A stretch of DNA of 45,098 bases from Elusimicrobia bacterium CG_4_9_14_3_um_filter_62_55. GTDB taxonomy: Bacteria > Elusimicrobiota > Elusimicrobia > UBA1565. Shown one piece after another: positions 1-45,098 of this stretch. The notes below the pieces were generated by a model. It had not been told where the DNA came from. It was given only the letters and a program-made list of their open reading frames with translations, and made no database searches. A program made the position numbers and the translations under genes. The stretch spans positions 1-45,098 of the forward strand of contig PFUL01000056.1 in assembly GCA_002790095.1 (NCBI GenBank), read 5' to 3'. Numbering within the stretch: the first letter of the stretch is position 1; each line of letters starts with the position of its first letter.

Positions 1-363
1 AGCGAGGGCCGGAACGTCCCGGAGCAGGTAGTCCGAGAAAGTCCAGTCAAAAGCGCTTCCCGTTTCGCGGCCGCGCATCGAGCCCAAAAAAACGCGCCAG
101 CCGCGCGCGCAGAGCCAGCGCGCCAAACTCGGCCCATGAGGATGCAGATCGAAGGTATTCGCGCGCGAACCCAAACCGTGCTGCAGATAGACCGTTCCTT
201 TCGCGGCGACGGTCGGAGTATATTCATCGAGGGCGAGCCGATGGCCGTCCCCCGCGGCCGCGAAGCGGCGCTTCGGCGGAGGATCCGGACGGCGCGACCG
301 CACCCAGCACTCGGCCGCGCCCGCGATGATCGCCCCGCCGGCGAGCCATTTCCAAAGCCTCAT
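1..363 (-). CDS. alpha/beta hydrolase (lipase-like), 3' part cut off by window edge
   Basis: The visible 121 residues start at an ATG that overlaps the stop of the yciH-like gene as ATGA, so the two are translationally coupled. After a short hydrophobic N-terminus (LAGGAIIAGAAE), which is a possible signal anchor, comes YLQHGLGSRANTF, the oxyanion-hole HG region of the alpha/beta hydrolase fold. SLARWLCARGWRVFLGSMRG and FDWTFSDYLLRDVPAL follow, and both patterns closely match the acid lipase/AB-hydrolase lipase family, in which HG, GYDVWLGN-RG and the D-DLPA motif occur in this order. The nucleophile elbow GxSxG and the Asp/His of the triad would lie beyond the left edge. The family assignment is good; the substrate (lipid ester or other) is unknown. 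It is last in a four-gene operon with a rhomboid-like protein. Confidence 0.75.
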   Translation of the reverse strand, partial: MRLWKWLAGGAIIAGAAECWVRSRRPDPPPKRRFAAAGDGHRLALDEYTPTVAAKGTVYLQHGLGSRANTFDLHPHGPSLARWLCARGWRVFLGSMRGRETGSAFDWTFSDYLLRDVPALA

Positions 364-692
364 CCTCCGATCCTCTTTACGCGGTAGCCGTCCTTTTCCA
401 ATTCGGTTTGAAGCGCATCACGCCGATCTCCTTGAAGTTCCAAGACCCCGTCCTTAATCGTCCCGCCGCATCCAAAGCGTTTCTTGAATCGGCTGAGAAG
501 TTTCTCTTTCAGGCTCGGATGCATGTTGAGCCGCTCGATGCGCGTGACGCCGCTGCCTTTCGCGCCTCGTTGAAAGAGGAGTCGGACGGGTTCCGGCTGC
601 CGCCGTTTCCCGGCGCTCGCGCAGCCGCACGGACTTTTCCGACACGCCGCGCAAAAGTTCGGATCGCTCGAGTAGACGGGCGCGTCACTCAT
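360..692 (-). CDS. yciH: SUI1/eIF1-family translation factor (YciH-like)
   Basis: 110 residues. The N-terminal third carries four Cys (CAAC, CGC), a probable small zinc site. The rest is a SUI1 domain: basic GAKGSGVTRIERL, then LKEKLLSRFKKRFGCGGTIKDG and LELQGDRRDALQTELEKDGYRVKRIGG, the typical end of bacterial YciH/archaeal aIF1 proteins. The family resembles eukaryotic eIF1, which checks start-codon selection on the small ribosomal subunit; the bacterial role is poorly defined. The ATG start overlaps the end of the PH-domain gene by 8 bp and the stop overlaps the next ATG by 4 bp. A YciH homologue is worth noting in a genome with many apparently leaderless starts, since YciH has been linked to initiation fidelity; that connection is inference. 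Confidence 0.88.
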   Translation of the reverse strand: MSDAPVYSSDPNFCAACRKSPCGCASAGKRRQPEPVRLLFQRGAKGSGVTRIERLNMHPSLKEKLLSRFKKRFGCGGTIKDGVLELQGDRRDALQTELEKDGYRVKRIGG

Positions 693-1167
693 TTCCGCCC
701 GCCTCCGCGGCGGGTCTTTTTGCGGCGCCCAAACGCGCTTGTCGGACGCGTTCCTTCAACGCATCGGCGTTCTTGATCCCCTCGAAGCGAACCTCGATGC
801 CGTCCCCGCCGGCCGAGGCGATCCCGACGGAGCCGATGCCGCACAGGCGGTCGAAGAAGCTCTGCTCCAGGACGATGTTGCGAATGTCGGAGATCTCAAC
901 CTCATCGACGCGCTTGGACAACAATCCGGTCCGGGCGATGACGCGCTGATCGCTGAGGGTGTAGCGAACGCCCCATCGCGCCGCCGCGGCCGAGAGATAG
1001 GCGACCGCCGCGAGAGCGGCGGCGGGGGCGATCCAGCGGCTTTGCCCGGTCCACCAAAGGGCGCCGATCAGCGCCAGGCTTAAATCGCCGATGAGAAGCC
1101 TCGGCCACCAGTTCCAAAAACTCGGCCGCTCGGTCCAGAGAATGCGCTCAGGCGATTGGGCGCTCAC
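685..1167 (-). CDS. bacterial PH-domain (bPH2/YdbS-like) membrane protein
   Basis: 160 residues. Two adjacent membrane segments (LLIGDLSLALIGALWW and WIAPAAALAAVAYLSAAAA) are followed by a domain with RYTLSDQRVIARTGLLSKRVDEVEISDIRNIVLEQSFFDRLCGIGSVGIASAGGDG. The TL-x-RVI-x-GL-x-V-E-I-DI-x-QSF-R-G-G-V-I series is characteristic of the bPH2 domain (formerly DUF304) of YdbS/YdbT-type proteins. These sit in the inner membrane with the PH domain in the cytoplasm; function is generally unknown. The GTG start overlaps the upstream rhomboid-like stop as GTGA. The C-terminal tail is Ala-rich and disordered. Confidence 0.82.
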   Translation of the reverse strand: MSAQSPERILWTERPSFWNWWPRLLIGDLSLALIGALWWTGQSRWIAPAAALAAVAYLSAAAARWGVRYTLSDQRVIARTGLLSKRVDEVEISDIRNIVLEQSFFDRLCGIGSVGIASAGGDGIEVRFEGIKNADALKERVRQARLGAAKRPAAEAGGNE

Positions 1168-1823
1168 CGGTCGTCCTTAAACGCGTCCCCGTATTTCCGT
1201 CGATTCCGACGGATTTTCCACCAGTTGAGGACGCCTCGAAGATGGTCTTCCCCGAAAAAGACCGCGTAGCCGAGCAGTCCTCCGGACAAAGCGGCGCGGA
1301 CTTCCCAGGTTCCGGTCAGAAACGAGAACGCAATCGTCGCCCACGTGAGCCAGGCGAGCCATTTGACCTTGACCGGCAGGATGAAGAACAGAAGCAATTC
1401 GAAATCGGGGTAAAGCGCCGCGAAGGCGAGAAAAATCGTCGCATTCAAGGTGAGGTTCGAGAGCCCGACGCCCATCACGAGCGAGGCCGCGACGGTGGCC
1501 GCGGCGCCGATGCCGTAGAACATCGTGAATTTGAATTCGCCCCACTCGTTGTCGAGGGCTTGGGCGTACATCCAGAGCAAATAGAGCCAAAGCAGCATAA
1601 ACAGCGGACTCAGACGCGGGGGAAGGAACAGGAAGGTAAAGACGCGCCACCATTCTCCCCGCGCGATCAAGGAGGGCTCCAAAACGAGAAGCGCGGGAAA
1701 CTCGGGCTTGACTTGGGAGAGAGCCCAGATCGCGGCGTTCATGCCGACGATAAACAGGGCCGGGTTCGGCACGCCCCAGTCCCCGAAGCGGCGCTCCATC
1801 CGATCGATCCATCGCGGGCTCAT
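1164..1823 (-). CDS. rhomboid-fold membrane protein lacking the catalytic Ser motif
   Basis: 219 residues with about six hydrophobic segments. Rhomboid landmarks are present: GEWWRVFTFLFLP (residues 56-68, first loop), LDNEWGEFKFTMFY (about 90-103) and a final segment with a Gly-rich GGLLGYAVFFG. At the place of the active-site GxSG the protein reads NLTLNATIFLAFAALYPD (about 123-140), so the nucleophilic Ser and its Gly neighbours are missing, and no His stands in the last membrane segment. It therefore looks like a pseudoprotease (Derlin/iRhom-like) that may bind or chaperone membrane proteins rather than cleave them. It is the first gene of a four-gene operon. A TAGAAT hexamer ends 6 nt before the ATG, suggesting a leaderless message. 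Confidence 0.78.
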   Translation of the reverse strand: MSPRWIDRMERRFGDWGVPNPALFIVGMNAAIWALSQVKPEFPALLVLEPSLIARGEWWRVFTFLFLPPRLSPLFMLLWLYLLWMYAQALDNEWGEFKFTMFYGIGAAATVAASLVMGVGLSNLTLNATIFLAFAALYPDFELLLFFILPVKVKWLAWLTWATIAFSFLTGTWEVRAALSGGLLGYAVFFGEDHLRGVLNWWKIRRNRRKYGDAFKDDR

Positions 1824-1829
1824 GCGGGT

Positions 1830-1835
1830 ATTCTA
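1830..1835 (-). promoter_or_regulatory. -10 box of rhomboid-like operon, 6 nt before ATG
   Basis: On the minus strand TAGAAT is followed by six bases and then the ATG at 1823. With the usual 6-7 nt from -10 to the start site, transcription would begin at or next to the A of ATG, giving a leaderless mRNA. No good -35 is visible. The same spacing recurs at several other genes in the window. Confidence 0.5.
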
Positions 1836-1894
1836 TCATTCACGATCCTGGCGGGTCCCGCGGCTTTCTGTTAGAATGGACACGGGAGAAGCGA

Positions 1895-2443
1895 GTGCAG
1901 GACGAAAAAAATCTGGCCTGGATGGATCTCGAGATGACCGGTCTCGACCCCGAAACCGACACGATCCTCGAGATCGCGACGATCGTGACCGATTATCGCC
2001 TCAACGTCATCGAGGAAGGTCCGGTGTTCGCGATCCGTCACTCGAAAGAGGATCTCGACGCAATGGATCCGTGGTGCGTCGAGCACCACGGGCAATCGGG
2101 ACTGACAAAACGCTGCGTGGAGTCCGAGATATCTCTCGACCGGGCGGAGATCGAGACCCTCCACTTCCTTCGCAAGTACTGCCCGGAAGCAAAAATCCCG
2201 CTATGCGGCAACTCGATCCACCAGGATCGCCGCTTTCTCGTCAAGTACATGCCGCGGCTCAACGACTACCTGCACTACCGGATCGTCGATGTCAGTTCGG
2301 TGAAGGAGGTCGTCGAGCGCTGGTACCCGTCGGAATTCGAACCGATGACCAAGAAGAAAAGCCACCTCGCCCTCGACGACGTCCGCGAATCGATCGAAGA
2401 ACTGAAGCGCTACCGGGACCGATTCTTCCGCCCCCTCCCCTAA
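1895..2443 (+). CDS. orn: oligoribonuclease (3'-5' exoribonuclease of nanoRNAs)
   Basis: 182 residues, the usual length for Orn. The DEDDh exonuclease motifs are in order: WMDLEMTGLDPETDTILEIA (Exo I with DxE), CGNSIHQDRRFL (Exo II, N-S-x-x-x-DR-F) and HLALDDVRESIEELKRYR (Exo III, H-x4-D). Orn is a soluble homodimer that degrades 2-5 nt RNAs, including the pGpG left from cyclic-di-GMP turnover. The start chosen is GTG, with GGGAGAA about 6 nt upstream and a TAGAAT hexamer at 1872-1877. The TAA stop is the first three bases of a 33-bp palindrome. The gene stands alone, divergent from the rhomboid-like operon. Confidence 0.95.
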   Translation: MQDEKNLAWMDLEMTGLDPETDTILEIATIVTDYRLNVIEEGPVFAIRHSKEDLDAMDPWCVEHHGQSGLTKRCVESEISLDRAEIETLHFLRKYCPEAKIPLCGNSIHQDRRFLVKYMPRLNDYLHYRIVDVSSVKEVVERWYPSEFEPMTKKKSHLALDDVRESIEELKRYRDRFFRPLP

Positions 2444-2473
2444 TTTTACCGGGGTCAGACCCCCGTAAAATTA
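2441..2473. repeat. 33-bp palindrome spanning the stop codons of two convergent genes
   Basis: Left arm TAATTTTAC-C-GGGGTC and right arm GACCCC-C-GTAAAATTA are complementary around a central A except for one C/C mismatch. The first three bases are the TAA of orn and the last three, read on the other strand, are the TAA of the zinc protein gene. The GGGGTC-A-GACCCC core flanked by TTTTAC/GTAAAA looks like REP-type palindromes mobilised by TnpA-REP/RAYT proteins. It lacks a T-run after the GC stem, so it is not a classical intrinsic terminator, though it may block convergent polymerases or protect mRNA 3' ends. Confidence 0.8.
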
Positions 2474-2803
2474 GTTGTGGCTGCCGCGGCGGGTCGTTTC
2501 GTGCCCGGGGAGTCCCTCGCACTGGCACCAGGCGGGATGGGGGTCGCCGGCCTTCCAGCCGGGTACCTGATCTTCCAGATTCGAGATCACCCAGCATTTG
2601 TAGCAGAGCTTCATGCGGTTGATGGGGCGGTCCTCACCGCAACGGCGGCAGGTTCCGTCTTTGGGAGGGGTGCGCTGCTTGAGCTTATCGAGATCGAGGT
2701 CCTCGTCGCCGTCTTTCTTCTCGGCGGTTTCCTCTTCGGTTCGGGCCGAGCCGAGGATTTCGGCGAGCAATTCGTCTCCGGTGACTTTTGTTTCCGTGGT
2801 CAT
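2471..2803 (-). CDS. small zinc-binding protein of unknown function, coupled to ispG
   Basis: 110 residues. I do not recognise the family. Residues 1-45 are acidic and probably helical or disordered (EEETAEKKDGDEDLDLDKL). Then come C52-x2-C55, C67-x2-C70 (CRRC, CYKC), a zinc ribbon or knuckle, and a second cluster C93-x-C95 with H101 (WCQCEGLPGH). The start is the ATG at 2803, which overlaps the ispG stop as ATGA and has GGAGAGG upstream; the longer frame upstream lies inside ispG and is not used. Being coupled to ispG, an Fe-S enzyme, it could be a metal-handling partner, but that is inference from position alone. Confidence 0.75.
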   Translation of the reverse strand: MTTETKVTGDELLAEILGSARTEEETAEKKDGDEDLDLDKLKQRTPPKDGTCRRCGEDRPINRMKLCYKCWVISNLEDQVPGWKAGDPHPAWCQCEGLPGHETTRRGSHN

Positions 2804-4806
2804 ATGGCCTCTCCGTTCGCGGGTTCGACCCACTTCCCGTGAGCTCGAATAAGTTCGATAAGCGCCCGATCCGAATCGGCGGTGGGGACGCCTTTTTGGA
2901 CGCATTCTTTCCCGACGTACAAATTGATTTTCCCCGGGGCTCCGCCGACATAGCCGAAATCGGCGTCCGCCATCTCACCCGGGCCGTTTACGATGCAGCC
3001 CATAATTGCGATTTTCACGCCCTTCAGGTGTCCTGTCTGCGATTTGATGCGTTCGGTCGTTTTCTGGAGATCGAACAGCGTCCGGCCGCAGGAGGGGCAG
3101 GAGACGTACTCGGTCTTGGTGATGCGTACGCCCGCGGCCTGGAGGACGTTGTAGGCGAAGCGCAGGGCGTCTTTCGGCTTGTCTTGCGAGAGAATCTGGA
3201 CGCTGTCTCCGAGACCGTCGCAGAGCGCGGCGCCGAGGAGGACGGCGGCGTCGAGGCCTTCCCGCGATGCCTTCAGGTGCAGGGGCGTTTTGGAGCCGGC
3301 GTGCGCGAGCGCCGCGGCCAGACGCCGGGTCTCGTGAAGCGAGGAGCGTTGTGGGTCGGACGCTAAAGAGACGACGCAGGCGACGCCCGCCGCGCGGCAG
3401 GCCCGTTCGCCGAGGAGGACTCCCTCCACCGTTTCGGATTCAATCAACAGCGGGGTCTGCGTTTCAAGCGCCCGCGCGAGGAATCGTGCGCCGACTTCCC
3501 GGTCGAACCCGTCGCTCCAAACGGCCATGTCCAGATCGGGGAGGGCGTCTTCCCACGGCGCGTGCGGGTCGGAAAACCTGCCGAGGAAGGCGAGGCGGGA
3601 TGTCTCACCGGCGAGGAGGGACTTCGCTTCGCGAAGCGCGAGCAAGTCCTCGTCCGAGGAGATCGTCCATTCGAGAATTTCGGGTTCCAGCGCCTGCGGG
3701 GCCTGCAATTGCGCTTCGAGAAACGCCAGGATCTCGTCGCCGGGCGCTTTCCAGCGGGTGATCACGCGCACCGGGTGGACCCCTCCGAGACGGAAGGGAC
3801 CGACCTTCACCGAGTCGGTGTCGCGGCGCTTGTAGTCGAAGCAGTTCTCGATGTAGGGAAGGCCGGGATTCGGCGTATAGACCTTGGGAGGCGCGTCCGC
3901 CGCGTACGGCGCGGCGAGATCGCGGCACACCGGAATCTCGAATTCGGGGTCTTCCGTCAGGGAGACGCGGATCGTGTCTCCGATGCCGTCCTCAAGCAGG
4001 CTGCCGATGCCGACGGCCGATTTAACGCGGCCGTCTTCCCCGTTCCCGGCTTCGGTGACGCCGAGGTGGAACGGGTACTCCATGCCGAGCGCGGCCATTC
4101 GCGCGGCGAGCAGGCGATACGCCGCGATCATGATCTTCGGATTCGACGCCTTCATCGACAGAATAATATCGTAAAAATCGTTCTTCTCGCAGATGCGAAC
4201 GAATTCAAGCGCCGACTCGACCATCCCCAGGGGACTGTCCCCGTAGCGGTTCATAATGCGGTCGGAAAGCGAGCCGTGATTGGTTCCGATCCGAAGCGCC
4301 CGGCCGAGGCGCTTGAGCTTCTCCACCAACGGCGTGAATCGCTCTTCGATGCGTCCGAGTTCGGCGTGGTACTCGGGTTCGGTGTATTCGCGCACGGTGA
4401 AGCGCTTGGAGTCCACAAAATTTCCAGGATTGATCCGCACCTTCTCGACAAACTCCGCGGCGGCCATCGCGGCTGCGGGGTCGAAATGAATATCGGCGAC
4501 GAGGGGGACGCGGCAACCGGAGTCGTCGAGTGCCTTCCGGATGGTCTCGAGAGCGCGGGCCGCCCTCACCGTCGGGGCCGTGATCCTCACGATTTCGCAG
4601 CCGGCCTCGACCATGCGCAGGGCCTGAGCGACGGTCGCCGCCGTATCCAGCGTATCGGTCGTCGTCATCGACTGGAGGCGGAGGGGGTAGGACCCGCCGA
4701 CGAGGACGGAGCCGACCGCCACGACGCGGGTCCGACGGCGTTCGCGGCGGTACGGGTCACCTACGTGCGAATTAGGGGCGGTTTTGGCTTCCAGAACAGG
4801 GGCCAT
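2800..4806 (-). CDS. ispG: 4-hydroxy-3-methylbut-2-enyl diphosphate synthase, long form with insertion domain
   Basis: 668 residues, against about 370 in E. coli. IspG (GcpE) converts methylerythritol cyclodiphosphate to HMBPP in the MEP pathway using a [4Fe-4S] cluster. The N-terminal TIM barrel is recognised by RLQSMTTTDTLDT and PLVADIHFDPAAAMAAAE. The C-terminal cluster domain has C570-x2-C573 (SCPSCGRTLFDL), C604 (IMGCIVNGPGEM) and the catalytic Glu at 611, with E. coli-like spacing. Between the two domains lie about 250 extra residues (roughly 300-560) corresponding to the second barrel-like domain of the plant, Bacteroidetes and Chlamydia enzymes. The promoter has an extended -10 TGATATACT at 4819-4827, leaving a leader of only about 5 nt. 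The other MEP genes here, dxs and ispH, are at 19.9-22.8 kb. Confidence 0.96.
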   Translation of the reverse strand: MAPVLEAKTAPNSHVGDPYRRERRRTRVVAVGSVLVGGSYPLRLQSMTTTDTLDTAATVAQALRMVEAGCEIVRITAPTVRAARALETIRKALDDSGCRVPLVADIHFDPAAAMAAAEFVEKVRINPGNFVDSKRFTVREYTEPEYHAELGRIEERFTPLVEKLKRLGRALRIGTNHGSLSDRIMNRYGDSPLGMVESALEFVRICEKNDFYDIILSMKASNPKIMIAAYRLLAARMAALGMEYPFHLGVTEAGNGEDGRVKSAVGIGSLLEDGIGDTIRVSLTEDPEFEIPVCRDLAAPYAADAPPKVYTPNPGLPYIENCFDYKRRDTDSVKVGPFRLGGVHPVRVITRWKAPGDEILAFLEAQLQAPQALEPEILEWTISSDEDLLALREAKSLLAGETSRLAFLGRFSDPHAPWEDALPDLDMAVWSDGFDREVGARFLARALETQTPLLIESETVEGVLLGERACRAAGVACVVSLASDPQRSSLHETRRLAAALAHAGSKTPLHLKASREGLDAAVLLGAALCDGLGDSVQILSQDKPKDALRFAYNVLQAAGVRITKTEYVSCPSCGRTLFDLQKTTERIKSQTGHLKGVKIAIMGCIVNGPGEMADADFGYVGGAPGKINLYVGKECVQKGVPTADSDRALIELIRAHGKWVEPANGEAI

Positions 4807-4818
4807 AAGACGTACATC

Positions 4819-4827
4819 AGTATATCA
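4819..4827 (-). promoter_or_regulatory. extended -10 promoter of ispG
   Basis: On the minus strand the sequence TGATATACT is a TGn extended -10 followed after 12 nt by the ispG ATG. No clear -35 stands 17 nt upstream, as is usual for extended -10 promoters. The predicted leader is about 5 nt with no Shine-Dalgarno sequence. Confidence 0.55.
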
Positions 4828-4917
4828 AATTTAACAATTCCGTACTTGATAAACCGGGATTCGAAGGCATCCTAGTGGAGGTTCCGTTCTGGACGCGGCG
4901 AACGGAAGGGAGAGGCG

Positions 4918-5451
4918 ATGCTTCGGGCTTGTCTAATTTTATTCGCATTTATAATTGTTTATTGCGCTTCTAGTTCCTCGGCGAGGATGACCGGCGCCGG
5001 CTTCAATCTCGCCAATACCGAGTTCAACGCTGCCGGCGACGGCACCGTCGCCGCGGACGGGACCACGAAACTTATCGGGCGGCTCGGCGTCACGTCGGTC
5101 ACGAAAATGAGCGGGGGCGGCTTCGAATTGGGCCCCGGCGTGATCGCCTCTCAGCGGCCGGCGCAGACCGAGGTCGGAAGCGCCCATGCCTTTCCCGTTC
5201 CGTTCATCCCGGCGAACGGGGACCGTGAAATCGTCTTTACGCGCCTGCCGGCGCGCGCGACAATCCGGATTTTTACGATTTCCGGAGAACTCGTAAAGAA
5301 GATCGAGAAGCAAAGTGCCGCAACCGATCGCGTCTCCTGGTTTCCGGTCGCCAACGAACGGGGAAATCCCGTCGCAAGCGGCGTCTACCTTTGGGTCGCC
5401 GAAGACTCCGGGAAAAAGACAAAAATCGGCAAACTCATGATCATTAAATAA
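4918..5451 (+). CDS. small secreted protein with FlgD/type IX-like C-terminal domain
   Basis: 177 residues. The N-terminal hydrophobic stretch LILFAFIIVYCASS is a signal peptide. A short middle part (residues about 23-80) is Gly/Thr rich. Residues about 90-177 form a compact beta-sandwich of the FlgD-Ig/type A sorting-domain kind: FPVPFIPANGDREIVFTRLP, then ATIRIFTISGELVKKIE, then a Trp, then NPVASGVYLWVA and a final GKLMIIK. Such domains usually sit at the end of large secreted proteins; here the domain forms most of the protein. The start has GGGAGAGGCG just upstream. The gene lies 14 bp before a PorV-like gene, and PorV is the shuttle that handles CTD proteins in type IX secretion, so the pair may form a secretion/attachment module. 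Exact role unknown. Confidence 0.75.
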   Translation: MLRACLILFAFIIVYCASSSSARMTGAGFNLANTEFNAAGDGTVAADGTTKLIGRLGVTSVTKMSGGGFELGPGVIASQRPAQTEVGSAHAFPVPFIPANGDREIVFTRLPARATIRIFTISGELVKKIEKQSAATDRVSWFPVANERGNPVASGVYLWVAEDSGKKTKIGKLMIIK

Positions 5452-5465
5452 CCGGAAAAGAACCC

Positions 5466-6482
5466 GTGCGCGCTCTTCTCGTCTTTACCTCCGCGGTTTT
5501 CCTGGCTTCCCCGGCGTTCGCCATCAAGGGGCCCGGAACGACGTCGGCTAATTTCTTGAAGATCGGGGTCGGCGCGCGCCCGGTTGCCTTGGGCGAGGCG
5601 TACACCGCGTTGGCCGAGGACGTCAACGCGATTTACTACAACCCGGCGGGCTTGGCGTTTCTTCAGCGTCAGGAAGCGACGCTGATGCACAACAAATTCG
5701 TGGAGGGCGTCTCCCAGGAGTGGGCGGCCTACGCGCTTCCGACGCAAAAGTACGGCACCTACGCGCTGGGAATTCAGATGCTGCGGGTGAAGCCGTTCGA
5801 CGCCTACGACCGCTTCGACCGGCCTTCCGGGGAAGTTTCCGCGACGGATTTGGCGGCGACGATCGGCTGGGGCAAGGAGCTCGGCGCCGACCGCCGCTGG
5901 GCCTGGGGCGGCGCGGCGAAATACATCAGTTCAAAGCTGTATACCCGCCAGACGACCACTGTGGCCGCCGATTTCGGAGTGCTTCTGCGTGGTCCGGAAG
6001 ACAAGTGGCGGTATGGAGCGTCAATCCGCAATTTGGGGCGGGGGCTGAAATTCCTCGAGCAGCGCTTCGATCTGCCCGCGTCGCTTCGAGCCGGGGTTTC
6101 GTATCATACGCCGCTGGATTATCCGTTTTCCGGGTCGTATTTGACCTGGAGCGCCGAGGGGATTATGGACGTCGATCGCTACCCGACGGGCGCGGGCGGC
6201 CTTGAGTTCAGCCCGGTGAAGGAAATGACCATCCGCGTCGGGTACCGTCAAAATCAGGATTCCGGCCTTGGAATCTCGGCGGGCTTCGGATTCAGTTCTC
6301 TTGAGGCAGGATTCGTGGAAAATTACGCGTGGTGGCCGGAATTTCTGCTCGACTACGCGTTCGTCGATTACGGACCTCTTAAATATTCGCATCGCGTCAG
6401 CGTCACGATCCGCTTCGGGGGGTACAAGGGCAATACCTACGACCGAAAGGATCGCGTGCAGCACGAGTTGAAGCTGTGGTAG
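5466..6482 (+). CDS. PorV/PorQ (UPF0164)-family outer-membrane protein
   Basis: 338 residues with a cleavable signal peptide (LLVFTSAVFLASPAFA). The mature start contains TTSANFLKIGVGARPVALGEAYTALAEDVNAIYYNPAGLA, the hallmark of UPF0164/PorV proteins (G-RP-A-GEA-A-D-A-YNPAG), related to FadL-like barrels. The remainder is rich in alternating amphipathic strands and ends in an aromatic strand region, consistent with a 14-stranded barrel. In Bacteroidetes PorV binds C-terminal domains of type IX cargo; in other phyla the role is not established. GTG start chosen because the signal peptide begins there. The next gene follows after 19 bp, so the three genes 4918-9162 look co-transcribed. Confidence 0.85.
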   Translation: MRALLVFTSAVFLASPAFAIKGPGTTSANFLKIGVGARPVALGEAYTALAEDVNAIYYNPAGLAFLQRQEATLMHNKFVEGVSQEWAAYALPTQKYGTYALGIQMLRVKPFDAYDRFDRPSGEVSATDLAATIGWGKELGADRRWAWGGAAKYISSKLYTRQTTTVAADFGVLLRGPEDKWRYGASIRNLGRGLKFLEQRFDLPASLRAGVSYHTPLDYPFSGSYLTWSAEGIMDVDRYPTGAGGLEFSPVKEMTIRVGYRQNQDSGLGISAGFGFSSLEAGFVENYAWWPEFLLDYAFVDYGPLKYSHRVSVTIRFGGYKGNTYDRKDRVQHELKLW

Positions 6483-6501
6483 GAATTTCGCGGAGGAAGT
6501 T

Positions 6502-9162
6502 ATGATCGGATTAAAAAATCACCCGTCCATTCGGATTTTCGCGGCGCTCGCATTGGCCTGGGCCGCGGCGGTCGCGCCGGTCGCGGCCCAATACCGGACT
6601 CTGGAGACGGCGAAGCCCGGCACCGTCCCGACGGGGATGAACTACCAAGGCCGCCTTGAGAAAGACGGATTCCCCGTGACCGGCGACAAGGTCATGCGCT
6701 TCAAGCTCTTCGATGTCGCCGCCGACGGGACCGCCCTTTGGGACAGCGGGGATACCACGGTCACCGTGACCCAGGGCATCTTCGCGGAAGTTCTGGCCAT
6801 TCCCACCTCCGCGCTCAACGGCACCGCGCAGCGCTACCTGGAGGTCACCGTGGACGGCATCACGCTTCTGCCGCGCGACCCGATCCGCACGGTTCCCTAC
6901 GCGGCGATCGCCGAGACGGTCGAGGGGGACATCGAGATTTCGACGGCGGGACTGAGCTTTCAGGTCGGCGCGATCGCCGCGCTGGTTATTTCCTCGATCA
7001 CGAGCAACATCGGCATCGGTTCGACGAACTCCCCGGCGCAGTTTTCGGTGACGCCGCAGAGCGACGACTCCTTGATCGTGCAGATTTCAAGTCAGGACGC
7101 CAGCGCGGTGATGGTGGTCGACAACCGGGGCTTCATGGGGCTCGGTACGAATTCGCCGGGAGAGTTGATGGACGCCCGCTCGAGCGGAAACGCGCTGCTG
7201 CGCCTTCACGCGGACAGCGACAACAATTCGGGAAACCAGGACGCCGGGGTGGTCTTCGTCAACAACACGAACACGCAGACCGGGCAGATTATTTACGATG
7301 AAAGCGCCGATATCGTGACGATGGGCTACGGCGCGGCGAATCAGCACCTGAATATCGACAATACGGGCCGGGTCGGCATCGGGACGATCGCTCCAGGGAC
7401 CACCTTCGACGTCAACGGCAGCGCGCAATTCGGCTCGGGAGGGGCGAAATCGACCTTTACCGCGACCGGGGCGCTGCAGCTGAACACTTCGGCGGGATTG
7501 TCGGTCGGCACGACTTTTTTCGTCGGCAACGGCCGGGTGGGCGTCGGCACCGCCTCGCCTCAGGCGAAAACGCATATCCTCAACGCCGGAACGGCGGCTA
7601 CGCCCGCCGCTCAGGCGAACACCTTTCTGCGCGTGCAGAATTCCGCGGCGGGGGCCAGCAGCGCGATCGTCGAGGTCATCACCGGCGCTCAGGGACGGGG
7701 TCAGGTCTGCTTCGGCGACACGGCGAGCGCCTGCGTGGGCAGCGTCGGATACGATCATGGTTCGAACAGGTTGGCCTTGGGAGCCAATGGCACGTCCACC
7801 TTCATGACGATCGATTCGGCCGGTTCCGTAGGCGTCGGAACCCAGGTTCCGGCGACGACGCTCGACGTCGCGGGCTCGGCCCAGTTCGGAAACGCGGGCA
7901 CGAAGTCGGGGTTTACCACCGGCGGGACGCTGAACATGGCGTCAGGGGCCAACATCGCGATATCCGGAGCGGGGAAGGTGACCCAACCGGCGGCCCCAAC
8001 CGCGGGGAACGACCTGACGAATAGGACTTATGTCGACTCTCATATCGGGACTTCGACCTACTGGAGCTTAACGGCCGGATCGATGCTCTACGAAAAAACC
8101 GCCGCGAGGGACGTGGGTATCGGAACCAACGACCCGATGGTGCGCCTGCACGTCATCGAAAGCGGGACCGCCGGCGCTGGGACGGTGGATACGATCGCGA
8201 CGTTTCAGAAGAGCAGTATCCCGGGCGAATCCGGCTCGATCGATGTCGTCGTTGGAGCGACCGGAAACGCGTCGTTGAACCTCGGAAACACCGGCGGTGC
8301 CAGCAGAGGGATCGTACTCTACAACAACAATACCGAAACACTCGGGTTGGGCGCGGGGGGGACTCCGAATCAGTTGACGATCAGCGGCGGGGCGGTTAGC
8401 GCGATCGGGACCTTGACACTTAATGATAACGACAGCGTGTCCGGGGATGTGAACCTTGTTTTTGGCGACGCGAACGAAACGGGAAACATCCAAAACGTCG
8501 CGAATATCTACGACGACACCGGTACGAACTCTTGGCTGGAGGTTTCCGGCTGCGGGACGGGGGCGACGCTCACGGCCGTGAACGCTCTGGGAACCCTAAC
8601 CTGTTCCTCGATCAGCATCACGCAAAGCCAGATCAGCGATCTCGATGCTGACCTGGTGGACCTCGCCGATGGAACTCTGACCTTCTCCAAGGTGGGAGCG
8701 GCAACGGCAAACCGAGCCACCCAGTTTGGAGCCGGCGGCGCGCTGGAAGCGGCCAGCGTTACGACGACGGAGCTCGGTCGCTTGACCGGCATCACCGGGA
8801 ATGTTCAGACATTGTTGAACGGTAAATTGGCTTTGGCCGGCGGAACGATGACGGGCGCGGTTGCGATGGGCAGCAACAAGATCACCGGCGTCGCGTCTGC
8901 CACGGCTTCAGGCGACGCGCTTCACTTCGGACAAATCCTGGCGTTTGATTCCAACGTCAGCCTCGGCAGCGCAGCCATCGAGGTGATGACGGTCACCGGC
9001 CTTGCGGCCACGGATACGATTCTCGCCGTGACGCAGAAGACGGCCGGCGCGAACAATACCGCGATCACCTCGTTTTCGACGTTGGCGGCGGACAAATTGA
9101 CGATCGGCTGGACCGGCGACCCGGGCGCGGGGGCCGTCGTAACCGTGACGGTTAAACGCTAA
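6502..9162 (+). CDS. large secreted tail-fibre-like surface protein with GxGTxxP repeats
   Basis: 886 residues with a signal peptide (FAALALAWAAAVAPVAAQ). Residues about 45-135 form a fibre-base domain: MNYQGRLEKDGFPVTG, MRFKLFDV, LWDSGDTTVTVTQGIFAEVL and VPYAAIAE. The stalk has at least six G-x-G-T-x-x-P units (GIGSTNSP, GLGTNSPGELMD, GIGTIAP, GVGTASPQAKTHI, GVGTQVPATTLDV, GIGTNDPMVRLHV), as in phage tail fibres and bacterial trimeric surface fibres. Near the C-terminus are fibre motifs GGTMTGAVAMGSNKITGV and DLTNRTYVDSHI. No endosialidase-chaperone domain follows; it ends in AVVTVTVKR. Start has GGAGGAAG upstream. No phage genes are nearby, so it is probably a cell-surface fibre or adhesin of the host, perhaps exported with the neighbouring PorV-like protein. 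Confidence 0.75.
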   Translation: MIGLKNHPSIRIFAALALAWAAAVAPVAAQYRTLETAKPGTVPTGMNYQGRLEKDGFPVTGDKVMRFKLFDVAADGTALWDSGDTTVTVTQGIFAEVLAIPTSALNGTAQRYLEVTVDGITLLPRDPIRTVPYAAIAETVEGDIEISTAGLSFQVGAIAALVISSITSNIGIGSTNSPAQFSVTPQSDDSLIVQISSQDASAVMVVDNRGFMGLGTNSPGELMDARSSGNALLRLHADSDNNSGNQDAGVVFVNNTNTQTGQIIYDESADIVTMGYGAANQHLNIDNTGRVGIGTIAPGTTFDVNGSAQFGSGGAKSTFTATGALQLNTSAGLSVGTTFFVGNGRVGVGTASPQAKTHILNAGTAATPAAQANTFLRVQNSAAGASSAIVEVITGAQGRGQVCFGDTASACVGSVGYDHGSNRLALGANGTSTFMTIDSAGSVGVGTQVPATTLDVAGSAQFGNAGTKSGFTTGGTLNMASGANIAISGAGKVTQPAAPTAGNDLTNRTYVDSHIGTSTYWSLTAGSMLYEKTAARDVGIGTNDPMVRLHVIESGTAGAGTVDTIATFQKSSIPGESGSIDVVVGATGNASLNLGNTGGASRGIVLYNNNTETLGLGAGGTPNQLTISGGAVSAIGTLTLNDNDSVSGDVNLVFGDANETGNIQNVANIYDDTGTNSWLEVSGCGTGATLTAVNALGTLTCSSISITQSQISDLDADLVDLADGTLTFSKVGAATANRATQFGAGGALEAASVTTTELGRLTGITGNVQTLLNGKLALAGGTMTGAVAMGSNKITGVASATASGDALHFGQILAFDSNVSLGSAAIEVMTVTGLAATDTILAVTQKTAGANNTAITSFSTLAADKLTIGWTGDPGAGAVVTVTVKR
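7372..7941 (+). repeat. internal stalk repeat in the fibre-like gene
   Basis: Two 38-residue units, residues 291-328 (7372-7485) and 443-480 (7828-7941), align without gaps with 22 identical positions; each runs VGxGT..P.TT.DV.GSAQFG..G.KS.FT..G.L. The units are diverged at DNA level, so this is an old domain duplication, not a recent slippage. Confidence 0.7.
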
Positions 9163-9172
9163 GCCGAACTGC

Positions 9173-9178
9173 TACAAT
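9173..9178 (+). promoter_or_regulatory. -10 box 5 nt upstream of nqrM ATG
   Basis: TACAAT ends 5 nt before the ATG at 9184, giving a predicted leaderless or 1-2 nt leader mRNA. No strong -35 is visible. The box also lies only 10 bp after the stop of the fibre gene, so nqrM appears to have its own promoter. Confidence 0.45.
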
Positions 9179-9183
9179 GGGGC

Positions 9184-9384
9184 ATGACGACGATCCTGCT
9201 TTCCGTCGTGGTCGTGGGCGCCTGCGCGGCGGCGATGGCGGTCGGCCTGCTATGGAAGAAGCCGCTTCAGGGTTCCTGCGGAGGGGCTTCCGGCAAACGC
9301 GCCGACATGGACTGCCCCGCCTGCGGCGGTGACCCGGCGAAGTGCGAACGCGAGTCCCCTACTTCGGCCAGTTCGAAGTCGTAA
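9184..9384 (+). CDS. nqrM: Na+-NQR maturation protein NqrM
   Basis: 66 residues. A single membrane helix (LLSVVVVGACAAAMAVGLLW) is followed by KKPLQGSCGG and then C44-x2-C47 and C54; with C32 in GSCGG this is the four-Cys layout of NqrM (formerly DUF539). In Vibrio NqrM is required to insert the iron centre shared by NqrD and NqrE. The identification is strengthened by the complete nqr operon and apbE just downstream on the opposite strand. The last nine residues (SPTSASSKS) and the stop lie in a 40-bp repeat that is otherwise the 3' end of apbE, so the tail is not family sequence. Single mismatch in the repeat (T at 9382) creates the TAA stop. Confidence 0.85.
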   Translation: MTTILLSVVVVGACAAAMAVGLLWKKPLQGSCGGASGKRADMDCPACGGDPAKCERESPTSASSKS

Positions 9385-9394
9385 CGGTTTTAAA
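9355..9394. repeat. 40-bp direct repeat, left copy (end of nqrM)
   Basis: Identical to 10235-10274 except for T instead of C at 9382. It contains the last nine codons and stop of nqrM and, on the other strand, a decoy copy of the last 11 codons and stop of apbE. The two copies are 880 bp apart in the same orientation and bracket a two-gene cassette. Confidence 0.9.
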
Positions 9395-9408
9395 CTGGCC
9401 CCTATCCG

Positions 9409-9963
9409 ATGAGCGAACAGCTTGAAGTCCTCAAGACAGTGGCCCAACGGCTCTCTCAAGCAGGGGTTCCGTACATGGTCAGCGGATCTGTCGCCATGAA
9501 CTTCTACGCCCAGCCACGGATGACCCGCGACATCGACATCATCGTGGAGCTTACACCTGATGCTGCCCGCCGCCTCCCGGGTCTCTTCGCGCCCGATTTC
9601 TACATCGATCCCGATGACGTGAACGAAGCCGCGCGTCAGCGAGGAATGTTCAACATCATCCACAACACATCCATCGTGAAAGTCGACTTCATCGTCCGCA
9701 AGGAGGACCCGTACCGAAAAATGGAGTTTGACCGTCGAAAGACCATGCCCGTAGAAGGATCTCCCATCAGCATCGTCTCCCCTGAAGACCTGTTGCTCTC
9801 GAAGCTTCGCTGGGCCCTCGATGGCGACTCCGGGATGCAGTTGAAGGACGCGCGCAATATCGTCCTGTCCAGGCAGGATCTTGACTGGGGATACCTTAAA
9901 CGATGGGCCGGCGAACTCGGAGTCAAGGATCTTCTACACCGATCCCGAGGGGAAGCCGTATGA
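9409..9963 (+). CDS. nucleotidyltransferase-fold protein (AbiEii/MNT-like, possible toxin-antitoxin or defence component)
   Basis: 184 residues. The nucleotidyltransferase motif is complete: G26-S27 in VSGSVAMNFYAQPR and D41-x-D43 in RMTRDIDIIVEL, with a third acidic residue in KVDFIVRKED (about 100-108). SIVSPEDLLLSKLRWA and DARNIVLSRQDLDWGYLKRWAGELGV at the C-terminus match a widespread family of stand-alone nucleotidyltransferases often found in small mobile two-gene modules. It could add a nucleotide to RNA or protein like AbiEii or MNT-type enzymes; the substrate cannot be inferred. The stop overlaps the next ATG (ATGA), so both are translated together. Both lie inside direct repeats, pointing to horizontal arrival. 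Confidence 0.75.
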   Translation: MSEQLEVLKTVAQRLSQAGVPYMVSGSVAMNFYAQPRMTRDIDIIVELTPDAARRLPGLFAPDFYIDPDDVNEAARQRGMFNIIHNTSIVKVDFIVRKEDPYRKMEFDRRKTMPVEGSPISIVSPEDLLLSKLRWALDGDSGMQLKDARNIVLSRQDLDWGYLKRWAGELGVKDLLHRSRGEAV

Positions 9964-10211
9964 ATGACACCGACCGCAAGGTAGAGCGCCTGCTGCGTAC
10001 CCTGCTCATGTCCAAGAGCGACGAGGCGCGCTTGGCCATGGGATGTTCGATGTTCGATGACGCCAAGGCCATCGCCCTGGCAGGACTGCGGGCCGAACGG
10101 CCCGGGATGGACGACCTCGAGTGCCGTGTCCAGCTTTTGCGGAGGCTCTATGGTCAGGACCTGGGAGAACCCCGGCTTAAGCGCGTTTCTGCGCGTTTAC
10201 GCCAAGCCTGA
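9960..10211 (+). CDS. small partner protein of the nucleotidyltransferase, unknown function
   Basis: 83 residues, starting at the ATG that overlaps the nucleotidyltransferase stop (ATGA). The protein is helical and basic, with a central stretch MSKSDEARLAMGCSMFDDAKAIALAGL and then MDDLECRVQLLRRLYGQDLG. I recall similar small proteins next to this nucleotidyltransferase family (SxxERLxMGxxMFxxAR pattern), but no function is known to me. The arrangement of toxin-like enzyme plus small partner suggests a toxin-antitoxin or regulator pair; this is inference. The longer in-frame extension to 9903 lies within the previous gene and is not needed. Confidence 0.65.
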   Translation: MNDTDRKVERLLRTLLMSKSDEARLAMGCSMFDDAKAIALAGLRAERPGMDDLECRVQLLRRLYGQDLGEPRLKRVSARLRQA

Positions 10212-10234
10212 TGCTGGCCTCGGGCGCGAACATC

Positions 10235-10274
10235 TCCCCTACTTCGGCCAGTTCGAAGTCGCAACGGTTTTAAA
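10235..10274. repeat. 40-bp direct repeat, right copy (3' end of apbE)
   Basis: Matches 9355-9394 at 39 of 40 positions. On the minus strand it encodes the last 11 residues of ApbE (from F-K-T-V onward) and the TAG stop at 10241-10239, so the right copy is the functional apbE end. Confidence 0.9.
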
Positions 10275-11276
10275 TCCGCCCGAACCGTCACCGATCATCA
10301 GGAGTCCCTCGAGTTCCGGGTCGGCTTCCAAATAGGCCAACCCCTCGATTTCCCCCAGCACCATCACCGCCGTCGCCGCCGCGTCCGCCTCCATGCAGGA
10401 CGGGGCGATCACCGACGCAGCCGCCAGTCGATGCGTGATGGGCTTCCCCGTGCGCGGATCGATGAAGTGGGAGTAGCGCTTGCCGTCGCGAAGGTAGAAG
10501 TTCCGGTAGCCGCCGGACGAGGCCAAACCTTTCCCGTCGAGAGCGACGACGGCGGAAAAGGACTCACCGACCCCCGCGCCGTCTCGCGGCGTTTCAATGC
10601 CGAGCCTCCACGGTTCGCCGCGCGAGTTTTTGCCGCGCGCAAAAACTTCCCCGCCGATCTCAACCATGAAGTTCTCGTGTCCGCGGGCGGCGAGCAGCGC
10701 GGCCACGGCGTCCACGCCGTATCCCTTCGCGATCGCGGAGAGATCCAAGCGCAGGGCGGGCGTCGAACGCTTTAACCGCCAAGGCTGCTCCAGCACGTGG
10801 ACCTTGCGCCAACCGACGCCTTGGCGCGCGGTCGCGAGGGCTTGGGCGGAGGGAATCGTCTCGGGGACGGCCTGGGGACCGAATCCCCATAGATCGACGA
10901 GCGCCCCGACGGTGGGATCGAAGGCGCCTCCGGTCGCGGCGGCGACTCTCAGCGCCGCCTGGACGACGAACGCGGTTTCCCCGGAGACTGGAAAGTCCCC
11001 GTTCGGACGGCCGGCGTTAAACCGTGAGAGTTCGCTTTGCGGGTCGTAGGTCGACATCAGCGCGTTGATCTCGGAAAGCCGTTTCTCGACGGCGGCGTGA
11101 AGATCCGCCCGGGCGCCGGAATCCGGTTTTTCGGAAACTTTAAGGGTGTAGCGCGTGCCCATCGTTTGCCCCGTGAGCAGCACCGGACCCTCTCCGCCTG
11201 GGGAGCAGGCCCCGAGCAGCAAAAAAAGGCCGGGGAGCAGTCCCCGGCCTTTTTTCGCGAACGCGGCGACGCTCAT
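10239..11276 (-). CDS. apbE: FAD:protein FMN transferase (flavinyltransferase), lipoprotein
   Basis: 345 residues. ApbE attaches FMN by a phosphoester bond to Thr of NqrB and NqrC. The N-terminus is a lipoprotein signal peptide with lipobox LLGAC (Cys at about residue 24), placing it on the periplasmic face where the NQR flavin sites lie. Family motifs are [75 protein letters not shown] and [12 protein letters not shown]. Its GTG-free ATG start overlaps the nqrF stop by 4 bp. Oddly, codons 7-21 of the signal peptide form a 15-bp-stem hairpin with T tract, and the last 11 codons lie in a 40-bp repeat shared with the end of nqrM. Confidence 0.95.
11222..11255 (-). terminator. terminator-like hairpin inside apbE signal-peptide codons
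   Basis: Perfect 15-bp stem (AAAAAAGGCCGGGGA against TCCCCGGCCTTTTTT) with a 4-nt loop. On the minus strand it begins 17 nt after the nqrF stop and ends in seven T residues, a strong intrinsic terminator, yet it sits within the reading frame of apbE. Symmetric A/T tracts make it functional on either strand in principle. It could uncouple apbE expression from nqrA-F unless translation of apbE prevents folding. Confidence 0.75.
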
Positions 11277-12508
11277 CCGAAGTCGTCGAACGCGATCATG
11301 TCCTTCTCGACGCCCATGTCGTAGAGCATCTTCTGGACGGCGGAAAGCATCATCGGCGGACCGCAGAGGTAGTATTCGATCTCACCGGGGTCCTCGTGCT
11401 TGCCGAGATAGTTGTCGAGGACGACCTGGTGGATGAACCCGACGTCTCCTTTCCAATCGTCCTCGGGCAGCGGGTCCGAGAGGGCGATATGAAACGAGAA
11501 GTTCGGGAAGCGCTTCTCGATCTCGCGGAAGTGGTCTTCATAGAAGATCTCGCGCTTGGAGCGCGCGCCGTACCAGTAGCTGACCTTTCTCCCGGTTTTG
11601 AGCGTGTGAAACAGATGAAAGATATGCGATCGCAGCGGAGCCATGCCGGCGCCGCCGCCGATATACATCATCTCGCGCTGGGTTTCCTTGATGAAGAATT
11701 CTCCGTAAGGGCCGGAAACGACGACCTTGTCGCCCGCCTTCAAATTGAAGATGTAGGACGAGGCGATGCCCGGGGGGATTCCGGTCGTCCTCGGCGGCGG
11801 GGAGGCGATGCGGACATTGAGCATCACGATGTTCCCTTCGGCCGGGTGGTTCGCCATCGAATAGGCGCGGTAGCACGGTTCTTCGTTGTTCGCCGTGAAG
11901 TCCCAGACCTTGAACTTGTCCCAGTCCGGGTGGAATTTCTCCTGAATCTGGAAGTCGCGGTAGCGAAGTCCGCTGTAGGCCGGGATGTCGATTTGGATGT
12001 AGCCGCCGGACTGGAAATCGATCCTCTTACCGCCGTCGATTTCCAGGACCAGTTCCTTGATGAAGGTCGCGACGTTGTCGTTGGACTTCACCGTGCAGTC
12101 GAACTTCTGGATTCCGAAGATTTCCTCCGGGAGCCGTATCTTGAGATCCTGTTTGATCTTGACCTGGCAGCCGAGCCGCCAGTGCTCCTTCTGCTCCGCG
12201 CGCGTGAGATGACCGGTTTCCGTCGGAAGCACGTCTCCGCCGCCCGCCAGCACCTTGCATTTGCACATTGCGCAGGTCCCGCCGCCGCCGCAGGCGGAGG
12301 GGAGGAACACGCTTTGAGAGGACAGCGCCGAGAGCAGGGTCTGCCCGGCCGGGACGGTCACGGATTTCTCCGGGTCGTCGTTGATGGTGATGGTGACGTC
12401 GCCGGTTTGCACCAGCTTGCTTTCCGCGGCCGAAACGAGGATGACCAGCAGGAGGATGACGCCGGTAAAGACAACGACGCTGAGAAGAATGAATCCCAAG
12501 GTTCCCAT
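11273..12508 (-). CDS. nqrF: Na+-NQR subunit F, NADH-oxidising flavoprotein
   Basis: 411 residues from the ATG at 12508, which overlaps the nqrE stop as TAATG; a further in-frame upstream start would lie within nqrE. One N-terminal membrane helix (residues 3-26) is followed by a [2Fe-2S] ferredoxin domain with C73, C79, C82 ([11 protein letters not shown]) and C114 (RLGCQVK). Then a FAD domain with [10 protein letters not shown] (the R-x-Y-S-M-A-N motif) and an NADH domain with [12 protein letters not shown] and YLCGPPMM. NqrF takes electrons from NADH and passes them from FAD to the 2Fe-2S centre on the cytoplasmic side. Its stop overlaps apbE. Confidence 0.97.
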
Positions 12509-13119
12509 TAGAGGCTGATCCCCGAGAAGCACATGAACGCCATCGCCATGAGTCCCGTGAGAATGAAGGTCATCCCCAGGCCGCGCAGGCCGCGCGGGAT
12601 GTTCGAGTAGCGGATCTTATGCCGCATCGCCGACATCGCGACGATGGCGATCGCCCAGCCCAAGCCGGCCCCGAAGCCGAAGACGACCGATTCCCCGAAC
12701 CCGTAGTCGCGTTCAACGAGAAACAGCGAAGCGCCGAGAATCGCGCAGTTCACCGCGATTAGGGGGAGGAAGATGCCCAGAGCGGAGTAGAGCTTCGGCG
12801 CGAAGCGGTCCATCGTCATCTCAACGATTTGCACGGCCGCGGCGATCACCGCGATGAAGGTGACGAAGGCGAGGAAACTGAGGTCCACCCCGGGAAGACC
12901 GGCCCACGAGAGAGCCCCGGGTTTCAGGAAAACCGTGTAGATGATCCAATTCAGCGGAGCCGTGAAGGTCAATACGAAGGTGACCGCCGTTCCCAGACCC
13001 ACCGCCGTTTCGACCTTTTTGGAGCATGCGAGGAAGGAACACATGCCCAAGAAGTAGGCGAGCAGAATGTTCTCGACGAAGATGGACTTCGTCGCCAGGC
13101 TGAGATAATGCTCAATCAT
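12508..13119 (-). CDS. nqrE: Na+-NQR subunit E, integral membrane
   Basis: 203 residues with six membrane helices. It shows the NqrE/RnfA signature: [22 protein letters not shown] near the N-terminus and [45 protein letters not shown]. The conserved Cys in [12 protein letters not shown] and in AVNCAILG are those that, with the NqrD Cys, hold the intramembrane iron centre that NqrM helps to build. It overlaps nqrD by 8 bp upstream and nqrF by 1 bp downstream. Confidence 0.96.
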
Positions 13120-13777
13120 GTTTTTCCACTCCCATGAGCGTTCGCTGGCCCCAAATGAGCAGCCCGACGATGAGGAAGGCCCCCGGGGCGAGAACCATCA
13201 AGCCGTTGTTGACATAGCCGTGCGCGTAGAGGAAGCCGGGAACGACCTTGAAGCCGAGCACGGAACCGCTGCCGAGAACTTCCCGGATAAACGAGACGGT
13301 GATCAGCACGAGGCTATAGCCGAGCCCGTTGGCGATCCCGTCGATGAAGGATTCCCGGGGCGGGTTCCCCATCGCGAAACCTTCCGCGCGGCCCATCACG
13401 ATGCAGTTGGTGATGATCAGACCGACGAAGACGCTCAACTGCTTGGAGATCCCGTACAGGTAGGCTTTCAGGATTTGGTCCACGACGATGACGATCGAGG
13501 CGATCACCGACAACTGGACGATGATGCGGATTTTCGACGGGATATAGTTGCGAAGCAGCGAGACCGCGAGATTCGAAAATGCTGTGACCACGGTCAACGA
13601 GATCGCCATGACGATCGCGGTTTTCATCTGCACGGTGACCGCGAGAGCGGAGCACACTCCGAGAATCTGGAAGGTGATCGGGTTGTTGTCCCAAAGGGGA
13701 TCGGTCAGAATTTTCTTCTCGCGTTTCGTGAGCCCCAGGGGGGGCGAGGCGGGAGGGGCGGCGGTTTCGGTCGCCAT
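13112..13777 (-). CDS. nqrD: Na+-NQR subunit D, integral membrane
   Basis: 221 residues. Hydrophobic, six helices, with [29 protein letters not shown] near the N-terminus (family Cys in GVCSALA) and the NqrD/RnfE motif [24 protein letters not shown] with the second family Cys. ATG at 13777 is preferred over the GTG at 13780: TGATG joins it to the nqrC stop and AGGAG stands about 8 nt upstream. The pseudo-symmetric D/E pair surrounds the iron centre and the Na+ path. Confidence 0.96.
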
Positions 13778-14433
13778 CACTGTTGCTCCTTGCGAATCGT
13801 TTTTAGAAAGGGTTCGTAGCGTTCGAGTCCGGCGCGTACGAGCTTCGTCACGCCCTTGCTGGTGAGCGTCGCTCCGCTGATGCCGTCGACGAAGTGAGAT
13901 TGCTGATCGGGGGCGATCAATTCGGCGACCTTCCCTTTCACGACCGCGACGGAGGCGAGCGATCCGTCGGAGCCGAGGATTTTTTTTCCAACGAAATTCT
14001 GTTGGAACCAGGGCTTTTCAATTTCCGCGCCCAAGCCCGGCGTTTCGCCGTGCTTGTAGAAGGTGATCCCCTTGACCGTGTCGCCGTCCGGCTCCAGCGC
14101 CAGGTAGCCGTAGAGCGTCGACCAAAGGCCTTTTCCGGAGATGGGAAACGCGTAGGCGGCCGGAGCGCCGTTTTCCTCGCGCGCATAGAGCGGGAGCTTA
14201 GCGTCGGTCACTTCGAGTTCCTTGATCTTGGACGCGTACAACGAGGCGATTTCATCCGGGTTCGAGGCATGCAGCCCAACGGCTCCGAGGATGTTCTTTT
14301 GCTTGTCGAGCAGAACGTTGCGTTCCTGGCGATCCTTCAAAAGGATGGCCGCGGAGGAAACGACGAGACTGCAAACGACGCAGACGACGGCGGCGAACGT
14401 GAGGGTATAGCTCGTCGAGGGGGTCTTAGACAT
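13777..14433 (-). CDS. nqrC: Na+-NQR subunit C, covalent FMN subunit
   Basis: 218 residues from the ATG at 14433. One N-terminal helix ([24 protein letters not shown]) anchors a periplasmic domain. Flavinylation motif D183-G-I-S-G-A-T189 marks Thr189 as the FMN attachment site for Apb[12 protein letters not shown] and [11 protein letters not shown] are other family hallmarks. The longer reading frame upstream of 14433 lies in nqrB and adds no family sequence. ATG overlaps the nqrB end by 8 bp. Confidence 0.96.
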
Positions 14434-15637
14434 TTGAAGCGCCTCTCCACGCCTTTCGTTTCGCAAAATGCCCCTGCATCACCGCATAATCAATGAGCGG
14501 GGCGAGGATGTTTAGAAACAGGATCGCCAGCATCATCCCTTCGGGATACGCCGGGTTGACGGTTCGAATCAAAATTACCAAGGCGCCGATCAGGAGTCCG
14601 TAGATCACCTTTCCGCGTTTCGTGCGCGCGGCGGAAACCGGGTCGGTCGCCATGAACACCGTTCCGAACATGAAGCCGCCCAGCATCAGATGCCAGACGC
14701 CGGGGAGGAACATAATGCCCGCGGATTCCGGCCCGGCCGCGGCGTTCATCACGACGGCCATCCCGAGCGCTCCGGCAACGCAGGAGACCATGATGCGCCA
14801 ACTGCCGACGCCGGTAGCGACGAGAATATAGGCGCCGGCCAGGCAGGCCAGAGTCGAGGTTTCTCCGATGGATCCGGGAATCGAACCGAGGAAGGCCTGC
14901 TTCATCGTAAAGCCAGCGTCCGTGAGCGCGGCGACGACTTGCGGGCCCTTGGATCCTGCCGCGACCAAAAGGGGAGTCGCTCCGCTGTATCCGTCGACGA
15001 GTTTGTCCTTCGCCGGATTCACCCAGGTCCACACCTTGTCTCCTGAGATCGCCGCGGGGTACGCGAAGAAAACGAAGGCGCGCGCGGTCAACGCCGGGTT
15101 GAGAACGTTCATCCCGGTTCCGCCGAAGACTTCCTTGCCCAACACGACGCCGAAAGAAATCCCGAGCGCCACCATCCACAGGGGAATCGACGGAGGAAGC
15201 GTCAGCGGAAACAACAGGCCGGTGACGAGAAATCCCTCGTTGATCTCGTGGCGGCGAACGACCGCGAACAGAACTTCCCAAATCCCGCCGGCCGCGTACG
15301 AGACGATCACGATCGGCACCGTGGCCATCAAGCCCTTGAGCATGCAAGAGACCGGATCCGTCGGCAGTCCTTGCGCCGCGAGCGCCTGCAATCCTACGTT
15401 ATAGGAGCCGGCGAAGAATGTCGGGAGTATCGCGACCACGACCAGGATCATCAAGCGCTTCATGTCGAGCGCGTCCCGCACGTGAGGACCGGCCGCCGTG
15501 ACTGTGGCGGGGGAGAACAGGAAGGTCTCCTTCGCCTCGTAGAGGGGAAAGAAGATCTCGAATTTTCCGCCTTTCTCGAAAAGCGGCCGGGCCGCCTCGA
15601 GCTTCTCTTCGAGCAATTTGATCGGGTTCACGTTCAT
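14426..15637 (-). CDS. nqrB: Na+-NQR subunit B, covalent FMN and riboflavin membrane subunit
   Basis: 403 residues from the ATG at 15637 overlapping the nqrA stop as ATGA. About ten membrane helices. Family landmarks are DALDMKRLMILVVVAILPTFFAGSYNVG, HEINEGFLVTGLLFPLTLPPSIPLWMV, GGTGMNVLNPALTARAFVFFAYP, and the flavinylation site DGYSGAT with Thr221. WHLMLGGFMFGTVFMATDPVSAA lies near the C-terminus. NqrB is the core sodium-channel subunit. Homologous to RnfD, but the length and full NqrA partner confirm NQR. Confidence 0.97.
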   Translation of the reverse strand: MNVNPIKLLEEKLEAARPLFEKGGKFEIFFPLYEAKETFLFSPATVTAAGPHVRDALDMKRLMILVVVAILPTFFAGSYNVGLQALAAQGLPTDPVSCMLKGLMATVPIVIVSYAAGGIWEVLFAVVRRHEINEGFLVTGLLFPLTLPPSIPLWMVALGISFGVVLGKEVFGGTGMNVLNPALTARAFVFFAYPAAISGDKVWTWVNPAKDKLVDGYSGATPLLVAAGSKGPQVVAALTDAGFTMKQAFLGSIPGSIGETSTLACLAGAYILVATGVGSWRIMVSCVAGALGMAVVMNAAAGPESAGIMFLPGVWHLMLGGFMFGTVFMATDPVSAARTKRGKVIYGLLIGALVILIRTVNPAYPEGMMLAILFLNILAPLIDYAVMQGHFAKRKAWRGASNV

Positions 15638-16983
15638 CCTTCCTTTCGGATCAGATCGATCCCTCGGCGCAGAATGGCGCCGACTTCGATTTTCGACGGA
15701 CAGACGAAGGTGCACAGCCCGCAGTCGGCGCAATCGAGGATGCCGTGCTTCTCCATCTCCTCGATGTCGCCGGCCATCACGGCCTTCGCCGTCTGGTCGG
15801 GCCAGATCCCGACGGGGCAGACGTCTTCGTAAATACCGCTCTGAACGAAATTGCGGAGACTGCCCTGGAGATTGGTGTCCAGCGCGTATTCCGCTTTCCC
15901 GAGGAAGGAGGAAAGGCAGGTGCTGCTGACGGTGTACTTATCGAGTCCTGGGCGGAAGAAGCTGAGGAACTCCCGTTCGCGCCCTTCTTTCAGCGCGAAG
16001 AGCGCCGTATCGTAAAAGCCGATAAATCCCGTTCGAGGGATTTTCCGCCCGTTCATGACCGAGCCGGAAACCAGGCGCAGTTCGCCCGGTTCGCAACGGC
16101 CCTCAGTCAGTGATTGGGCCGACGCGCCCAACCGGGTGCGGAACAACTGCCGCTCGGTCGCGGCGGGCCCGCCGAGCGCCACGACGCGCTCCGGGGAAAC
16201 TCTACCGGTTCTTACGAAGCGGGCCAATGCGAGCAGATCCTGAGCGCGCAGATACCAAACGGATTCCTTGGCCTTGGGGGGGCAGGCGTGATAGATCTGA
16301 ACGGCCGGATCTCCGGCGGGGTAAGGGCCCGAGAACCGGAGCGTACGGACGCCGGTCGCGGCGGTCAACGCGGGAGAGACGGCGTTCGCCGGGACCGCCA
16401 AGAAGACGGGGCCGTCCGTGAGCTTGGCCGCAAGATCCAAGCCCAACTGAAAATCCTTTTCCTCCCCGCGCAGCACGAGATCCGGATCGGCATCGAACGC
16501 GTCTTGGGGCGTCGCGCAAATCAAGACGGATTGAGGCCGTTCGTCCGGATTCGCAATGCAGGCGAAGGGACGCCGCCGGATGAGGGACCAAGCCCCGCCT
16601 TTGAGCAATTTCTCGACAAGCGCTTCGCGCGTCAGCGCGCGAGCGTCTGAGTCGTCGAGCGCGCCGAACTCCTCGAAGGCGTCCTCCCCCGCGAGGGCCA
16701 CGACGATCTCGAGGAGCTTTCGGCGTTCTCCGCGGTGAATCTGTTCGATCGTTCCGGAGGCCGGCGAGACGAGAACGACGCGCGCGTCGTCCTTGCTCTC
16801 GAGGAGGGGAGTCCCCGCCTTGACCGCGTCTCCTTCTCGTACGAGCAAACGCGGTCGGAAATAACGAAAATCGCCGGGCTGCAGGGCCGTGCGAGCGGGC
16901 CGCGGAGCGTCGACGATTTTATAGGCCGGGCGACCTGCGATCTTAAGATCGAGGCCCCGGCGAATTGAGATAGTGGAGGCCAT
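15634..16983 (-). CDS. nqrA: Na+-NQR subunit A, with unusual Cys tetrad
   Basis: 449 residues, normal for NqrA, the peripheral cytoplasmic subunit that reaches the quinone site. Family motifs: IRRGLDLKIAGRPAYKI, RPRLLVREGDAVKAGTPLLESK (biotinyl-like fold), SPASGTIEQIHRGERRKLLEIV, GLWS-type GGAWSLIRRRPF and NGRKIPRTGFIGFY. At the C-terminus the usual LCSFVCPGK region reads C418-x2-C421-x2-C424-x3-C428-P (LDCADCGLCTFVCPSK), a complete ferredoxin-like pattern as in RnfC; Vibrio and Haemophilus NqrA have acidic residues at the first two positions. First gene of the nqrABCDEF-apbE operon; ATG follows its promoter by about 20 nt. Confidence 0.96.
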   Translation of the reverse strand: MASTISIRRGLDLKIAGRPAYKIVDAPRPARTALQPGDFRYFRPRLLVREGDAVKAGTPLLESKDDARVVLVSPASGTIEQIHRGERRKLLEIVVALAGEDAFEEFGALDDSDARALTREALVEKLLKGGAWSLIRRRPFACIANPDERPQSVLICATPQDAFDADPDLVLRGEEKDFQLGLDLAAKLTDGPVFLAVPANAVSPALTAATGVRTLRFSGPYPAGDPAVQIYHACPPKAKESVWYLRAQDLLALARFVRTGRVSPERVVALGGPAATERQLFRTRLGASAQSLTEGRCEPGELRLVSGSVMNGRKIPRTGFIGFYDTALFALKEGREREFLSFFRPGLDKYTVSSTCLSSFLGKAEYALDTNLQGSLRNFVQSGIYEDVCPVGIWPDQTAKAVMAGDIEEMEKHGILDCADCGLCTFVCPSKIEVGAILRRGIDLIRKEG

Positions 16984-17002
16984 TGGGAAGAAGTCCTGCC
17001 GC

Positions 17003-17029
17003 AGTATAACAAAAATCGACCTGCCTCAA
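17003..17029 (-). promoter_or_regulatory. candidate promoter of the nqr operon
   Basis: Minus strand TTGAGG (17029-17024), 15-nt spacer, TATACT (17008-17003). The -10 is good; the spacer is short. Transcription would start near 16996, about 13 nt before the nqrA ATG. The -35 lies in the right-hand arm of the terminator of the upstream gene, so the two signals share bases. Confidence 0.5.
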
Positions 17030-17044
17030 GAGTTGAGGCAGGTC
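17018..17044 (-). terminator. intrinsic terminator after the secreted protein gene
   Basis: Perfect 12-bp stem GACCTGCCTCAA/TTGAGGCAGGTC with a 3-nt loop, followed on the minus strand by GATTTTTG. It starts 35 nt after the stop of the gene at 17079-17945 and separates it from the nqr operon. Confidence 0.8.
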
Positions 17045-17078
17045 AATTTCCGCTCTCGAAAGCAGGAGAAAAGGGAGC

Positions 17079-17945
17079 TCAGCGGCCGACGGCGGTGAGT
17101 TCCGCTCCCTGTTTATTGGCCGTAATCTCGTAGAGCGCGTCGCGGCCCTTTTTCAGCCCCACGGAGAGGGTTCCGTCTTCCCGCTGGGAGAGGGTGAGGC
17201 TCTGCCCCTCTCCATCTACGAAACCGCGAATTCCCTCGGCATAGGTCGCCGTATCGTTTAGTTTCGCCGCGTGCATGGACGTCACCGCTTCGGCGAAAGC
17301 GGGCTGCTTGAGGAGAAGATCCAACTCCGAGCGCGAGGCGACTTCAACGGTGCCTTCGAGGCGTCCTTTCACGAAGGAGAAGGTCCGATCGATGGCCTGC
17401 TTCGAGTCGGGGACCAGGCGAACGAGTTGATAGGATCCCGCCTCTCCGTTGGGAAAACTCAACCAGAGTTTCCCGTCGATGACCTGGCGTTCGCGGGCGC
17501 TCGTGATCTCCGCGTTCGGAAATGTGGTTTCACCCGCATCGTCGGTCTTGGAAAAAACGAAAAAGGAAGAGCCGGTCTTTGCGTCGCGCAGAATGACCCA
17601 GGCGTCCGGGCCGGCCTGGGTCAGAACCTCTCCCATGTCGTGAATGCCGAGTCCCTGCTTCTTGGCGATCTCCGCGCGCGCCGTTTGTGCCGATGTGGAA
17701 CTGGTTTCATAGTCGCGTTTGTCCCACTCGAGAGTCCTTCCTTCGAGGCGCAAACGGCCGAAGACGACCTTGGCGGCTTGAGCGAACGGGTCCTGGGGCG
17801 CGGCTCCGTCGGGTCCCGTCTCGGCTACAGGGACAGCGCCGATTTGCAGAAACGCCCCGATCGCGGGGAATACGCTTGCGGTCGCGGCCCCTGCCGGCCC
17901 GGCCCCGAGCACTGCTATGACGACGGATGCTAAGAAACTCTTCAT
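17079..17945 (-). CDS. secreted protein of unknown function
   Basis: 288 residues from the ATG at 17945 (GGAGGTGGAG directly upstream). Signal peptide FLASVVIAVLGAGPAGAATA. The mature protein has no family I recognise. It is a mix of beta-rich segments: VVFGRLRLEGRTLEWDKRDY, DAWVILRDAKTGSSFFVFSK, GKLWLSFPNGEAGSYQLVRLVPD and TLSQREDGTLSVGLKKGRDALYEI, a pattern of paired strands and turns such as in a periplasmic or surface beta-sandwich. No Cys in the mature part, no lipobox. It is a single gene with its own terminator. Possible promoter TCAACA-17 nt-TATAAA at 18057-18029. Confidence 0.7.
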   Translation of the reverse strand: MKSFLASVVIAVLGAGPAGAATASVFPAIGAFLQIGAVPVAETGPDGAAPQDPFAQAAKVVFGRLRLEGRTLEWDKRDYETSSTSAQTARAEIAKKQGLGIHDMGEVLTQAGPDAWVILRDAKTGSSFFVFSKTDDAGETTFPNAEITSARERQVIDGKLWLSFPNGEAGSYQLVRLVPDSKQAIDRTFSFVKGRLEGTVEVASRSELDLLLKQPAFAEAVTSMHAAKLNDTATYAEGIRGFVDGEGQSLTLSQREDGTLSVGLKKGRDALYEITANKQGAELTAVGR

Positions 17946-18028
17946 CTCCACCTCCGGCCCCGGATAGGGCCTCCGGTCCATAGGATACGCGCGAAAGGCC
18001 CAGGCCCCAGGGGCGGCGGACCTCGGGA

Positions 18029-18057
18029 TTTATAGGCCTAGAGGCCTAGATTGTTGA
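18029..18057 (-). promoter_or_regulatory. weak candidate promoter of the secreted protein gene
   Basis: Minus strand TCAACA, 17-nt spacer, TATAAA, giving a leader of about 77 nt before the ATG at 17945. It lies back-to-back with the SH3-gene promoter. Within the spacer are the TAGGCCTA repeats at 18033-18048, which may form a short hairpin or bind a factor. Confidence 0.35.
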
Positions 18058-18061
18058 GGCG

Positions 18062-18099
18062 TTGCTATCGGCGTGCCAGGCCGATATACTATCGGCGTG
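18062..18099 (+). promoter_or_regulatory. promoter with operator-like dyad, leaderless start of SH3 gene
   Basis: TTGCTA (18062-18067), 17-nt spacer, TATACT (18085-18090), then 6 nt and the GTG start at 18097, so transcription would begin at the start codon. A perfect 7-3-7 inverted repeat GCCGATA-TAC-TATCGGC (18080-18096) covers the -10 and ends at the base before GTG. The half-site TATCGGC also occurs at 18066-18072 as part of an 11-bp direct repeat (18065-18075 and 18089-18099) spaced 24 bp. This looks like a repressor operator. Confidence 0.65.
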
Positions 18100-18555
18100 A
18101 AACGATGGATTGTTCTTTCTTCCCTTTGCCTGCTCATGGCGGTGCCGGCGCGGTCCCTGCAACCTGAATTTCGAAGCGTGAAGACGAAGACCGCCGAGGT
18201 TCGCCGGGACTCCGATAAGAAGGCTAAAAGCGCTTGGAAAATGTGGAAATACTTCGTCGTCGAAATCCTGAAATATCGCGGGGATTGGCGGCGGGTGCGC
18301 GATTTCGAGGGCGACGAGGGATGGGTCCACAAGGATGATCTCGACGGGACTCCCTGCGTGCAGGTCAAGGGGAAGACCGCCAACCTCCGCAAGACCCCGG
18401 GGGGGACGGTTCTTTGGGAACTGGAGCACGGGTACGCCCTTCGCGTCTTCAGCCGGAGAGGGGACTGGCTCGAAGTCTCCGATCTCGAGGACGCCAACGG
18501 CTGGATTCACGTCGATACCGTTTGGGGGATGACCGACCCCGACCTGTTCCGGTGA
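18097..18555 (+). CDS. secreted protein with two bacterial SH3-like domains
   Basis: 152 residues. Signal peptide WIVLSSLCLLMAVPARS. Two SH3_3-like repeats: residues about 25-88 (VKTKTAEVRRDSDKKAKSAWKMWKYFVVEILKYRGDWRRVRDFEGDEGWVHKDDL) and about 93-150 (VKGKTANLRKTPGGTVLWELEHGYALRVFSRRGDWLEVSDLEDANGWIHVDTV). Each shows the N-x-R-x-x-P...G-D-W-x-V-x-D-x-x-G-W-x-x-x-x-x pattern. Such proteins bind peptidoglycan or cell-wall peptides in the periplasm. GTG at 18097 chosen over the in-frame GTG at 18073 because the -10 box lies between them. Stop overlaps trmL as GTGA. Confidence 0.82.
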   Translation: MKRWIVLSSLCLLMAVPARSLQPEFRSVKTKTAEVRRDSDKKAKSAWKMWKYFVVEILKYRGDWRRVRDFEGDEGWVHKDDLDGTPCVQVKGKTANLRKTPGGTVLWELEHGYALRVFSRRGDWLEVSDLEDANGWIHVDTVWGMTDPDLFR

Positions 18556-19001
18556 ACGTCGTTCTTCTGGAACCGGAGATTCACTTCAACACCGGGAACA
18601 TCGGGCGCACCTGCGTCGGAACCGGCAGTTCCCTGCATCTTGTCGGCACGCTGGGGTTTTCTTTGGACTCCGCGCAAATCCGCCGTTCGGGTTTGGATTA
18701 TTGGCCCAAGCTCGATCTAAAGCTTTATTCCGATTGGGATTCTTTCTTGACCGCTGTGGGAGCCGACGCCCCCCTTCTTTTCTTTTCCGCCGAAGCGCGG
18801 ACGGATTTTTGGGACGCCCCGTACGAGCCATCCTGCTACTTGGTCTTCGGGAAGGAATCGACCGGTTTGCCGGAGGCGCTTCGCGCGCAGTACCAAGACC
18901 GGCTATTCCGAATCCCTAAAAACGCGGACATCCGCTCCTACAACCTCTCCTCGTCGGCGGCGATCGTCCTATTCGAGGGATTGCGCCGCTTCAGGAACTG
19001 A
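18552..19001 (+). CDS. trmL: tRNA (cytidine/uridine-34-2'-O)-methyltransferase
   Basis: 149 residues, a typical TrmL (SPOUT fold). VVLLEPEIHFNTGNIGRTC is the N-terminal motif (P-N-GNIGRTC), LVGTLGF and LDYWPKLDL follow, and the knotted SAM pocket is at YLVFGKESTGLP and FRIPKNADIRSYNLSSSAAIVLFEGLR (motifs 2 and 3). TrmL methylates the wobble ribose of tRNA-Leu isoacceptors. GTG start overlaps the SH3 gene stop by 4 bp. The stop overlaps the convergent mini zinc-ribbon gene by 11 bp. Confidence 0.93.
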   Translation: MNVVLLEPEIHFNTGNIGRTCVGTGSSLHLVGTLGFSLDSAQIRRSGLDYWPKLDLKLYSDWDSFLTAVGADAPLLFFSAEARTDFWDAPYEPSCYLVFGKESTGLPEALRAQYQDRLFRIPKNADIRSYNLSSSAAIVLFEGLRRFRN

Positions 19002-19188
19002 CGACGCCGCGGTCGCACTTGCCGCACCAGCCGCCGATTCTCCCGTTGGCGGCCTTTCTCAAAAGTTTAATCTCTCCCGAGCATCCGGGACACTTGACGC
19101 TCAGGGCTTTTATGTCGATTTGCGGATAGTCCTTCTCGAAGATGCCTTTATTGGGGTAACGGGGCTGCAGCCATTTGCCGATTTGCAT
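18991..19188 (-). CDS. 65-residue zinc-ribbon protein, unknown function
   Basis: 65 residues starting at the ATG at 19188, which sits 6 nt after a perfect TATAAT. Residues 33-58 hold C33-x2-C36 and C55-x2-C58 (CPGCSGEI and WCGKCDR), a zinc ribbon. The N-terminal 30 residues are unassigned (GKWLQPRYPNKGIFEKDYPQIDIKAL). A longer in-frame extension to 19593 overlaps trmJ in antisense and lacks support. I do not recognise the family; a regulator or RNA-binding accessory is possible. Its 3' end overlaps the end of trmL. Confidence 0.65.
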   Translation of the reverse strand: MQIGKWLQPRYPNKGIFEKDYPQIDIKALSVKCPGCSGEIKLLRKAANGRIGGWCGKCDRGVVSS

Positions 19189-19193
19189 AGTGG

Positions 19194-19200
19194 TATTATA
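19194..19200. promoter_or_regulatory. bidirectional promoter with overlapping -10 boxes
   Basis: TATTATA reads TATTAT on the plus strand (19194-19199, 8 nt before the trmJ ATG) and TATAAT on the minus strand (19200-19195, 6 nt before the zinc-ribbon ATG). Both transcripts would be leaderless or nearly so. Only 19 bp separate the two start codons. No convincing -35 on either strand. Confidence 0.6.
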
Positions 19201-19207
19201 AGGGAAG

Positions 19208-19885
19208 ATGAAGCGCGCCGCCATCGTTCTTGTCCGCCCCCGTAATCCCCGCAACATCGGTGCGGCGGCGAGGGTCCTTTCGAATTTCGGGTTCACCGAT
19301 CTGCGCGTCGTCGCTCCGCATCCTCCGGTCTGGGCGGAGGCCCGGGCCAGCGCGACGGATGGCGCCGCCCTCCTCAGTGAGACGAAGGTCTTCGCCGCGA
19401 TGGAAGAGGCTCTTGCGGATCGGCGCTTTGTCTGGGGGACCACCTGCCTGAAGGGCCGTTCCCCCGAGTCCGGAGCGATTTCGCTTCCGGCCGCACGAAT
19501 TTCCGCCGCGGACGCCGTCGTGTTCGGACAGGAAAAACGCGGATTGACCGCCCAGGACCTCGCCCTCTGCGACGGATTGCTGAGCGTCCCCACCGACCCC
19601 GCCTGTCCGTCGATGAATCTGGCGCAGAGCGTCGCCGTGGTGTGCTATGAGATCGCGCGCAAACCCGGCAAGGGGCCTGCGCCGGCGCCCCGCATCCCCT
19701 ACGGGGAGCTCGAACGTCTCGCGGAACAGGCGGAACGCGCGTTGCGCCGTATCGGCTACCGGCCGTCGTTGACTCCTCAATCCCGCCGGGAGAAGCTGCG
19801 AAGCCTGCTCCGCCGCCGCGGAGTCGCGGTTCGGGAAGCAGGCTTCCTTCGGGAGGTGCTCAGGCGTCTGGAAGACGCGTCTTAA
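19208..19885 (+). CDS. trmJ: TrmJ-family tRNA 2'-O-methyltransferase (SPOUT)
   Basis: 225 residues. IVLVRPRNPRNIGAAARVLSNFGFTDLRVV is the TrmJ/TrmH N-terminal motif with the RN-IGA-AR core. DAVVFGQEKRGLT and SVPTDPACPSMNLAQSVAVVCYEIAR are the SAM-binding knot motifs 2 and 3. Residues 165-225 form a helical C-terminal extension with LEQAERALRRIGY-like sequence typical of TrmJ (Nm32). It modifies the ribose of residue 32 in the anticodon loop of several tRNAs. It is divergent from the zinc-ribbon gene and its stop overlaps the convergent ispH stop (19882-19885). Confidence 0.9.
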   Translation: MKRAAIVLVRPRNPRNIGAAARVLSNFGFTDLRVVAPHPPVWAEARASATDGAALLSETKVFAAMEEALADRRFVWGTTCLKGRSPESGAISLPAARISAADAVVFGQEKRGLTAQDLALCDGLLSVPTDPACPSMNLAQSVAVVCYEIARKPGKGPAPAPRIPYGELERLAEQAERALRRIGYRPSLTPQSRREKLRSLLRRRGVAVREAGFLREVLRRLEDAS

Positions 19886-20862
19886 GCCGCGGTCGTCTTG
19901 ATGACCTGTTCGAGTTCGTAGGGAAGCGAGAACTTCATGTGCTCCTCGACGGTCTCGTCCTCGATCACGGTTTCCACCCCGAATTCGTTCCTGCAGTATT
20001 CGATCACTTCCTGAACGAGAATTTCGGGGGCCGACGCGGAGGCGGTCAATCCGAGGCTGGAAACTTCCTTGAGCCACTCGGGCTTGATATCCGAGGCGCG
20101 TTCAATCAAATAAGCCTTCGTTCCTTTGGCCTCCGCGACTTCGCGCAGACGCACGGAATTCGAGCTGTTCGGCGCGCCGAGAACCAGCAGGAGGTCCACC
20201 TTCGGCGTCAGCGATTTGACCGCGTTTTGGCGATTTTGGGTCGCGTAGCAGATGTCGTCCTTAGGGGGGACCTTCAATTTAGGAAAGCGCTTCTTAAGCG
20301 TCGCGATGATCTCGGCGGTATCGTCGAGGCTCAGCGTGGTCTGGGTGAGGAACGCGACCTTCTCCGGGTCCGGGACTTCGACCGCTTGGGCCTCGAAGAT
20401 GTCGCCGACCACGCGGATCGAGGCGGGGGCTTCTCCCATCGTTCCGATGGTTTCGACGTGGTCGATGTGTCCGATCAGGATGATGGTGTACCCATCCTTC
20501 GCGTACTTAATGGCTTCCAAATGCACCTTGGTCACCAGCGGGCAGGTGGCGTCGATCACCTTGAGGTTTCGAGCCGCGGCTTTCTTGTGCTCGGCCGGGC
20601 TCACGCCGTGCGCCGAAAAAATCAGCCAGGCGTTCTCCGGGACCGCGTCGAGATTCTCGACGGTAATCGCGCCCTTCTTCTCCAGGTCCGCAACAACGAA
20701 TTTGTTGTGGATGATCTCGTGGTTTACGTAGACGGGCTTGCCGCACACCTCGAGAGCCTTTTCCACGACGTCGATCGCGCGAACCACCCCGGCGCAAAAA
20801 CCGCGGAGTTTGGCCAGGACGAGCGTCTCGACCTTGGGCTTCGCGAGGGTTTCCGTCGTCAC
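19882..20862 (-). CDS. ispH: 4-hydroxy-3-methylbut-2-enyl diphosphate reductase
   Basis: 326 residues. IspH (LytB) reduces HMBPP to IPP and DMAPP, the last MEP step, with a [4Fe-4S] cluster. Cluster ligands are C23 (RGFCAGVVRAI), C107 (IDATCPLVTKVH) and C205 (DICYATQNRQNAV). Substrate residues lie in VNHEIIHN, FSAHGVSP, GHIDHVETIGTMG, LTQTTLSLDDT and the NSSNSVRLREVA motif. ATG start overlaps the dxs stop by 4 bp, so the two MEP genes are translated in tandem. Confidence 0.97.
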   Translation of the reverse strand: MTTETLAKPKVETLVLAKLRGFCAGVVRAIDVVEKALEVCGKPVYVNHEIIHNKFVVADLEKKGAITVENLDAVPENAWLIFSAHGVSPAEHKKAAARNLKVIDATCPLVTKVHLEAIKYAKDGYTIILIGHIDHVETIGTMGEAPASIRVVGDIFEAQAVEVPDPEKVAFLTQTTLSLDDTAEIIATLKKRFPKLKVPPKDDICYATQNRQNAVKSLTPKVDLLLVLGAPNSSNSVRLREVAEAKGTKAYLIERASDIKPEWLKEVSSLGLTASASAPEILVQEVIEYCRNEFGVETVIEDETVEEHMKFSLPYELEQVIKTTAA

Positions 20863-22781
20863 GCCAGCCCCGCCGCGCCGCCCGTGAATTCGGGGATGAC
20901 CTTCGCGACCGGCGCGTAGGTCTTTCCGAGGAACGCCGCGGTGCGCTTGGCGATGCCGTTCTCGTCCAGCTCAAGAGAGGCGTAAAGCTGTTCCATGGAT
21001 CCGTGCTGAACGAACTGATCCGCGATGCCGATGCGCAGCGTCTCCGTATTTAAGCGCATATCGGCGAGGGCTTCGAGAATCGCGGATCCGAACCCGCCGT
21101 CGAGCACATGGTCTTCGACCGTGATGATCCGCGGAGTCTTGGCGACGATCTGCTCGAGCAGCGCCCGGTCGAGGGGCTTCACCCAGCGCATGTTTACGAC
21201 GCCGACGGAGATCCCGATTCCCTTGAGCGCTTCAGCCGCTCGGATCGACGGCCAAACGCGGTTGCCGATCGCGAGAATCGTCGCGTCCGACCCGTCGCGC
21301 ATCCGGACGCCTTTGCCGATCGGAAGCGTGTGCATGACGCTGTCCATCTTGACGCCTTCGCCCTCGCCGCGAGGATAGCGCAGCGAGACCGGAGCGTTCA
21401 TTGCGAGGGCGGTTTTCAGCATGTGCTGAAGTTCGTTCTCATCGGCCGGAGCCATGACGTTCATGTTGGGGATTTGGCGCAGCATGGCGTAGTCGAACGT
21501 ACCGTGATGGGTCGGCCCGTCGTTTCCGACGAGACCGCCGCGGTCGATGGCGAAGACGACCGGCAGCTTCTGCAGACAGACATCGTGCTCGATCTGGTCG
21601 TAGGCGCGCTGCAGGAAGGTGGAGTACACCGCGACGACCGGTCGGAATCCCTCACAGGCCTGCCCCGCCCCGAAGGTCACCGAGTGCTGTTCGGCGAGTC
21701 CGACGTCGTAGAAGCGTTTCGGGAAGCGGTCGCGGAAGGCGTCCGTGCCCGTGCCCTCCGGCATGGCCGCGGTGATTGCCGTAATCCGCGGGTCTTCTTC
21801 CGCGAGTTTCACCAACGCCTTCGCGAACACCTTCGTGTAGGTCGGGAGGGCCGGTTTGTTCGATTTTTTCATTTGGCCGGTTTTGACGTCGAATTTCCCC
21901 GGCCCGTGCCAGGTCAACGGATCCTTTTCGGCCAGATCGTAGCCCTTTCCTTTTTTCGTGACGCAATGTACCAGAATCGGGCCCCTCATTTCCTTGATAT
22001 GTTGGAAGACCTTGATCAACTGATGCGTGTCGTGTCCATCGATGGGCCCGAAGTAGGAAAATCCCATCTCTTCGAAGAGCATCCCGGGAAACAGCAGCAC
22101 CTTTGCACGCTTCGCCACCCGCAGAACCACGGCTCCCCAAAGCTTGAAGCGGGCGAGGAACTTCTCGATTTCTTTCTGCGCGTTTCGGATTCGACCCAGC
22201 GTCAGAAGGCGGGTCAGAAAGGCGCTCATCGCTCCGACCTTCTGGGAGATGAACATCTGGTTGTCGTTGAGGATGACGATGAGGTCGCTTTGCACCTGTC
22301 CCGCGTTCTGAAGCCCCTCGTACGATTCGCCGCCCGTGATGCAGCCGTCGGATACGATCGCGACGACCTTGTTTTTCTCGCCCTTAAGATCGCGCGCCGC
22401 GGCCATGCCGAGCGCGGCCGATATTGCGGTGGAAGCATGACCGGCGCCGAAGCAGTCGTACTCGCTTTCAGAGCGCTTCAAGAACCCGGAAATTCCGTCG
22501 AACTGTCGGATCCGTTTGAGCTCTTCGCGTCGGCCGGTCAGAATCTTATGGCCGTAGGTTTGATGTCCGGTGTCCCAGATCAGGCGGTCGCGTGGAGTAT
22601 CAAAAACATAGTGGAGCGAGGTGGTGATCTCGGCGCTTCCAAGACTCGACCCTAGATGGCCTCCGATTTTGGAAACGCAGTCCAAAATCCACTTTCGGAT
22701 TTCCTGCGAGACCTGGGGAATCTTGTCTTCCGGCAGCGCGCGGAGATCCTTCGGGTCGTTGATTTTCGGCAAAAGTTCCAT
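20859..22781 (-). CDS. dxs: 1-deoxy-D-xylulose-5-phosphate synthase
   Basis: 640 residues from the ATG at 22781 with GAGAGGAAC just upstream; a longer in-frame form to 22844 would lie within the leader. DXS makes DXP from pyruvate and glyceraldehyde-3-phosphate with ThDP. Motifs: GGHLGSSLGSAEITTSLHYVF, DTGHQTYGHKILTGR, ThDP motif VSDGCITGGESYEGLQNAG ending in NDNQMFIS (the usual GDG reads SDG here), FFEEMGFSYFGPIDGHD-type sequence and the transketolase domain with DVGLAEQHSVTFGAG and VVAVYSTFLQRAYDQ. Extended -10 TGCTATAAT at 22865-22857 gives a leader of about 70 nt. Confidence 0.96.
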   Translation of the reverse strand: MELLPKINDPKDLRALPEDKIPQVSQEIRKWILDCVSKIGGHLGSSLGSAEITTSLHYVFDTPRDRLIWDTGHQTYGHKILTGRREELKRIRQFDGISGFLKRSESEYDCFGAGHASTAISAALGMAAARDLKGEKNKVVAIVSDGCITGGESYEGLQNAGQVQSDLIVILNDNQMFISQKVGAMSAFLTRLLTLGRIRNAQKEIEKFLARFKLWGAVVLRVAKRAKVLLFPGMLFEEMGFSYFGPIDGHDTHQLIKVFQHIKEMRGPILVHCVTKKGKGYDLAEKDPLTWHGPGKFDVKTGQMKKSNKPALPTYTKVFAKALVKLAEEDPRITAITAAMPEGTGTDAFRDRFPKRFYDVGLAEQHSVTFGAGQACEGFRPVVAVYSTFLQRAYDQIEHDVCLQKLPVVFAIDRGGLVGNDGPTHHGTFDYAMLRQIPNMNVMAPADENELQHMLKTALAMNAPVSLRYPRGEGEGVKMDSVMHTLPIGKGVRMRDGSDATILAIGNRVWPSIRAAEALKGIGISVGVVNMRWVKPLDRALLEQIVAKTPRIITVEDHVLDGGFGSAILEALADMRLNTETLRIGIADQFVQHGSMEQLYASLELDENGIAKRTAAFLGKTYAPVAKVIPEFTGGAAGLA

Positions 22782-22856
22782 GAGTTCCTCTCTAAGTCCG
22801 GCGTTCCCTTGGGGGGGCTCGGGACGGACTATGTCCGACACCAAATGTTAATGGAC

Positions 22857-22865
22857 ATTATAGCA
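22857..22865 (-). promoter_or_regulatory. extended -10 promoter of dxs-ispH
   Basis: Minus strand TGCTATAAT, an extended -10 with perfect TATAAT, stands in the 124-bp gap between ispA and dxs. Transcription would start near 22850, about 70 nt before the dxs ATG. It makes dxs-ispH separable from the hopanoid operon upstream. Confidence 0.6.
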
Positions 22866-22905
22866 CCGTTCGAGTCCTTCCGGACGCGCGTTTGGGCCTC
22901 TCTCT

Positions 22906-23853
22906 CTATCGATCCCGTTCCAGGACGAAATCGGCCAGCCAATGGAGGGGCTCCGCGCGGTTTCCGAAGGGTTTCAGGCAGGCGTGCGCCTTCGCCGTCC
23001 ACCGGCGGGCTAGGGTCCGGGAACCGTCCAGCCCGTAAAGGCGAGGGTAGGTTAGTTTATCGTTGTCGAGGTCGGATCCCCGCTTCCCCAATTTGCTCTT
23101 GTCGCCGACCCGGTCGAGAATGTCATCGACGATCTGAAACGCGAGTCCGATCGAGCGCCCGTACTCCCGCAGCGAGCACCGCTCGGCCGGGGCGGCGCCC
23201 GCGAGCACCGCGCCGGCCTCGAGACTCGCCGTAATCAATGCGGCCGTTTTGTGCGTATGGATGTACTCCAAAGCCTTCTTGGCCCTGGCGCCGGCCCCGT
23301 CGCTCATGAGGCGCTTCCCGTCTCCCTCGGCTTCCAGATCGGCCGCCTGGCCGCCGACCATCCCTCTCGCACCCGACCCGGCCGCGATGACGCGCACGAG
23401 CTCTGCCGCATTCGAGCCGGAAAGCTTCAAATCCGCCGCATTTTCGGCCGCCAATTCGAAGGCCATGGTCAGGAGTCCGTCTCCGGCGAGTATCGCGAGG
23501 GCCTCCCCGAATACCTTGTGATTGGTCGGTTTCCCGCGCCTCAGATCGTCGTCGTCCATCGCGGGGAGATCATCGTGAATCAAAGAGTAGGTGTGAATCA
23601 TTTCGAGGGCGCAGGCGGTTTTCATCACCTTCATCCCATCGAGCCCGCGGCATTCCGCGGCGGCCATCACCAGAACCGGGCGGAGGCGCTTGCCGCCGGC
23701 CATCAAAGAGTAACGCATCGACTTCTTCATCGATTCCGGCATCGGAGAGAGAAAGGGAATCGCCGCGCGTCCCCGCCGCTGTACGAGCCGCAGCAGGGCC
23801 TTTTCGACCGAAGTCCCTCGGGATTTAAGATACGCCTCAAGCTTCTTCTGCAT
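22906..23853 (-). CDS. ispA: farnesyl diphosphate synthase (short-chain polyprenyl synthase)
   Basis: 315 residues from the ATG at 23853; longer frame overlaps hpnG. MAGGKRLRPVLVMAAAE, then first Asp-rich motif LIHDDLPAMDDDDLRRGKPTNHK, then GGQAADL, KTAALI, and second Asp-rich motif FQIVDDILD with the KRGSDLDNDKLTYP loop. The two-residue insertion in DDLPAMDDD and the TYS stretch five residues before it match E. coli IspA, a type II FPP synthase making C15. FPP is the precursor of squalene, in keeping with the hopanoid genes upstream. It overlaps hpnG by 17 bp. Confidence 0.92.
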   Translation of the reverse strand: MQKKLEAYLKSRGTSVEKALLRLVQRRGRAAIPFLSPMPESMKKSMRYSLMAGGKRLRPVLVMAAAECRGLDGMKVMKTACALEMIHTYSLIHDDLPAMDDDDLRRGKPTNHKVFGEALAILAGDGLLTMAFELAAENAADLKLSGSNAAELVRVIAAGSGARGMVGGQAADLEAEGDGKRLMSDGAGARAKKALEYIHTHKTAALITASLEAGAVLAGAAPAERCSLREYGRSIGLAFQIVDDILDRVGDKSKLGKRGSDLDNDKLTYPRLYGLDGSRTLARRWTAKAHACLKPFGNRAEPLHWLADFVLERDR

Positions 23854-24487
23854 GGGATCTCTCAAGAAAAGATGGAATTCGAGGCGCGTAGGCCTCGAGA
23901 AAGCGTACCAAAACGGCGATCGCCCGTCTTTGACGCAATCCGAGGCCGATGAGAAAGGGAATCTCGGCGGGTCGGGAAAAGGCGTAGCGTACTCCCGCGG
24001 CCAAGGAGTCGCCCTTGGGGAGCCCCCGGGGAAGGCGGTCGTCCAGCCCATCGAGAATCACTCGGACTCCGAGTGGAGTCACTCCCCGGGACCTCGCCCA
24101 GTCGCGTACAGCGGCGGTTTCCATGTCGACGGCCGCGGCCCGGACTTGCGCGGCGAGACGGCGCTTATCGTCAGGAGACTCCAAAACGCGGTCGACGCTC
24201 TGAATCCGTCCCATGTGCAAAGGGATTCCGAGTTCCTCGGCGGTTTCCCGCGCGCCCTGAGCGAGGGCGACCGGCGACTCGAGAGGGTCGAAGAGGATGT
24301 CCCCGCAGAAAATACCGGGCTGCAGAGCCCCCGCGAAACCCGAGCTGACGACCACGCTCGCGCGGCCCCGCCAGGCGTCGAGCGCCTCGCGGGCTTTCGC
24401 GGGGCCGATGCCGGTTTCCAAAACTTCCAGCCCGGTCTTTTCAAGCGGTCTTCGCTCCCACGGCGTCGCCGCCGTCAGCAAAATCAT
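23837..24487 (-). CDS. hpnG: adenosylhopane nucleosidase / phosphorylase-family protein
   Basis: 216 residues from the ATG at 24487, which overlaps the hpnA stop as ATGA. Phosphorylase superfamily: ILLTAATPWERRPLEK at the N-terminus, SSGFAGALQPGIFCGDILF (the SSGFAGAL-P motif), AAVDMETAAVRDWARSRGV (substrate purine-binding motif with M-E-T) and LGVRVILDGLDDRLP. HpnG removes adenine from adenosylhopane to give ribosylhopane. Position next to hpnH and hpnA is the usual hopanoid context. Confidence 0.88.
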   Translation of the reverse strand: MILLTAATPWERRPLEKTGLEVLETGIGPAKAREALDAWRGRASVVVSSGFAGALQPGIFCGDILFDPLESPVALAQGARETAEELGIPLHMGRIQSVDRVLESPDDKRRLAAQVRAAAVDMETAAVRDWARSRGVTPLGVRVILDGLDDRLPRGLPKGDSLAAGVRYAFSRPAEIPFLIGLGLRQRRAIAVLVRFLEAYAPRIPSFLERSHAEEA

Positions 24488-25521
24488 CGCTCGGACTCCT
24501 CGCTGAGGCGCGGGAATTGGGGGGGGCGGGGGGCGTAGCCGTTGGCGCAGAACCAATTGACGGCCGCGGCCAACGCCTCGCGCGCCGGACGCGGGCTGAA
24601 CCCGAGTTCCCTGCGGGCTTTCGACGCGTCATAGTACATCCGGCAGCGCGCCATCCGCACGGCGTCGAGCGGCGCCACGGGAGTTCCGCCGAACATCGAA
24701 AGACGGGCGGAATCGACCGCTCCAACCAGCCATGCGACGGCATAAGGCGTTTTAAACCGGGGCGCGCGAAGGCCGGTGAGGAAGGCTAATCCGTCGAGGA
24801 TCGCCTTGAGCGTCATGTTCTCGCCGCCGAGGATGTAGCGCTCGCCGACTCTTCCCTTCTTCGCCGCGAGCCAGTGCCCGCTCGCGACATCACGAACATC
24901 CACCACGTTGAGTCCGGTGTCGATGTAGGAGGGCATTTTCCGGTTCAAAAAATCGACCACGATTTTCCCGGTAGGCGTGGGTTTGATGTCTCGGGGGCCG
25001 ATCGGGGCCGTCGGATTCACCACGACGACCGGCAGGCCTTCGGCGGCCAGCGCCAGCGCCGCCTGTTCGGCGCGCCATTTCGATTTTTTGTAGACCCCGA
25101 CGATCGCGGCGTCGTCGGCGTAGGCGTCCGTCTCCGTGGACGAGCCGTCGGCCGAGGGGGGCTTGATCGCCGCGACGCTGGAACAGTGGACGATGCGTTC
25201 GGCGCCGGCGGCGGCGGCGGCGCGCAGCACGTTCACCGATCCGTCCACATTGGTCCGGTACATTTCCCGCGCGTCCGGAACCCAAATCCGGTAGTCCGCG
25301 GCGGCGTGGAACGCGTACCGGACCCCCTCGCATCCGCGCGCGAGCGAGGCGCGGTCGAGAAGGTCTCCCTCGATCAGCTCTACGGAAAGGCCCTTCAGAT
25401 TCGAGTGGTCCGAGCCCGGACGCGCAAGGCAGCGCACGCGTAGGCCCTCGTCGAGCAGAAGCCGTACGAGGCTTGCGCCGACGAATCCCGTTCCGCCCGT
25501 GACGAAGGCGAGATCCGACAC
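24484..25521 (-). CDS. hpnA: hopanoid-associated sugar epimerase
   Basis: 345 residues, short-chain dehydrogenase/epimerase fold. FVTGGTGFVGASLVRLLL is the NAD-binding GxxGxxG, GVRYAFHAAADYRIWVPD and YKKSKWRAEQAAL (catalytic Y-x3-K) follow; NPTAPIGPRDIKPTPTGKIVVDFL and NVVDVRDVASGHWLA are typical of HpnA. HpnA acts on the side-chain sugar-derived precursor in extended hopanoids, although its exact step is less certain than those of HpnH and HpnG. Follows hpnH by 7 bp. Confidence 0.87.
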   Translation of the reverse strand: MSDLAFVTGGTGFVGASLVRLLLDEGLRVRCLARPGSDHSNLKGLSVELIEGDLLDRASLARGCEGVRYAFHAAADYRIWVPDAREMYRTNVDGSVNVLRAAAAAGAERIVHCSSVAAIKPPSADGSSTETDAYADDAAIVGVYKKSKWRAEQAALALAAEGLPVVVVNPTAPIGPRDIKPTPTGKIVVDFLNRKMPSYIDTGLNVVDVRDVASGHWLAAKKGRVGERYILGGENMTLKAILDGLAFLTGLRAPRFKTPYAVAWLVGAVDSARLSMFGGTPVAPLDAVRMARCRMYYDASKARRELGFSPRPAREALAAAVNWFCANGYAPRPPQFPRLSEESER

Positions 25522-25528
25522 GCCGTCT

Positions 25529-26644
25529 TTAGGAGGCGACCGTTTCGCGCGCGGGTTCGCTGATCGGGAATTCCGCCGGAATCACCGGCTTTCCGTCTCG
25601 AGCGTAGGCCGACGCGGGACGCCGCTTGGCGACCGAGGCGATATCTTTGACGAGTTCGACGAACTTGCCGACGCTCGAGAAGGCTTCCTCGACCGAAGAC
25701 GGCTCGTAGCCGCAGTGCGTCATGCAGTTCGTGCACTTAGGATTTCCCGATTTCTGACCGTAGTGCGCCCAGTCGGTCGAGTCGAGCAGTTCCTGGTAGG
25801 TCTTCGCGTAGCCCGCGTCGTCCATCAGGTAGCAGGGCTTCTGCCATCCAAAGATGTTGCGCAGGGGGTTCCCCCAAGGCGTGCAGTCGTACTCGCGCTT
25901 GCCTTCGAGGAAATCGAGGTAGAACGGGCTGTGATTGAACTCCCAGCCCATCGTGCGCCAATCCTTCAGGGTCTCGCGGAACCAGTTCTTCGTTTGCTCG
26001 CGCTGGAGGAAGAGCTGCTGCTTGGGAGCCTTCTCGTACGCGTAGCCGGGGGAGATCATCATCCCGTCGACTCCCAATTCCATCGCCCCATCGAAGAATC
26101 GGCGGAATTCCTCGGAGCTCTTACCCTGAAAAATCGTCGTGTTCGTCATCACGTTGAACCCGAGCGACTTCGCCTTGCGGATGGCGGATACGGCGGTCCG
26201 GAAGACGCCGTCGCGGCATACCGCGGCGTCGTGCGTCTTTTCGAGCCCGTCGAGATGAATCGAGAAGATGAACCGGCTCGAGGGCTTCAGTTTGTGGATG
26301 TTCTTTTCCAGCAGAATGGCGTTCGTGCAGAAATAGATGTATTTGCCGCGGGCGACCAGCCCTTCGACGATTTCCTGAATCTGCGGGTGGGCGAACGGTT
26401 CCCCGCCGGCGATCGAAACGATCGGCGCGCCGCATTCTTCGGCCGCGTCGAAGCATTCCTGGGGCGTCATGCGCTTCTTGAGGATGTCGGTCGGGTATTG
26501 GATTTTCCCGCACCCGCCGCATTCGAGGTTGCAGGCGAACAAGGGCTCGAGCATCATGACGAGCGGATAGCGCTTGTTTCCCTTCAGCTTCTGCGTGAGG
26601 ATGTATTTAAAAACCGACAACTGCATTCCCAAGGGTGAGGCCAT
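25529..26644 (-). CDS. hpnH: adenosyl-hopene transferase, radical SAM
   Basis: 371 residues. Radical SAM cluster motif C38-x3-C42-x2-C45 (LFACNLECGGCGK). SIAGGEPFAHPQIQEIV is the GGE SAM-binding strand. PQQLFLQREQTKNWFRETLKDW and DCTPWGNPLRNIFGWQKPCYLM with C-terminal CTNCMTHCGYE are typical of HpnH. HpnH joins the 5'-deoxyadenosyl group to diploptene, starting extended hopanoids. GGAGAAA upstream of the ATG; 22 bp after shc. N-terminal VFKYILTQKLKGNKRYPLVMMLEP is the conserved HpnH leader. Confidence 0.95.
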   Translation of the reverse strand: MASPLGMQLSVFKYILTQKLKGNKRYPLVMMLEPLFACNLECGGCGKIQYPTDILKKRMTPQECFDAAEECGAPIVSIAGGEPFAHPQIQEIVEGLVARGKYIYFCTNAILLEKNIHKLKPSSRFIFSIHLDGLEKTHDAAVCRDGVFRTAVSAIRKAKSLGFNVMTNTTIFQGKSSEEFRRFFDGAMELGVDGMMISPGYAYEKAPKQQLFLQREQTKNWFRETLKDWRTMGWEFNHSPFYLDFLEGKREYDCTPWGNPLRNIFGWQKPCYLMDDAGYAKTYQELLDSTDWAHYGQKSGNPKCTNCMTHCGYEPSSVEEAFSSVGKFVELVKDIASVAKRRPASAYARDGKPVIPAEFPISEPARETVAS

Positions 26645-26666
26645 GTCTATTTTCTCCGTTGTTTCA

Positions 26667-28709
<2,043 letters not shown>

Positions 28710-28729
28710 AGATCGGTCGTACTCCAAAG

Positions 28730-29932
28730 ATGCGGCATCGGCAACTAAATAGTGCACGATTATACTCTATTCCGAGAGTTGTCTGCAATCACTTAAGTTC
28801 GACACTTTCGGGAGCGCTCTGCGTCCTGCTCGCGGCCGCGGCCGGATGCGGCCGAGAGTCCCGGGTCGTGCGCATCGCCGTCGCCATGCCGCTGACGGGT
28901 CCCACCGCCCCGACCGGGACGGGAGCGCTGCGCGCGATTGAACTGGCGGTGGCTGAGGCTCAGGGGACGGGGGCTTTCCCTTATAAACTCGAAGTCGTTC
29001 CCGTCGACGACCGGGGCGACGGGGAAACCGCGGTGAACGTCGCCAATCTCATCGTCTCCAAACCGGATGTCGTGGCGGTGATCGGGCATTTGCATTCCGA
29101 GACCGCCTTGCGCGCGGCGCCGGTGTACGCCCGAGCCGGACTTCCGCTTCTGGTTCCGGGGGCCACGAACCCGGACCTGACGCTGCGGCAGCTGTCGCCG
29201 GATTGGCCCGGTCCCCGCAATGTGTTCCGGCTCCTCCCCCATGACGGAATCCAAGGGAGAGCGCTCGCCGAGTTCGCCTTTAACACGCTGCGGCTTCGGC
29301 GCCTGGCCGTGATCCACGAAAAAACGCTTTACGGGGAAGGCTTAGCTCAGGAGGTCCGCGCGCGCTTCACATCCTTGGGCGGAGGGGTTCCGCTCTTCGA
29401 GGCGATCCAGCGCGGGTCCCAGGATTTTTCCGCCTGGCCCGCAAAATTAAAGAACGTCGACGGGGTCTTTTACGGCGGGATCTATGTAGAAGCCGGCCTA
29501 TTGCTGAAGCGCTTGCGCGATTTTGGATGGAAGGGACGGTTTTTGGCCGGGGACGGCGCGCGCGCTCCGGAGATTTTCGATGTCGCGGGTTCCGCCGTCG
29601 AGGGCGCCTATTTCAGCACGCCCGGGCTCCCGCCCGACGCCTTGCCCGACGCCCATCGGTTTCTCGAGGCCTACCGAAACCGTTATCCGGGGGAGGCGCT
29701 CGGCGTTTATGATCATTTCGCCTATGAGGCCGCCGAACTGCTTCTAGACGCGATCGCCCAAGTCGGTCCGGATCGAGCCAAGCTTCTGGACTCGATGCGC
29801 AGGACGGACCGCTACGGAATCCTGGGGCGCACGCGCTTCGACGCTAAAGGGGATGTTCGCGAGCGGCGAATTTCAATCTGGAAGGCGGACGCGGAGTCCC
29901 GCTCTTTCCTGCTGAGACTGGATCACCAATAG
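28730..29932 (+). CDS. ABC-type branched-chain amino-acid-like substrate-binding lipoprotein
   Basis: 400 residues as read from the ATG at 28730; true start uncertain. GALCVLLAAAAGC (residues about 28-40) is a lipoprotein signal with lipobox. The mature protein is a Peripla_BP_6/LivJ type: RIAVAMPLTGPTAPTGTGALRAIELAVAEA, VAVIGHLHSETALRAAPVYARAGLPLLVPGATNPDLT, LPHDGIQGRALAEF, LAVIHEKTLYGEGLAQEVRARF and FDVAGSAVEGAYFSTPGLPP. The family binds amino acids, amides or small aromatics; ligand is not inferable. No permease or ATPase genes are nearby, so it may act as an orphan binding or sensor protein. If the -10 TATACT at 28761 is the promoter, no standard in-frame start codon follows before the signal peptide; possible ATT start at 28769. 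Confidence 0.82.
   Translation: MRHRQLNSARLYSIPRVVCNHLSSTLSGALCVLLAAAAGCGRESRVVRIAVAMPLTGPTAPTGTGALRAIELAVAEAQGTGAFPYKLEVVPVDDRGDGETAVNVANLIVSKPDVVAVIGHLHSETALRAAPVYARAGLPLLVPGATNPDLTLRQLSPDWPGPRNVFRLLPHDGIQGRALAEFAFNTLRLRRLAVIHEKTLYGEGLAQEVRARFTSLGGGVPLFEAIQRGSQDFSAWPAKLKNVDGVFYGGIYVEAGLLLKRLRDFGWKGRFLAGDGARAPEIFDVAGSAVEGAYFSTPGLPPDALPDAHRFLEAYRNRYPGEALGVYDHFAYEAAELLLDAIAQVGPDRAKLLDSMRRTDRYGILGRTRFDAKGDVRERRISIWKADAESRSFLLRLDHQ
28759..28788 (-). promoter_or_regulatory. promoter of the hopanoid operon
   Basis: Minus strand TTGCAG, 18-nt spacer, perfect TATAAT (28764-28759), start near 28752 and about 43-nt leader to the shc ATG. On the plus strand the overlapping TATACT (28761-28766) could drive the binding-protein gene, another back-to-back -10 arrangement. 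Confidence 0.65.
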
Positions 29933-30375
29933 CGGCGGGCGCCGAGATAGCGTTTCTTCCAATACGGATTGCTCATGTCGCCGGCGCGAACGCCTTTTCC
30001 CGAGGTCGGGGCGTGAATAAATTTTCCGTGCCCCTGGTAGACCCCGACATGGGAAACGCTTCTCTTGACGGTGGCGAAGAACACGAGGTCTCCCGGCTGC
30101 AGGGCGTCGGCTTGTATCCGCCTCCCGCTTCTGTACTGCGTCCGCGTTGTGGGAGGAATCGGAATGCCCGCCTGCCGATGCGACCACCAAGCGAGTCCGG
30201 AGCAATCGAAGCCCCGGTCGGGGGAACGCCCTCCGAATCTGTACCGGACCCCCGATTGAGATCGCGCTTTCGCGGCGACGGCTGCTCCGCGGCCGCCCTC
30301 TCGCATCGGCGGCGCGGAACCAAAACAACCCGCGAAAAGAAGAATTGGGGCAACGAAGAGCAGCGGCCGTCTCAC
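29923..30375 (-). CDS. NlpC/P60 peptidoglycan endopeptidase lipoprotein
   Basis: 150 residues from the GTG at 30375. Lipoprotein signal RRPLLFVAPILLFAGC. NlpC/P60 domain (about 30-150): AKARSQSGVRYRFGGRSPDRGFDCSGLAWW with the catalytic Cys, PGDLVFFATVKRSVSHVGVYQGHGKFIHAPTSGKGV with the catalytic His and polar third residue, and NPYWKKRYLGARRYW at the end. It cleaves stem peptides of peptidoglycan (D-gamma-Glu-diamino acid bonds) from the periplasmic face. GTG chosen because it follows a -10 box by 6 nt; the longer frame lies in the promoter. Stop overlaps the convergent binding-protein gene by 10 bp. Confidence 0.9.
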   Translation of the reverse strand: MRRPLLFVAPILLFAGCFGSAPPMREGGRGAAVAAKARSQSGVRYRFGGRSPDRGFDCSGLAWWSHRQAGIPIPPTTRTQYRSGRRIQADALQPGDLVFFATVKRSVSHVGVYQGHGKFIHAPTSGKGVRAGDMSNPYWKKRYLGARRYW

Positions 30376-30381
30376 GGGAAA

Positions 30382-30410
30382 ATGATAGCCTTTCGGCCTA
30401 ACGACGCCAA
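30382..30410 (-). promoter_or_regulatory. promoter of the NlpC/P60 gene, leaderless
   Basis: Minus strand TTGGCG (30410-30405), 17-nt spacer, TATCAT (30387-30382), then 6 nt to the GTG at 30375. This fixes the start codon and implies a leaderless transcript. The divergent glycosidase-like gene begins at 30411, directly abutting the -35. Confidence 0.55.
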
Positions 30411-31739
30411 ATGAACCCGCCCTTGCGCGCTGCTTCCCCACGATGGCTTCCGCTCTGGATCACCGCGACGACGCTGACCCTTGGTCCGGCCGCTTTCGCG
30501 CAGTCGTTTCCCGGAACGTCCGTGAGTACGGCGCCGATCTCTGTCTCGACCTTCGCGGCTGCGGCCGAATCCGCGGCGCTTTCGACCGAGCCGACGGTCG
30601 CCGTCGAGTCCGTCTCCGTTTCAACGGAAGAAGTTTCGAACGAAGTCGCGCTGGAAGACGATCGAGAGGACGAAGCAGCCATTGTGGAGGCGCCCGTGAA
30701 AACGCCTCCGGCCGCCGAACTCGCGGCCCCGCCGGGATTTGAACCGATGCGCGGATTGCACCTGACCGCTTGGGTGGCGGGGACGGGGCGACTGCGCCGT
30801 CAGTTTCTGGAGAAGGCTTCGGGGACGGTGGTCAACGCGATCATCGTCCCTGTGAAGGAAATCGACGGACACGTCTACATCCCCGGCGTCGCGTCCGCGC
30901 GCGAATATGGGACGCAACGCCTGGCGATCCCGCGCCCCGAAGAATTGGTTTCCGATATCCATTCGGCAGGGATGAAGGCGGTCGCCCGGGTGGTCGTCTT
31001 CGAAGACAACCTGCTTGCGCGCCGCAAACCGGAGTGGGCGATCCAAGACGTAGACGGCGGGGTTTGGCAAAATCGCAAGCGATTGACCTGGGCAGACCCT
31101 TACCGTCGGGAAGTTTGGGACTATAATTTTGAAATCGCTCAGCGGGCGGCGGATGCCGGCTTCGACGAAATTCAGTTCGATTACATCCGCTATCCGTCGG
31201 ACGGGGAACTCGAACGCTGTCGCTACTCGAATCCGCACCACTCGAGTTCGACTGCGGTTTCCAATCTGCTGGATTTCCTGAAAGCGGCCCGCTCGCGCTT
31301 TCATTCCCAAGGGATCCCCGTCTCGACGGCGCTTTTCGGGTTGACGACGAGTGCCGATGACGATCTGGGCATCGGGCAGGACATCGACCTGATGGCGGCG
31401 CTCGTGGATGCCGTCAGCCCGATGATGTATCCGTCCCACTACGCGCGCGGAGCGTACGGATTAGGCCACCCGAACGCGCGTCCGTTCGAGGTGATCGACT
31501 ACGGCCTGCGCGACGCGACTCGCCGCCTCGGCGCGGACGCCTACAAACTGCGCCCCTACCTCCAGGATTTCTCTTTGGGGGTTCGTTACCGGGAGCACGA
31601 AGTTCGCGAGCAATTCCGCGCGCTCGAAGGCCGCGGAGTTCCCGGTTGGATTCTTTGGAACCCGCAGAATCGCTACACGTGGGACGCGCTGCGCGCCCCC
31701 GCCCCGCGCTCGAGAATCACCCCTCCTAAGGGGTTTTAA
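30411..31739 (+). CDS. putative glycoside hydrolase (DUF4015), secreted
   Basis: 442 residues. A signal peptide (WLPLWITATTLTLGPAAFAQ) is followed by a 75-residue Ser/Thr/Val/Glu-rich linker. The (beta/alpha)8 catalytic-type domain begins at about residue 110: MRGLHLTAWVAGTG, INAIIVPVKEIDGHVYIP-type, MKAVARVVVFEDNLLARRKPEWAI, WADPYRREVWDYNFEIAQRAADAGFDEIQFDYIRYPSDG, and DAVSPMMYPSHYARGAYG. This is the DUF4015 family, predicted GH13-like glycosidases with the acidic residues in FDEIQFDYIRYP as candidates for catalysis. Substrate unknown; probably acts on an extracellular or envelope polysaccharide. Confidence 0.85.
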   Translation: MNPPLRAASPRWLPLWITATTLTLGPAAFAQSFPGTSVSTAPISVSTFAAAAESAALSTEPTVAVESVSVSTEEVSNEVALEDDREDEAAIVEAPVKTPPAAELAAPPGFEPMRGLHLTAWVAGTGRLRRQFLEKASGTVVNAIIVPVKEIDGHVYIPGVASAREYGTQRLAIPRPEELVSDIHSAGMKAVARVVVFEDNLLARRKPEWAIQDVDGGVWQNRKRLTWADPYRREVWDYNFEIAQRAADAGFDEIQFDYIRYPSDGELERCRYSNPHHSSSTAVSNLLDFLKAARSRFHSQGIPVSTALFGLTTSADDDLGIGQDIDLMAALVDAVSPMMYPSHYARGAYGLGHPNARPFEVIDYGLRDATRRLGADAYKLRPYLQDFSLGVRYREHEVREQFRALEGRGVPGWILWNPQNRYTWDALRAPAPRSRITPPKGF

Positions 31740-31741
31740 GA

Positions 31742-31771
31742 TGGACAATCTTCGGGCCATTCCTTTATAAT
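31742..31771 (+). promoter_or_regulatory. strong promoter of the outer-membrane-like protein gene
   Basis: TGGACA (31742-31747, 5 of 6 consensus), 18-nt spacer, perfect TATAAT (31766-31771). Transcription would start near 31778, with GGGAGG ahead of the ATG at 31805. The -35 begins 3 bases after the preceding stop. Confidence 0.75.
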
Positions 31772-31804
31772 CCCCCTGATCCGGAATCCGGGTCGGGAGG
31801 CCGT

Positions 31805-32713
31805 ATGCGAATCGCCGTTTTAACCGCCGCTTTTTTTCTTCTGACGGGTCTTCACGCCGCCGATGCGGCGCCGCGCGTCAAAGGCGGCCTCTCGCCTGTT
31901 TTCGGAAGCAACGAATACGAGGGATGGAACGCCTACCTCGGGATCGGGGGGGATCACTTCTCGATCGCGCCCGAGGTGACGACGTACCAATTCAAGGGAA
32001 GCAACGGACGCTACAACAGCGCGTCCGTCCGGGCGGGCTACGACATGCGCTGGTTCGGCTTCGGCGCCACCGCCGGACGCAGCTTCCCCCGCAACGGGTA
32101 CAGCTCCGTTTACGGCGGGGGGGATTTCGCGTTCACCCTCTCCCCGCTCGGCGACGAGGGCATCCGGCGCATCGGCGGCACCGGCCGCGGAGGCGTCCCC
32201 GCCGGGAAGGGCATCGCGCGCGTCGATTTCGGCGGCGGCGTCAAGTGGACGGCGCATCGCCAGGAGAGCGCGACGACCTCCGACGCCAAGCTCACCCAGC
32301 GCGAGCTTCACGGTTTCGTCGGCGCGTCCGTGCTCGGCGCGGTTTTGGTCAGCGGTCGTGTGTCGAAGTTCGGCTACAACGCCGATCTTCGCAGCGCGGC
32401 CACGGCGGTTCCGGGGAGTTTCTGGACCCCGCTCGTCGGCCACATGAATTCGGTGAACGGATTCGCCGATTCCTCGTTCCACGCGAACGCGGAGATTCCG
32501 GTATTCCCGATGATCCGCCCCTTCGCCAATTACACCTATACGAAATACGCGGCGCTTGCCGCGACCGCGCCCGGCGATTCGCGCGCCTACGCCGCCGGCG
32601 TGCGCGTCGGGCTTGAGCTGGTCGCGATTGAAGCCGCGTACCAGCATGTGAGCGTCACCGGTTCAGCGGCCGATCAGAACTTCTATACGATTTCGGCGGG
32701 ATTGCGGCTGTAG
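31805..32713 (+). CDS. outer-membrane beta-barrel-like protein, unknown family
   Basis: 302 residues with signal peptide (IAVLTAAFFLLTGLHAADA). The mature sequence alternates polar and aromatic/aliphatic residues in strand-length blocks: GWNAYLGIGGDHFSIAPEVTTYQF, YNSASVRAGYDMRWFGFGATAGRSF, YSSVYGGGDFAFTLSPLG, GVKWTAHRQES, LVAIEAAYQHVSVTG, and ends NFYTISAGLRL, with the terminal residue a Leu preceded by an amphipathic strand, typical of outer-membrane barrels. No family recognised. It has a strong promoter and GGGAGG. Its TAG stop overlaps the GTG of the next gene as TAGTG. Confidence 0.7.
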   Translation: MRIAVLTAAFFLLTGLHAADAAPRVKGGLSPVFGSNEYEGWNAYLGIGGDHFSIAPEVTTYQFKGSNGRYNSASVRAGYDMRWFGFGATAGRSFPRNGYSSVYGGGDFAFTLSPLGDEGIRRIGGTGRGGVPAGKGIARVDFGGGVKWTAHRQESATTSDAKLTQRELHGFVGASVLGAVLVSGRVSKFGYNADLRSAATAVPGSFWTPLVGHMNSVNGFADSSFHANAEIPVFPMIRPFANYTYTKYAALAATAPGDSRAYAAGVRVGLELVAIEAAYQHVSVTGSAADQNFYTISAGLRL

Positions 32714-35700
32714 TGCCGCGGGAGCGCGGCGGAGTCACTGATTCCCCCGGGTTTCAGGCCCTACTCTGGTGTCAGGGTCTCGGAGCCTTCAACGACAACG
32801 CTTTCAAGACGCTGATCGCCCTCTGGGCGGTTTCGCGTCTCCCTCCGGAACGCTCGAGCGCACTGATCGCTTTCGCCGGCGCGCTGTTCGTCGTCCCGTT
32901 CATCCTGTTTTCCACGACCGCCGGCGCCATCGCCGATCGTTGGGAAAAGAAGCGTTTGATCGTTCTATTCAAGGGCGTTGAATTCGTTCTCATGGTCGGC
33001 GCCTGCGCGGCGTTGGCCCTGGAGAGCGTCCCGCTGCTCTTGGCGCTGCTTGTGTTGATGGGCGCGCAAAGCGCGTTCTTCGGCCCGGTCAAGCTCGCGA
33101 TACTCCCGGAAATTCTGGAGGACGAAGCGCTTTCCCACGGCAACGGCCTCATGCAAACCTCCACGTTCGCGGCGATCCTCCTTGGGACCATCGCCGCCGG
33201 AGTGATGATCGAAAAATTTTCCCACTCCCTCGTTTGGGCCGGGGCGGTCTTCATCGCGGCGGCCGCGGCCGGCTTCGCGGCCAGTCTGAAAGTTCCCGAA
33301 CCTCCCGCGCGCGGCGGCGCGGAGCCTTTGCGCTTCAATATCCTCGCTCAGGCGCTGGAGAACTTCCAATCGGTGCGGAAATATCGCGGGGTCATGCTCG
33401 CGTTGGCCGGGAGCGCTTACTTCTGGTTCATCGGCGCGATTCTTCAGATGAACCTCCTGGTTTACGGGAAGCAATTGATGCACCTCTCGGAAGCGTGGCT
33501 GACGCTATTTCAAGTCGCCGTCGCCGTTGGAATCGGAGGCGGCAGCTATCTCGCCGGCAGGCTTTCGCGGGATCAAGTGGAACTCGGTCTTGTCCCCGTG
33601 GGCGCGCTCGGGCTCGTGGTTTTCTCTTTGGCGCTCGCATTTTCATTCCATTCGACCGGCGCGACCTTCGCGGGTCTCATCCTTCTGGGAGCCAGCGCCG
33701 GGTGCTTCGTCGTCCCTCTAATGGCCTTCGTTCAGCAGCGCTCTCCCCAAAACGAACGCGGAAAATTCATCGCAATGGGAAACCTCTTTTCGTTTACCGC
33801 GATCCTCGCGGCCTCCGGCTTCCTCTGGGCCTTCAGCGACCTTTTCCGTCTCCATCCCGGCCAGATTTTTCTCGCGACCGGAATCATGACCACGGCGGTC
33901 GCGGCGTTCATCACGCGGCGGTTGCCGGATTTCCTGCTCCGGTTGATTTTGTATCCGATCGCCAACATCGCCTACCGGATCCGCATCGACGGGGGAGTCC
34001 ATATCCCGCTGCGCGGCCCGGCGCTTCTTGTGGCCAACCACGTTTCACATGTGGACGCGTTTCTGATCGCGGCGGCGTCGAGGCGCCTGGTGCGGTTTCT
34101 GATGTACAAGCCCTATTACGAGCATCCGCTGATGAATCCGGTTTGCCGTGCGATGGGTGCGATCCCGATCTCGGAAACCGACGGAGCGAAGGAGATCATC
34201 CGCTCTTTGGAGCGCGCCAAGGACGCGCTGCGGGCGGGGGAAGTCGTCTGCATTTTCGCCGAGGGCCAGGTCACGCGAACGGGGCAGATGCTGCGCTTCA
34301 AAAAAGGTTTTGAACGCATCTTGAAAGGAATGGACGGGGTCCCGATCGTCCCCGTCCACCTCGACCGCGTCTGGGGGAGCATCTTCAGCTTTGAGCGCGG
34401 GCGTTTCTTTTTTAAGCGGCCCCGCCGCCTGCCTTATCCGGTGACCGTCAGTTTCGGTGCGCCGATGCCGGGTTCTTCCAACGCCTACTCCGTGCGCCAA
34501 CGCATCCTAGAGATCGCGTCGAACGCGTTCTGCTACCGGCTGCGTGAAAAGGCCCCGCTTCCCGCCGCCTTTTTACGCGAGGCGAAGCGGCATTGGTCGC
34601 GGCCCGCGCTCGCCGATTCCACGGGGGTTTCCCTTTCCTACGGCGGGGCGCTGGTGCGCGTTCTTCTGCTGCGCTCCGCGCTCGCGGCCCGGCTCGACTC
34701 CGACGGTCCGGTTTCCCTGCTTCTCCCGCCTTCCGTCGGAGGGGCTTTGGCGAATATCGCGGTCTCCGCTTTAGGGCGCGCGACGGTGAACCTGAACTAC
34801 ACCATGTCCGAAGCGGCGGCGATGGAATGCTCCCGTCAGGCGAAGTCCGCCGCCGTCCTCACGTCCCGCAAATTCCTCGAAAAACTGGGCTGGTCCGAGC
34901 CGGAGGGAGCGCTGTATCTCGAGGATCTCGTTTCCGGACTCTCCAAAATCAGGGGCGCGGCGCTGACCGCCGCCTGCCGGCTGCTGCCCGCCGGCTTGGT
35001 GGAAGGTCTGATGCTGGGACCCCGCGTGCCCCCGGACTCCGTCGCGACGATTATCTTCACGAGCGGATCCACGGGCGATCCCAAGGGGGCGATGCTCACG
35101 CACGAGAACATTCACGCGAATATCGAAGCCCTCTGCCAGTTGTTTCAGGTGGACGCGAACGATCGTCTGCTCGGCGTGCTGCCCTTCTTCCATTCCTTCG
35201 GACATACCGGGTGTTTGTGGTTTCCGCTGCTCGCCGGCATCGGCGCGGTCTATCATTTCAATCCTCTCGACGCGAAACTGATCGGCCGCCTGGCGAAAAA
35301 ACACTCGGCGACCTTTCTCCTCGGGACTCCGACCTTCCTTCTCGGCTATCTGCGCAGGGTCGAGCCGGATCAATTCCGAACGCTTCGCACGGTGGTCGTC
35401 GGCGCGGAAAAGCTGAGAGCCGAGGTCGCGCGCGCGTTCGAGGAGCGCTTCGGCGTGCTTCCTCTCGAGGGCTACGGCGCGACCGAACTCTCCCCGGTCG
35501 CCGCGATCAATATCCCCGATTTCAAAGCGGGCGACGGGCGCCAATTGGGTACGAAGCTGGGCACGATCGGACACCCGCTTCCCGGCGTCCTGATGCGGAT
35601 CGTGGACGCGGATTCCGGCGAGGAACTTCCCGCGGGCGCGCCCGGACTCCTTTTGGTCAAGGGGCCCAACGTCATGAAGGGGTATCTCGACGACCCCGAA

Positions 35701-36114
35701 CGCACCGCGCGGGCGCTGCGCGACGGCTATTACGTGACCGGGGACATCGCGTCCATCGATGACGACGGGTTCGTCACCATCACGGATCGGCTGAGCCGCT
35801 TCAGCAAGATCGGCGGAGAAATGGTGCCTCACATAAAGGTCGAGGAGAAGCTGCACGAGGCCGCGGGCGCCGTCGATCAGACCTTCGTCGTCGTCGGCGT
35901 CCCCGATGAACGCAAGGGCGAACGCCTCGTCGTTCTGCACAAGCCCGTCCCCGATCTCGACGCCGTGATCGCCGCTCTCCAAAGCAGCGGCCTGCCGAAG
36001 CTGTGGATTCCCGCGCGGGACGCTTTCCGGGAAGCGGCCGAATTTCCCGTCCTCGGATCGGGAAAGCTGGATTTGGCGGCGCTCAGGCGCGCCGCCGCGG
36101 AGGCGAACGAATGA
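32713..36114 (+). CDS. aas: LplT-Aas fusion: lysophospholipid flippase, 2-acyl-GPE acyltransferase and acyl-ACP synthetase
   Basis: 1133 residues in three parts. Residues about 10-400 are an MFS transporter of LplT type (FQALLWCQGLGAFNDNAFKTLIALWAV; RSPQNERGKFIAMGNLFSF). Residues about 420-620 are a PlsC acyltransferase with H443-x4-D448 (NHVSHVDAFLI), FAEGQVTRTGQM-type EGQ motif and GVPIVPVHLD. Residues about 640-1130 are an AMP-binding acyl-ACP synthetase (IIFTSGSTGDPKGAMLTHENI at about 780, EGYGATELSPV, VTGDIASIDDDGFVTITDRLSR). It takes lysophospholipids from the periplasmic leaflet and re-acylates them. GTG start overlaps the previous stop; ATGA overlap with the amidohydrolase. Confidence 0.92.
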   Translation: MPRERGGVTDSPGFQALLWCQGLGAFNDNAFKTLIALWAVSRLPPERSSALIAFAGALFVVPFILFSTTAGAIADRWEKKRLIVLFKGVEFVLMVGACAALALESVPLLLALLVLMGAQSAFFGPVKLAILPEILEDEALSHGNGLMQTSTFAAILLGTIAAGVMIEKFSHSLVWAGAVFIAAAAAGFAASLKVPEPPARGGAEPLRFNILAQALENFQSVRKYRGVMLALAGSAYFWFIGAILQMNLLVYGKQLMHLSEAWLTLFQVAVAVGIGGGSYLAGRLSRDQVELGLVPVGALGLVVFSLALAFSFHSTGATFAGLILLGASAGCFVVPLMAFVQQRSPQNERGKFIAMGNLFSFTAILAASGFLWAFSDLFRLHPGQIFLATGIMTTAVAAFITRRLPDFLLRLILYPIANIAYRIRIDGGVHIPLRGPALLVANHVSHVDAFLIAAASRRLVRFLMYKPYYEHPLMNPVCRAMGAIPISETDGAKEIIRSLERAKDALRAGEVVCIFAEGQVTRTGQMLRFKKGFERILKGMDGVPIVPVHLDRVWGSIFSFERGRFFFKRPRRLPYPVTVSFGAPMPGSSNAYSVRQRILEIASNAFCYRLREKAPLPAAFLREAKRHWSRPALADSTGVSLSYGGALVRVLLLRSALAARLDSDGPVSLLLPPSVGGALANIAVSALGRATVNLNYTMSEAAAMECSRQAKSAAVLTSRKFLEKLGWSEPEGALYLEDLVSGLSKIRGAALTAACRLLPAGLVEGLMLGPRVPPDSVATIIFTSGSTGDPKGAMLTHENIHANIEALCQLFQVDANDRLLGVLPFFHSFGHTGCLWFPLLAGIGAVYHFNPLDAKLIGRLAKKHSATFLLGTPTFLLGYLRRVEPDQFRTLRTVVVGAEKLRAEVARAFEERFGVLPLEGYGATELSPVAAINIPDFKAGDGRQLGTKLGTIGHPLPGVLMRIVDADSGEELPAGAPGLLLVKGPNVMKGYLDDPERTARALRDGYYVTGDIASIDDDGFVTITDRLSRFSKIGGEMVPHIKVEEKLHEAAGAVDQTFVVVGVPDERKGERLVVLHKPVPDLDAVIAALQSSGLPKLWIPARDAFREAAEFPVLGSGKLDLAALRRAAAEANE

Positions 36115-37064
36115 CGACGCGAGGCCTGATCGACGCGCATGTGCACCTGGCGGCGCTGCCGACCGAGAGCAACGGCTGCTGGATTTCCCCGCGCATGCTG
36201 AAGACGCCGGTGGCGAGGATGGTGGCGTGGTCGTTGGATCTTCCGCTTGATGACGCCCAAACGGCCAATCGGCGCTATCTGGAACGTCTGGAAACGGAAT
36301 TCGCCGCTTCTGAGTCGGTCGAGAAAGCCGTTCTGCTGGCGATGGACGGCGTCTACGACGCTCAGGGCCGACTCGACAAAGACCGCACGGACTTTCTTAT
36401 CTCCAACGACACCCTTCTGGAAACCGTCGCCTCGCGGCCGCAATTCTTGGCCGGAGTTTCCATCAATCCGTTTCGTCGCGACGCGCTCGACGAACTCGAA
36501 CGCTGCGCCGAACGCGGGGCAAAACTGGTCAAGGTACTCCCGAACGCGCAAATGTTCGATCCGGGCGACGGGCGCCTGCTGCGATTTTACCGCCGGCTCG
36601 GCGAACTGAAGCTTCCCCTGCTCAGTCATATCGGCTACGAATTCAGCCTGATCGGGCAGGATCAGAGCGTCGGCGATCCCGATCGCCTGATCGGCGCGCT
36701 CGAAGAGGGGGCGACCGTCATCGCCGCGCACGGGTGCAGCCAGGGACTTTTTTTCGTCGAGAAGCATTTTAAGACGATGCTGCAAATGGTCCGCCGCTAC
36801 AAGAATTTTTACAGCGATCTCTCCGCCCTTACGCTTCCCAACCGTGTCGGCGCGCTGATTCGCATCAGCCGGCGTCCCGAGCTTTTTGAGCGTCTCGTTT
36901 TCGGAACGGATTATCCGCTTCCGTGTTTTTCCTACCCCGCCATTCTCGGCGGGGGTTTCCAGGAATCCCGCCGGGCGACGAACCGGTTCGACCGCCAACT
37001 GCGCGTGTTCCAGTCGCTCGGGGTCAAGCCGCAGGCGGACCTGGGCGCCCTGCTCGCCCAATAG
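36111..37064 (+). CDS. amidohydrolase-family (TIM-barrel metal-dependent hydrolase) protein
   Basis: 317 residues from the ATG overlapping aas as ATGA. The N-terminal metal motif is LIDAHVHLAALP (D-x-H-x-H). Then AVLLAMDGVYDAQGRL, GVSINPFRRDALDELERCAERGAKLVKVLPNAQMF, LPLLSHIGYEFSLIG (third His), TVIAAHGCSQG, and LVFGTDYPLPCFSYP with the metal-binding Asp of FGTDYP. This is the amidohydrolase 2 (ACMSD-like) group. Substrate unknown; the coupling to aas suggests a lipid or acyl derivative, but that is only positional. Confidence 0.85.
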   Translation: MTTRGLIDAHVHLAALPTESNGCWISPRMLKTPVARMVAWSLDLPLDDAQTANRRYLERLETEFAASESVEKAVLLAMDGVYDAQGRLDKDRTDFLISNDTLLETVASRPQFLAGVSINPFRRDALDELERCAERGAKLVKVLPNAQMFDPGDGRLLRFYRRLGELKLPLLSHIGYEFSLIGQDQSVGDPDRLIGALEEGATVIAAHGCSQGLFFVEKHFKTMLQMVRRYKNFYSDLSALTLPNRVGALIRISRRPELFERLVFGTDYPLPCFSYPAILGGGFQESRRATNRFDRQLRVFQSLGVKPQADLGALLAQ

Positions 37065-37152
37065 GCCTAGACAGTACCGGGTCGTTCTGCTTATCCCGCG
37101 GCTGCGGGGCTGGGGCATAATAAAGGGGAGTTTCTGCCGCACGGAGATTTCG

Positions 37153-38922
37153 ATGAAGAAAACCTTCGCCGCCTCGCTTTCCGCAGTCCTGCTCTGGACC
37201 TCCGGTCCCGGGGCCGCCCCGGCCGCGGCCGCCGTGTTGACCCGCGCCGCCTCCGCGCCTACCTCCGCTTCCGCCGTGTCAGGAGCGCCGGTCGGTGTTC
37301 TCGCGCCGTCCGTCTCGATGGGCGCCGAACGGATCTCGCCCGCGTTTTCCGGAGCGCTGCCGACTCTTTCTACGCTGCCCTCGGGAACGCTCCCGCTTGC
37401 GTCCGTCGCGGCCGTCTCCGCGTCCGCTCCCGGAGAGCCGCGAGCCGCGTCGTTTCCCTCGTCGTCCCCCGGCGTCAAGACGCCGCGCTCCGTGACAAGC
37501 GCGAAAGCGCCCGCGGCGCGCGCCTCTCTCGTTAAAGTCGCGGAGGCTTTGTCTTCGAACGCTCCGGCACCCGAAAGCGCCGCGAAGGGAGGGATCTCCA
37601 CCCGCTTTTTCGACGCGACGGCGAAGGCTCCCGAGGGCGCCGTCATCGCCGCCGACGCCGCTCCGAGGGCGCGGGCGATCGCGGGTCTGCAGCCCGCCTC
37701 CGCCGGTGATTTGCGCCGTTTCGCCGCCGCGGCCGCGCCGGCCGCCGCGGTCACGACCGCCGCCGCGGACCCGACCTTGCCCGCCCGCTTGATCGAATGG
37801 ATTGCCTCGCTTCCGGGCGTCGAGACGGTGATTCAATGGTTCACGCTTCTTCCGGGTTGGGCTCAGACCGGCCTCTGGGTCGGGGCCGGATTCGGCGCCG
37901 CGTCGGTCGCCCCGAAGATCGTCCGCCCGGTCGCGAAATGGTTTTTCCGGCAAGTCGAGTGGAATCAGCTTCGCGAGGATTGGCTGACGAGCGTCGTCGC
38001 CTACGCTTCCTGGTTCGGCGCCGTCACCTATGCGGTCGGCATGGTCGGCGGCTGGCAGGCGCTCGCCGTGAACGGCTCGGTCTTCGCGCTGACGACCACC
38101 CTCGCGGTCAGCGACGTCGCCGCCAATGTCGCGGACGGATTTTTCCTCTATCAAAACCGAACTCTAAAAATCGGAGAGCGGTTTGAAGCCCTCGGGGCGA
38201 AGGGAGTTTTGGAAGCCGCCAATCCGCGCTTCATCGTCGTCGATCAAACCGGCGAGGACGGGGCGGAATGGGACCGGATTCTGATTCCGAACGAAAAGAT
38301 GGAAAAAGAAGGGATCGGAGGGGTCGCGTCGGAAAACGATCCCGAGTCGCGCCGCTTCCAAGGCGCGGCCGGGCTTTCGCTGGCGTCGGCCGCCGCGTTC
38401 TGGACTTCCCTAGGAGAGGTAGGCCAGTCGATCGCGATTCTCGCCGGCGGCGCCTGGCTGGGCCGCCGACTCAGCGCCTGGTACCGCGCGACCGACGCGA
38501 AGGCCGAGAGCTTCCGGGGAACGGATCTTGAATCGTTCCGGAAATTCCGCAAGCGGGCGACTGTGCTTTGGTGGTTCCGCAACGGCGTCTACATGGCGGG
38601 GATGAGCTTGGTCCTTCACCTGTTCGGGGTTCCCGTCTCCGGCATGGTCGGCGCCCTCAGTATTTTTTCCGCGGCCGCCGGTTTCTACATGAAGTCCGTC
38701 TCCGGCAATCTGGTCGGGGGTCTTATGATCGCCGCCTATCTTCCCTTCAACGTGGGCGACACGGTGGAGATCGGAAAATACAAAGGCGTGGTCGCCGGCA
38801 TGTCGCAGAGCGAACTGCGGCTATGGACCGGGGAGTGGAAGGACGGCTCCCGCGCGTACGTCGACGTTCCGCTGACCTTCGTCATGAAGGAAGTCATTAA
38901 GATTCGTCCGCTCCGCTCATGA
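37153..38922 (+). CDS. MscS-like channel protein with long secreted Ala-rich N-terminus
   Basis: 589 residues from the ATG at 37153. Signal peptide KKTFAASLSAVLLWTSGPGAAPAAAAV. Residues about 30-215 are low-complexity Ala/Ser/Pro, probably disordered and periplasmic. Membrane segments follow at about 240-260 (GWAQTGLWVGAGFGAASVAPKIV), 285-330, 415-445 and 475-500. The C-terminal MscS core has VSGMVGALSIFSAAAGFYMKSVSGNLVGGLMIAAYLPFNVGDTVEIGKYKGVVAGM, matching the pore helix and beta domain, but the protein ends soon after (VDVPLTFVMKEVIKIRPLRS), so the usual MscS C-terminal cage domain is absent. Promoter CATAAT at 37116-37121. Confidence 0.7.
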   Translation: MKKTFAASLSAVLLWTSGPGAAPAAAAVLTRAASAPTSASAVSGAPVGVLAPSVSMGAERISPAFSGALPTLSTLPSGTLPLASVAAVSASAPGEPRAASFPSSSPGVKTPRSVTSAKAPAARASLVKVAEALSSNAPAPESAAKGGISTRFFDATAKAPEGAVIAADAAPRARAIAGLQPASAGDLRRFAAAAAPAAAVTTAAADPTLPARLIEWIASLPGVETVIQWFTLLPGWAQTGLWVGAGFGAASVAPKIVRPVAKWFFRQVEWNQLREDWLTSVVAYASWFGAVTYAVGMVGGWQALAVNGSVFALTTTLAVSDVAANVADGFFLYQNRTLKIGERFEALGAKGVLEAANPRFIVVDQTGEDGAEWDRILIPNEKMEKEGIGGVASENDPESRRFQGAAGLSLASAAAFWTSLGEVGQSIAILAGGAWLGRRLSAWYRATDAKAESFRGTDLESFRKFRKRATVLWWFRNGVYMAGMSLVLHLFGVPVSGMVGALSIFSAAAGFYMKSVSGNLVGGLMIAAYLPFNVGDTVEIGKYKGVVAGMSQSELRLWTGEWKDGSRAYVDVPLTFVMKEVIKIRPLRS

Positions 38923-38942
38923 AGCCTGCGGGGGGAAAATGG

Positions 38943-38948
38943 TACTAT
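38943..38948 (+). promoter_or_regulatory. -10 box of the PDH operon, 7 nt before the aceE ATG
   Basis: TACTAT ends 7 nt before the ATG at 38956, so the aceE transcript would be leaderless or nearly so. The in-frame ATG at 38947 is inside the -10 box and cannot be used. A weak C-G inverted repeat (CGGGGG/CCCCCG, 38929-38955) surrounds the box. No clear -35. Confidence 0.45.
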
Positions 38949-38955
38949 GCCCCCG

Positions 38956-41622
38956 ATGAAACAGAATTCGCCCCATCTCGACGATATCGAAGCCGGCGAG
39001 TGGATCCAATCCATCGATTCGGTTCTGGATCGCGAGGGTCACGATAAGGCCATCCGGCTGCTGCACCTGCTCGAAGAACGCGTCCACGCGCGCGGCGTGC
39101 GCATGCCGTTCAGCGCCAAGACCCCTTTCATTAATTCGATTCCCGTCGAGCGCGAGCCGAAATATCCGGGCGATCGGGACCTTGAGCGGCGAATTCGCAG
39201 CGTCATCCGCTGGAACGCCATGGCGATGGTCGTACGGGCGAACCGCATGGCCGACGGAATCGGCGGGCACATTTCGACCTACGCTTCCGCGGCGACCCTC
39301 TACGAGGTCGCGTTCAATCATTTTTTCCGCGCGCAGACCGACGATTTCGAAGGAGACATGGTCTACTTCCAAGGCCACGCGTCGCCCGGCATCTACGCCC
39401 GGGCTTTTTTGGAAGGCAGGCTGAGCGAGCGGGACCTGGAGAACTTCCGCCGCGAACTCAAGCCGGAAGGGGGCCTGTCCTCCTACCCGCATCCCTGGCT
39501 GATGCCGAATTTTTGGAAGTTTCCGACCGTCTCGATGGGCTTAGGGCCGTTGATGGCGATCTACCAAGCGCGCTTCAACCGTTATCTCGAGGATCGCGGG
39601 CTTAAGAAGCCGTCCGACGCGAAGGTTTGGGCGTTTTTAGGCGACGGGGAAACCGACGAGCCTGAGTCGCTGGGCTCGATCTCTTTGGCGGGCCGCGAAA
39701 AGCTCGACAATCTGATTTTCGTCGTCAACTGCAACCTGCAGCGTTTGGACGGTCCTGTCCGCGGCAACGGCCAGATCATGCAGGAACTCGAGGCGATGTT
39801 CCGCGGCGCCGGCTGGAACGTCGTGAAGGTCGTGTGGGGCGGGGAATGGGACCCGCTCTTGAAGGCGGACCACGACGGCGTCCTCATCCGACGGATGAAC
39901 GAACTCGTCGACGGCGAACTTCAGAAGTACAGCGTCGAGAGCGGGGCCTATACCCGCGAAAAGTTTTTCGGAAAGTACCCGCAGCTGCTGAAGCTCGTGG
40001 AGCATTTGTCAGACGAGGATCTGCGGCGGCTGAGCCGCGGCGGACACGATTCGGAGAAGGTGTACGCGGGCTTTAAGTCGGCCTTCGGCCATAAAGGGCA
40101 GCCGACCCTCGTTCTGTGCAGCACGATCAAGGGCTACGGGCTCGGCGAAGCCGGCGAAGGCAGAAACATTACGCATCAGCAGAAGAAGCTCAACGAAGAG
40201 GAGCTTCGTGAATTCCGTTCACGCTTCGGCATTCCCATCTCGGATGAGGACGTGGCGAAGGCTCCCTTTTATAAGCCCGCGGAAAACTCGCCCGAGATGA
40301 AATACCTGAAGGAACGCCGCGCCGCCCTCGGCGGAAGCGTTCCCGCCCGGCGTTCGGTTCCTCCCAAACCGCTGAAAACCCCGCCCGCCGCGTTGTTCTC
40401 CGAATTCGACGCCGGCACCGAGGGCCGCGAGGTCTCCACGACGATGGTGATCGTGCGCCTCCTCGCGAAACTGCTGAAGGAGCCCGAACTCGGAAAGCAA
40501 ATCGTTCCGATCGTGCCGGACGAAGCGCGCACGTTCGGGATGGAAGCGCTGTTTCGGCAATGCGGCATCTACTCGCATGTGGGTCAGCTCTACGAGCCGG
40601 TGGATTCCGATCAGTTGATCTACTACAAAGAAACCCGCGACGGGCAAATCCTGGAAGAAGGGATTACCGAGGCGGGTTCGATGTCGTCGTTCATTTCCGC
40701 GGGGACCGCCTACTCCTCCTTCGGCGTGAATATGATTCCGTTCTTCATCTACTATTCGATGTTCGGGCTGCAGCGGATCGGGGATTTGGCTTGGGCCGCC
40801 GGCGACATGCGGGCGAAGGGCTTCATGATCGGGGCGACCGCCGGGCGCACGACGCTGGCGGGAGAGGGGCTGCAGCACCAGGACGGCAACAGTCACCTGC
40901 TCGCCTATCCGATCCCGAACCTGGTCGCCTACGATCCCGCGTTCGCCTACGAACTCGGGGTGATCATCCGGGATGGAATCCGACGGATGTACGAGAATCA
41001 AGAAGACATTTTCTACTACGTCACCGTGGGCAACGAGAACTACGCGATGCCCGCTCGCCCGGCGCACGTCACGGATGAAGGAATCCTCAAAGGGCTCTAC
41101 AAGTTCCGGGCGGCTCCCAACCCCGACGGCAAGCCCGCGCATTTGCTCGCCAGCGGCCCTCTTCTCAACGAGGCCCTGAAAGCGCAGGGCCTGTTGGAGG
41201 CGTATGGCGTTTCGGCCGACGTTTGGAGCGTAACGAGCTACAAGGAGCTCTACAAGAACGCGCGGGAGACCGAGCGCTGGAACCTGATGCACCCGGACGA
41301 GCCCCTGCGCAAATCGTATCTCGAAACCTGTCTGGAAGGGGAAGAGGGATCGTTCGTCGCCGTCTCCGATTATGTGAAGGCGTTGGCGGAGAGCGTCGCG
41401 CGGGGTTTCCCCAAGCCCCCGGTGACGCTCGGAACCGATGGATTCGGCCGCAGCGAGACCCGCGAAGCCCTCCGGGATCATTTCGAGGTCGACGCACGAT
41501 TCATCGCCCTCGGGGCGCTGGGCGCGCTCCGCCGCGACGGTTCGCTGGACGCCGGCACCGTCGCGAAGGCGTTGGGTGATTTCAAGATCGCGCCGGATAA
41601 GCGCGACCCCTATTTTTCCTGA
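38956..41622 (+). CDS. aceE: pyruvate dehydrogenase E1, homodimeric type
   Basis: 888 residues, as in the homodimeric (E. coli-type) E1. ThDP-dependent decarboxylation of pyruvate and reductive acetylation of lipoyl-E2. GGHISTYASAATLYEVAFNHFF, GHASPGIYARAFLEGRL, SYPHPWLMPNFWKFPTVSMGLGPL, the ThDP motif WAFLGDGETDEPES ending in N-LIFVVNCNLQRLDGPVRGNG, TVGNENYAMPA and DGFGRSETREALRDHFEVDA are all present. ATG at 38956 chosen (see promoter). aceF follows after 13 bp. Confidence 0.97.
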   Translation: MKQNSPHLDDIEAGEWIQSIDSVLDREGHDKAIRLLHLLEERVHARGVRMPFSAKTPFINSIPVEREPKYPGDRDLERRIRSVIRWNAMAMVVRANRMADGIGGHISTYASAATLYEVAFNHFFRAQTDDFEGDMVYFQGHASPGIYARAFLEGRLSERDLENFRRELKPEGGLSSYPHPWLMPNFWKFPTVSMGLGPLMAIYQARFNRYLEDRGLKKPSDAKVWAFLGDGETDEPESLGSISLAGREKLDNLIFVVNCNLQRLDGPVRGNGQIMQELEAMFRGAGWNVVKVVWGGEWDPLLKADHDGVLIRRMNELVDGELQKYSVESGAYTREKFFGKYPQLLKLVEHLSDEDLRRLSRGGHDSEKVYAGFKSAFGHKGQPTLVLCSTIKGYGLGEAGEGRNITHQQKKLNEEELREFRSRFGIPISDEDVAKAPFYKPAENSPEMKYLKERRAALGGSVPARRSVPPKPLKTPPAALFSEFDAGTEGREVSTTMVIVRLLAKLLKEPELGKQIVPIVPDEARTFGMEALFRQCGIYSHVGQLYEPVDSDQLIYYKETRDGQILEEGITEAGSMSSFISAGTAYSSFGVNMIPFFIYYSMFGLQRIGDLAWAAGDMRAKGFMIGATAGRTTLAGEGLQHQDGNSHLLAYPIPNLVAYDPAFAYELGVIIRDGIRRMYENQEDIFYYVTVGNENYAMPARPAHVTDEGILKGLYKFRAAPNPDGKPAHLLASGPLLNEALKAQGLLEAYGVSADVWSVTSYKELYKNARETERWNLMHPDEPLRKSYLETCLEGEEGSFVAVSDYVKALAESVARGFPKPPVTLGTDGFGRSETREALRDHFEVDARFIALGALGALRRDGSLDAGTVAKALGDFKIAPDKRDPYFS

Positions 41623-41635
41623 ACGAGGCACGCAG

Positions 41636-42925
41636 ATGGCGGTCGAATTCAAACTTCCGGAACTGGGCGAAAATATCAGCGCGGGCGACGTCGTCCGCGT
41701 GATGGTTTCCGCGGGGGACACGCTGGCGAAGGATCAGATTGTTCTCGAAGTGGAAACGGACAAGGCGGCCATCGAAGTCCCCGCGTCGGTCGCCGGCGTG
41801 ATCGCGGAAGTGAAGGTAAAGCCCGGCGACAAGGTAAAGCCAGGTCAGACTCTCTTGACGCTCGAGGAGACCGCGGGGAAGTTCGCGCCGCCGGAGGCCC
41901 CGGTCCCCGCGCCCGTTCCCGTTTCGAAACCCGCGGAAAAAAACGGCGCGTCCGAAACGCCGGAACCCGCGGCCGCTCCCCCGCCTTCGCGGGCGCCCGT
42001 TCCCGTCGAAACCGCGTCCGACTCCGGCCCGGCGGCCCCGTCGGTGCGGCGCTTCGCGCGCGAAATCGGGGTCGAAATCTCCGAAGTGATCGGCAGCGGG
42101 CTTGGGGGACGAGTCTCCATCGAAGACGTAAAGGCGTACTCCCGCGCGCGCGCGGCCGCCGCTCCGGGTTCCACCTCCGCGGCGCCCCCGGCGGCCTCCG
42201 CTCCGCTTCCGGATTTTTCCAAGTGGGGCGCCTTCGAACGCGTTCCCATGTCCAATGTCCGAAAGGCCACGGCGAGGCGCATGCGCGCCTCCTGGACGAC
42301 GGTTCCTCACGTCACGCAGAACGATAAGTGCGACATCACCGAGTTCGAGGAGTGGCGCAAAAAGGCCTCGAAGGAAACGGGAGTCCGCATCACGGTCACG
42401 GCCCTGCTGCTGAAGGTGTGCGCGGCGGCGCTCGCCAAGTTTCCGCAATTTAACGCCAGCGTCGACGAATCCGCCGGCGAGATCCTTTTGAAGAAGTACC
42501 GCAGCATCGGGGTCGCCGTCGATACGGACCGGGGTCTGTTGGTGCCCGTGATCCGCGACGCGGACAAAAAGACGCTGCCTCAGTTGGCCGGAGAACTGGC
42601 CCGAGCCTCGGAGAAGGCTCGCGAGAAGAAGCTGGCGCTCGAGGACATGCAGGGCGGATGCTTCACCATCACCAATCTCGGGGGCATCGGGGGGACCGGG
42701 TTCTCTCCGATCGTCAATTGGCCCGAGGTCGCGATTCTGGGCGTCTCCCGGGGACGCGTCGAGCCGGTCTATTCGCCCGGCGGGTTCTCTCCGCGCACCT
42801 TGATGCCGCTCTCGCTTTCGTACGATCACCGCGTCATCGACGGGGCCGACGCCGCGCGCTTTTTGCGCTGGGTCTGCGAGACCGTCGAACAGCCGTTGAA
42901 CCTTTCGCTGGAGGATTCCCTTTGA
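41636..42925 (+). CDS. aceF: dihydrolipoamide acetyltransferase, PDH E2
   Basis: 429 residues from the ATG at 41636. One lipoyl domain (residues 1-78) with lipoyl Lys43 in VETDKAAIEVP. A Pro/Ala-rich linker is followed by the E1/E3-binding domain at about 132-172 (APSVRRFAREIGVEISEVIGSGLGGRVSIEDVKAY). A second Ala/Pro linker leads to the catalytic domain (about 200-429): MSNVRKATARRMRASWTTVPHVTQNDKCDITEFEEWRK, GGCFTITNLGGIGGTGFSPIVNWPEVAILGVSR and SLSYDHRVIDGADAARFLRWV with catalytic His. Acetyl transfer to CoA. The stop overlaps lpd as TGATG. Confidence 0.96.
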   Translation: MAVEFKLPELGENISAGDVVRVMVSAGDTLAKDQIVLEVETDKAAIEVPASVAGVIAEVKVKPGDKVKPGQTLLTLEETAGKFAPPEAPVPAPVPVSKPAEKNGASETPEPAAAPPPSRAPVPVETASDSGPAAPSVRRFAREIGVEISEVIGSGLGGRVSIEDVKAYSRARAAAAPGSTSAAPPAASAPLPDFSKWGAFERVPMSNVRKATARRMRASWTTVPHVTQNDKCDITEFEEWRKKASKETGVRITVTALLLKVCAAALAKFPQFNASVDESAGEILLKKYRSIGVAVDTDRGLLVPVIRDADKKTLPQLAGELARASEKAREKKLALEDMQGGCFTITNLGGIGGTGFSPIVNWPEVAILGVSRGRVEPVYSPGGFSPRTLMPLSLSYDHRVIDGADAARFLRWVCETVEQPLNLSLEDSL

Positions 42926-44349
42926 TGGAAAAGACCGAACTCGTCGTCCTCGGGGGCGGACCGGGCGGATACGCCGCCGCGTTCTACGCCGCCGATTGCG
43001 GCATCCGGACGTCTCTCGTGGACATCGAACCCAATCCGGGAGGCGTCTGCCTCTACCGCGGCTGCATCCCCTCGAAAGCCCTGCTTCACGCCGCGGCCCT
43101 CCTCACCGAGGCGGAAGAAGCCAAGTCCATCGGAATTCAATTTTCGGAACCGGTCGTCGACCTCGACAAACTGCGCGAATGGAAGGAAAGCGTCGTGCGC
43201 AAACTGACCGGAGGGCTGGGTCAACTGAGCAAGCAGCGAAAGATCAACTACGTCCAAGGCCGGGGGCGTTTCCTGGACGCTTCGACGCTCGAAGTCGAAT
43301 CGGCCGACGGTTCCAAGCGAACGCTCGCGTTCGATCACGCGATTCTCGCGACCGGGTCGCGGCCCGTCCGGCTGCCGTTTCTCCCCGACTCCGAGCGCGT
43401 TCTCGACTCGACCGGGGCATTGGAACTGCGCGTGGTCCCCAAGCGCATGCTCGTGATCGGCGGCGGCTACATCGGACTGGAGATGGCGACCGTCTATGCG
43501 GCGCTCGGCTCGGAGATCACGGTCGTCGAAATGACCCCGGGTCTGCTTCCGGGCTGCGACCGGGATTTGGCCAACGTGCTCGCGCGGCGCGTCTCGAAAA
43601 CGGCGAAGGCCGTGCTGCTGGAGACGAAGGTCGTTTCCGCCTCCCCGGCGGCGACGGGCATCAAGGTCGAATTCGAGGGGAAGGAAGGGAAAACCTCGGC
43701 CGAGTTCGACGTGGTTCTGGCCGCGGTCGGGCGCCGTCCGAATTCGGAAAACATCGGCCTCGAGAACACTAAAATCCAAATCGACAAGCGGGGCTTCGTG
43801 ACCGTGGATTCCCAGCGCCGAACCGGCGAGCCGACGATTTTCGCCATCGGCGACATCGCCGGGGAGCCGATGCTCGCGCATAAGGCTTCCCACGAAGGCC
43901 GGGTCGCCGTGGACGCGATCGTCGGAAAGAAGACGGTTTTTGAACCCGTCGCGATCCCCGCGGTCGTTTTCACCGATCCTGAAGTCGCCTGGTGCGGGCT
44001 CACCGAGAACGAGGCCGCCGCGCAGGGCCGCAAGATCGAGGTCGCGCGCTTCCCGTGGGCCGCCTCCGGACGGGCGATTACGCTCAACCGCACCGATGGG
44101 ATGACGAAGCTGATCGTCGACCCGGAGACCGAGCGCGTGCTCGGCGTCGGCATCGTCGGACCCGGAGCGGGGGAACTGATCGCGGAAGGAACGCTTGCCG
44201 TGGAAATGGGGGCGCGGGCGTCGGACGTCGCGTTGACGATTCACGCCCACCCGACTCTCTCGGAAACCTTGATGGAATCCGCCGAGGCCTTCCTCGGACA
44301 CAGCACTCACGTCTATCGCCCGAAGAAGCCCGCCGAAACGGCCGCTTAA
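42925..44349 (+). CDS. lpd: dihydrolipoamide dehydrogenase, E3
   Basis: 474 residues from the ATG at 42925. FAD-binding LVVLGGGPGGYAAAFYAAD, redox disulfide C42-x4-C47 (GGVCLYRGCIPSKAL), NAD-binding LVIGGGYIGLEMATVYAALGSEITVVEM, FAD motif TIFAIGDIAGEPMLAHKASHEG, and the C-terminal HAHPTLSETLMESAEAFLG with the active-site His-Glu pair. Reoxidises dihydrolipoate of E2 and makes NADH, which can feed Na+-NQR. Its TAA stop overlaps the convergent Cys-rich gene (44346-44349). Confidence 0.97.
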   Translation: MEKTELVVLGGGPGGYAAAFYAADCGIRTSLVDIEPNPGGVCLYRGCIPSKALLHAAALLTEAEEAKSIGIQFSEPVVDLDKLREWKESVVRKLTGGLGQLSKQRKINYVQGRGRFLDASTLEVESADGSKRTLAFDHAILATGSRPVRLPFLPDSERVLDSTGALELRVVPKRMLVIGGGYIGLEMATVYAALGSEITVVEMTPGLLPGCDRDLANVLARRVSKTAKAVLLETKVVSASPAATGIKVEFEGKEGKTSAEFDVVLAAVGRRPNSENIGLENTKIQIDKRGFVTVDSQRRTGEPTIFAIGDIAGEPMLAHKASHEGRVAVDAIVGKKTVFEPVAIPAVVFTDPEVAWCGLTENEAAAQGRKIEVARFPWAASGRAITLNRTDGMTKLIVDPETERVLGVGIVGPGAGELIAEGTLAVEMGARASDVALTIHAHPTLSETLMESAEAFLGHSTHVYRPKKPAETAA

Positions 44350-45098
44350 CCGGGGCGCAGACAGCGCGGAACGCCCGACTCTTCGCTGAGGGTGTAGCGC
44401 CTCGGGCATTTCTCGCACTGTGCGCGCCCGCGCAAATCGTGCACGTCCACGAAGGCCTCGCGCTTTCCGCAGCGAGGAACGGTTTCCCGTCCGCATACGG
44501 GATAGCCGTAGCGCGACAGCAAGGTCCGTCCTTCCCCGCACGCCTCGCATCGGTACTCCTTTGCAGTCGCGTCCCAGAGCAGGCCTTGTCCTTCGGCGCA
44601 GGACGGGACGGGCGGCGGCGCCTTCGGAGCGGAGGGGACGACGTTTTCCCAAACGATCAAATCGGGATCCTCGTACGGGTCGACGCAGCGGTATTCCTCG
44701 ACGACGCCGCGATGGCGCGCGGGTGCGGTTCCTGCTTTGCAGTCGTGCGGCAGACAGCGCAGGCTGCCGTTGACGACGACTTGGCGCTGCCCCGCCGGGC
44801 AGGGCACGCAGACTTCGGGACGATCCGGGTCTCCGGTCCCAACCGGGGCGGCGTGGGGGCCGCAGGGAAGCTTCGGACGCCCGCCGAGGCACACGTTCCA
44901 GCCGTATCCGTCGACGACGGTGATGGCGCCTTTGGCGCAGCGCTCGCAGGCGTAGCTGCTGAAGAGTTTTCGGTTGTCCATTTGGTGGCGCTGCAGGCTC
45001 GGGTTTCCCGCCCCGGAGATGCGGGTATCCACGTAAGTCCGGTACCCCTCGGGGCAGGAGGGGTCCTTGCGCTGACGCGCCGAGGCGGACGGCGCCGC
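44346..45098 (-). CDS. Cys-rich repeat protein, 5' part beyond window
   Basis: The frame is open to the right edge: 22 codons upstream of an internal GTG at 45032 contain DPSCPEGYRTY, in keeping with the repeats, so the true start is outside. About 250 residues are visible. Modules of about 20-40 residues repeat a C-x2-C...G...C layout: ACERCAKGAITVVDGYGWNVC, VCVPCPAGQRQVVVNGSLRC, CKAGTAPARHRGVVEEYRC, CAEGQGLLWDATAKEYRCEAC, CGEGRTLLSRYGYPVC and CEKCPRRYTLSEESGVPRC. The 'CxxG....y.....C' theme resembles extracellular disulphide-rich repeat domains of surface proteins (GCC2/GCC3-type or EGF-like). No membrane segment visible. Function unknown. Confidence 0.7.
   Translation of the reverse strand, partial: AAPSASARQRKDPSCPEGYRTYVDTRISGAGNPSLQRHQMDNRKLFSSYACERCAKGAITVVDGYGWNVCLGGRPKLPCGPHAAPVGTGDPDRPEVCVPCPAGQRQVVVNGSLRCLPHDCKAGTAPARHRGVVEEYRCVDPYEDPDLIVWENVVPSAPKAPPPVPSCAEGQGLLWDATAKEYRCEACGEGRTLLSRYGYPVCGRETVPRCGKREAFVDVHDLRGRAQCEKCPRRYTLSEESGVPRCLRPG

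Follow-up and report, generated by a model that had tools for sequence, protein, structure and literature searches.

Genes of the locus

The window analysed here, a stretch of 45,098 nucleotides, is contig C11 of the 202-contig, 4.31 Mb genome of an uncultured Elusimicrobiota bacterium. It contains three genes (the trio) for a mini-protein, an outer-membrane barrel and a fibre protein; their features are listed in Table 1. As stated in the preliminary description, the genes are co-directional and closely spaced, with gaps of 14 bp (mini-protein/barrel) and 19 bp (barrel/fibre). All three reading frames were also chosen by a coding-potential caller, which placed the start of the mini-protein at 4987.

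Table 1. Positions in the window of the trio genes and of the parts of their products.
Feature	Position	Strand	Basis
Mini-protein, 177 aa	4918..5451	+	ORF; signal peptide, flexible Gly-rich module and type IX-like C-terminal domain (CTD)
Flexible N-terminal module of the mini-protein, residues 24-81	4987..5160	+	pLDDT <50 at residues 20-72; conserved columns; profile matches; SGGGFxLxPG-type motif
CTD of the mini-protein, residues 82-177	5161..5448	+	Ig-like sandwich; TIGR04183, Foldseek, structure comparison
PorV/PorQ-family outer-membrane barrel, 338 aa, GTG start	5466..6482	+	NF033709; match to PDB 6h3i
Fibre protein, 886 aa	6502..9162	+	ORF; signal peptide judged by eye; CTD absent
Fibre base domain, related to Bdello_MAT_N	6607..6951	+	Family matches among relatives; predicted beta-sandwich

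Upstream of the trio lies a divergent gene (2800-4806, - strand), which by eye we take to be IspG. An NqrM-like gene (9184-9384, + strand; Pfam match) follows 21 bp 3' of the fibre gene. It is convergent with opposite-strand genes at 10239-16983, the sizes and order of which resemble an ApbE/Na+-NQR cluster; NqrM is the one member matched by a search. At 9409-10211 lie an AbiEii-like nucleotidyltransferase (22.7 bits to the Pfam model, which has a cut-off of 22.5) and, behind it, a small gene that weakly matches the Rv0078B antitoxin. By these sequence matches the two are possibly a toxin-antitoxin pair.

The mini-protein had been described as almost nothing but a CTD. This description holds, with the addition of a flexible N-terminal part. 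In the NCBIfam scan TIGR04183 matched at the C-terminus (residues 92-175) with 25.4 bits against a cut-off of 23, while the Pfam CTD models stayed under their cut-offs (CHU_C at merely E 0.2). The AlphaFold model is confident for residues 82-177 (block means 88-97), falls below a pLDDT of 50 in residues 20-72 and contains no folded domain besides the CTD. The flexible part (about 55 aa, glycine-rich) is nevertheless conserved in sequence among relatives. A lipoprotein reading gained no support: no lipobox was seen by eye in the copies inspected.

The nearest known CTD is that of PorZ. By E-value PorZ was the top NCBIfam model for the mini-protein, with 36.2 bits against a cut-off of 260 and over the CTD portion alone; the scan gave neither a full-length match nor beta-propellers, so that membership in PorZ is not indicated. 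A profile of mini-protein relatives found PorZ in the PDB at 8.3e-5 (2.8e-9 with a wider set). The predicted CTD structure likewise ranked PorZ first (5m11; Foldseek 3.7e-7, Z 12.8) and PorU second (6za2; 1.8e-4, Z 11.5), and other T9SS CTDs (8glk, 8gl6) lower, amid unrelated Ig-like structures. The TIGR04183 match and the Ig-like fold of solved T9SS CTDs both place the domain in type A. Neither element of a type B pair such as SprB/SprF was found: no window protein matched the TIGR04131 CTD or the TIGR03519 PorP/SprF barrel at E ≤ 1. A lysine of type A CTDs is described as contacting PorV (PMC10994853). Lys172 of the mini-protein is invariant in 15 of 15 sequences; we do not claim that it is equivalent to RemZ Lys1110.

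The assignment of the second protein to the PorV family was confirmed with 159.3 bits to the NCBIfam model PorV_fam (NF033709; cut-off 90), which makes it a member of the PorV/PorQ family. Within this family it is nearer to PorQ (119.5 bits) than to PorV (57.1 bits), although the cut-off of 220 for the PorQ equivalog (NF033711) is not reached. In the PDB it matched 6h3i, PorV of the SprA complex (E 7e-20). The named relatives that match the barrel best are metagenome-assembled genomes (MAGs) of Elusimicrobia.

A scan of the 886-aa fibre protein gave no Pfam match. Its relatives point to a base like that of the Bdellovibrio mosaic adhesive trimer (MAT) fibres: 17 of 18 aligned relatives matched Bdello_MAT_N (NF053851) at E ≤ 0.1, the best at 4.2e-7, while the window protein itself scored 21.4 bits, under the curated cut-off of 60. 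The base was modelled as a beta-sandwich, and the model had no PDB match at E ≤ 0.001 and no match to a CTD. For the N-domain of the Bdellovibrio MAT, too, a sandwich without clear PDB match has been reported (PMC10769870). The middle part of the fibre gave weak matches to phage tail fibres. Median identity was 46% in the base but 29% in the last 120 aa (36 pairs from nine complete trio fibres), so the trio fibres have the constant base and variable tip of MAT fibres.

We collected 108 genes with this base domain from the own and related genomes. The set consists mainly of matches down to about E 3e-15 (a weak one on contig C50 of the own genome lies outside it), and one gene, whose two parts seem to be on contigs C82 and C152, is represented by two entries. 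None of the 108 carries a CTD. A PorV-family gene stands within five genes in a same-strand run in 48 cases and is missing in the other 60, contig ends aside; hence the base can exist without a PorV gene. Three MAT-base loci of the own genome follow a PorV-family gene, either immediately or with one gene in between; the match on C50 is a weak additional one. At L226, L228 and L247 three MAT-base genes for proteins of about 480-498 aa stand side by side, with no PorV gene in view.

Co-inheritance of the trio

Next we considered the distribution of the three genes over 57 genomes, the own genome and its relatives. The mini-protein was matched at E ≤ 3.3e-21 in 14 of them, and barrel matches of at least 376 bits occurred in the same 14, the next barrel scoring 265 bits; the alignment behind the barrel search covers ten of these 14 (G010, G040, G043 and G051 lie outside it), and since the genomes share descent the agreement does not represent 14 independent events. 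The trio is contiguous and co-directional in ten of the 14, with gaps of -20 to 66 bp and in three gene orders: mini-protein, barrel, fibre in four genomes; barrel, mini-protein, fibre in four; and barrel, fibre, mini-protein in two. In the remaining four the trio is split by contig ends: the barrel adjoins the fibre, and the mini-protein is found at or close to the end of a different contig. The grouping of the genes is thus conserved while their order is permuted, and we conclude that the trio is real and co-inherited.

The flanking genes are common to close relatives and differ between the main groups; the ten complete loci fall into about five unlinked flank groups. This indicates that the trio moved, or was kept, as a unit. 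In the barrel phylogeny the trio barrels form one clade (15 of 152 rows, SH-aLRT 94). It includes L106, a locus of a named MAG with a trio-type barrel and a mini-protein but without a fibre gene alongside. A second clade of four rows (SH-aLRT 99) has the order mini-protein, barrel, fibre in three cases and a contig end in the fourth; we do not take the two clades as independent origins. A Sumerlaeota MAG contains, in line, a repetitive fibre-like reading frame, a 189-aa mini-protein and a barrel; the start of the fibre is beyond the contig, and the base domain is out of view.

Genes for proteins of about 150 aa, which follow some of the fibre genes, were considered as a fourth component. They do not form a single family, since they match within close relatives only, and the idea was dropped. 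From reading their letters we assume that they are housekeeping genes (TrmL-like, GreA-like).

CTD proteins, barrels and type IX machinery in the genome

The search for other CTD proteins that the preliminary description had called for was productive: TIGR04183 gave 13 matches in the genome, and a CTD gene stands beside most PorV-family barrel genes. Fifteen of the 25 PorV-family genes examined have a same-strand CTD gene immediately upstream, in eight cases with a 4-base overlap, and among named loci this holds for 53 of the 82 PorV-family genes with a visible upstream gene; in both counts the loci were picked by PorV matches, PorP/SprF-like and TraF_2-like barrels are included, and contig ends lower the numbers. 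At a further locus (L067) the CTD gene is directly downstream of the PorV-family gene. The longest partner protein has at least 2,373 aa. The mere 13 matches in the genome imply that TIGR04183 detects only part of the CTD proteins. Since most of the roughly 25 barrel genes adjoin a gene for a CTD protein, one cargo with one barrel appears to be the rule here. The trio is a form of this pattern in which the CTD is on a tiny separate protein and the fibre has none. The idea of a surface-display module of CTD protein, barrel and fibre is well supported by conservation, with the correction that the trio exemplifies, in a special form, an arrangement seen throughout the genome.

In L092 (contig C145 of the own genome, G000; 4083-11618) three genes stand in a row: one for a CTD protein of 1671 aa, one for a mini-protein of 157 aa whose CTD is type B-like, and one for a 667-aa barrel that combines PorP_SprF with TPR parts. 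Pairs of a small CTD protein with a barrel of about 665 aa at L219, L220 and L231 resemble it. Two tandem TraF_2-type barrels (L086, 7112-9625, contig C103 of the own genome) lie about 4-6 kb before a gene for an SprA-like protein.

This protein (2,064 aa, contig C103) scored 130.7 bits (E 3.3e-38), which is under the equivalog cut-off of 200; SprA was matched in 51 of the 57 genomes. With the conserved trio and this SprA-like protein, neither of the results that would have refuted the preliminary description (gene order not conserved, no type IX components in the genome) was obtained. A PorU-type protease domain was not detected. Because matches of the full PorU model in the own genome were confined to CTD-like ends, Peptidase_C25, the sortase domain of PorU, was searched for instead. 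It was found in none of the 14 trio genomes, while a control genome labelled Marinifilum gave 5.3e-50. Models of GldL and GldM found no match, but the control genome labelled Bacteroidota (G057) was equally silent, so that these searches do not bear on the presence of the motor.

PorU removes the CTD of most cargo proteins after export, although not that of PorZ, and cleavage does not strictly define type A CTD proteins. If no sortase is present, the CTD should stay on its barrel and the barrel would serve one copy of cargo, which would explain why there is one barrel gene per cargo gene. A parallel is known from Flavobacterium johnsoniae, where type B cargo depends on cognate barrels, of which a stoichiometric supply is presumed to be necessary (PMC12618676).

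A possible mount for a surface fibre

We propose that the trio builds a surface fibre on an outer-membrane mount of its own, with the mini-protein as an adaptor that docks on the barrel and holds the fibre; of the readings considered this is the best supported, and we give it about an even chance. The CTD of the mini-protein would be taken through the SprA-like translocon and would dock, uncleaved, on the dedicated PorV/PorQ-family barrel. The flexible N-terminal module would then face outward and hold the MAT-like fibre, which has no CTD, by its base domain; the variable tip of the fibre would point away from the cell. We infer the docking from homology with PorZ:PorQ and with PorV-CTD structures in Bacteroidota, and likewise that the CTD stays uncleaved, that mini-protein and fibre are in contact, and which route the fibre takes across the membrane. 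In favour of the proposal are the co-inheritance of the three genes, the nearness of the CTD to those of PorZ and PorU, which are held on barrels in Porphyromonas gingivalis, and the negative Peptidase_C25 search in the trio genomes. Against it speak the locus L106, the 60 MAT-base genes with no PorV-family gene nearby, and the scores of the SprA-like protein and of the MAT match, which are under curated cut-offs. Of the three roles that the preliminary description had offered for the mini-protein (anchor, pilot or competitor for the barrel), that of an anchor fits best; a role as competitor found no support.

A part of the evidence concerns the N-terminal module. Its profile recovers mini-proteins outside the set from which it was built (L051, L053-L055). 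Similar sequence occurs in six of 25 fibre-linked long CTD proteins and in none of 62 others (Fisher p 3.5e-4, a post hoc comparison with E-values of 0.005-0.8); by length and context the six seem to represent about two related groups. We regard this association in sequence between module and fibre as a lead only.

The pattern of CTD cargo beside a barrel, found at 15 of 25 barrel genes, could also mean that the mini-protein is just another small cargo protein, shuttled by the barrel and with a function of its own, and that the fibre gene is merely co-regulated. The many MAT-base genes that stand alone and the locus L106, with barrel and mini-protein but no adjoining fibre, fit this explanation. 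Against it stands the persistence of the fibre gene next to the pair across the ten complete loci, with their three gene orders and about five unlinked flank groups; nor does the mini-protein have a folded domain besides the CTD. We consider this explanation fairly unlikely. Alternatively, the mini-protein could be a cap or plug, the CTD of which occupies and stabilises the outer face of the barrel while the fibre is handled separately. Gorasia et al. (PMC9143113) raise, as a speculation, the possibility that PorP is capped by PG1035, a CTD protein that binds to it, and a MAG labelled Obscuribacterium encodes a 118-aa protein of signal peptide plus CTD only beside a PorV-family fragment (L286, 393-749). 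A cap would explain neither why the fibre gene is inherited with the pair nor why the N-terminal module is conserved, and most other barrels of the genome are paired with long CTD proteins, which makes this explanation improbable.

It is also conceivable that export or mounting of the fibre is the task of the barrel, and that the mini-protein regulates this step or competes for the site. The barrel directly adjoins the fibre in several relatives, and the own genome has three MAT-base loci just behind a PorV-family gene or one gene further on. But the predicted fibre base has no match to a CTD, and PorV-family barrels are not known to act as channels for such proteins. We judge this explanation very improbable.

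Four known systems come closest to the trio. The CTD and barrel families closest to those of the trio belong to the attachment complex of Porphyromonas gingivalis, in which PorZ and PorU are anchored on the barrels PorQ and PorV at about 1:1 (PMC5562754) and the PorZ CTD stays uncleaved (PMC8545088). The trio differs in that it has no beta-propellers and no sortase; the mini-protein is a CTD plus linker, and a fibre gene is in the operon. In F. johnsoniae a dedicated barrel, SprF, is encoded beside the type B CTD protein SprB and is thought to remain as its anchor (PMC12618676, PMC9143113), whereas the trio combines a type A, PorZ-like CTD with a PorV/PorQ-family barrel and a separate, CTD-less adhesive fibre. 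The CTDs of the type A cargo proteins RemZ, NucA and RemA (8glk, 8gl6), which dock on the SprA-PorV translocon (PMC10994853), have the same fold as that of the mini-protein. Those proteins share one PorV, while here the cargo genes mostly have their own barrel gene.

The fibre resembles the MAT fibres of Bdellovibrio bacteriovorus in its related base domain, phage-like repeats and variable tip; it differs in scoring under the curated family cut-off and in being linked to a CTD protein and a barrel. According to the description of MAT fibres, their base presumably binds a surface element that is still unidentified (PMC10769870). A wider claim, which we make tentatively and think somewhat doubtful as a whole, is that the mini-protein supplies a CTD in trans to the CTD-less fibre, docks permanently on its own barrel and so provides the attachment element for the MAT base, and that the wider genome would represent a sortase-free type IX display with a PorV-family barrel for each cargo. 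If true, this would reveal how fibres of the MAT type, which are known chiefly from predatory bacteria, can be mounted on the cell surface, a point that their discoverers left open (PMC10769870). It would also mean that a sorting signal of type IX is able to serve as an adaptor protein in its own right, and that a phylum in which no PorU sortase is detectable achieves display by giving each cargo its own barrel. Our literature search found no paper on such a trio or on its mode of display in Elusimicrobiota.
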